This document shows, in pieces, positions 1 through 36,526 of a stretch of 36,526 nucleotides of DNA (its first letter is position 1; every line of letters begins with the position of its first letter). A model generated the notes under the pieces. The model was given only the letters and a program-made list of their open reading frames with translations, ran no database searches and was not told the DNA's origin. The position numbers were made by a program, and so were the translations under genes. The stretch comes from Candidatus Aquicultor sp. (GTDB taxonomy: Bacteria > Actinomycetota > Aquicultoria > Aquicultorales > Aquicultoraceae), in the NCBI GenBank assembly GCA_030682615.1, contig JAUXNY010000040.1, positions 1 through 36,526 of the forward strand. Reading direction: 5' to 3'.

Positions 1-1
1 A

Positions 2-463
2 GTATCGTCTCTTGCCAGAGGTCAGGAGTATGCCGCCGTGGGCGGACTCGATGCGACGGTCAAGATACTCAACCAGGTAGACCGCGGCACAGAGCGAGCG
101 ATTCTTGAGATTCTTGAGGACGAAAACCCGGAACTTGCCGATGAGATAAGGCGCAAGCTGTTTACGTTCGAGGACGTTATCAACCTCGAAGACCGTGCAA
201 TTCAGCGTGTTCTTCGCGAGGTCGAGACCAAGAGACTTGCGCTTGCTCTTAAGACTGCGAACGATGAGCTCAAAGAGAAAATGTTCGCCAACATGTCGCA
301 ACGAGCTGGAGAAATGCTCCGCGAAGATATGGAGTTTCTCGGTCCGGTTCGCCTGAAAGACGTGGAGCTCGCGCAGCAAGAGATAGTAAATACAGTCCGC
401 CGTCTGGAGGAAGATGGTGAGATCATCATAGCGCGTGGCGGAGAGGAAGAGATAGTTGTCTAG
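2..463 (+). CDS. fliG: Flagellar motor switch protein FliG, C-terminal part (5' end outside window)
   Basis: The reading frame is open from base 2, so the gene begins upstream; 153 C-terminal residues are visible. FliG is the C-ring protein that contacts the stator and turns its ion flux into torque. The visible part carries the middle-to-C-terminal FliG signature (GGLDATVKILNQVDRGTE, then DPELADEIRRKLFTFEDV) and the charged C-terminal torque domain (RAIQRVLREVETKRLALALK, then ARGGEEEIVV). The ORF track starts at base 38 only because that is the first usable start codon in the fragment; the frame continues before it. The stop overlaps the TTG start of fliH by 8 bases, which indicates translational coupling. 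Family identity is very clear. Confidence 0.96.
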   Translation, partial: VSSLARGQEYAAVGGLDATVKILNQVDRGTERAILEILEDENPELADEIRRKLFTFEDVINLEDRAIQRVLREVETKRLALALKTANDELKEKMFANMSQRAGEMLREDMEFLGPVRLKDVELAQQEIVNTVRRLEEDGEIIIARGGEEEIVV

Positions 464-1112
464 AATTATTCGCAACCGCGAAAGCGTAAAGAGCCTGAGT
501 TTTGACAAGCTGGCTTATGAGCCCGGTGCGTCCGGGCTTGGAGGGGGCCCCGAGGCTTTGGCCGATGCTCACGCGCAAGCGGCCGCTATTATAAAAAAAG
601 CTCAATCGGATGCGGTTGAAATCAAGAACCAGGCCGGCGAGGAGGGGCATCGTGGTGGCATGGAGAGGGCGGCGTTGCAGGTCGCCGAGACGGCTCAAGC
701 GATAATCGCACTAGCCCAAGAAGCCTCCGAGCAAAAATGGAAGGTTATTCATGGGGCAGAAGCAAATATCGTCGAGCTGGCGCTGAATATAGCAGAGAAG
801 CTCGTTGCTGAGCATGTCAAGCTTAATCCCGAGACCGTAACTAACATCGCGAAAAAAGCATTACTCTTGGCGGTGGAGCGGGAGCATATCGTGATACGGG
901 TCAACTCCGAGGACCTCGAGGTGATGAAGGAAGCGAAAGAAGATCTCATGTGCGCTATGGATGGGATTCAAAAAATAGAGTTGATCGCAGACCGCAGGAT
1001 AAGAAGGGGCGGATGTGTGATAGAGACTAATGCCGGTAATATCGACGCCGGAATCGAGTCTCAATTAAACGAGGTCAAGCAGTCCTTAAGGGGAGCAATC
1101 GACGTTGATTGA
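456..1112 (+). CDS. fliH: Flagellar assembly protein FliH (export ATPase regulator/stator)
   Basis: 218 residues. FliH forms the peripheral stalk of the flagellar type III export ATPase and binds FliI. The start is TTG at 456, inside the end of fliG, with the purine run gagaggaagaga just upstream. A long helical, Ala/Glu/Gln-rich N-terminal half (roughly residues 35-95) is followed by the FliH/HrpE C-terminal fold, with ALNIAEKLVAEHVKLNPE and the Gly-rich RRGGCVIETNAGNIDAGIESQL that is typical of FliH and of V/F-type ATPase stalk subunits. It overlaps fliI by 8 bases. Identity follows from sequence and from its place between fliG and fliI. Confidence 0.93.
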   Translation: MSRIIRNRESVKSLSFDKLAYEPGASGLGGGPEALADAHAQAAAIIKKAQSDAVEIKNQAGEEGHRGGMERAALQVAETAQAIIALAQEASEQKWKVIHGAEANIVELALNIAEKLVAEHVKLNPETVTNIAKKALLLAVEREHIVIRVNSEDLEVMKEAKEDLMCAMDGIQKIELIADRRIRRGGCVIETNAGNIDAGIESQLNEVKQSLRGAIDVD

Positions 1113-2448
1113 TTCGCAACACAGCAAACTAGATTTCGTCAGGCTACACGATGCTGTCAGGAGAATATCGGCGATAAAGCAGAATGGCCGGGTTACCCAG
1201 GTTGTAGGCCTTGTAATCGAATCGCAGGGGCCGCCTGCTCAGGTCGGCGAGCTCTGCTATTTGCACATATCCAGGAATCAGCCGCCGGTTGAGGCGGAAG
1301 TCGTCGGTTTTAAAGAAAATAGAGTGCTTCTCATGCCTCTTGGAGATATGAGTGGCATCAAGCCGGGATGCGAGGTGGTGGCGAGCGGCAAGTTTCTATC
1401 GGTAGGAGTCGGCAAGGCTCTCTTGGGCAGGGTCATGGATGGCTTAGGTAATCCTATTGACGATAAGGGTCTGATATTTCCCGAAAAAGAGTATCCGCTC
1501 CACAACCAACCCCCAAACCCGCTAAAGCGCGCGAGGATCAGTGAACCCCTCACGCTGGGAGTTAAGGCTCTGGATGGGGTTTTGACATGCGGCAGGGGGC
1601 AAAGAATCGGTATATTCGCCGGCAGTGGTGTCGGAAAAAGCACGCTCCTCGGCATGATCGCCAGAAATACGAATGCGGACGTCAATGTTATCGGGCTGAT
1701 TGGTGAGAGGGGCAGGGAGGTTCGCGACTTCATCGAAAAAGATTTAGGCGAGGAAGGCTTAGCGCGTTCGGTCGTGGTTGTGGCAACATCCGACAAGCCG
1801 GCGCTGATACGTCTCAAAGGTGCGTTCGCGGCAACGGCGATTGCCGAATATTTTAGAGACCAAGGCCTCGACGTGATGCTTATGATGGATTCTGTGACCA
1901 GGTTTGCTATGTCGCAGCGCGAAGTCGGGCTCGCAATCGGCGAGCCTCCGGCGACCCGTGGCTACACACCGTCTGTCTTCGCGCTCCTGCCGAAGTTGCT
2001 TGAGCGCTCAGGTACCGCTCAACACGGCACGATTACCGGGCTTTATACGGTTCTGGTCGAGGCGGATGACATGAATGAGCCTATTGCCGACGCAGTTCGA
2101 GGAATTCTCGACGGGCACATCGTCTTATCTCGAAGACTCGCTGCCCAAAATCATTATCCGGCGATCGATGTCTTGCAGAGCGTAAGCAGGGTAATGCCCG
2201 ATATCGTAAGCAGAGAACACATGGCAGGCTCAGGCCAGTTGCGCGACGTACTTGCCACACACAGGGAGGCCGAAGACCTCATCAATATCGGCGCCTATGT
2301 CAGTGGCAGCAATCCGCGAATAGACTACGCTATAGGTTTGATAGATCAGGCGAGAGCGTTCTTGAAACAAGATGTTGAAGAAGCGCTTCCCTTTAACGAT
2401 ACGGTAGCTGAGCTACTGGAAATATTTGTCGAGCAACAAGAGTTCTAA
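1105..2448 (+). CDS. fliI: Flagellum-specific export ATPase FliI
   Basis: 447 residues, the usual length for FliI. It is the hexameric cytoplasmic ATPase that energises export of rod, hook and filament subunits through the flagellar type III system. The Walker A motif GSGVGKS lies at about residues 173-179 and the Walker B region is LDVMLMMDSVTRFA. Conserved LLGRVMDGLGNPID and SREVG-like ATPase segments (SQREVGLAIGEPPATRGYTPSVF) are intact. Translation starts at TTG 1105, overlapping the fliH stop, with aaggggag as ribosome binding site. No substitutions in the catalytic motifs are visible. Confidence 0.97.
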   Translation: MIDSQHSKLDFVRLHDAVRRISAIKQNGRVTQVVGLVIESQGPPAQVGELCYLHISRNQPPVEAEVVGFKENRVLLMPLGDMSGIKPGCEVVASGKFLSVGVGKALLGRVMDGLGNPIDDKGLIFPEKEYPLHNQPPNPLKRARISEPLTLGVKALDGVLTCGRGQRIGIFAGSGVGKSTLLGMIARNTNADVNVIGLIGERGREVRDFIEKDLGEEGLARSVVVVATSDKPALIRLKGAFAATAIAEYFRDQGLDVMLMMDSVTRFAMSQREVGLAIGEPPATRGYTPSVFALLPKLLERSGTAQHGTITGLYTVLVEADDMNEPIADAVRGILDGHIVLSRRLAAQNHYPAIDVLQSVSRVMPDIVSREHMAGSGQLRDVLATHREAEDLINIGAYVSGSNPRIDYAIGLIDQARAFLKQDVEEALPFNDTVAELLEIFVEQQEF

Positions 2449-2456
2449 GGAACATT

Positions 2457-2936
2457 ATGAATAGATTTGTCTTTAAGTTAAAGTCGGTTCTTCATCATCG
2501 ACAGAAGAAGGAAGATCTGGTGAAGAAGGAGTTGGCTGAGGTCAAGCGGTTGTATGAGTTTGAAAAAGAGCGTTTGACGCAGCTCAACGTTCGCTTTGCC
2601 GACTCACATAAAGCTCTACGCGAAAAGCAAAAATCCGCCTTAGATGCGACCGAGATATCGATGCATGCAAAATTCATAGAACGATTAGAGCGTCAGATAG
2701 AGGTCCAATTATCCCGGGTGGCAAGCCTTGCGACTGAGGTCAGAAAAGTCCAAGAGCGCTTACTCGAGGCCGCGAAAGATCGGAAGGTCTTAGAGAAGCT
2801 AGAGGAAAAACAGCTTAGTGAGTATAAGTTGGAGGCCGAACGAGTCGAGCAGGGTATAATCGATGAGATTGCGACAGTGCGCCACAATAGGGACGATGGG
2901 AATCCGCTAAGGAGGAATCATGCCGAGCAATCTTGA
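2457..2936 (+). CDS. fliJ: Flagellar protein FliJ (export chaperone/central stalk)
   Basis: 159 residues, almost entirely predicted coiled coil and rich in Lys, Glu, Arg and Leu (for example [35 protein letters not shown]). FliJ is the central-stalk-like coiled coil that links FliI to the export gate protein FlhA and escorts export chaperones. Sequence alone shows only a coiled coil with the FliJ-like N-terminal pattern. The position directly after fliI, 8 bases downstream, fixes the assignment. It starts with ATG and its 3' end overlaps the transglycosylase gene by 17 bases. Confidence 0.88.
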
Positions 2937-3579
2937 GCGTGTCGTCTCGCGCATTTACGAGATACAAAATCGTCTAAGCGTTTTTACGCCGTCTCAACAA
3001 AAAGCGTCTGAGACTAGCGAAGGGTTAGCCTTGGGTGCGGTCGCAGGTGTTTTGGAGTCCGATGCCGAACAAACGTCGGCTTTCTCGCAAGTCCTTGATA
3101 CCGCTCGGCAGTTGCAGCCTGAGACAAAACGTGCCGCGTCAAGTGATGAGGGCACAAGTCGGGCGGGAAGTGCCAAAGGAAAGGGCTACAGCGCTTTCAG
3201 CGGCCTTATCGAAGCGGCTTCCGGCAGGTATAAGCTCGACGCTGAACTTATACAGGCAGTCATAGAAGCCGAGTCCGGCTTTAATGAGCGAGCTAAGTCA
3301 CCGGCGGGAGCAATGGGTTTGATGCAGTTGATGCCGGCGACCGCGCGGTCTTTGGGAGTAGAGGACGCGCTAGACGCCTCGCAAAACATCGATGGCGGAA
3401 GCCGTTATTTAAAAATGATGCTGGACCGATTCGGCACGGTCGAGCTTGCACTTGCGGCATATAACGCAGGCCCTGGGAATGTGCGAAAGTTCGGCGGGAT
3501 ACCGCCGTTTAAGGAAACGCAGGCCTATGTGGAGAAAGTCACGCGACGCTGGAGAGAGCTTAAGGGGTTGAGCGGATGA
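2920..3579 (+). CDS. Flagellar-operon lytic transglycosylase (SLT domain)
   Basis: 219 residues. The C-terminal half is a goose-type/Slt70 lytic transglycosylase domain: [30 protein letters not shown] carries the catalytic Glu at residue 118, and [12 protein letters not shown] is the conserved second motif. Such enzymes cleave the MurNAc-GlcNAc bond of peptidoglycan. In a flagellar operon the likely job is to open the wall for the rod, as FlgJ does in proteobacteria (inference). The first 85 residues are polar and low in complexity, and I see no signal peptide or membrane segment, so export could go through the flagellar channel. The ATG has a strong taaggagga site and lies inside the fliJ end. 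Confidence 0.92.
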
Positions 3580-4055
3580 GCGCTGACAAAAAGAAGAAAG
3601 GCGGAGCTACGCTCAGCATTATCTTGATATTGGTATATGCCGTAGTCCTACTTGGCTCGCTTAAATACACCGGCGTAATAAAATTTCCGGCCAAGAAAAA
3701 GACTAATGTTGCGAAGGAAGAAACCGATAAAAAGGATAAGAGTGGGTCGACTACAACGACCACAGCAGCGGGAACCGGATCCGAAACAACGACGACAACG
3801 ACGACGATATTAACGACAACGACGACGTCTGAGGATCCAGCAGCGGGGGAAGACCAAAGTACGGACAAGCTTAAAAGACTGGTGAAGATCTACGAAGCTA
3901 TGGACTCCGGCCAAGCGGCCATTATTATGTCCAAGCTTACCGACAGTGAAGCTGTGTCCATATTAAGCGTGATGGACGAGGAGATAGCCGCCGAAGTGCT
4001 GTCTGCCATGGATACGGATCGCGCTGCCACTCTTAGCAAGAAACTCGGCCTATAG
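3576..4055 (+). CDS. MotE/YlxF-like protein: membrane anchor, Thr-rich linker, MgtE_N-type helical domain
   Basis: 159 residues. One N-terminal transmembrane segment (about residues 11-31, [20 protein letters not shown]) is followed by a Lys-rich stretch, a linker with 18 threonines in 26 residues, and a C-terminal helical repeat ([43 protein letters not shown]). That repeat resembles the MgtE N-terminal domain found in flagellar proteins of the MotE/YlxF type. Known relatives sit between fliJ and fliK in Gram-positive flagellar operons and are linked to stator or assembly functions. The exact role here is inferred. ATG overlaps the previous stop as ATGA. Confidence 0.75.
3750..3827 (+). repeat. 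ACN-triplet low-complexity tract encoding the Thr-rich linker
   Basis: Twenty-six codons, 18 of them threonine (mostly ACG and ACA), arranged as runs of 5, 7 and 5 with short interruptions. The tract lies within the MotE-like gene and joins its membrane anchor to its helical domain. A triplet-rich tract of this kind is likely to vary in length between strains through slippage, always in frame (inference). Confidence 0.85.
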
Positions 4056-4090
4056 CTGTTTGGCCGATTTCGCTGAAGGGAGGTGAAAAT

Positions 4091-5758
4091 ATGAACATAG
4101 CTCAGCTTCTTATCTCTGGCTCGATTCAGAGCCAGTCATCCACGCAGGCACAAGGAACGGACTTGAAAGAGGCCACTCTAGATTTTGAGGGTCTGCTCGC
4201 CGGTATGATCTCCGAGAACATGAACGCGACAAGTTCAATCCCGGCCGAAGCAGAAGCCGGCGTGCTCGGTAATACCCCGACATGTTTACTCTCCGACCAA
4301 AAGATGAGCGAGGAACAACTTTTAGCGATGCTTCAGGAAGTGGGAGATGCATTGACTGCTCTCTGCGACAAGCTGGAGGAGATAATGACATCGTTGCTTG
4401 GCGGACAGAAGATCGAGCCTCAGATTGAAGGACTCAAAGGCGCAATCACCGATTCGATATCCAAGCTTAGCGAAAGCCCGGAGAAGATGCAGGGAAATCA
4501 TCTTGTTCTGAAAGCCCTGCTAAACCTCAAGGATGTCGTCAATGGCGAAGGAGCACAGAGTGTACTCGAGGAGTCTGTTGAAACCCTTCCGGAGCCGTTA
4601 AGGCTCAAGCTCAAGCTAAATCTCCATCTGAAAGATGCGGCAAAGACAGGCTCGGCTCAAGGCTCTGAAGCGGATACGCTGCGCTTCAAGCTTATTGCGC
4701 ATGTGATTAATGCGGACCAGGCCCAGGTGGATAAAGCAGGCGTATCTAACTCACACGCTAACATGGTTACCACGCTGCGGGGTTTAGGCAATATCAACGC
4801 GAAAATGATGCACGCCGCACCCGCCGCTATCAAAAACGATGCGGCACGGCCTCTAGTTGAGAGTCAGATGCCGATAGTTAGTTCTGCGCTTGACGGTATG
4901 GTAAATGACAACGAGGGATTAGTAGCGGATGGCTTGAAGTCGATGATTGCTAACAAACCTACAGTATCCTCTAATGCGAGCGAGAACGCGCAAAATCCGG
5001 TTCGCGCTCAGCAAAGCGGAGTAAATGATGCGATAACGGCCGTGATCGACAACGATACGCTTGTCCCGCCGGAGACCATATCCGTGAAAGAGGGCCGTAG
5101 AGTAGAGGATACGAGTACGACCAAGGCTCAGATAGAAGATACGGCGCTTGTCGAGGTCGCCGGATCGGAGGTCGAAGAGGGTCGAAGTGAGACCGGTGCG
5201 TCACACGACTCACCCAGCGAAACGAACCTTCAAGTCAACGGCTCGGTAGCCGAGCGAAACTCAAGCGTTTCCAAGGGCAGTTTTGCTCAGCACATGGCAA
5301 ATAATGCGGAGTCGGCAAAGGCAGGCGCAGCCGATCCTCATGGCGTTATGCGCCAAGTAAGCGATAGTTTCGTCGAGAAATTCGACTTTCTTCTCTCCGC
5401 AGGCAGGGGTGAGGCCAAAATCCAGCTTCATCCCAAGCATCTAGGTGAACTCAGGATACATCTACTCGTGGAAAACGGTTCGATGAAGGCGGTTCTCGAC
5501 GCGTCATCACACCAGGTAAAAGAATTGCTCGAGGCAAATTTGCAGAGCCTTAAGCAATCTCTGGAGAGCCAGGGTATTCAAGTCAGCAGGTTCGATGTAT
5601 CCGTAGGGCAACAGCAAGGTCGCGGCGGACAGGGTTCCTACAGAAACCGTGCCGATACGCCGGCGGAGAACGGGTTTGCGAATGTCGAAGGCGAAGTACC
5701 AAACATCAAGGCCGGCAGCAATATCGAAGGCAACATGATCTTAAATTTGCTGGCATAG
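4091..5758 (+). CDS. fliK: Flagellar hook-length control protein FliK
   Basis: 555 residues. FliK is exported during hook assembly, measures hook length and switches the export gate to late substrates. The N-terminal 430 residues are variable, polar and probably extended. The C-terminal Flg_hook domain is clear at about residues 435-520: AGRGEAKIQLHPKHLGELRIHLLVENGSMKAVLDAS followed by LKQSLESQGIQVSRFDVSVG. An excellent ribosome binding site (gggaggtga) precedes the ATG. Its position before flgD and flgE matches the family. The length is at the long side for FliK. Confidence 0.93.
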   Translation: MNIAQLLISGSIQSQSSTQAQGTDLKEATLDFEGLLAGMISENMNATSSIPAEAEAGVLGNTPTCLLSDQKMSEEQLLAMLQEVGDALTALCDKLEEIMTSLLGGQKIEPQIEGLKGAITDSISKLSESPEKMQGNHLVLKALLNLKDVVNGEGAQSVLEESVETLPEPLRLKLKLNLHLKDAAKTGSAQGSEADTLRFKLIAHVINADQAQVDKAGVSNSHANMVTTLRGLGNINAKMMHAAPAAIKNDAARPLVESQMPIVSSALDGMVNDNEGLVADGLKSMIANKPTVSSNASENAQNPVRAQQSGVNDAITAVIDNDTLVPPETISVKEGRRVEDTSTTKAQIEDTALVEVAGSEVEEGRSETGASHDSPSETNLQVNGSVAERNSSVSKGSFAQHMANNAESAKAGAADPHGVMRQVSDSFVEKFDFLLSAGRGEAKIQLHPKHLGELRIHLLVENGSMKAVLDASSHQVKELLEANLQSLKQSLESQGIQVSRFDVSVGQQQGRGGQGSYRNRADTPAENGFANVEGEVPNIKAGSNIEGNMILNLLA

Positions 5759-5770
5759 GAGGCGATTATT

Positions 5771-6265
5771 ATGGCGGTAGGCGCAGTCTACCAGGCTAGC
5801 TCGACAGGCGTCGAGAGCGGCCAGAACAAGACGACGACGCTCGGCGACGGGCTCGGCAAAGACAGCTTCTTGAAGCTTCTGATAACCCAGATGCAGCATC
5901 AAGACCCGCTTGAGCCGGTCAAAGACACCGAGTATATCGCGCAGCTTGCTCAATTTAACTCACTCGAGCAAATGCAGAACTTGAACGACAAGTTCGACAA
6001 GATGCTTAAATGGTCGCAGATGACCCAGGCAAGCAGCTTGATAGGCAAGGAAGTGGATGGCGTCACGCTAGACGGTACCATATCTGGAGCCGTCAAGGAG
6101 GTTCGCTATGTTGAGGGTGAGCCGAAGCTCGTAGTCGGGAAGACGCAATTAAGCCTGAGCGAGATTGCCAGAATCTACGAGAAAGCGGCCCAGGTGCCGA
6201 TAGCTAACACTAGTGCCAATTACGAGAAAGCGGACGAGCTGCCGATAACCGATACTAGTGCCTAA
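5771..6265 (+). CDS. flgD: Flagellar hook cap (hook scaffolding) protein FlgD
   Basis: 164 residues. FlgD caps the growing hook and helps FlgE polymerise. The conserved N-terminal FlgD motif is intact: LGKDSFLKLLITQMQHQDPLEPVKDTEYIAQLAQFNSLEQM at about residues 28-70. The C-terminal beta domain is short (VDGVTLDGTISGAVKEVRYVEGEPKLVVG). The last 30 residues consist of two near-identical 15-residue units beginning YEKA. Spacing to fliK is 12 bases, with taggaggcg as binding site. The C-terminal repeat is odd for FlgD and is described separately. Confidence 0.94.
   Translation: MAVGAVYQASSTGVESGQNKTTTLGDGLGKDSFLKLLITQMQHQDPLEPVKDTEYIAQLAQFNSLEQMQNLNDKFDKMLKWSQMTQASSLIGKEVDGVTLDGTISGAVKEVRYVEGEPKLVVGKTQLSLSEIARIYEKAAQVPIANTSANYEKADELPITDTSA
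6176..6265 (+). repeat. 45-bp tandem duplication at the 3' end of flgD
   Basis: Bases 6176-6220 and 6221-6265 are the same 45-base unit with a few differences. Both begin tacgagaaagcgg and contain actagtgcc near the end. The final codon of the first copy is AAT and that of the second is TAA, so the stop codon lies inside the second copy. The encoded units are YEKAAQVPIANTSAN and YEKADELPITDTSA. Confidence 0.93.
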
Positions 6266-6307
6266 TAACTAGAAAAGTTTTGAGTATTTAGAGAAAGGAG
6301 GTTATAC

Positions 6308-6697
6308 GTGACAGACAAGATTTTCGTGCACCAGCAACCTATACGGCCGATAGAGCGGATAGAAGGAGATAAAAAGCAGGTCAAAAAGACTGCGGCCACC
6401 CAAGGACCGTCTTTTAAAGACGTTCTGACACAAGAAATCGGCAATGAACTCAAGTTCTCGGCCCATGCTAAGGCCAGGTTGGAAGCGCGAAATATCAAGC
6501 TGACCGAGTCACAGTTAAGCCGGCTTCATACCGGTGTAGACAAGGCGGCGAGCAAAGGCGCGCGTGAGTCGCTCGTGCTCGTCGATGATGTAGCTCTCGT
6601 GGTGAGCATAAAGAACAAAACCGTTATCACAGCGGTCGATGATAAGAACTTGAAGGAAAACGTGTTCACAAACATCGATAGCGCCGTGATTATGTAG
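6308..6697 (+). CDS. Flagellar operon protein of the TIGR02530 (flg_new) family
   Basis: 129 residues starting at GTG, with gaaaggagg upstream. The second half (FSAHAKARLEARNIKLTESQLSRLHTGVDKAASKGARESLVLVDDVALVVSIKNKTVITAV) matches my recollection of TIGR02530, a small cytosolic protein encoded between flgD and flgE in many Gram-positive and deep-branching flagellated bacteria. Its molecular function is not established; a hook-assembly or export-accessory role is a guess from position. No membrane segment or signal peptide is visible. The N-terminal 40 residues are Lys-rich and probably disordered. Confidence 0.85.
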   Translation: MTDKIFVHQQPIRPIERIEGDKKQVKKTAATQGPSFKDVLTQEIGNELKFSAHAKARLEARNIKLTESQLSRLHTGVDKAASKGARESLVLVDDVALVVSIKNKTVITAVDDKNLKENVFTNIDSAVIM

Positions 6698-6706
6698 GTT
6701 ATTTTT

Positions 6707-6805
6707 GAACTGGACCTCTCTGAGGAAGTTCGTAGTCGCCGATTGACAGAGGCGGCTAATCGAGGCCAGTTCACCACGGGCGAGATTATTAAACGACTAC
6801 GGATT
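6707..6805 (+). promoter_or_regulatory. Structured leader upstream of flgE with competing RNA pairings
   Basis: Three helices can be drawn. An outer stem pairs gaactggacctc (6707-6718) with gaggccagttc (6762-6772), with one bulge. Inside it, tagtcgcc (6733-6740) pairs with ggcggcta (6751-6758). Alternatively cgtagtcg (6731-6738) pairs with cgactacg (6794-6801), extendable with wobbles to 6727-6738 with 6794-6805. The last pairing excludes the inner hairpin, crosses the outer stem (a pseudoknot if both form) and ends five bases before the flgE ribosome binding site ggagg (6811-6815). I recognise no known riboswitch class. Function is inferred only from geometry. Confidence 0.5.
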
Positions 6806-6825
6806 ATTTAGGAGGTAGATGCGCT

Positions 6826-8094
6826 ATGATGCGCTCAATGTTTAGTGCAGTATCAGGTTTACGTAACCACCAGGCCCGCATGGATGTCATAGGTAACAAC
6901 ATCGCTAACGTCAACACAGTCGGCTTTAAGTCGAGCCGTGTTACGTTCCAGGATATGGTCTACGAGTTGACCAGAGCGGCAAGTGCCCCATCAGAAGGCC
7001 TCGGCGGCTCTAACGCACATCAGGTCGGACTTGGCATGATGGTCCGCTCTGTCGATACGCTTATGACCCAGGGTTCTCTCGAGTCGACGGGAAAATCAAC
7101 CGACCTGGCCATCCAGGGCGAGGGCTTCTTTGTTCTCGACACCGGGCAGGGTAAGGTATTCAGTAGGGTCGGTGCGTTCGATGTCAACTTGAAGAAAGAC
7201 CTTGTCGACCCCGCGACCGGTTACTATGTCATGGGCTGGGAGGCCGGCAACAACGCGGCGAAACCTGGTGTGATCGACCCGAGCATGAGTCCGACGCATA
7301 TCAATGTTCCGATGGGGCAGTTGATGTTGGCGAAAGGCACTAACAATGTCACTTTTACCGGTAACTTGGACGCGGATGAGGCTACCGGATATGTCGCGAA
7401 CGCAACGGTTCAGGTATACGACAGCCAGGGCACTGCGCATAATCTGACGTTTGCTTTTACTAAGCAGGCTGCAGCAAATACCTGGAACTATGCGATTACG
7501 ACAGTTGCACCGACAGGGATTACCAGCGGCGGCTCGGGAACACTTATATTCAACCCCGACGGCTCAATCGATACCGAGACCGTAATCGACCCTGAAACCT
7601 CGACGATTCCTGCGCTTGTGGTCGCTCCGGGAAACGGTGCCAATCCAGTCAGCGTCACTCTCGACTTCGCACGCTCCATCCAGTTCGCGTCTGATAAGTC
7701 TGACATCCGTGCACAGTACCAAGACGGCTTCCCGATGGGTGTTCTCGAGAACTTCTTCATCGGCGTCGACGGCGTTATTACCGGCACCTTCACCAATGGT
7801 ATGAACCAGGAACTAGGCAGGATTGCGCTGGGTGTCTTCGGAAACCCGGCCGGTCTTTTGAAAGCAGGCGCTAACGCGTTTAAGCAGTCGAATAACTCTG
7901 GTGAGCTTCAATATGGTGTTCCGGCTACCGGTGCTAACGGAACGCTCGTCTCCGGAGCACTCGAGATGTCAAATGTCGACCTCTCACGGGAGTTTACGAA
8001 CATGATCATCACCCAGCGTGGCTTCCAAGCGAACTCGCGAATCATCAGCACTTCTGATGAGATGTTGCAGGAGTTGGTCAATCTTAAGCGGTAG
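6826..8094 (+). CDS. flgE: Flagellar hook protein FlgE
   Basis: 422 residues. FlgE is the subunit of the universal-joint hook and is exported through the flagellar channel. The N-terminal rod/hook signature MFSAVSGLRNHQARMDVIGNNIANVNTVGFKSSRVTFQDM is complete. STDLAIQGEGFFVLDTGQG follows, and the C-terminus has SNVDLSREFTNMIITQRGFQANSRIISTSDEMLQELVNLKR. The start is ATG 6826, ten bases after ggagg; ATG 6829 is a possible alternative. The length is typical of FlgE rather than FlgG. The gene is followed by a strong terminator, so it ends the first flagellar transcript. Confidence 0.96.
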   Translation: MMRSMFSAVSGLRNHQARMDVIGNNIANVNTVGFKSSRVTFQDMVYELTRAASAPSEGLGGSNAHQVGLGMMVRSVDTLMTQGSLESTGKSTDLAIQGEGFFVLDTGQGKVFSRVGAFDVNLKKDLVDPATGYYVMGWEAGNNAAKPGVIDPSMSPTHINVPMGQLMLAKGTNNVTFTGNLDADEATGYVANATVQVYDSQGTAHNLTFAFTKQAAANTWNYAITTVAPTGITSGGSGTLIFNPDGSIDTETVIDPETSTIPALVVAPGNGANPVSVTLDFARSIQFASDKSDIRAQYQDGFPMGVLENFFIGVDGVITGTFTNGMNQELGRIALGVFGNPAGLLKAGANAFKQSNNSGELQYGVPATGANGTLVSGALEMSNVDLSREFTNMIITQRGFQANSRIISTSDEMLQELVNLKR

Positions 8095-8142
8095 TTTCTA
8101 ACGATTAAATAGACCGCAAATTAGCAGCATAATATCACTGTG

Positions 8143-8170
8143 GAAGGGCGGCATTGCCGCCCTTCTATTT
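8143..8170 (+). terminator. Rho-independent terminator after flgE
   Basis: gaagggcggc and gccgcccttc form a perfect 10-base-pair stem with a three-base loop, followed by tatttta. It sits 48 bases after the flgE stop and closes the fliG-to-flgE unit. Confidence 0.92.
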
Positions 8171-8173
8171 TAC

Positions 8174-8201
8174 TAAGGTCAGCAGGTATTCTTGCCGATA
8201 A
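8174..8201 (+). promoter_or_regulatory. Candidate sigma-28 (FliA/SigD) promoter for flbD-motAB
   Basis: A full GCCGATAA -10 element (8194-8201) is preceded by TAAGGTCA at 8174-8181. The known flagellar sigma-28 consensus is TAAA, about 15 bases, then GCCGATAA; here TAAG lies 16 bases upstream. The element lies directly after the flgE terminator and about 80 bases before flbD, where a new transcript must begin. Assignment is by consensus match only; no sigma-28 gene is in the window. Confidence 0.6.
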
Positions 8202-8281
8202 GAATAATCGTAGCTTGAAAAGTAGCAGTTTGGATTAGGTCGTTATCGTATCAATATTAGCTAGATTGACGAGGTAGACCA

Positions 8282-8533
8282 GTGATTAAGTTGACACGGA
8301 TAGATGGAAGCGAATTAACAGTAAACGCAAATTTAATCGAAGTAGTAGAAGCAACCCCCGACACAGTAGTAACCCTAATAACGAACAAAAAGTTTCTCGT
8401 AAAAGAGTCACCGCTAGAAATCACCGCAATGGCGGAAGATCACTACAAAAAGGCCGGAGGGCCTAGGTTGATAGTGAATCTTGCGCACACCTCCCATCCC
8501 GAAGATCACCTGGACTTTAGGCTAGCAAAATAG
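8282..8533 (+). CDS. flbD: Flagellar protein FlbD
   Basis: 83 residues from a GTG start. The sequence MIKLTRIDGSELTVNANLIEVVEATPDTVVTLITNKKFLVKES fits the small FlbD/SwrD family, which lies before motA or fliL in Gram-positive flagellar operons. In Bacillus subtilis SwrD increases motor power (established). A role in stator function is likely here because motA and motB follow. Codon choice in the first 60 codons is unusually rich in A-ending codons (Val is almost always GTA), unlike its neighbours. Confidence 0.9.
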   Translation: MIKLTRIDGSELTVNANLIEVVEATPDTVVTLITNKKFLVKESPLEITAMAEDHYKKAGGPRLIVNLAHTSHPEDHLDFRLAK

Positions 8534-8565
8534 CGCGCGATTTTTCGCATAAAGAAGGTGTGTTT

Positions 8566-9387
8566 GTGGATATCACAACGATAATTGGTATTATTATCGG
8601 ACTTGTTCTGATCACATCGTCCATTGTAATGGGAGGCGATGTATCCATATTCTTTAACCTGCCATCGATTTTTATCACCCTTGGCGGGACTTTGGCGGCC
8701 ACTCTTATTCATTTTAAGATCAGCCATGTGGCTGGTGTAATGAAAATCGTTAAGATAGCGTTTTCAGACCCAAAATTGAATTCATCTGAATTGATAGCAA
8801 CGATGGTAAGAATCGCTGAGCGCGCTAGGAAAGAGGGCTTGCTCGCGCTGGAAGAGGACGTTAACGAGATAGGCGACGATTTTCTGGAGCGAGGTATGCA
8901 GCTCGTTATCGACGGCGCGGACCCTGAATTGGTTCAAGAGGTCTTGGAGACCGAGATTATATATGTCGCAGAGCGGCATGCGCAAGGCAAAAGTATTATA
9001 GAGGCGATGGCCTCATACGCACCTGCGTTTGGAATGCTTGGGACCCTGATCGGTCTGGTTCAGATGCTGAACCAGCTTAACGATCCCTCAAAGATCGGTG
9101 CTGGTATGGCGGTCGCGATTCTTACGACATTATATGGTGCGCTCCTGGCATACCTTTTCTTAACCCCTTTGGCGGGCAAGCTAGGGGTAAGAAGCGCTGA
9201 AGAAGTCCTACGCAAGGAGCTCATTGTCGAGGGAATTCTTGCGGTACAAGCGGGCCATAACCCTCGAATGATTGAAGAAAAACTCAAGTCGTTTCTCTCC
9301 CCTGAAGGGCGAGAGAGCGTGGATATGATTAGAGATCGGAGGGTACATGCCGAACAACAGACTCCGGTCGAAACGGCGCCCGGATAG
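8566..9387 (+). CDS. motA: Flagellar motor stator protein MotA
   Basis: 273 residues from GTG 8566. The ORF track starts at 8560, but agaagg at 8553-8558 is correctly spaced only for 8566. MotA forms the five-subunit ring of the ion-driven stator in the cytoplasmic membrane. Four transmembrane segments are visible: two near the N-terminus (IIGIIIGLVLITSSIVMGG and FITLGGTLAATLI) and two near residues 150-200. The conserved APAFGMLGTLIGLVQML and AVAILTTLYGALLAYLFLTPLA are intact, and a long charged cytoplasmic loop lies between the pairs. It overlaps motB by 41 bases, so the two are probably coupled. Confidence 0.95.
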   Translation: MDITTIIGIIIGLVLITSSIVMGGDVSIFFNLPSIFITLGGTLAATLIHFKISHVAGVMKIVKIAFSDPKLNSSELIATMVRIAERARKEGLLALEEDVNEIGDDFLERGMQLVIDGADPELVQEVLETEIIYVAERHAQGKSIIEAMASYAPAFGMLGTLIGLVQMLNQLNDPSKIGAGMAVAILTTLYGALLAYLFLTPLAGKLGVRSAEEVLRKELIVEGILAVQAGHNPRMIEEKLKSFLSPEGRESVDMIRDRRVHAEQQTPVETAPG

Positions 9388-10171
9388 CAAGCCGGGGGCG
9401 CCGGCCTGGATGGTAACCTATGGCGACATGGTAACACTTCTTCTAGTCTTCTTCGTAATGCTCTTCTCATTTTCCGTAGTAAGCCCCAAAAAATTCAGCA
9501 CGGCTATAGGTTCGATACAAGAAGCCATGAGCGGCAGCAATGGGAGGCAGTTCAAAGTAATGGATATGCCCGAAAAATTCGAGGTCGTCTCGCCCGGAAG
9601 CGGCGACCCTATGGAGCAGTCCAAGGGCTTTGGACAGCGCTCTCCTATTCAAGACTTGAAGCAACAATCGAAAATCGGCATCCCTCAAAGCGAGGTTCGG
9701 GCTATGGATCAACTAAAGCATCAGCTCAAGAAGCAGTTCGAGGGTACGCCGTTAAGCGCTAGCATCAAGATGGAAGTGACCGAGCGAGGATTGGTGATTC
9801 GGCTAAACGAGAGCATTCTCTTTGAAAAGGGAAAAGCGGAACTGCAGCCGCCGGTGTATCCGGCGCTCAAAATAATCGGCGGGACTTTGGCGGCTACAAA
9901 CTATTCGATAAAGGTCGAGGGTTATACATGTGACTTGCCGATAAGCACGCCGCAGTTTCCCTCTAATTGGGAGTTGTCTACGGCGCGTGCCATTTCGGTT
10001 CTGCGCTTCTTTGTAGAAAACCAAAACATCGGGTCGTCGCGTTTATCGGTATCCGGTTATGGCGAGTACAAACCCGTCGCTCCAAACTCTAGCGATGTGA
10101 ACAGGGCTCAAAATCGCCGGGTCGAGATAATCGTTCTCTTCCCAACGTTGAATATTCAAGAACCAAGCTAA
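9347..10171 (+). CDS. motB: Flagellar motor stator protein MotB
   Basis: 274 residues. MotB anchors the stator to peptidoglycan and carries the ion-binding Asp. The single transmembrane helix is WMVTYGDMVTLLLVFFVMLFSFSVV, with that Asp at residue 27. The OmpA-like peptidoglycan-binding domain occupies about residues 145-265 and ends with the typical VSGYGEYKPVAPNSSDVNRAQNRRVEIIVLF. The ATG has cggagggt upstream and lies within the motA end. Whether the unit is driven by protons or sodium cannot be decided from what I see. Confidence 0.95.
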   Translation: MPNNRLRSKRRPDSKPGAPAWMVTYGDMVTLLLVFFVMLFSFSVVSPKKFSTAIGSIQEAMSGSNGRQFKVMDMPEKFEVVSPGSGDPMEQSKGFGQRSPIQDLKQQSKIGIPQSEVRAMDQLKHQLKKQFEGTPLSASIKMEVTERGLVIRLNESILFEKGKAELQPPVYPALKIIGGTLAATNYSIKVEGYTCDLPISTPQFPSNWELSTARAISVLRFFVENQNIGSSRLSVSGYGEYKPVAPNSSDVNRAQNRRVEIIVLFPTLNIQEPS

Positions 10172-10201
10172 TGACTTAAGGAATGAAAAGGTGATGTTTG
10201 A

Positions 10202-10735
10202 ATGGCTGTAGAACAAGCTGTCAGTGAAGTAAGAGAGGTTTCCCAGGTGGAAGCAGTTCCGGAGCCGCCGAAGGCCGGTCTTCTGTCAAAACTTGGCGGG
10301 CTCAAAATACCGATCATCATTTTAGTGGTGGTATTGCTTGCCGTTGGGACCGCCCTTGTCGTAACTAAAGCGGTAGGCGGTGGAAGCAAAGAGAAGGAAG
10401 CGAGTGAGAAGAAAGCGAAAAAAGAGGTCATAATCGGTAAATTCATAACTCTTGATGCCTTTACCGTAAATCTTGCCGGAGGGCAGAACTACCTGCAAAC
10501 AGTGATTGCTTTAGAGCTTGACAGCAAGAATGTTGAGTTGGAAGCTGAAGTTAAAGAACGCAAGCCCCAGATCAATGATGCTGTCTTAACGATCTTAAGC
10601 GCTAAGTCGATCGACGCAATAGGGGACAATGAGGGACGGGAAAAGCTTAAGGAAGAGAATAAAAAGTCGGTAGACTCTTTGCTCGGCTATGGTAAAATTG
10701 AACGTGTCTACTTTACTACGTTCATTATGCAGTAA
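10202..10735 (+). CDS. fliL: Flagellar basal-body-associated protein FliL
   Basis: 177 residues. FliL is a single-pass inner-membrane protein that rings the stator and supports torque and stator stability. A polar N-terminal tail of about 35 residues is followed by one transmembrane helix (IPIIILVVVLLAVGTALVVT, about residues 36-55), a Lys/Glu linker and the periplasmic FliL domain (FITLDAFTVNLAGGQNYLQTVIALELDSK, ending GKIERVYFTTFIMQ). ATG lies seven bases after aaaggtga. Order motB-fliL-fliM is standard. Confidence 0.94.
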   Translation: MAVEQAVSEVREVSQVEAVPEPPKAGLLSKLGGLKIPIIILVVVLLAVGTALVVTKAVGGGSKEKEASEKKAKKEVIIGKFITLDAFTVNLAGGQNYLQTVIALELDSKNVELEAEVKERKPQINDAVLTILSAKSIDAIGDNEGREKLKEENKKSVDSLLGYGKIERVYFTTFIMQ

Positions 10736-10767
10736 TATTTTTACCATAGATGCGGTAGGGGTTTGCC

Positions 10768-11757
10768 ATGGCAGGAACGCTTTCACAAGATGAGATCAAT
10801 GCTTTACTGACAGCCTCGTCCTCGGGCGTGTCACTTGATCTTGAGGAAGAGGCTGCGCCGGCACCAGCGGGCTCCAGGCACGTTCGCATATATAATTTCA
10901 GACATCCGGATAAATTTTCAAAAAGTCATTTAAGCACCATGGAGCTGATTTACGAGGGCTTTTCGCGCCACCTAAAAGCAGCTCTTTTTATTTATGTTCG
11001 ACAAAGTATCAACTTCAGTCTAGCCTCCGTCGAACAGCAGTCTTTCGAGGAGTATCTCGAAGCACTTCCCACGCCCAGCTCCCTGATTACGTTTACTATG
11101 AAGAGCCTTCCGGGGAGCGCAGTTCTGGAGATAAGTCCCGAGTTGACCTTTCTCATACTCGACAGGCTGCTTGGTGGTCTTGGCGATCAGCCGGTCAAAA
11201 TACGCGATTTGACCGAAATCGAGCATGGGATAATTCGCAAGGTGGCCGACAGGACTTTGATGGCATTCAGGATGGCGTGGTCTGAGATCTATGACGTTGA
11301 GCCCAACATCGAGTCTCTCGAGACCAACCCGCAATTGCTTCAGGTTGTCCCACCGAACGAAATCTGCGCTGTGGCGACGCTTGAAGTCAGAATCGGCGAG
11401 GCGACTGGGGCAATGAGCATCTGCTTGCCGTATCTAACGCTCGAGCCCATCATGGCGAAGCTCACACGCCAGACGTGGTTTTCAGCAAGATTCGAGCAAA
11501 AAGATAGCGAGAACATCGAAAGCGCGAATGTCCAGGAGAGTCTCAACAAGGTGTTTCTGCCCGTGTCGATAGAGCTTGGCCGGGCGAGATTGACGGTCAA
11601 AGACTTGTTGGCATTGAAACCGGGTGATGCCATAGAGCTTGACACATCCGCCAGCAATGATATAAGAGTCTTAATCAATGGAAGACTCAAGTTTCTCGCG
11701 CGACCGGGCCTCATCGGGAAACGATTGGCCGTAAAGACGACTACGACAGTTGAGTGA
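10768..11757 (+). CDS. fliM: Flagellar motor switch protein FliM
   Basis: 329 residues. FliM links FliG to FliN/FliY in the C-ring and binds phosphorylated CheY. The N-terminal CheY-binding peptide LSQDEINALL is present at residues 5-14. A middle CheC-like domain follows (for example EISPELTFLILDRLLGGLGD, EIEHGIIRKVADRTLMAF), then the SpoA domain (VKDLLALKPGDAIELDTSASNDIRVLINGRLKFLARPG). ATG follows tagggg. The presence of the CheY peptide implies that the cell has a chemotaxis pathway, although no che gene is in this window. It is followed at once by fliY. Confidence 0.96.
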   Translation: MAGTLSQDEINALLTASSSGVSLDLEEEAAPAPAGSRHVRIYNFRHPDKFSKSHLSTMELIYEGFSRHLKAALFIYVRQSINFSLASVEQQSFEEYLEALPTPSSLITFTMKSLPGSAVLEISPELTFLILDRLLGGLGDQPVKIRDLTEIEHGIIRKVADRTLMAFRMAWSEIYDVEPNIESLETNPQLLQVVPPNEICAVATLEVRIGEATGAMSICLPYLTLEPIMAKLTRQTWFSARFEQKDSENIESANVQESLNKVFLPVSIELGRARLTVKDLLALKPGDAIELDTSASNDIRVLINGRLKFLARPGLIGKRLAVKTTTTVE

Positions 11758-11770
11758 GGAGAGGCGCAGT

Positions 11771-12889
11771 ATGAGTAAAAAAAAGCAAACAGTAGAGCTT
11801 TCAGAGATCGAAAAAAGTGCTGTTGGTGAAATCTGCGACTTGATGACCGCGTCCCTTGCTAAGCTGTTTAGCGAGAAATTGGGGGACGATGTTGGTATGA
11901 GCCCGTCTGTTGTGGATGTGGCGAAGTTTGAGAGCTTGGCGACGGCGGTACCCGTCCCGGTATTGCTGATACAGCTTAGTTGCTCTTCTGGTCTTGATGG
12001 ACAACTCTTTCTGTTCATTAACGGAGAAGGACTTCCAGCCGTGTTCGACCTGGCGATTCCTGAAAGCGCCAAGGACATCGGAGCGGATGACGACGCGATT
12101 CTTGAGAATCTCAAAGAGATTATAGGGAGCGCTATTTCGGAAGCGATGAGCAATTTCGCTGAGAGCGTGGGCCGCACTATCGATAGCAGTGTCATCGATA
12201 CCTTGATTCTCCAAGATGAATCGGGCTTAGAGAGCATAAGTTTCATGTATCCGGACGGGAATCTCTTGCTGGCTTCAGCGGAATTGACTCTTCCGGCCGC
12301 GGGGGCGAATGCCGGTTATCTCATCCCAACTGAACTCGGCAGGCAAATCATCGACATGCTCTTGGGCGACGTGCAAGCGGCCGACACAGCCACGTCTGTT
12401 CAAGATACTTCTGAGGATTTGGTCGATGATGATATTGAGGTTGTATCCGGCGATGAAACGGTGACGGAGAGCAAAGCCACAGTCGAAAGCGTCGTTCATC
12501 TGGACGAAGCCGATATACCTCCGATATTCGATGACGACGATGATGTGTTTATTCAAGAAACGGTTCCTCATGTCAGGGATTTGCAGCCGGCGGCTTTCGA
12601 TGTGTTGGGTGTAGATGCAGGTGGCGGAGGGTCGAATAACATAGCACTCCTCCTCGACGTAGTGCTCGATGCCTCGATAGAGCTTGGAAAGACAAAGATG
12701 ACAATATCCGACATACTGCGGTTGGGCAGGGGTTCGGTTATAGAGCTCGATAAATTGGCCTCCGAGCCAGTCGAATTTCTCGTGAACAGCAAGGTAATCG
12801 CGAGGGGTGAGGTTGTCGTTATCGATGATAACTTCGGTATTCGTATAACCGAAATAATGAGTCCGAAAGATATGTTGGAGCAGCTCTAA
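11771..12889 (+). CDS. fliY: Flagellar motor switch phosphatase-like protein FliY (CheC-like + FliN)
   Basis: 372 residues from ATG 11771, which is well placed after gaggagagg; the ORF-track TTG at 11750 lies inside fliM. The C-terminal 80 residues are the FliN/SpoA domain (LLLDVVLDASIELGKTKMTISDILRLGRGSVIELDKLASEPVEFLVNSKVIARGEVVVID). Residues 1-200 are a CheC-like domain, followed by an acidic linker (about 200-290). In known CheC/FliY phosphatases each site has E-x2-N. Here the first reads EICD and the second EIIG, so both catalytic Asn positions are changed. It is certainly a C-ring subunit; CheY-P phosphatase activity is doubtful. Confidence 0.93.
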   Translation: MSKKKQTVELSEIEKSAVGEICDLMTASLAKLFSEKLGDDVGMSPSVVDVAKFESLATAVPVPVLLIQLSCSSGLDGQLFLFINGEGLPAVFDLAIPESAKDIGADDDAILENLKEIIGSAISEAMSNFAESVGRTIDSSVIDTLILQDESGLESISFMYPDGNLLLASAELTLPAAGANAGYLIPTELGRQIIDMLLGDVQAADTATSVQDTSEDLVDDDIEVVSGDETVTESKATVESVVHLDEADIPPIFDDDDDVFIQETVPHVRDLQPAAFDVLGVDAGGGGSNNIALLLDVVLDASIELGKTKMTISDILRLGRGSVIELDKLASEPVEFLVNSKVIARGEVVVIDDNFGIRITEIMSPKDMLEQL

Positions 12890-13366
12890 CCTGCGGCTTA
12901 GCGCCCTGCCTATAATAAAAACGTGTAGGTTGTCCGGCGACGTGCCGATAACTTTACTGAGGAAGGGCTCAAGCTCTCATTTCAAAAGCTCTCCTTCAGG
13001 GTTTCCGGTTTGTCCTGCTGCCGAGCTCTTCCTCCCCCCTTTTATTTTTCGTGCACAGGAAGTAACGGGCCCCTGCATCGCATTACTCGTAATCTTATGT
13101 CGTCGTCCTTTGCTTACCCTAAAGTGCGGCAGAAGATCATGTTCAATAATCGTATGGCTTAGCATGGGACCGACGACAAGAAAACAGCGATCCTGGTACT
13201 TCAAGCGCATGCAGGGGAGGGGCTTTGAAAAAATATTCATACGATTATGCTCGGAATTATTGACAGGCAATGATTATTTGTTTAATCTTTTAGTAACAAT
13301 AGTATCAAAGTTGCAGGAAGTACATCGCCTGTTCTCTTGATATAGCATATCGTTATTGGGAGTTTT
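12890..13366 (+). other. 477-base stretch with no convincing gene
   Basis: No ORF here has both a ribosome binding site and a protein-like composition. The listed ORF at 12930-13340 is Cys/Arg/Ser-rich and unrecognisable. No clear terminator follows fliY. A TATAAT hexamer at 12911-12916 and a GCCGATAA at 12944-12951 may mark promoters pointing into the gap. It could be a decayed gene or an unrecognised RNA. Confidence 0.6.
12926..12951 (+). promoter_or_regulatory. Second GCCGATAA (sigma-28-like) element, downstream of fliY
   Basis: GCCGATAA at 12944-12951 matches the sigma-28 -10 exactly. The upstream half is poor (taggttgt). It lies 55 bases after fliY and points to the right, where no flagellar gene is found. 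Low confidence. Confidence 0.25.
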
Positions 13367-13483
13367 ATGCGTCATACAATGAGAAATGCAGCGGTAATAA
13401 CCCTTATAGTGGCCTTGATTTTGTTTATCTCGGTTGCGGTGGTCATCTTCGAGCAAGGGATCGCCGTTCAACTGGGTCGATAA
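13367..13483 (+). CDS. Possible small single-pass membrane protein (38 residues)
   Basis: An ATG at 13367, five bases after ggga (13358-13361), opens 38 codons ending at TAA 13481-13483. The product has a basic N-terminus (MRHTMRN), one strongly hydrophobic helix (AAVITLIVALILFISVAVVIF) and a short tail ending QLGR. That layout, basic cytoplasmic end plus a single helix, is typical of bacterial small membrane proteins. It is too short for the ORF track and I recognise no family. ATG 13379 is an alternative start. It lies alone in the gap between fliY and the Cys-rich gene. Existence is plausible, not proven. Confidence 0.45.
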   Translation: MRHTMRNAAVITLIVALILFISVAVVIFEQGIAVQLGR

Positions 13484-13787
13484 TCGTTGCGCAAAAATAG
13501 TTCTCATGAGACATGTATTTTTATTGCTTGAACCTAGTCCCGGTGCGCTCTTCGACTCATCAGTGGTAGACAGACCTTCATGTTAGACGTTCGGCTTGCG
13601 AATTTCATTATCAATCTCCGAGCACCTCTTTTATTATGTCTTACGGCGTCTTCAGTATCATTTTGCGATGTCGATTCTGCGCGAGGCGAGTGCTTTATTG
13701 AGCCGAAATCCCGACGGGGAGGGTTGTTGCGATCTTTCTAGAGCTTGGTTGCATAGCAATCGAAAAATATGCCGGCAAGTGCTTACA
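13484..13787 (+). other. 304-base stretch with no recognisable gene
   Basis: I see no good ribosome-binding-site/start pair, no hairpin-plus-T terminator and no repeat. The ORF at 13596-13835 has no binding site, runs through the promoter of the next gene and reads like random translation. Confidence 0.55.
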
Positions 13788-13851
13788 TATTATGACAAAA
13801 TATGGTATATTGTTAGCATAAAGCGCATGCTATGATATCGCACCTGGTGCG
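13788..13851 (+). promoter_or_regulatory. Promoter and operator-like palindromes upstream of the Cys-rich gene
   Basis: TGGTATATT (13803-13811) is an extended -10 element. It is followed by the inverted repeat TAGCAT-N7-ATGCTA (13814-13832), a second possible -10 (TATGAT, 13831-13836) and the near-perfect palindrome cgcacctggtgcg (13839-13851), which abuts the ribosome binding site. The block tgacaaaatatggtat here matches one upstream of folE with a single difference. Confidence 0.55.
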
Positions 13852-13863
13852 TGGAGGTGTTTT

Positions 13864-14094
13864 TTGAACGTATACGAGCTCAGTTCAAAGCGAAAGTGTA
13901 TTTGCACAGACCTGAGGAGATGCCCGGCGAGCCATTACCACAACTGCGCAGCATACAAGAACGGCACAAACTGCTGGGACTCCGAAGACATCCCGTGTTG
14001 CAGGCGAAACGACAAGAGCCGTTGCAGCTCCTGCAGCATATACCGGGCAAAACTGCTTGGCACAACTTCTCAAACCTATCCGCGAACGGTCTAA
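13864..14094 (+). CDS. Small cysteine-rich protein with a CW-like motif
   Basis: 76 residues from TTG 13864, with a strong gtggaggtg site. Nine cysteines fall in about 50 residues: KCIC, RRCP, HNCAAY, TNCW, PCC, SRCSSCSIY. The spacing CP-x5-NC-AY-x5-NCW resembles the CW-type cysteine modules seen in many anaerobe signalling proteins, but only one module is present. A metal or Fe-S site is likely from the Cys density (inference). No membrane segment or signal peptide is visible. The overlapping 124-residue ORF (13851-14225) is the shadow frame. The gene has its own palindrome-rich promoter and lies 252 bases before a sensor kinase on the same strand, so a linked redox- or metal-sensing role is possible. 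Confidence 0.75.
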   Translation: MNVYELSSKRKCICTDLRRCPASHYHNCAAYKNGTNCWDSEDIPCCRRNDKSRCSSCSIYRAKLLGTTSQTYPRTV

Positions 14095-14160
14095 ATACCA
14101 GCCTTGACCAGAGAGCATGCTTTAGGCAAAACAGCTCGTCAAACCGGCCAATCTCAAGCA

Positions 14161-14217
14161 ACAGAGTAATGCGGTGTTTTTTTGCTGTTTCAGGTTCCCC
14201 GATGGGGAATTCTCTGT
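14161..14217 (+). other. Hairpin-forming element between the Cys-rich gene and the sensor kinase
   Basis: ttcccc-gat-ggggaa (14195-14209) is a perfect 6-base-pair hairpin. An outer helix can form between acagagtaat (14161-14170) and attctctgt (14209-14217), with one bulge and one shared base. A run of seven T lies in the loop at 14177-14183. It may be a terminator or attenuator ahead of the kinase gene, but the T run is not directly after a stem, so I leave it undefined. Confidence 0.35.
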
Positions 14218-14290
14218 GTCGATAAGTTGTCGTTGCCAGACGGCTTTCCAAAACCGCGACCCAATCTCGTCCATCCTGCTCAAGATACTA

Positions 14291-14318
14291 TTGTCTAAGG
14301 TCGATTTAGTAGTATAAG
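14291..14318 (+). promoter_or_regulatory. Candidate promoter for the sensor kinase gene
   Basis: TTGTCT (14291-14296), a 16-base spacer and TATAAG (14313-14318) form a moderate housekeeping-type promoter 28 bases before the start codon. Confidence 0.4.
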
Positions 14319-14346
14319 TGCGGTTGCGACTAATAAGGGATTGGTC

Positions 14347-16038
14347 TTGGATTACCTGCGGCGATTTGACATCCCACAAAAGAAAAGGCCCTATGATGAG
14401 CTTCGCGTGCTCATCTTGGCATTTAGATGGATTACGCTGGTGTTAGCACTGGCCTATGTGCTTGTGCCTCGATCGACTCCAGGTTCCGATGGGTTGCCGA
14501 TTGTAGCGGTAGCTCTATCCCACACCGCATTAGTAACATTTCTGGTGCTGCGAAGAGTTATCCGGCGAGCATTGTTCGTGGTTTTCGATGCGACTACCTG
14601 CGGTTTGTTGTTGTTTCTCAGCGGCGCCTCATTGAGTGGTTTTGGAGCCTATGCGGCGGGCTCGGTGCTGCTATCCGCTTTTCTCTTTGGCAGTAGGGCC
14701 GGCTTGTCGAGCGCTACCATAGTCACTGCATTTTTCGCGACGACGCGGTATTTATTCCCATCGTCTAACTTAGTAGCCGCGACGGTCGACTATAGTCTTC
14801 TTATTGATGCCACCTATATCGTGGTCTTGTATGTCATAGCGGTCTTTATTGCACAGGTGTCTCTTATCATCAAACGGCATAAAGATACGGCTTTACGGCT
14901 TGAAGAGAATATCGATACGCTCTCATCCATTTATGACGTGGCCTCGATGATATCCTCAAAATTCTTTCTCGATGATATCCTCGAGTCGGTGGTCGACCAA
15001 GCTAAGCGAATCATCAAAACAGATAAGACGGTTTTGCATCTCATCGATATCGATGAGAGACAGCGCGCCTTGAGCCGGCATATGGCAGCGGTGAGAGGAA
15101 GGCGCAGCGAGCATCCGGAATCGTGGTGGCGAGCGCAGATCGAAGATATCGCGGAGGAGGTTATGGCAAGCGGGCATGAGCGGCTTATCGCGCGCGCGCC
15201 CGAGGGGGCCGGTGGCGCCGGTTCTTGGCTCTTGTGTGTTCCGGTAAAGGTCAAAGACCGGTCGGTAGGGCTTCTTTCCGCGATGAACTCATATGACAAC
15301 GGATTTACCGAAAACGATATCGAGGCGCTCAAAATCCTAGCGAGTTTCGCGGCGGTGGCCATTGAAAACGCGCGTCTTATTAACCGGGCGCAACTGCTTC
15401 TCGTTGCCGATGAGCGCAATCGTATTGCCAAGGAGATGCACGATGGACTGGCGCAATCGCTTTTCAGTCTGGTTCTGAATTTGCAGGTGTGCCGGAAGAA
15501 GATAGATGATGACCCTCAGTCGGTCAAGGAGAAGATGGGCGAGATGCAAACCGTTGCATCACAGGGCATGGCTGAATTGCGGCGCTATATATATGACTTG
15601 CGCCCGAAGAATCTTGAGGATATGGGCCTGATCGGTGCGATCGGCTTTCATTTGGAGGAAATCAACAAACTCAATGGGTCCGCCGGGCGTCTGCGGACTT
15701 ACGGCAAACGGCGCAGTCTGCCGCCACGCGCTGAATCTGCGATTTACAGGGTTGTCCAGGAAGCCACTAATAATATTGTCAAACACGCTAAGGTCGATAA
15801 CTTCACGGTTTCTCTAAAGTACCTGGAAGACAGGGTCGAACTATTAATAAGAGATAAGGGGCAGGGTTTTGATGTCGAGAGTGCGCTTACGGCAGCGGAA
15901 AAACGCAAAACCTTCGGCCTCATGAGCATGCGCGAACGGATTGTAGAGCAGGGGGGCGAACTTAGGATCGAGAGTGATTCCGATGGCGGAACCGCGATTC
16001 GGGTCAGCCTTCCAGTCGAGGAGATATGTGTTGGATAG
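14347..16038 (+). CDS. Membrane sensor histidine kinase (NarX/DegS/LiaS class, GAF domain)
   Basis: 563 residues from TTG 14347, six bases after aaggga; the ORF-track start at 14341 abuts that site. About six hydrophobic helices fill residues 20-180 with almost no extracellular loop, so the input may be intramembrane. A GAF-like domain spans about 195-345. The HisKA_3 box ERNRIAKEMHDGLAQSLFSL has the phospho-accepting His at residue 365. The HATPase domain shows EATNNIVKHAKV and DKGQGFDVESA. Kinases of this class pair with NarL-type regulators, and one is encoded immediately downstream with an 8-base overlap. The signal is unknown. Confidence 0.93.
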   Translation: MDYLRRFDIPQKKRPYDELRVLILAFRWITLVLALAYVLVPRSTPGSDGLPIVAVALSHTALVTFLVLRRVIRRALFVVFDATTCGLLLFLSGASLSGFGAYAAGSVLLSAFLFGSRAGLSSATIVTAFFATTRYLFPSSNLVAATVDYSLLIDATYIVVLYVIAVFIAQVSLIIKRHKDTALRLEENIDTLSSIYDVASMISSKFFLDDILESVVDQAKRIIKTDKTVLHLIDIDERQRALSRHMAAVRGRRSEHPESWWRAQIEDIAEEVMASGHERLIARAPEGAGGAGSWLLCVPVKVKDRSVGLLSAMNSYDNGFTENDIEALKILASFAAVAIENARLINRAQLLLVADERNRIAKEMHDGLAQSLFSLVLNLQVCRKKIDDDPQSVKEKMGEMQTVASQGMAELRRYIYDLRPKNLEDMGLIGAIGFHLEEINKLNGSAGRLRTYGKRRSLPPRAESAIYRVVQEATNNIVKHAKVDNFTVSLKYLEDRVELLIRDKGQGFDVESALTAAEKRKTFGLMSMRERIVEQGGELRIESDSDGGTAIRVSLPVEEICVG

Positions 16039-16687
16039 AGTCAGAATTCTTATCGCCGACGACCACGAGCTGGTGCGCCAGGGTCTGAAAGCGGTTCTGG
16101 AAATCGAAGACGGTATCGAGATTGTCGGTGAGGCGTCTAGCGGGCGCATGGCCATTGATAAAGCGCAGGAGCTTGACCTCGACGTTGTATTGCTCGACCT
16201 GCGCTTGCCCGATATCGATGGCGTGGAGGTCTGCGCTCAGATAAAAGAAGCAAAACCCGAAGTCAAAGTCGTGATTTTGACGACTTTCGATGAAGCAGAG
16301 GACATCCAAGGAGCCATGAGGGCGGGAGCGTCAAGCTATATATTAAAAGATATCGCCCCGTGTGACCTGGTACAGGCGTTGGATGCCGTCAATAAGGGAA
16401 AGACTATCCTCGACCCCGGAGTCGCCGACAAGCTGTTAGCACCGGTCAACGGCCGCAAGGCCGAATTCTCCGCTGATATTCTCTCCGACCGCGAGTTGGA
16501 AGTCCTCGAGTTGATGGCCGAGGGCTTGAAAAACAAAGATATAGCCGAGAGATTGTGGATAAGCCAGACGACCGTAAAGACGCACGTCAGTCACATTCTG
16601 CAAAAGTTGGGTCAGAGCGACCGGACACAGGCCATACTCAGTGCGATAAAATTAGGGCTCGTAGAAGTCCCTGCGAGAGCAAGATAG
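16031..16687 (+). CDS. NarL/LuxR-family DNA-binding response regulator
   Basis: 218 residues from TTG 16031, which lies six bases after gaggaga; the ORF-track start at 15974 lies deep inside the kinase gene. The receiver domain has RILIADDHELVRQGL and the phospho-accepting Asp at residue 56 (VVLLDLRLPDIDG), with Thr and Lys switch residues in VVILTTFDE and YILKDI. A LuxR-type helix-turn-helix follows: LSDRELEVLELMAEGLKNKDIAERLWISQTTVKTHVSHILQKLG. It forms a two-component system with the preceding kinase. Targets are unknown. Confidence 0.95.
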   Translation: MDRVRILIADDHELVRQGLKAVLEIEDGIEIVGEASSGRMAIDKAQELDLDVVLLDLRLPDIDGVEVCAQIKEAKPEVKVVILTTFDEAEDIQGAMRAGASSYILKDIAPCDLVQALDAVNKGKTILDPGVADKLLAPVNGRKAEFSADILSDRELEVLELMAEGLKNKDIAERLWISQTTVKTHVSHILQKLGQSDRTQAILSAIKLGLVEVPARAR

Positions 16688-16797
16688 CCAACTTCCCCTG
16701 TAACGTTTTGACCTACACCCTAGAACCATAGCGAGCTGACTGTATTATTGATACCCGCGATTCGTTCTGCTAAGTTCAAAAAAGAATCAGGCATGAT

Positions 16798-17442
16798 GTG
16801 GAGGCTGCTCTGGAGCTAATACCGATATTTTCAACAGCATTGATAGTGGCGTTTTCGGGTGCCATGGTACCCGGACCGTTGTTGACCGTTACGATAAGTG
16901 AGACGGCGAAACGGGGTCAGGTCGCAGCCTTTCTATTGATCGTCGGACACTCATTGCTCGAGCTGGTTTTGGTGGTCGGCTTTGCCTTCGGCTTGCTGAC
17001 GATTTTAGAGAGCCCTTTGATTATCAGGTCTATCGGGGTGTTGGGAGGTGCCTTTCTTTTATGGATGGGCTACGGTCTCGTCGCAGACTCATATCGGGGA
17101 CGGATATCGCTCGATTTTGAGGGTAGTGAGGCGTATTCTTCGGTCGGGCCGGTAGTCCAGGGCGTTGTGACCAGCATTTCGAATCCCTATTGGACATTGT
17201 GGTGGGTGACGATAGGAGCCGGCTTTGTCCTTTCCGCACTCAAGTATGGTCTTGCCGGGCTGCTGGTCTTCTACATCGGGCACATTCTGGGTGACTTCGT
17301 CTGGTATGCGGCGATAGCCTATTCAGTCGCTACCGGCAAGCGTTTCTTGAGCGACAAGGTCTATCACGTAATCCTCTTTGCCTGCGGACTTTTTCTAATT
17401 GCGCTAGCCGCAACGTTCATCTTCGATATCTCGCTCTTTTGA
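16798..17442 (+). CDS. LysE/RhtB-family membrane exporter
   Basis: 214 residues with six hydrophobic segments and the family signature near the N-terminus (VAFSGAMVPGPLLTVTISETAKRGQVAAFLLIVGHSLLE). Relatives export amino acids or other small metabolites across the cytoplasmic membrane; the substrate cannot be read from sequence. The GTG 16798 start lacks a good binding site (gaatcagg only), so the start is uncertain. It lies between a two-component system and a binding lipoprotein, but with wide gaps on both sides, so co-transcription is not implied. Confidence 0.85.
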   Translation: MEAALELIPIFSTALIVAFSGAMVPGPLLTVTISETAKRGQVAAFLLIVGHSLLELVLVVGFAFGLLTILESPLIIRSIGVLGGAFLLWMGYGLVADSYRGRISLDFEGSEAYSSVGPVVQGVVTSISNPYWTLWWVTIGAGFVLSALKYGLAGLLVFYIGHILGDFVWYAAIAYSVATGKRFLSDKVYHVILFACGLFLIALAATFIFDISLF

Positions 17443-17567
17443 TGTATATCTACTTTCAAAGATTCCCGACAGGAGCTGGGGCGGAGTTCGTGCGGGTGGC
17501 GCGTAGGTTTTGCAGCTCACTGGGGATGCGCGCGATAACTGGCAGGCGGCGTCTCGTACAGCATATT

Positions 17568-17596
17568 TTGACTTATAGGCAAACTGAGCGTATTAT
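17568..17596 (+). promoter_or_regulatory. Housekeeping-type promoter for the binding-protein gene
   Basis: TTGACT (17568-17573), a 17-base spacer and TATTAT (17591-17596) lie about 90 bases before the binding-protein start. Both hexamers differ from consensus at one position. Confidence 0.75.
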
Positions 17597-17687
17597 ATGG
17601 TCGAACTGTTGTAATTTGGTTTCTTGTGCGCGTGCGATGTGAAAAGCGTATCCGCGCATGTAAATCCTTAAACATCCAGGAGGCCAC

Positions 17688-18848
17688 GTGTTCAAACGTC
17701 TATTTCTTACCTCGCTCGTTTTGGTTTCAATCCTCAGCGCTATGGTCTTATCGGGTTGCTCGGAGCCGGTCCCAACAAAGTCAGAAGGCGAAGAGACCAT
17801 CAAGATAGGTTTGATCTTGCCCATGAAGGGCGAGCTAGAGGTGTACGGTGTACTCAGTAAGAGGGCAATCGACCTGGCCGTTGACGAAATCAATGCCCAA
17901 GGCGGTCTGCTCGGTATGAAAGTCGAGACCATCGATGGCGACGACGCCTCTAACCCGAATGTCTCATCGCACATCGCTAACGAATATACGCAAATCAGGC
18001 GCGTGTCCGCGATAGTCGGGCCTTTCACGACGCAGTCGGCTTTGACGGCGGCTCCGGTCGCAAACCGGGACGGCGTACCGCTTATTACAATTCGCTCGTC
18101 TGAGGCGAATATAACGGCGATAGGCAAGTATATATTCAGGGCCGGCTACGTCGATTCATACCAGGGAACGATGCTCGGTGAATTCGCCGGACGTGAACTC
18201 AAGGCAAAGAAAGCCGCTGTCATATTCAATACTGAAGACCAGGATGCGCAGGCGTTGGTGGACGCTTTCAAAAAAGCGGTGACCGAACACGGGGGCAAGG
18301 TCGAGACAGTCCAGTCGTATGGATCCGATGTCACCGATTTTTCCGCACAGCTCAAAGAAGTCGCCAAAGTAAAGCCGGATGTTATATTACTCAACGACTA
18401 TGATGACAAGTCGAGCTTGATCATGAAGCAGGCGGCTGAGTTGAACATCACGGCAAAATATCTCGGAACCGATTTCTGGAACGCGTTTAGCTTGGTAAAA
18501 GAGGCCGGAGCGGCCGCCGAAGGAAGCTATTATACGGCGCATTTTTCCGCGGACGACCCCAATCCAAAAGTACAAGATTTTGTCGAGCTTTATGAAGGCG
18601 ACTATGTTGCTAAGCCGGAACTTTCCTCAGCGCTCAGCTATGATGCGATGCACCTTCTATTTGAGGCCATCAAGCGTGCTGATTCGACCAGGCCCGAGAA
18701 GATCGCGACCGCTCTTGCGGGGATAAAGAACTTTGAGGGCGTCACCGGCAAGTTTACCTTCGATGAAAACCGCAACCCCATCAAGGGGAGCGTTATTATG
18801 ACCATTAAAGACGGCAAGCCGGTCTTCGCCAAAAGGATGGAGCCCTAA
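17688..18848 (+). CDS. Branched-chain amino acid-type ABC substrate-binding lipoprotein (LivJ-like)
   Basis: 386 residues from GTG 17688 with a strong ccaggagg site. The N-terminus is a lipoprotein signal peptide with lipobox VLSGC and the lipidated Cys at residue 24. The mature part is a type I periplasmic-binding fold (Peripla_BP_6): IKIGLILPMKGELEVYGVLSKRAIDLAVDEINAQGGLLGMKVETIDGDDASNP, then AIVGPFTTQSALTAAPVANRDGVPLI. Such proteins bind Leu/Ile/Val, other amino acids or amides for an ABC importer. No permease or ATPase gene is nearby, so it is an orphan here. It has its own promoter upstream and a hairpin downstream, which suggests a single-gene transcript. Confidence 0.9.
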   Translation: MFKRLFLTSLVLVSILSAMVLSGCSEPVPTKSEGEETIKIGLILPMKGELEVYGVLSKRAIDLAVDEINAQGGLLGMKVETIDGDDASNPNVSSHIANEYTQIRRVSAIVGPFTTQSALTAAPVANRDGVPLITIRSSEANITAIGKYIFRAGYVDSYQGTMLGEFAGRELKAKKAAVIFNTEDQDAQALVDAFKKAVTEHGGKVETVQSYGSDVTDFSAQLKEVAKVKPDVILLNDYDDKSSLIMKQAAELNITAKYLGTDFWNAFSLVKEAGAAAEGSYYTAHFSADDPNPKVQDFVELYEGDYVAKPELSSALSYDAMHLLFEAIKRADSTRPEKIATALAGIKNFEGVTGKFTFDENRNPIKGSVIMTIKDGKPVFAKRMEP

Positions 18849-18900
18849 GGCGCGGTCGATATAGGTAGCCGGAGGCATGTTTTTGTTGCGGCAATTAGAG

Positions 18901-18930
18901 CGCGGCGCTTACTTTCCAGTAGGCGCCGTG
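18901..18930 (+). other. Strong hairpin downstream of the binding-protein gene
   Basis: cggcgcttac (18903-18912) pairs with gtaggcgccg (18919-18928) around a six-base loop and can be extended to 18901/18930. No T tract follows, so it is either a 3' stabilising hairpin or a factor-dependent stop rather than a classical terminator. Confidence 0.5.
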
Positions 18931-19051
18931 TAGCATTCCGGCCACAGCGCGTCCGCGATGAGCAGTTGTAAAGGCAGGTTGCGGCGGTGCCGGACTTGGC
19001 AAGAGCCGCTAAAGTCATTATACTTGTAAGGGTAACGGAAGATATCAGGGA

Positions 19052-19070
19052 GCCCGCGAGGGCGTTTTTT
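19052..19070 (+). terminator. Weak terminator-like hairpin before tilS
   Basis: gccc-gcga-gggc (19052-19063) forms a 4-base-pair stem with a GNRA-type loop, followed by g and six T. The stem is short, so its efficiency is doubtful. It lies just upstream of tilS. Confidence 0.4.
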
Positions 19071-19090
19071 ATTCTGGCTGGGTGATAACG

Positions 19091-20485
19091 TTGGTCGGCG
19101 CAAGCTTTTTCGACCGCGTTCTGATGACGATTAACAAACATAGCATGCTTCGCAGAGGCGAAAGTGTGCTCGTTGCGGTTTCCGGGGGACCGGATTCTGT
19201 CGTGCTTCTCCATGTTCTGAAACGACTCCAACCCGTACTAGACCTAGACATCATCGTCTTTCATCTCAACCACAAACTGCGCGGGCTTGAGGCCGATGCT
19301 GATGCGCGGTTTGTAGATGAATTTGCAGCCGGTATGGGCTTAAAGGCCATGCTTGTCGAGTGCGATGTGCGCCTGCTTATGGAGCGGGAGCGGCTTTCAT
19401 TGGAAGAAGCCGCCCGCGAGGCCCGTTACCGGGAGATGGAGCGTCTGGCGGCGGAGCTCGACATCGATAAGATAGCGTTGGGACACCACGCCGACGACCA
19501 GGTCGAGACCTTCTTGATGCGCCTGCTTCGAGGCACGGGCCTCGAAGGGTTGGGCTCGATAAAGCCGGTCAGAGACGGATACGTCAGGCCGCTGATCGAT
19601 GAGACTAAAAGCGAGATATTGCATTATATCGAGGAATATTCTCTTGAATACAAGGTAGACGCTTCAAACCGAGACGAGTCGATTTTAAGAAACCGCATCC
19701 GTCACAAGCTCATGCCGCTTCTTGGCGAATACAATCCGAGTTTTCAAGAGACGCTTTTGAACACGATTGAGATTGTCAGCGAAGACCAATCGTTTATCGA
19801 GGAAATAGTCGCCGGCGTCTTCAGCAGGCACGCTCAAAGAGAGCCTGGATTGATAAGGCTGCCAATCGTCGAAATCACAAACCAGCCGCTTGCGATAGAG
19901 CGCAGGCTTGTTCGCTTGGCAATCAGGTCGGTTAAAGGTGATTTGAGGGGTATTGAGTTTAAGCATGTCGAAGCTATTATCAGCGGCTTGCGACACGGGT
20001 CCGAGCGCATGGAGATAAATTTACCGGGGCAGATCATAGCGAGGGTCGAGTACGAGCAGCTGGTCATCGGTGAAAGACAGCTCTTTGAGGCGCTGCAGTT
20101 CGAATCGATCGAGCTTAAGGTTCCCGGTGCGACGCGAATCGATGCGCTGGGGGTCGAGATAGAAGCGGAACTGGCTGAACCGGCGGGGCTTGTCTTTGGG
20201 CGCAACGGTGACGTTGCATATCTGGACGCCGCGGTTGCCGGTTCGGGGCTGAAGCTGCGCGTAAGACGGCCGGGAGATTCTTTTATACCGTTCGGCATGA
20301 CCGGTGAGAAAAAATTACAGGATTTATTTGTCGATAAAAAAATATCGAAACGAGAGCGGAATAGGGTGCCCATTATCGAATCGGATGGTAAAATTGCATG
20401 GGTGGCCGGCTTTCGAATCGATGATTCGTTCAGGGTCACGGAGCGGACGAAAGAGGTGTTGGTCCTGCGTCTGCTACGAATCTAA
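19091..20485 (+). CDS. tilS: tRNA(Ile)-lysidine synthetase TilS
   Basis: 464 residues from TTG 19091, which sits five bases after ggtga; GTG 19082 (the ORF-track start, 467 residues) is possible but has no site of its own. TilS uses ATP and lysine to convert C34 of tRNA-Ile(CAU) to lysidine. The PP-loop motif VAVSGGPDSVVLLHVL is at about residues 26-41, FHLNHKLRG follows, and ALGHHADDQVETFLMRLLRGTGLEGL is the second active-site segment. The C-terminal TilS domain includes LRVRRPGDSFIPFGMTGEKKLQDLFVDKKI. It is full length. The order tilS-hpt-ftsH is widely conserved. Confidence 0.95.
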   Translation: MVGASFFDRVLMTINKHSMLRRGESVLVAVSGGPDSVVLLHVLKRLQPVLDLDIIVFHLNHKLRGLEADADARFVDEFAAGMGLKAMLVECDVRLLMERERLSLEEAAREARYREMERLAAELDIDKIALGHHADDQVETFLMRLLRGTGLEGLGSIKPVRDGYVRPLIDETKSEILHYIEEYSLEYKVDASNRDESILRNRIRHKLMPLLGEYNPSFQETLLNTIEIVSEDQSFIEEIVAGVFSRHAQREPGLIRLPIVEITNQPLAIERRLVRLAIRSVKGDLRGIEFKHVEAIISGLRHGSERMEINLPGQIIARVEYEQLVIGERQLFEALQFESIELKVPGATRIDALGVEIEAELAEPAGLVFGRNGDVAYLDAAVAGSGLKLRVRRPGDSFIPFGMTGEKKLQDLFVDKKISKRERNRVPIIESDGKIAWVAGFRIDDSFRVTERTKEVLVLRLLRI

Positions 20486-20620
20486 GCTCAGGCCGTTTGT
20501 CCTGTTCTATTTGGTGATATAGAATGGTTAAGTGCGACAGGCAACGCGGCTTTGATAATAAATGATGCGGCTGAGACGCGGAATTATTCTGGGGCAGGCT
20601 CCGGTGTGAAGGAGCTGCTC

Positions 20621-20650
20621 TTGAAAGTGCGTTTCGACGGAGAGTATTAT
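20621..20650 (+). promoter_or_regulatory. Promoter for hpt
   Basis: TTGAAA (20621-20626), an 18-base spacer and TATTAT (20645-20650). A start near 20657 gives a leader of about 22 bases to ATG 20679, which supports that start over ATG 20664. Confidence 0.65.
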
Positions 20651-20678
20651 TTTTAATTTTAGAATGATTGGAGAGACG

Positions 20679-21257
20679 ATGAAGGCGGAAATTATGGAGC
20701 AAATCCTCGCGAACGACATCGACGAGGTCCTTGTTACCAGAGATGAGATCCGAGCAAAGGTCGAGGAGCTCGGCGCTTTGATAAGCAAGGATTACAGCGA
20801 CAAGAATCTCTTGATGGTAGGAATTTTGCGCGGCGCCTTTGTTTTTCTGGCAGACCTTATCCGTGAGGTTCATATAGCCATGGAGACGGACTTTATCGCG
20901 ATATCGAGTTACGGGTCATCGACCAATACCTCGGGGGTCGTTCGAATCTTAAAGGACTTGGACGATGATATCGAGGGCCGGCATGTCCTGATTGTCGAAG
21001 ACATACTCGATACCGGGCTCACGCTTAACTATTTGGTCAAGAACTTGAGTTCACGCCGTCCGGCAAGTCTCGAGGTCTGTTCCTTCATCATCAAGGAGGG
21101 CAAGCAACGGGTTCCGATAATGCCGAAGTACTCGGGATTTACCGTCCCCAACACCTTTGTCGTCGGATACGGGCTGGATTATGCTCAGAAGTATAGAAAC
21201 ATACCGATCATCGGGACGCTCAAGCGCTCTGCTTATGAAGACGATGGGCTGGTGTAA
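20679..21257 (+). CDS. hpt: Hypoxanthine(-guanine) phosphoribosyltransferase
   Basis: 192 residues from ATG 20679, preceded by ggag; the upstream in-frame ATG (20664) lacks a site and would lie almost at the transcription start. The enzyme salvages hypoxanthine and guanine to IMP and GMP using PRPP. The PRPP-binding loop VLIVEDILDTGLTLNYL is intact. MVGILRGAFVFLADLIREV and the C-terminal VVGYGLDYAQKYRNIPIIGTL are typical of bacterial Hpt. In many bacteria Hpt is encoded between tilS and ftsH, as here. Confidence 0.95.
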   Translation: MKAEIMEQILANDIDEVLVTRDEIRAKVEELGALISKDYSDKNLLMVGILRGAFVFLADLIREVHIAMETDFIAISSYGSSTNTSGVVRILKDLDDDIEGRHVLIVEDILDTGLTLNYLVKNLSSRRPASLEVCSFIIKEGKQRVPIMPKYSGFTVPNTFVVGYGLDYAQKYRNIPIIGTLKRSAYEDDGLV

Positions 21258-21258
21258 A

Positions 21259-21287
21259 TTGTCCGGCGGGGGTAGTTGTGATAGCAT
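21259..21287 (+). promoter_or_regulatory. Candidate promoter for ftsH
   Basis: TTGTCC (21259-21264), a 17-base spacer and TAGCAT (21282-21287) lie in the short hpt-ftsH gap, 33 bases before the ftsH start. Moderate match. Confidence 0.4.
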
Positions 21288-21319
21288 TTTAAGCAAAGAA
21301 AAAATGAGGAGGAGCTTTT

Positions 21320-23254
21320 TTGAAGAAATTGTTTAGAAGTGCCGGCTTTTGGTTCATTATGGTGCTGCTGGTGGTTCTATTTGTCATACAGGGTCTTAAG
21401 CCAAGCGCGAAACCGGAGGAGCTGGTCTATACTGAGTTTCTCAACCAGGTCGACAAGGGTCGAGTGGCAAAGGTAGAGGTGTTCGATAAGGATAACCGGA
21501 TTGACGGGAATTTCAAGGCCGACTATAAGAAGGGCGGAGACTTTACCGTCTCCTATAGCGAAAACGATGATAAGATCATCGAAAAACTAAATGACAACAA
21601 TGTTGTCGTGAAGGTCAATCCGCAGAAAGAGACCGTTTGGTGGTCGATTGCGCTAAGCTTCTTGCCGTTCGTGCTCATACTGGGCATCTGGTTGTTCATG
21701 CTCCAGCAGATGCAAGGCGGCGGCAACAAGGTCATGTCGTTCGGCAAAAGCCGGGCGAAGCGCATCACAAAGGATCAGCCGAGGGTGACGTTTAAGGACG
21801 TCGCCGGCGCTGATGAGGCCGTGGAGGAACTCGAGGAGATAAAGGAGTTTCTCGCAAATCCTTCGAAATTCCAGGCGCTGGGTGCGAAGATACCCAAGGG
21901 TGTTTTGCTCTACGGGCCTCCGGGCTCAGGAAAGACGCTGCTCGCGCGCGCTGTCGCCGGTGAAGCGAACGTACCGTTCTTCTCGATAAGCGGCTCCGAC
22001 TTCGTAGAGATGTTTGTCGGTGTCGGTGCCTCGAGAGTTCGTGATTTGTTCGAGCAGGCTAAGACTAGCGCTCCATCTATCATATTCATGGACGAGATTG
22101 ATGCTGTCGGTAGGCACCGGGGTGCCGGTCTCGGCGGCGGGCACGATGAGCGCGAGCAGACCCTCAACCAGCTCTTGGTCGAGATGGATGGGTTTGACGT
22201 AAAGGATAACGTTATATTGATAGCGGCGACGAACAGGCCGGACATCTTAGACCCGGCGCTGCTTCGCCCGGGTCGTTTCGACCGTCAGATAATAGTCGAC
22301 CGGCCGGATTTGAATGGCCGGAGGGGTATCCTCGATGTACATGCCAAGGGCAAGCCTCTCGCCAAAGATATCGACCTGGATGTGTTGGCGCGAAGGACGC
22401 CCGGCTTTACCGGAGCCGACCTGGCAAACCTGGTAAACGAAGCCGCGCTGCTCGCTGCTCGCCATGGAAAGAAAGAGATAGACATGCGCGAGCTTGAAGA
22501 GTCGATTGATAGGGTCATGGCCGGGCCGGAGCGCAAGACGCGTCTCATCAGCGACCATGAAAAGGAGATTATCGCTTATCATGAAGCAGGTCACGCGCTC
22601 GTAGCGCATGAGCTGCCCAACACCGACCCGGTTCACAAGATATCGATTATCCCGAGAGGAAGGGCGCTTGGATATACCTTGACCCTTCCGACCGAGGACC
22701 GGTTCCTGGTATCGAAAGCAGAGCTTACGGCAAATCTCGCCGTATTTCTTGGCGGCAGGGTCGCCGAGGAGATGAAGTTCAATGACGTTACAACGGGAGC
22801 CCACGACGACCTGGAGCGGGCGACCAAGGTCGCGCGACAGATGGTCTGCGAGTTCGGTATGAGCGAGAAACTCGGGCCGCTTACGCTCGGACAAAAACAG
22901 GAGCAGGTGTTTTTGGGACGCGATTTTGCGTCGCACCCCGATTACAGCCAAGAGATAGCATTCGAGATAGATAAAGAGATTCGTCGAATTGTGGATGATG
23001 CGTTTAAGAAAGCAAAGACTATTTTGACCGAGCGGCGGGAACTTCTCGATAGCATCGCCAAGCATCTTATAGAAAGAGAGAGTCTCGCGCGGGAAGAGCT
23101 CGAATTCATTTTCGACGGCAAAGAGCTTGCCCCCAAAGTAAAGGAGAGCCTCAGCAGTGCTACACCGGCTGAGGAGCAAGCTCCCGCCAAGGGCAAAGAG
23201 CAAGAAAAAGAACGTGTTGATATTCCCGGCAAGCTTAGGCCGGCCGAAGGGTAA
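21320..23254 (+). CDS. ftsH: ATP-dependent zinc metalloprotease FtsH
   Basis: 644 residues from TTG 21320 with gaggagga upstream. This is the membrane-anchored AAA+ protease for quality control and regulated degradation. Two N-terminal transmembrane helices (about residues 8-25 and 105-130) flank an extracytoplasmic domain of about 80 residues. The AAA module has Walker A GPPGSGKT at 199-206, Walker [12 protein letters not shown] and the SRH region [21 protein letters not shown]. The zinc site HEAGH is at 421-425. A charged C-terminal tail rich in Glu, Lys and Ala ends the protein. A strong terminator follows. All catalytic motifs are intact. Confidence 0.98.
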
Positions 23255-23300
23255 TCTTGAAACCGAAGGCTTGAAATAAGCTGGATGATTAGAATAGGAC

Positions 23301-23330
23301 AAAAAGGCCACTACGACGGTGGCCTTTTTG
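23301..23330 (+). terminator. Rho-independent terminator after ftsH
   Basis: aaaaaggccac (23301-23311) pairs with gtggccttttt (23319-23329) around a seven-base loop; the T run forms part of the stem base. The symmetry would also allow function on the other strand. Confidence 0.92.
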
Positions 23331-23357
23331 TTTACCCATATTCGCAAATCGTCGGAA

Positions 23358-23380
23358 TTGTGACATAATATGGTATGCTA
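23358..23380 (+). promoter_or_regulatory. Extended -10 promoter for folE, sharing a block with the Cys-rich gene promoter
   Basis: ttgtgacataatatggtatgcta contains TGGTATGCT, an extended -10 (TG-N-TATGCT), with no good -35 at 17-18 bases. The 16-base block TGACAwAATATGGTAT recurs at 13793-13808. Confidence 0.5.
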
Positions 23381-23408
23381 GGCAATTCCTCTGAAAGGGG
23401 TTTCTTGA

Positions 23409-23972
23409 TTGGATAGGGAGAAGATCGAACAGGGAGTACGGCTTATCCTGGAAGGTGTCGGGGAAGACCTCAGCCGTGAAGGCCTACTCAACACACCTCG
23501 CCGTGTTGCGGCTATGTATGAAGAGATTCTTCAAGGTGTGGAGCAAGACCCGGTCGCGGTCCTTAGCGTTACCTTCGGCGAGGACCACGATGAGATGATA
23601 ATGGTCAAAGACATACCGATTTATTCGATGTGCGAACACCACTTGATGCCTTTCATAGGTAAGGCGCATGTAGCATATATCCCAAGTGAAAACGGGAGAG
23701 TAACGGGGATAAGTAAGCTGGCGCGCGTCGTCGATGTGCTCACAAAGAGGCTCCAGGTTCAGGAGCGGCTTACGACGCAGATTGCGGACGCGATGGTAGA
23801 GGCGCTCGACCCGCAGGGGGTCATGGTCGTCATTGAAGCCGAACATCTTTGCATGAGCATGCGCGGCGTTAAGAAGCCTGGTTCGACTACGGTCACCTCG
23901 GCCGTGCGAGGCCAATTTAGAAAGAAGGCGGCTCGCTCCGAAGCGCTGTCGCTCATTACGAACCGTATGTAG
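23409..23972 (+). CDS. folE: GTP cyclohydrolase I (FolE)
   Basis: 187 residues from TTG 23409, eight bases after aaagggg. It converts GTP to 7,8-dihydroneopterin triphosphate, the first step of folate synthesis. The zinc-binding segment [21 protein letters not shown] and the later [31 protein letters not shown] give the Cys/His/Cys ligands and the substrate pocket. The length matches bacterial FolE. folP and folK follow, so this is the folate operon, starting after the ftsH terminator. Confidence 0.97.
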
Positions 23973-24005
23973 TTAGCGACCTTGAAATAAGGAGGCTGGT
24001 GGTCG

Positions 24006-25208
24006 ATGCGGCCAAGGGTTTTAAATATCGATTCGGTAGAATCTGTTCGCGAAGCGCTGAAGATGATGCGCGTGTCGCCGGAGGGCATCGATATCATGTC
24101 TCCGAAGGGGATATACCGGTTGGTCAAGATTACCGGTATCGACTGCAGGGCGGCAAACATAATCAAGCAGGAGATGCTGGCCCGTGGCGGCGAAGCCGCC
24201 GCACCATATGAACTCTACATGCTCGACGCGAGAAAAATCGATATGATTCTCATGGGCACAGCCAAGCAGTTCGAGGCGTTACTCGACAAGCTCTCCAGAC
24301 AACCATTTGGTCTGACGGCGCTCGCCCAAGACATCAAGAAAACGCTCGAAAGCTATACAAAAAAACCCCCTACGTTGCAGGCCGGCCGGTTTGCGCTGGA
24401 GCTGGCGTCGCGGACACATATCATGGGTATCCTAAACATAACACCCGACTCGTTCTCCGATGGAGGCCGGTACTTTAGTTTGGAAGACGCGCTTGCTCAA
24501 GCGAAACGAATGGTAAGCGAAGGGGCCGATATCATCGACGTCGGCGGCGAGTCGACGCGTCCGGGAGCGGCGGAGGTCGGGCTCGATGAAGAGCTGAAGC
24601 GGGTCGTCCCGCTGATTGAGCGGTTATCCGCCGAACTCGATGTCCCGATATCGATCGATACATATAAACCCGAAGTTGCGAGGAGCGCGCTCGATGCGGG
24701 AGCATCGCTCATCAACGATATAAGCGGCCTTCGCGATGGAGCGATGATAGAGCTGGCGGTTGAGCGAAACGTCCCGGTTGTCATAATGCATATGAAGGGC
24801 ACGCCCAAGGATATGCAGCAAGACCCGGTCTACGGAGATGTCGTCGCCGAAGTCATCGACTGGCTCGACGGGCAGGCGCGGCAGGCGATGGCGGCCGGTG
24901 TGGCAGAGCATAATATCATAGTCGACCCGGGTATCGGTTTCGGCAAGACTCTCGAACACAATCTGGAGCTGTTGCGGCGCTTATCAGAGTTTAAGAGCCT
25001 GGGGTTTCCGATACTTCTCGGTACGTCGCGTAAGGCGTTTATCGGCAAGATACTCGATGCGCCGGCCGAAGAGCGCCTCGAGGGGACGCTCGCGACAATC
25101 GCTTACGCAATAACCAAGGGCGCGGGCATCGTCCGGGTCCATGATGTGAAAGAGGCACGCCGGGCGGTGGCTGTCGTAGACGCTATAGCCGGCGGGGCGG
25201 GTTCGTGA
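24006..25208 (+). CDS. folP: Dihydropteroate synthase with N-terminal extension
   Basis: 400 residues. The C-terminal 270 residues are a complete dihydropteroate synthase (HIMGILNITPDSFSDGGRYF; DIIDVGGESTRPGA; SIDTYKPEVA; LINDISG; IIVDPGIGFGKT; GTSRKAFIG), which joins p-aminobenzoate to the pterin pyrophosphate. The first 130 residues form an extra domain (RVLNIDSVESVREALKMMRVSPEGIDIMSP, then IDMILMGTAKQFEALLDKLSRQPFGL). Similar extensions occur, to my recollection, in some clostridial and related enzymes; their function is not known to me. ATG is ten bases after aaggagg, so the long form is supported. It overlaps folK by 4 bases. Confidence 0.95.
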   Translation: MRPRVLNIDSVESVREALKMMRVSPEGIDIMSPKGIYRLVKITGIDCRAANIIKQEMLARGGEAAAPYELYMLDARKIDMILMGTAKQFEALLDKLSRQPFGLTALAQDIKKTLESYTKKPPTLQAGRFALELASRTHIMGILNITPDSFSDGGRYFSLEDALAQAKRMVSEGADIIDVGGESTRPGAAEVGLDEELKRVVPLIERLSAELDVPISIDTYKPEVARSALDAGASLINDISGLRDGAMIELAVERNVPVVIMHMKGTPKDMQQDPVYGDVVAEVIDWLDGQARQAMAAGVAEHNIIVDPGIGFGKTLEHNLELLRRLSEFKSLGFPILLGTSRKAFIGKILDAPAEERLEGTLATIAYAITKGAGIVRVHDVKEARRAVAVVDAIAGGAGS

Positions 25209-25702
25209 CCGAGTCGATCGAAGCCTATCTCAGTTTAGGTTCCAACCTGGGCGACCGTCGTCACAACCTCGAAGAAGCGCTAAGAATTATAGGGGAGACC
25301 GACGGTGTTTCCATCGAAAGATTATCTCCGCTCTACGAGACGGGCGCGGTTGGCGGCGTTGAGCAGGACGATTTTTACAACATAGTAGCGCGCATTACGA
25401 CGAGTTTGTCCCCGAGGGAGTTGCTCCACTTAGCGCAGCGAGTCGAGGAACGGCTCCACCGAGTCCGGGTCGAGCGCTGGGGTCCCAGAACCGTCGATGT
25501 CGATATTCTTCTCTATGGGGAGGCCTCGATTGCCGAGACGGACTTGGTCATTCCTCATCCGGAGATGGAGAACCGGGCGTTCGTGCTGGCGCCGCTTGGC
25601 GATATCGCGCCGCAGCTGATGTTACCGAGCGGGCGCACGGTAAGTGAGCGCCTCGCCGGAATCGAAGGTCAAGCGGTCAAAATAATTGGCAGTTTGGATT
25701 GA
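25205..25702 (+). CDS. folK: 2-amino-4-hydroxy-6-hydroxymethyldihydropteridine pyrophosphokinase (HPPK)
   Basis: 165 residues from GTG 25205, overlapping the folP stop as GTGA. It transfers pyrophosphate from ATP to 6-hydroxymethyl-dihydropterin, making the substrate of FolP. The motifs AYLSLGSNLGDRRHNLEEAL, VEERLHRVRVERWGPRTVDVDILLYG and IPHPEMENRAFVLAPLGDIAP are all present and give the ATP and pterin contacts. folB (dihydroneopterin aldolase), which usually lies between folP and folK, is absent. Confidence 0.96.
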   Translation: MTESIEAYLSLGSNLGDRRHNLEEALRIIGETDGVSIERLSPLYETGAVGGVEQDDFYNIVARITTSLSPRELLHLAQRVEERLHRVRVERWGPRTVDVDILLYGEASIAETDLVIPHPEMENRAFVLAPLGDIAPQLMLPSGRTVSERLAGIEGQAVKIIGSLD

Positions 25703-25714
25703 TGGCGCTATAAT
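25686..25714 (+). promoter_or_regulatory. Promoter for the nadABC genes
   Basis: TTGGCA (25686-25691), exactly 17 bases, then a perfect TATAAT (25709-25714). The -35 lies inside the folK end. The start codon of nadA is about 48 bases downstream of the -10. Confidence 0.75.
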
Positions 25715-25761
25715 TGGCAAAGCAGAGGCGTGACTAAATAAAACATGAGGTGTTATCTGTC

Positions 25762-26673
25762 TTGGATTGCAGCGATAATTTAGTAAACGAGATTCTCCGG
25801 CTGAAAAAAGAGAAGAACGCGATAATCCTGGCCCATAATTACCAGATAGGTGAGGTTCAGGACATAGCCGATTTTGTCGGTGATTCGCTCGGTTTGAGCC
25901 GGCAGGCGGCCGATACCGATGCCGATGTCATCGTTTTCTGCGGCGTTCATTTTATGGCCGAGACTGCGGCGATTCTTTCGCCTCAAAAGACGGTGCTATT
26001 ACCGGATATCGATGCCGGGTGCCCGATGGCCGATATGGTCACAGTAGACAAGTTAAGAGAGCTGAAAGCGGAGCATCCGGGGGTGCCGGTCGTCACTTAT
26101 GTCAATTCCAGCGCCGAGGTCAAGGCCGAAAGCGACTACTGCTGCACCTCGGCTAATGCTGTAAAAGTCGTCAACGCGGTCGATTCCGATGAGATTATCT
26201 TTACGCCCGACCAACATCTCGGGCATTATGTCTCGACGCAGACGACGAAGAAGATAATTCTCTGGAACGGTTTTTGCCCGACCCATCGCCGGATTACCGC
26301 CGAGTCCATCACCGCGCGGAAAGAGGCGCACCCGAACGCCAAGATAGTCGTTCATCCCGAGTGCATGGAGGAGGTCATCGCGCTTGCCGATGCGGTGGGG
26401 AGCACCGAGGGGATACTCCGTTACGTCAAGGCGTCGAGCGATACGGAATTCATCATCGGCACCGAGATGGGAATAATCCATCGCCTGGAGAAGGAAAATC
26501 CGGGCAAGATATTTTACACAGGCTCCGAGCGTTCGGTTTGCCCAAATATGAAGCGGATAACTCTGGAAAAAGTTTTATGGTCGCTCCAGGACATGGAGTA
26601 TGTCATCACGGTTCCGGAGGATATCGCGGCGCAGGCAAAACGGGCTATCGACCGGATGCTTGAGATAGTCTAA
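25762..26673 (+). CDS. nadA: Quinolinate synthase NadA
   Basis: 303 residues from TTG 25762, nine bases after gaggtg. The ORF-track GTG at 25750 is itself part of that binding site, so the shorter form is preferred. NadA condenses iminoaspartate with dihydroxyacetone phosphate to quinolinate using a [4Fe-4S] cluster. The three expected cluster cysteines are visible in [19 protein letters not shown] and [40 protein letters not shown] is the N-terminal signature. Gene order nadA-nadB-nadC gives the complete aspartate-to-nicotinate-mononucleotide route. Confidence 0.95.
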
Positions 26674-26687
26674 ATTTTGTAGTTTTA

Positions 26688-26709
26688 GCGGGCCGCAGAC
26701 GCGGCTCGC
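26688..26709 (+). other. GC-rich hairpin between nadA and nadB
   Basis: gcgggccgc and gcggctcgc form a 9-base-pair stem (one G-U pair) with the tetraloop agac. No T tract follows, so transcription probably continues. It may be a 3' stabilising or processing hairpin within the nad transcript. Confidence 0.5.
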
Positions 26710-26739
26710 GCAGTAATCATCGTTGAGAAATTTGCGAAC

Positions 26740-28347
26740 ATGATTCCCAGGTATTTAATAAATTACGATACGGATAATATTGAAAAGGTCTTCACCGATG
26801 CGGTGGTTGTCGGAAGCGGCATCGCGGGCTTGACGGCTGCGCTTGAAATCTCGAAGCAGTTCGACGTAGCGGTGGTCACGAAGAGCGAGCTTAAAGAGAC
26901 GGCTACCTGGTATGCCCAAGGCGGCGTCGCTACCGCAGTGAGCCAGGAAGACTCTCCAAAGCTCCACTTTAGGGATACGCTCGAGGCCGGCGCCGGTCTT
27001 TGCGACCGGGAGGCCGTCAGTGTTCTGGTAAGTGAAGGTCCCGACCGCATCGGCGACTTGATTCGCATGGGTGCGCAGTTTGACTGGCAGGGCGACCGTA
27101 TAGGTTTGTCCAGGGAGGGAGGCCATTCGCTGGCGCGGGTGCTCCATTCGGGCGACTCGACCGGCAGCGAGATAGAGGCTACCCTGATTCGAACCGCCAA
27201 CGCCTGGCAGAGCGTTCAGGTCTTCGAGCACCGGTTCTCCATAGACTTGCTGGTAGATAAAGGGCGCTGTGTCGGGGTGCTTACCTTCGATGAGCCCACA
27301 GGAAGTTTAATCGCCCATTTCGCCAAAGCTGTGATTCTGGCGACTGGCGGGGCGGGGCAGTTGTATTCGGTGACTACCAACCCGACGATTTCGACGGGTG
27401 ACGGCATAGCGATGGCTTACCGCGCGGGAGCGGTCCTCGCCGATATGGAGTTTATTCAGTTCCACCCGACCGCGCTAGACCGTGACGCTATGCCGAGGTT
27501 CCTTATAACCGAGGCCTTGCGCGGAGAGGGAGCTTATCTTAGAGATTGCAACGGCGAGCGCTTTATGGTCGGCCGGCACCCGCTCGCCGAGCTGGCACCG
27601 CGAGATGTCGTGACCAGGGTGATGGTCCAGGTCATGGAGCGTTGCCACGACAAGCCGGTCTATCTCGATGCCACCCATATATCCGAATCGCTACTGCGGG
27701 AGCGCTACCCCAACATCTGGAGCCGTTGCCGGGAGGTAGGCATAGATATCTCGAAGGATTTGATACCGGTGAGGCCGGCGGCGCACTATACGGTTGGCGG
27801 GGTTCGAACCGACCTTAATGGCGAGACCAACATCGCGGGCCTCTACGCTACCGGCGAGACCTCCTGCACGGGCGTGCACGGCGCAAACCGGCTGGCGAGC
27901 AACTCGCTTCTGGAGGGGTTGGTCTTTAGCAAACGCATCTCGATGGCCGTCATGAGAAAACTCGCGGCCGAAGAGGACCAGCAGGTCGAAGATATCAGGT
28001 TCCAATATAGCGCGGTAAAGCCTGTTGGCGATATCGATATCGCCGCGGAGCGGAGTTGGCTCCAGAAGCTGATGACCGATTACGCCGGGGTCGTCCGTAA
28101 CGAAGAAGGCCTTTTATTCGCGCTCTCCGAGGTCGACAAAAAAGACGACATCCTTAAAGCCGGTTTTATGGACCCGGCCGGGTTCGAGCTTCAAAATATG
28201 TTGTGTATCGCGGGTTTGCTGATAAAATCGGCGCTCACGCGTAAGGAATCGCGCGGCGTTCATTACCGGGACGATTACCCGGAGCCGAGTGACCGCTGGT
28301 TGATACATCTTGAAAATCGCTATACGGAGGATATGGTTGCCGGATAA
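26740..28347 (+). CDS. nadB: L-aspartate oxidase NadB
   Basis: 535 residues. This FAD enzyme oxidises L-aspartate to iminoaspartate for NadA. The N-terminal FAD-binding motif VVVGSGIAGLTAALE is at about residues 22-36. FIQFHPTAL, GEGAYLRDCNGERFM, RPAAHYTVGGVRTDLNGETNIAGLYATGETSCTGVHGANRLASNSLLEGLVF are the substrate-site signatures of the succinate dehydrogenase/aspartate oxidase flavoprotein family. The ATG has only a weak upstream gag. The 3' end overlaps nadC by 11 bases. Confidence 0.96.
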   Translation: MIPRYLINYDTDNIEKVFTDAVVVGSGIAGLTAALEISKQFDVAVVTKSELKETATWYAQGGVATAVSQEDSPKLHFRDTLEAGAGLCDREAVSVLVSEGPDRIGDLIRMGAQFDWQGDRIGLSREGGHSLARVLHSGDSTGSEIEATLIRTANAWQSVQVFEHRFSIDLLVDKGRCVGVLTFDEPTGSLIAHFAKAVILATGGAGQLYSVTTNPTISTGDGIAMAYRAGAVLADMEFIQFHPTALDRDAMPRFLITEALRGEGAYLRDCNGERFMVGRHPLAELAPRDVVTRVMVQVMERCHDKPVYLDATHISESLLRERYPNIWSRCREVGIDISKDLIPVRPAAHYTVGGVRTDLNGETNIAGLYATGETSCTGVHGANRLASNSLLEGLVFSKRISMAVMRKLAAEEDQQVEDIRFQYSAVKPVGDIDIAAERSWLQKLMTDYAGVVRNEEGLLFALSEVDKKDDILKAGFMDPAGFELQNMLCIAGLLIKSALTRKESRGVHYRDDYPEPSDRWLIHLENRYTEDMVAG

Positions 28348-29185
28348 TCATCTGATGGAGCGGGAAATCGAAATAGCGGTAGTGCGTGCGCTCGAGGAGG
28401 ACCTTGGCGAGGACGGGGACGTCACGTCGAAAGCGACCATCGGACCCGGACTTACGGTGCGCGCCGAGATAATAGTCAAAAGCCCGGGCGTGATTGCCGG
28501 ACTGGCCGTGGCGAAGCGGACTTTTGCCTATCTCGACGACGCGCTCGAGTTTAACGCTTTCTTCGATGACGGGGCGGCAGTCGAAGCGGGCACCCGGATT
28601 GCCGAGGTGTCGGGGGACGCGCTGGCGGTGCTGGCGGGCGAGCGGACCGCGCTCAACTTTCTGCAGCACCTCTCCGGCATCGCGACCGAGGCCGCCAAGT
28701 ATACGAAGGCTCTTGAGGGGACCGGCGTTGACCTTTTGGACACACGAAAGACCACCCCGGGGCTGCGCTATCTCGAGAAGTATGCCGCGCGAACCGGCGG
28801 AGCGCGCAACCACCGGTTCGGCCTCTTTGACCAGATACTCATCAAAGACAATCATATCGGGGTCACCCGGGATATCGAAGAGGCCGTGCGCAAGGCCCGC
28901 GACGCATACCCGAGCCTTGTCGTCGAGGTCGAAGCAGAGACCTTAGACGAGGTGCGGGCGGCGGTTGAGGCGCGAGCCGATATCGTCCTTCTCGACAACA
29001 TGGACACGACGCTCTTAAGGGCGGCGGTGGGGCTCATCGGAGACCGGGCGCTTAAGGAGGCCTCCGGCGGGATTACGCTCGCGAATATCGCCGATGTTGC
29101 CGCAACCGGTGTCGACCGCATCTCGGTCGGGGCGATAACGCAAGCGGCGAAGCCGCTCGACATATCGCTTGAGGTCGTCGGGTAG
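28337..29185 (+). CDS. nadC: Nicotinate-nucleotide pyrophosphorylase (quinolinate phosphoribosyltransferase) NadC
   Basis: 282 residues from TTG 28337, spaced six bases from ggagg inside the nadB end; the ORF-track start at 28310 has no site. It converts quinolinate and PRPP to nicotinate mononucleotide and CO2. EDLGEDGDVTSKATI, GERTALNFLQHLSGIAT, LLDTRKTTPGLRYLEKYAARTGGARNHRFGLFDQILIKDNHI and DIVLLDNMD are all typical. It is full length and completes the NAD branch. Confidence 0.97.
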   Translation: MPDNHLMEREIEIAVVRALEEDLGEDGDVTSKATIGPGLTVRAEIIVKSPGVIAGLAVAKRTFAYLDDALEFNAFFDDGAAVEAGTRIAEVSGDALAVLAGERTALNFLQHLSGIATEAAKYTKALEGTGVDLLDTRKTTPGLRYLEKYAARTGGARNHRFGLFDQILIKDNHIGVTRDIEEAVRKARDAYPSLVVEVEAETLDEVRAAVEARADIVLLDNMDTTLLRAAVGLIGDRALKEASGGITLANIADVAATGVDRISVGAITQAAKPLDISLEVVG

Positions 29186-29191
29186 TCGCCG

Positions 29192-29218
29192 CGCCGGTAA
29201 AAACTGGTTTACCCGGCG
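29192..29218 (+). terminator. Terminator-like hairpin after nadC
   Basis: cgccggtaaa pairs with tttacccggcg (one bulged G) around aactgg, seven bases after the nadC stop. The downstream sequence is only mildly T-rich, so termination strength is uncertain. Confidence 0.55.
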
Positions 29219-29326
29219 ATACCCTTGTATTTCTAGAGCGGCTCCACTTTAATATGTACAGAGTCCCATGTCGGCCGGTCTGGTTTGGCGGTCGTAGGTT
29301 AAGATAATAATTAAAAGGCCGTGGAG

Positions 29327-29977
29327 TTGAACGAAGCCCAGATACTGGATTTTCTAATCCGCTATTTCGATATATACGGGTATTATATTGTCTTCTTGCT
29401 GCTGCTGCTGGAGAACTTTTTCGTAATAGGTCTTGTGCTCCCAGGGGAGACGGTCCTGCTCCTGGCGGCGTTTGTCGCCGCCCAGGGAAACCTCAGCATC
29501 ACCTACGTCATCATTATAGCCGCCGTAGCCGCGATTCTCGGCAATATAACGGGATATATGATCGGCCGGAAAGGCGGTCGCCCGTTTATCAAGCGGTATG
29601 GAGGTCGCCTGGTATCGCCTGAAAAAATCGATGCGGCAGAGGAGTATTTCGCGATTCACGGCTCCAAAACGGTCTTTATCGGAAGGTTTGCGGCCGGGGT
29701 AAGGGTCTTTGTGCCGCTCATCGCCGGCGCCTCCAAGATGAATTTTGGGAAGTTTCTCGTCTACACCATAGCCGCTGTCGTCTCATGGACGGTCGGAATC
29801 GGTTTGCTCGGGTTTTTTTTCGGACAGAATTGGAAGTTGCTGAGCAAGCTGGTCGGTAACTTCAGTCTCATCGTTTTAGCGGTGGTCATCGCATTGATAG
29901 CGCTATATATCGTAAGGAGGAGACGTGGTCGAGCAGACAAAGGAACAAGCGGTGATAGCGACGCTCAAGGAGCGTAA
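29327..29977 (+). CDS. DedA-family membrane protein (SNARE-associated/VTT domain)
   Basis: 216 residues from TTG 29327, which is eight bases after aaaagg; GTG 29321 (ORF track) is only two bases from it. Several hydrophobic segments are present. The DedA signature is clear: FVIGLVLPGETVLLLAAFVAAQGNL, IGRKGGRPFIKRYG, HGSKTVFIGRFAAGVRVFVPLIAGASKM. DedA proteins act in the cytoplasmic membrane; recent work assigns many to undecaprenyl-phosphate or phospholipid translocation, but the substrate here is not readable. The C-terminus is basic (RRRRGRADK) and overlaps birA by 53 bases. Confidence 0.92.
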   Translation: MNEAQILDFLIRYFDIYGYYIVFLLLLLENFFVIGLVLPGETVLLLAAFVAAQGNLSITYVIIIAAVAAILGNITGYMIGRKGGRPFIKRYGGRLVSPEKIDAAEEYFAIHGSKTVFIGRFAAGVRVFVPLIAGASKMNFGKFLVYTIAAVVSWTVGIGLLGFFFGQNWKLLSKLVGNFSLIVLAVVIALIALYIVRRRRGRADKGTSGDSDAQGA

Positions 29978-30905
29978 GGACCGCTATGTATCCGGGCAAG
30001 AACTCGCTACCGGCGCGTCGGTTTCACGGGCGGCGATTTGGAAGCAGATAGAGAGTCTGCGGGCTAAAGGCTATGTGATAGAGGCGTCCCCAAGGCGCGG
30101 CTACCGGCTTGTCTCCTCGCCGGACCTTCTCATACCAGAGGAGCTTGCGGCGCTCATTAGAACCGAGACCATAGGCCTTAGAGTCGTCCACCGCAAGGAG
30201 GTCGACTCCACAAACAATCTAGCCAAGGAATTGGCGGAAAAAGGGGCTCCGGAGGGGACCGTCGTCATAGCCGAAGAGCAGACGGCCGGTCGGGGGCGAC
30301 TCGAGCGGAGCTGGGCCTCGCCGCGCGGCGGTATCTGGCTCTCGGTCATCTTGCGCCCGCCTTTAGCGCCGCTCGGGGCGACCCGCTTCACATTGCTGGC
30401 CGCTGTGGCCGCCGCGAAGGCTATCGAAACGCTCGGCATAACCCCGGAAATCAAGTGGCCGAACGACGTTTTAATCGAAGGCCGTAAAGTCTGCGGAATA
30501 CTGCTTGAGCTAAGCGCCCAAGCGGACCGTATCGAGCACCTGGTCATCGGGTTCGGCATCAACGCCAACATCACGCAACGCGATATCCCGGTTGAAGCGC
30601 GAGAGAGAGCGACCAGCCTAGCCGGTGTGCTCGGCCGGGAGATAGCGCGGGCACCTTTTGTCGCAACGCTTTTCTCGGTGTTTGAGCAAGAATATCGCCG
30701 TCTGCTCGCCGGGGACTGGGAGGGAGTCCTTTCCGACTGGATACAGCGGTGCAACATGGTCAACAAGCATATCGTGCTCGACACGTTCCAAGGCGTCGAG
30801 GAGGGCGTCTTTGCGGGCGTCGACGATTTCGGAGCCATTCGTTTACGCCAGGCGGACGGCGAAGTCCAGACCTTTGCCGCCGGTGATGTCACGGTCAAAG
30901 CATAA
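29925..30905 (+). CDS. birA: Bifunctional biotin-[acetyl-CoA-carboxylase] ligase / biotin operon repressor BirA
   Basis: 326 residues from GTG 29925 with aaggagga upstream, starting within the dedA end. Residues 8-65 form a winged helix-turn-helix (GQELATGASVSRAAIWKQIESLRAKGYVIEASPRRGYRL). The ligase domain follows: VDSTNNLAKELAEKGAPEGTVVIAEEQTAGRGRLERSW contains the biotinyl-AMP loop GRGR, and IKWPNDVLIEGRKVCGILLE binds biotin. It biotinylates carboxyl-carrier proteins and, when loaded with biotinyl-AMP, represses transport genes. A matching operator precedes bioY immediately downstream. Confidence 0.96.
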   Translation: MVEQTKEQAVIATLKERKDRYVSGQELATGASVSRAAIWKQIESLRAKGYVIEASPRRGYRLVSSPDLLIPEELAALIRTETIGLRVVHRKEVDSTNNLAKELAEKGAPEGTVVIAEEQTAGRGRLERSWASPRGGIWLSVILRPPLAPLGATRFTLLAAVAAAKAIETLGITPEIKWPNDVLIEGRKVCGILLELSAQADRIEHLVIGFGINANITQRDIPVEARERATSLAGVLGREIARAPFVATLFSVFEQEYRRLLAGDWEGVLSDWIQRCNMVNKHIVLDTFQGVEEGVFAGVDDFGAIRLRQADGEVQTFAAGDVTVKA

Positions 30906-30910
30906 GTTGC

Positions 30911-30939
30911 TTGACCTGGCGGGCACTCCTTAATATAAT
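30911..30939 (+). promoter_or_regulatory. bioY promoter
   Basis: TTGACC (30911-30916), 17 bases, TATAAT (30934-30939). The -10 abuts the BirA-type operator, so the two form a repressible promoter. Confidence 0.8.
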
Positions 30940-30970
30940 TGTAAACCAATATGATATGCAAGGTTTACAA
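30939..30970 (+). promoter_or_regulatory. BirA operator
   Basis: TTGTAAACC-N14-GGTTTACAA (30939-30947 and 30962-30970) is a perfect inverted repeat that closely fits the known BirA operator pattern (TTGTTAACC-N14-16-GGTTAACAA). It covers the end of the -10 element and the expected transcription start of bioY. Confidence 0.88.
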
Positions 30971-30986
30971 TAAGGAGCTAAGTTAT

Positions 30987-31517
30987 ATGAACGTCTCTCT
31001 CATGGCAAAAGCCGCGCTAGTCGCGGCGCTTACCGCCGCGACCGCCGTAGTCGCAATCCCTATCGGGTCTGTCCCCGTTACTCTTCAAGTCTTTTTCGTG
31101 CTGCTCGCGGGTTTAGTGCTCGGACCGGTATACGGCGCGCTCAGCATGATCGTCTATATGCTGTTAGGCATCGTCGGCCTGCCGGTCTTTGCCGGCGGGG
31201 CGGCGGGAATCGGTGTGGTTGTCGGACCGAGCGGGGGATATCTGTTCGGCTTCATTCTGGCGGCTATCGTAGTCGGCACTATAGGCATGCGAGGGAATAA
31301 CTCCATATCGCAGCTGGCCATTGCGATGGGGGCAGGCATCGTTGCCATTTACGTTCTCGGTGTCGTCCAGCTATCTCTCGTGACCGGCATGTCGCTTGTG
31401 CAGGCGGTTCTCGCCGGCGCCGCGCCGTTTATAATCTTTGACGTTATTAAAGCGGTCGCCGCGGTGGCCGTAGCGAGGAGGATCGGTCTTGCAAACGGTA
31501 GGTCGACCCGCCGATAA
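30987..31517 (+). CDS. bioY: Biotin transporter BioY (ECF S component)
   Basis: 176 residues from ATG 30987, nine bases after aaggag. The ORF-track ATG at 30951 lies inside the BirA operator and cannot be the start. BioY is the biotin-binding membrane subunit of an energy-coupling-factor importer. Six hydrophobic segments and the signature PVTLQVFFVLLAGLVLGPVYGALSMIVYMLLGIVGLPVFAGGAAG are visible. The partner genes bioM/bioN or ecfA/T are not in the window, so it works alone or with a shared ECF module elsewhere. Its control by BirA is strongly supported by the operator. Confidence 0.95.
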   Translation: MNVSLMAKAALVAALTAATAVVAIPIGSVPVTLQVFFVLLAGLVLGPVYGALSMIVYMLLGIVGLPVFAGGAAGIGVVVGPSGGYLFGFILAAIVVGTIGMRGNNSISQLAIAMGAGIVAIYVLGVVQLSLVTGMSLVQAVLAGAAPFIIFDVIKAVAAVAVARRIGLANGRSTRR

Positions 31518-31908
31518 CAGCACTATCAAGCTCCGGGCCCATCATCTCTTCTGTGTGTATACGTTCTCGGGCGACGGCTACGATAGAGCTTTTACCGATA
31601 ATATGGAGCGCATCGCCGGAATTTGCTCTTCTCCTGCGCGCATGGTCTTGCTCGTCGAGGGTGTGGATGATGTCTGTTCCGCGTGTCCCTTTAGCGACGG
31701 TGTTACTTGCCAAAAAGCCGGAAGAGACGTTGCCGCGATGGACGCCGCGGCCGAGGAGGCTCTCGGCATCGAGCCGGGACAGCTTTTTATCGCCCATATC
31801 ATGCGTGCTCGCGTCGCGCAAGCGATTCGCTCGGGTAAGTATATCGGCGTATGCAATGGTTGCTCATGGTTTGAGGGCCACTGCAGGCCGCTTATCGATA
31901 GCCTGTAG
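31489..31908 (+). CDS. DUF1284-family cysteine-rich protein
   Basis: 139 residues from TTG 31489, six bases after gaggagga; it overlaps bioY by 29 bases. The pattern LRAHHLFCVYTFSGDGYDRAFTDNMERI and DDVCSACPFSDGVTCQ fits DUF1284, a family of unknown function whose paired His and eight cysteines (LFC, GIC, DVCSAC, TC, VCNGC, HC) suggest an iron-sulphur or metal site (inference). It is co-directional and probably co-transcribed with bioY, hence perhaps also under BirA control. No signal peptide or membrane segment is visible. Confidence 0.82.
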   Translation: MQTVGRPADNSTIKLRAHHLFCVYTFSGDGYDRAFTDNMERIAGICSSPARMVLLVEGVDDVCSACPFSDGVTCQKAGRDVAAMDAAAEEALGIEPGQLFIAHIMRARVAQAIRSGKYIGVCNGCSWFEGHCRPLIDSL

Positions 31909-31969
31909 GTGCCGCGCTCAAAAGCTCTGGAGTTTCGCGGTCACTTAGAAATATAGATTTGCTAAAATA

Positions 31970-32038
31970 ATGACATTTTCGAAGCAATACATTATATTCG
32001 AATTAATGCTAAGTATATTTCGAGATTATTCGAGATTA
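31970..32038 (+). promoter_or_regulatory. Nitroreductase promoter with four TTCGA boxes
   Basis: ATGACA (31970-31975), 17 bases and TATATT (31993-31998) form a good promoter. TTCGAA palindromes lie at 31978-31983 (spacer) and 31997-32002 (end of -10), and the 10-base unit TTCGAGATTA is repeated back to back at 32019-32028 and 32029-32038, just before the ribosome binding site. The layout suggests cooperative binding of a regulator. Confidence 0.6.
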
Positions 32039-32054
32039 CCTAAAGGGACGACCT

Positions 32055-32666
32055 ATGAGAGCGGATAAAGTAATAAGAGACGGCTCGCTCAGTCTTGAAG
32101 ACGCTATATTCACCAGAAGAACCGTCCGCGATTTCCAGTCCAAACCAGTGCCCAGAGACATTCTGGAGAAGGTTATCGAGGCAGGTACTGCGGCTCCCTC
32201 GCCTCTCAATAGTCAGCCATGGCGCTTTATGGTCGTAGCCGGCGAAAAACGAGATGAACTGGTTAAAATCCTAAGGAAGTTCCCGGCCTATCTGGCGGAT
32301 ATACTCGCCCTTTACCCGAAAGAGGCGGAATATATTAGCGAGGAATCGATAACCGATTTTGCGAAAGACCTGGGCAAAGCCCCGGTCGTAGTCATTGTCT
32401 ATATGGGCAAGAGGAGAAGCGATTACGCGCACAGGATCGATTTGTTGGCATGTGGCGCCGCCATCCAGAACATGCAGCTTACGGCCTGGTCGCTAGGGCT
32501 TGGATCGGTTTGCCTAACTTCGACGCTTTGGATAGAGTCCGAAATCATGGTCCACTTAGGACTAAAAGATTTCGAGCTTGTGACCGTCCTGCCGATGGGA
32601 TATCCGGTAGCGGAACCCGCGGTCACACCTCGCAATCCGGACGTTACAACATGGATAGGCTTGTAG
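32055..32666 (+). CDS. Nitroreductase-family FMN oxidoreductase
   Basis: 203 residues from ATG 32055, six bases after aaaggga. The N-terminal FMN-binding signature is AIFTRRTVRDFQSKPVPRDILEKVIEAGTAAPSPLNSQPWRFMVV. The later DLLACGAAIQNMQLTAWSLGLGSVCLTS and FELVTVLPMGYPVAEP are typical of the family. Members are homodimeric, NAD(P)H-dependent flavoproteins acting on nitro compounds, quinones, enones or cofactors; the substrate here is not readable. It stands alone behind a regulated-looking promoter. Confidence 0.93.
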   Translation: MRADKVIRDGSLSLEDAIFTRRTVRDFQSKPVPRDILEKVIEAGTAAPSPLNSQPWRFMVVAGEKRDELVKILRKFPAYLADILALYPKEAEYISEESITDFAKDLGKAPVVVIVYMGKRRSDYAHRIDLLACGAAIQNMQLTAWSLGLGSVCLTSTLWIESEIMVHLGLKDFELVTVLPMGYPVAEPAVTPRNPDVTTWIGL

Positions 32667-32721
32667 GGCAATCGATTTAGTAACAAATGTATTTTTATAT
32701 ATAAACCCCTCGCCGTCTTCC

Positions 32722-32730
32722 TGCTATAAT
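32722..32730 (+). promoter_or_regulatory. Extended -10 promoter for coaX
   Basis: TGCTATAAT is a perfect extended -10 (TG-N-TATAAT) about 47 bases before the coaX start. No convincing -35 is present, as expected for this promoter type. Confidence 0.6.
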
Positions 32731-32776
32731 GTTTGTGGTTTATATTTTTACCTTAAATAAAGGGGGTTCTCGGTAA

Positions 32777-33565
32777 TTGCCTCAACGCTTGTTACTAACG
32801 ATTGATGTCGGAAATACGCAAACGGTCCTAGGTCTCTTCAAGAAGAGAGAATTGGTAGGTGGTTGGCGAATCTCCACGAGGCGCGATACGACCTCGGATG
32901 AGTTTGCCGTCTCGATTTCGGATCTTTTTAAGTTAGCCGGCTTTACGTTCAAGGACATCACGGGAGTAGTTGTCTCATCGGTCGTTCCATCGGTGACCGG
33001 AGCGTTGCGCGAGATGTCGACCGGCATCCTCAATATGGAGCCGCTCTTTGTCGGCTCGGAGACAAACACAGGCATACCTATACTTTATGACGACCCCTTT
33101 GAGATGGGAGCCGACCGTATCGCTAACGCCGTAGCCGGAGTAGAGATCTATGGCAGCCCGCTCATCGTAGTCGATTTCGGGACGGCCACGACCTTCGACG
33201 CGATAAGCAAGAGTGGCGAGTATCTGGGTGGGGCTATCGCGCCCGGGGTAGAAGTCTCGGCCGAAGCCTTATTTGGCAGGGCGGCGAGACTGTCCAAGGT
33301 CGACCTGGTCCATCCGACTTGCGCAATCGGCACGAACACTAGAAAGAGCATCCAGGCCGGGGTCATGATAGGAACAGGCGGGCTCGTCGACCGTGTCGTG
33401 GAGCGCTTCGAAGACGAGATGGGAAAGGTCGAGCATGTCGTAGCGACCGGCGGTCTGGCTGCGCTCATGGCGCCCGAGTGCAAACGTATTACCGCAATCG
33501 ACACCCTGCTAACGCTCACCGGCCTTCAGCGCATCTACGAACGCAACAAGGAAATCCCAGGCTAG
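32777..33565 (+). CDS. coaX: Type III pantothenate kinase CoaX
   Basis: 262 residues from TTG 32777, with aaaggggg about eleven bases upstream. It phosphorylates pantothenate, the first step of coenzyme A synthesis. The ASKHA-fold phosphate motif LLLTIDVGNTQTVLGLF is at the N-terminus. DDPFEMGADRIANAVAG and VDFGTATTFDAIS, then GGAIAPGVEVSAEALFGRAARL are the characteristic CoaX segments with the catalytic Asp. It is full length. In many genomes coaX lies near nadC and birA, as here. Confidence 0.96.
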   Translation: MPQRLLLTIDVGNTQTVLGLFKKRELVGGWRISTRRDTTSDEFAVSISDLFKLAGFTFKDITGVVVSSVVPSVTGALREMSTGILNMEPLFVGSETNTGIPILYDDPFEMGADRIANAVAGVEIYGSPLIVVDFGTATTFDAISKSGEYLGGAIAPGVEVSAEALFGRAARLSKVDLVHPTCAIGTNTRKSIQAGVMIGTGGLVDRVVERFEDEMGKVEHVVATGGLAALMAPECKRITAIDTLLTLTGLQRIYERNKEIPG

Positions 33566-33729
33566 AACAGAGCTCCGCCTCCACACAAAGGATTCAGCGA
33601 CCTGTAGCTATCTCGCAAGTCATAACACACGAAAATCGAAGTGTTTATCGATAAGAACGAGCACATCCTGCAAATCATTACATCCGAGCACCCATTTAAG
33701 CCTATTTACGTCAGGGAAGGAAGATATGT

Positions 33730-34908
33730 ATGTGGAAAACAGCCATTACGAGCCTTATCGCAGCTATTGTCGGCGGCGCGCTGGTTTTTGGGGGCATCAC
33801 CTACGTTATCCCGCAACGGGACGCTACGATCACCGGAGCGACGACCACTACGACGGCACTCGACACCGGGGCTAAAACGTCTCAGCAGGCTTTATCGCCG
33901 GCTGAGATATATAAACAATACAACAACGGTGTCGTCCATGTAAGGTCTGTCTTTACCGGAGCACGAACCGACTTCTTCGGCTTTCCGATAGTCGAGACTC
34001 AGGTAGCCGAAGGCTCCGGCTTTATTATCGACGACACAGGTCTCATCGTCACCAACGCCCATGTTGTCGAAGGCTCAAACGTGAAGGCGAGCCAAATCAC
34101 AGTGGTCTTAAGCGATAAGTCCGAGGTCGAAGCTAAACTTCTAGGCACCGACATCAACACGGATCTCGCGCTTCTCAAAATCGACCCGGGCACACGCAAG
34201 TTGGAAGTCCTCGAGCTCGGCGATAGCTCGAAGCTGAAAGTCGGCGATTCGGTATATGCCATCGGCTCACCGTTCGGGCTCGAGGGGACGATGACCGAAG
34301 GAATCATCAGCGCCCTTAACCGGACCATCGACTCGCCGAATGGGCAGTTTAAAATCCGCAATGTCGTCCAGACCGATGCGGCGGTCAACCCGGGCAACAG
34401 CGGCGGGCCCTTGATAGGTGTGACCGGAAAGGTAATCGGAGTCAATTCGCAGATTGCCGCGCGCTCGGGCGATTTTGCCGGCGTCGCGTTTGCGGTACCC
34501 AGCAACACGGTCAAAGACATCGCCGCGCAGCTCAAAGATAAGGGGAGAGCGAGCCATCCGTGGGTGGGCATAAGCGGTATTGAGATCAACAAGGAGCTTG
34601 CCGACCTCATTACGCTACCCGTGGACAGGGGAGTCTTGATAGTACAGGTCTTGCAGGGAAGCCCGGCCGCAGCTGCCGGGATAAAAGGCGGCGACAAGCG
34701 GCTTATCACCAACCAGGGCGAGATAATAATCGGCGGCGACGTTGTGACAAAGATCGACGGCACGATGATCACGACCATGGATGAGTTGATCGGCATCGTC
34801 CGGGACAACAAAGTAGGGGAGACTGTCGAACTCGAAATTTACAGAGGGGGCAAAAAGGAATCGCTCTCGCTAAAGCTCGGCGAGCTTCCGCAAAGCACGA
34901 GCGAGTGA
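33730..34908 (+). CDS. HtrA/DegP-type trypsin-like serine protease with PDZ domain
   Basis: 392 residues from ATG 33730. An N-terminal hydrophobic segment (ITSLIAAIVGGALVFGGITYV) is a membrane anchor or signal, followed by a short Thr-rich linker. The protease domain has the full triad: His 111 (VTNAHVVEG), Asp 145 (TDLALLKID) and Ser 224 (NPGNSGGPLIG). One PDZ domain ends the protein (GVLIVQVLQGSPAAAAGIKGGD, VTKIDGTMITTMDELIGIV). HtrA enzymes degrade damaged proteins outside the cytoplasm. A strong hairpin terminator lies 84 bases downstream. Confidence 0.95.
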   Translation: MWKTAITSLIAAIVGGALVFGGITYVIPQRDATITGATTTTTALDTGAKTSQQALSPAEIYKQYNNGVVHVRSVFTGARTDFFGFPIVETQVAEGSGFIIDDTGLIVTNAHVVEGSNVKASQITVVLSDKSEVEAKLLGTDINTDLALLKIDPGTRKLEVLELGDSSKLKVGDSVYAIGSPFGLEGTMTEGIISALNRTIDSPNGQFKIRNVVQTDAAVNPGNSGGPLIGVTGKVIGVNSQIAARSGDFAGVAFAVPSNTVKDIAAQLKDKGRASHPWVGISGIEINKELADLITLPVDRGVLIVQVLQGSPAAAAGIKGGDKRLITNQGEIIIGGDVVTKIDGTMITTMDELIGIVRDNKVGETVELEIYRGGKKESLSLKLGELPQSTSE

Positions 34909-34991
34909 TAAATCTCTGCCCAACGCTCCGTGTCTAGGAGAGCTGTTCTTTCCGAAACCGGGCGGGGTCGAAAATGATTGTTGAAGAAACG

Positions 34992-35037
34992 AGAGCCTGA
35001 ATCTTGTGCCTCACTGGCCTAAGATTCGGGCTCTTTC
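34992..35037 (+). terminator. Rho-independent terminator after the HtrA gene
   Basis: agagcctgaatctt (34992-35005) pairs with aagattcgggctct (35021-35034) over 14 base pairs with one wobble and a 15-base loop, followed by ttct. It separates the protease gene from the next unit. Confidence 0.85.
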
Positions 35038-35040
35038 TAG

Positions 35041-35069
35041 TTGAACTCTCGTGAGCGTTGGTTTAAGAT
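35041..35069 (+). promoter_or_regulatory. Promoter for the HTH regulator gene
   Basis: TTGAAC (35041-35046), a 17-base spacer and TAAGAT (35064-35069) lie directly after the terminator. The expected transcription start is near 35076, four bases before the operator. Confidence 0.65.
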
Positions 35070-35079
35070 GTAGAAGAAA

Positions 35080-35101
35080 TTGTACACAAAATTGTGCACA
35101 A
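35080..35101 (+). promoter_or_regulatory. Double operator over the leader of the HTH regulator gene
   Basis: TTGTACACAA, two bases, TTGTGCACAA. The second unit is a perfect palindrome and the first differs at one base, giving a 12-base period. It lies between the transcription start and the aaggaga binding site, a classic place for autorepression (inference). Confidence 0.65.
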
Positions 35102-35109
35102 GGAGAACG

Positions 35110-35697
35110 ATGAGGCTTCTCAGAATCGGCGATAAAATAGTCGACCGCGACAGGCTTTCAAACATCATCGGCGAGATTCTAAGTCGCCGTGCGGTCGGGG
35201 CGACCCAGCAGGAAGTCGCGCTTTCGCTCGGTGTCGAGAGGGCTTTCGTATCGCACCTGGAAGGCTTGGGGGAAGTGCGGCGGGGAAACCGCATCGCCGT
35301 CATCGGCTTTCCTATAGCGAACAAAGAAGAGTTGGAGTCGGTCGCGGGAAAGTTCGCGGTCGACCTAGTCCATTTCTTGAGCGAGAAAGAGCGCAAGGAC
35401 TATGTGTTGAGGCGGAGCGGAGCGGAGATGTTCAATGAACTACTCGAGCTCTTGGCAGGTCTCAAAGATTTCGATGTGGTCGTCTTTCTGGCTTCGGATA
35501 AGCGCATCGCTATGGTCGAGAAAATCCTCGACCGCGAAGTAATCGGTATCCCCCTGGGGAACTCTCCCATCAAAAGGGATAAGAAGGTAAAACCCGAGTT
35601 GTTATACGATGTGTTGGAAAGCGTCACCGACGGAAGGGGGCTGAGTCTTGAAACGGGTCGTAAGCGCAAGTTTAGGGTCTTCAAAAAGAAACCATAA
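35110..35697 (+). CDS. Small helix-turn-helix regulator paired with a quinate dehydrogenase-like gene
   Basis: 195 residues from ATG 35110, directly after aaggaga; the ORF-track start at 35080 lies inside the operator. A helix-turn-helix is visible at about residues 30-58 (GATQQEVALSLGVERAFVSHLEGLGEVRRGNRIAV). The rest is an alpha/beta domain (DFDVVVFLASDKRIAMVEKILDREVIGIPLGNSPIKRDKKVKPE) ending in a very basic tail. I know of this gene paired with the following one in other Gram-positives, but no function is established to my knowledge. The operator in its leader suggests autoregulation. It overlaps the next gene by 50 bases. Confidence 0.8.
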   Translation: MRLLRIGDKIVDRDRLSNIIGEILSRRAVGATQQEVALSLGVERAFVSHLEGLGEVRRGNRIAVIGFPIANKEELESVAGKFAVDLVHFLSEKERKDYVLRRSGAEMFNELLELLAGLKDFDVVVFLASDKRIAMVEKILDREVIGIPLGNSPIKRDKKVKPELLYDVLESVTDGRGLSLETGRKRKFRVFKKKP

Positions 35698-36526
35698 AGT
35701 TGAAGTAGAGCTTCTTGGTCAACAAATGACAATCGAGCGCATCGGGACCGATGGGGATATGAAAAAAACCATGGAGGTCTTGCGCGAACTAGACGGCAAG
35801 GTCGATGCGATAGGCCTCGGCGGCATCGATTTGTACCTCTTTGCCGATGGCCGGCGTTATGTTATCCGCGATGCGCAAAGACTGAAAGATGTCGTCAAGG
35901 AGACTCCGGTCGTCGACGGGAGCGGGCTCAAAGACACGCTGGAGCGCGAGACCGTCCGATATCTGGTCGAGGAAGCCGGATTGTCTTTTTCCGATAAGAC
36001 GGTCTTGATGGTCAGTGCGGTCGACCGTTTCGGGATGGCTCAAGCAATCAACTCGCAGGGTTCGCGGATGATATTCGGCGATTTGATATTCGGCCTGAAC
36101 ATACCGTTTCCCATCCGTACGATGGCGAACTTCACGAGAATCGCCAAGATGGTATTGCCGATTGTCACCAGGATGCCGTTTAAGCTGCTATACCCGACGG
36201 GAAGCAAGCAGGAGCAGGAGTCGAACGAGAAGTATGCGCGCTTTTACGAGGAAGCGGATATAATAGCCGGCGACTACTTGTTTATAAGGAAATATATGCC
36301 CGCGAGCCTTAAGGGTAAATGGATATTGACCAACACGACCACCGCTGATGATGTCGCGGACCTGAAGCGGCGCGGAGTCGAGCTGCTAATCACGACGACG
36401 CCGGTCTTCAACGGCCGCTCGTTCGGGACGAATGTGCTGGAGGCGGTCTTTTTAGCTCTTTTGGGTAAAAAGTGGGAAGAAGTCGAACCGCAGGATTATC
36501 TCGAGCTTCTTAAGAGACTCGATTTT
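35648..36526 (+). CDS. Quinate/shikimate 5-dehydrogenase-like protein, 3' end outside window
   Basis: The frame opens at TTG 35648, seven bases after aaggggg, and is still open at the window end after 293 codons, so it is missing from the ORF track. The N-terminus reads MKRVVSASLGSSKRNHKVEVELLGQQMTIERIGTDGDMKKTM. A central VDAIGLGGIDLYLFADGRRYVIRDA and the later VLMVSAVDRFGMAQAI, FGDLIFGLNIPFPIRT and LLITTTPVFNGRSFGTNVLEA match a family annotated as quinate 5-dehydrogenase. The true reaction is, as far as I know, untested. It is translationally coupled to the regulator and probably under the same operator. Confidence 0.78.
   Translation, partial: MKRVVSASLGSSKRNHKVEVELLGQQMTIERIGTDGDMKKTMEVLRELDGKVDAIGLGGIDLYLFADGRRYVIRDAQRLKDVVKETPVVDGSGLKDTLERETVRYLVEEAGLSFSDKTVLMVSAVDRFGMAQAINSQGSRMIFGDLIFGLNIPFPIRTMANFTRIAKMVLPIVTRMPFKLLYPTGSKQEQESNEKYARFYEEADIIAGDYLFIRKYMPASLKGKWILTNTTTADDVADLKRRGVELLITTTPVFNGRSFGTNVLEAVFLALLGKKWEEVEPQDYLELLKRLDF

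Follow-up and report, generated by a model that had tools for sequence, protein, structure and literature searches.

Flagellar rod and hook genes in many bacteria are preceded by a compact structured RNA that is almost certainly a real, widespread and apparently undescribed type of leader. It consists of about 51 bases folded into two adjacent hairpins, P1 and P2, and is described here from the leader of the hook gene flgE in Candidatus Aquicultor sp. This RNA family had apparently gone uncatalogued; it stands before hook and rod genes in hundreds of bacteria belonging to several phyla, and it appears to be a control switch for flagellum building.

In the window, the whole stretch of 36,526 nucleotides that was analysed, the element lies between a TIGR02530 gene and flgE (Table 1); the second-best site for the same covariance model reaches 9.9 bits. 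The outer pairs of P1 join GAACU (6707-6711) to AGUUC (6727-6731) and its inner pairs join CCUC (6715-6718) to GAGG (6722-6725), leaving GGA (6712-6714) unpaired in an internal loop opposite A6726. The predicted fold of the leader has a z of -2.2 against shuffled sequences, with 195 of 200 shuffles worse and 5 equally good. An open reading frame of 37 codons, in frame with the TIGR02530 gene, also runs through the TIGR02530-flgE gap; we rejected a coding role because indels break it in relatives. A separate flgE promoter downstream of 6805, which a preliminary description of this leader had named as grounds for giving up its proposed fold, was likewise rejected: the sole plus-strand match in the promoter scan is at 6665-6693, and none starts past 6805.

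Table 1. Features of the flgE leader and its flanking genes (window coordinates)
Feature	Position	Strand	Basis or remark
TIGR02530 (flg_new) gene	6308..6697	+	NCBIfam E 3.4e-35; candidate trans-acting partner
Whole element (P1+P2)	6707..6757	+	Covariance model match, 68 bits, E 1.3e-14
P1 hairpin	6707..6731	+	Covariation over 29 and 77 sequences
P2 hairpin, 10-nt loop GAUUGACAGA (6741-6750)	6734..6757	+	Two-sided stem changes, loop conservation
CCAGUUC, can pair with GAACUGG 6707-6713 (outer stem), competes with P1	6766..6772	+	Lineage-specific
CGACUACG, can pair with CGUAGUCG 6731-6738 (competing helix), competes with P2	6794..6801	+	83% of cells paired
flgE Shine-Dalgarno AGGAGGU	6810..6816	+	AGGAGG = 6810-6815; ATG at 6826
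flgE (hook protein), putative regulated gene	6826..8094	+	FlgEFG hook/rod family E 1.4e-86, above cut-off; top match an FlgE model, under that model's own cut-off

The case for the structure comes from the TIGR02530-flgE gaps of 10 members of the family and of 80 named genomes in Bacillota, Armatimonadota, Actinomycetota and other groups. In the A2 seed, a MAFFT alignment of 29 sequences, 95.6% of cells are paired, and covariation is 0.566 as against 0.244 in shuffled and at most 0.153 in slid alignments. The larger A3 alignment of 77 copies, which is fitted to the model and hence biased towards its own structure in a way that the seed is not, has standard pairs in 95.2% of cells, covariation of 0.588 (0.214 when shuffled) and two-sided changes at 14/16 pairs, including somewhere at each of the 7 pairs of the P2 stem. 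The unpaired bases are conserved as well. A near-invariant GGA faces a single purine in P1 (GG in 77/77, A in 75/77), the P2 loop has the consensus GANYGANNGA, and such conservation of unpaired bases implies specific recognition.

The element is a regulon-wide leader of exported rod and hook genes, found before flgE and flgG and, in some lineages, before flgB-flgC, flgD, flgF and hook paralogs. The window's own genome holds two further copies by model search, one in the flgF/flgG gap (C35:9873-9926) and one upstream of a helix-turn-helix (HTH) gene with flgB-flgC (C133:3887-3931), and the three sites, before flgE, before flgG and upstream of flgB-flgC, recur in Aquicultor-family relatives. The flgB-upstream copy (L139, the window genome's own C133 copy at ~3887-3931 on the minus strand; also L141, L147, L151 and L154) overlaps a small conserved open reading frame ending NQINLPEDSSE..IVFF.AR*; an excisionase-like HTH gene comes next, and then flgB-flgC. 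Among 40 genomes reached via collected loci, 35 carry the element, and all 38 stretches read from that set precede rod or hook genes (flgE, flgG, flgE paralogs, flgF or flgD). The first gap collection was biased by the use of TIGR02530 as query; a sample of 300 genomes from the phylum of Syntrophomonas, chosen independently of TIGR02530, is free of that bias. Here the element occurs in 195/300 genomes, about two thirds, and precedes FlgE/FlgG-family genes in all 60 readable contexts, with one further context at a contig edge. Matches of 25-28 bits in three genomes (G055, G061 and G079) were rejected as lying within G+C-rich coding sequence. Two side observations may be added: in the Negativicutes G109 and G117 (L211, L212, L215, L223) there are several flgE paralogs per genome, each with its own copy of the element, and a contig titled Methanoregulaceae archaeon (L064) carries TIGR02530 and a leader nearly identical to that of a Fimbriimonadaceae contig (L070), probably through mis-binning.

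Where might such an element act? In flgE leaders the median distance from the end of P2 to the Shine-Dalgarno sequence (SD) is 23 nt; in leaders other than the window's, P2 usually lies 20-45 nt from the ATG. A terminator scan, confined to the window leader, found no candidate site from P2 to flgE, where a transcription attenuator would carry its intrinsic terminator. Given this absence and the short stretch up to the SD, we favour control of translation or processing, with the element acting on the mRNA close to the ribosome binding site.

The flgE SDs themselves suggest one route. Across loci L027-L106, the form GGAGG-UC occurs at 28/45 flgE genes and GGAGG-UG, the commonest form at neighbouring genes, at 0/45, as compared with 13/184 and 86/184 at other genes (p 9e-15). 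The UC extends complementarity to GACCUC of P1; in the window GAGGU of the SD (6812-6816) is complementary to ACCUC of P1 (6714-6718), and the two are paired in the minimum free energy (MFE) fold of the leader. In flgE leaders, then, the 5' strand of P1 could pair with the SD, such that P1 folded would leave the SD open and P1 unfolded would close it. In predicted ensembles P1 and P1-SD pairing balance each other, and replacing UC with UG weakens the latter (p 2e-8). Real flgE leaders show no significant difference from chimeras that carry the SDs of other genes (p 0.08), and the P1 strands of flgG leaders are mostly not complementary to their own SD. For these two reasons masking of the SD is at most part of the answer; as a general mechanism, SD sequestration by P1 was rejected, since it applies to many flgE leaders and not to those of flgG. 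One flgG leader (G038, L145) has a candidate expression platform of a separate kind, in which ACCUCCAAGAAUUGGAGGU immediately 3' of P2 masks the SD.

The element would most likely bind a protein, for which TIGR02530 is the best candidate. In the phylum sample TIGR02530 is present in 39/39 element-positive genomes and in 14/80 element-negative ones; of these 14, a direct leader search located the element in 12 (9 at E<=0.002, 3 weak but legible), and the remaining two, G327 and G350, lack it. Flagellar genes are present in 11 of 20 listed element-negative genomes, 7 of the 11 have no TIGR02530, and those 7 gave no element match in the fetched flgE/flgG-family regions. The association has a Fisher p of 6e-7, a value that overstates independence because the genomes share ancestry. 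Nor is the link mere neighbourhood: the TIGR02530 gene sits directly upstream of flgE, a long way from the flgG copy. In G038, which has the flgG copy, no TIGR02530 was found; a contig ends there inside a fliK-like gene adjoining the expected place. Searches for TIGR02530 in an E. coli control genome and for viral copies of it gave no match.

The structure of TIGR02530 offers a lead and no more. Its AlphaFold model has a beta-alpha-alpha-beta-beta-beta core, and the full-length model best matches RelE-superfamily toxins (YafQ/RelE, E ~0.5) and a phage site-specific RNA endonuclease (0.01) in the PDB, matches that a trimmed model did not repeat. DUF4258 is matched below cut-off by 31/77 members (best E 9e-4), and a sequence search of the PDB gave nothing useful. 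The resemblance to RNA-acting folds of the RelE/RegB/DUF4258 type is weak and unreplicated.

Our main reading, to which we give a probability of about 0.5, is that TIGR02530 acts through the P1-P2 element, the best-supported mechanism. Whether through TIGR02530 or another factor, we hold it an even bet, judging from sequence comparison, that the leader is a cis-acting control site for rod and hook synthesis. Binding would set the translation (or processing) of rod and hook subunits to the stage of assembly; such coupling is plausible, as all targets are exported rod or hook proteins. What is observed directly is the structure, the gene context and the conservation across phyla; from these we infer who the partner is and whether regulation is positive or negative. 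A fuller version is more tentative, and we hold it at slightly under even odds. In it TIGR02530 would serve as a dedicated regulator that binds RNA, perhaps derived from an RNase, and would recognise P1-P2 before flgE, flgG and sometimes flgB and flgD; the two would form an unrecognised post-transcriptional module by which many Bacillota, Armatimonadota and deep Actinomycetota time the synthesis of rod and hook.

Could the element instead mark a site of mRNA processing or stability, at which an RNase cut or protection, possibly by TIGR02530 itself, raises the output of FlgE and FlgG over low-copy neighbours in long operons? FlgE and FlgG are the high-copy rod and hook proteins, the elements are located between genes, and the weak RelE/RegB-like matches would suit a nuclease. 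We find this unlikely, however, as the element also precedes flgB-flgC, flgD and flgF, which are low-copy or scaffold genes, its conserved unpaired bases point to specific recognition, and the fold matches are not significant and were not reproduced with the trimmed model.

CsrA presents itself as a partner with precedent. In this scheme CsrA would bind the nearly invariant GGA of P1 together with the GGA of the SD and block translation, and FliW would relieve the block. CsrA is encoded in 46/49 element genomes, and in Campylobacter jejuni flgE mRNA is enriched 68-fold in CsrA co-immunoprecipitation and flaA is repressed through GGA motifs (PMC4894983). The CsrA-controlled flagellin leaders (hag in Bacillus, flaA in Campylobacter; PMC4894983) resemble the present element: they too are structured, lie 5' of a gene for an exported flagellar protein and close to its SD, and contain GGA motifs, and the coupling of synthesis to assembly is probably shared as well. 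The GGA of P1, however, belongs to an internal loop with pairs on either side and not to an apical A-N-GGA-N hexaloop, some P1 loops read GGC or GGU, and P2, an obligate second hairpin that has a consensus of its own, goes unexplained along with its loop. Unlike those leaders, the element has rod and hook genes as its targets and co-occurs with TIGR02530. CsrA control strikes us as improbable. CsrA was not found in the window's genome (G000), whose assembly is perhaps incomplete. It was not found in G008 either, though sister genomes of both have it, and it is perhaps missing from these assemblies.

A small-molecule riboswitch, with a motility signal such as a second messenger as its ligand, would account for the compact, aptamer-like conserved loops, the broad distribution and the alternative SD pairings. 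Riboswitches are expected beside genes that make, transport or use the ligand, and the roughly 100 contexts contain rod and hook genes exclusively, with no transporter, enzyme or messenger gene; the strict co-occurrence with one protein family also speaks against a small ligand. Rfam 15 gave no covariance-model match in the window at gathering score, in the 200-nt leader at E<=5, or in 8 relative loci, which bears out the earlier remark that the fold matches no known riboswitch class and led us to reject membership of a known Rfam family. We consider a riboswitch quite improbable.

The preliminary description had rightly sensed a regulatory RNA in the flgE leader, which proves conserved and far wider than proposed, and had built it from an outer stem, an inner hairpin and a competing match that together might form a pseudoknot. 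All three pairings are present in the sequence: the outer stem joins GAACUGG(A)CCUC (6707-6718) to GAGG-CCAGUUC (6762-6772), the inner hairpin, which is P2, joins UAGUCGCC (6733-6740) to GGCGGCUA (6751-6758), and the competing helix is given in Table 1. The best-conserved helix, the local P1, was absent from that description. The covariation that it had asked for in related gaps is found in the inner hairpin; all 10 Aquicultor-family leaders keep the outer stem paired, with 6/7 pairs that never vary and no two-sided changes, and the competing helix shows few, with G-C replaced by A-U at one pair in 3 family genomes. Both helices lie outside the multi-phylum core, which is P1 and P2, and are probably a local add-on conserved only in the Aquicultor family, in which two extra downstream segments would compete with, and could invade, P1 and P2. 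That a pseudoknot switch of outer stem and competing helix is the main functional unit is very improbable: the family keeps both helices and the SD is closed in the leader MFE, yet P1-P2 persists in the shorter leaders of other phyla that have no such downstream segments, and the outer stem lacks two-sided changes.

We know of no defined RNA element behind the post-transcriptional control of FlgE in Salmonella. That system, in a different phylum, resembles the one proposed here in that the FlgE level responds post-transcriptionally to assembly stage, as the title of the original report states (Bonifield, Yamaguchi, Hughes 2000, cited in PMC4032328). Two structured RNA motifs, flg-Rhizobiales (RF01736) and Termite-flg (RF01729), do take their names from flagellar genes and are listed for Rhizobiales and termite hindgut only (PMC2864571); unlike these, the present element is matched by no Rfam model at gathering score or E<=5. 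Open-access literature yielded nothing on flgE leader RNAs or TIGR02530, and a paper on 224 motifs (PMC5737381) may possibly mention them. Autogenous ribosomal-protein leaders offer a further likeness, being compact structures of protein-binding type that an operon mRNA carries near the SD, although here no ribosomal protein is involved and the element also precedes genes away from that of its candidate regulator, as at flgG.

As a single RNA specific to rod and hook genes travels together with TIGR02530, both the RNA and the orphan protein are directly testable. How the synthesis of hook and rod subunits is matched to flagellar assembly is a long-standing question, and here one compact RNA marks exactly the rod and hook genes and accompanies a conserved uncharacterised protein. 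If the fuller version of our reading is true, TIGR02530 and the P1-P2 leader would constitute an unrecognised module that times rod and hook synthesis.
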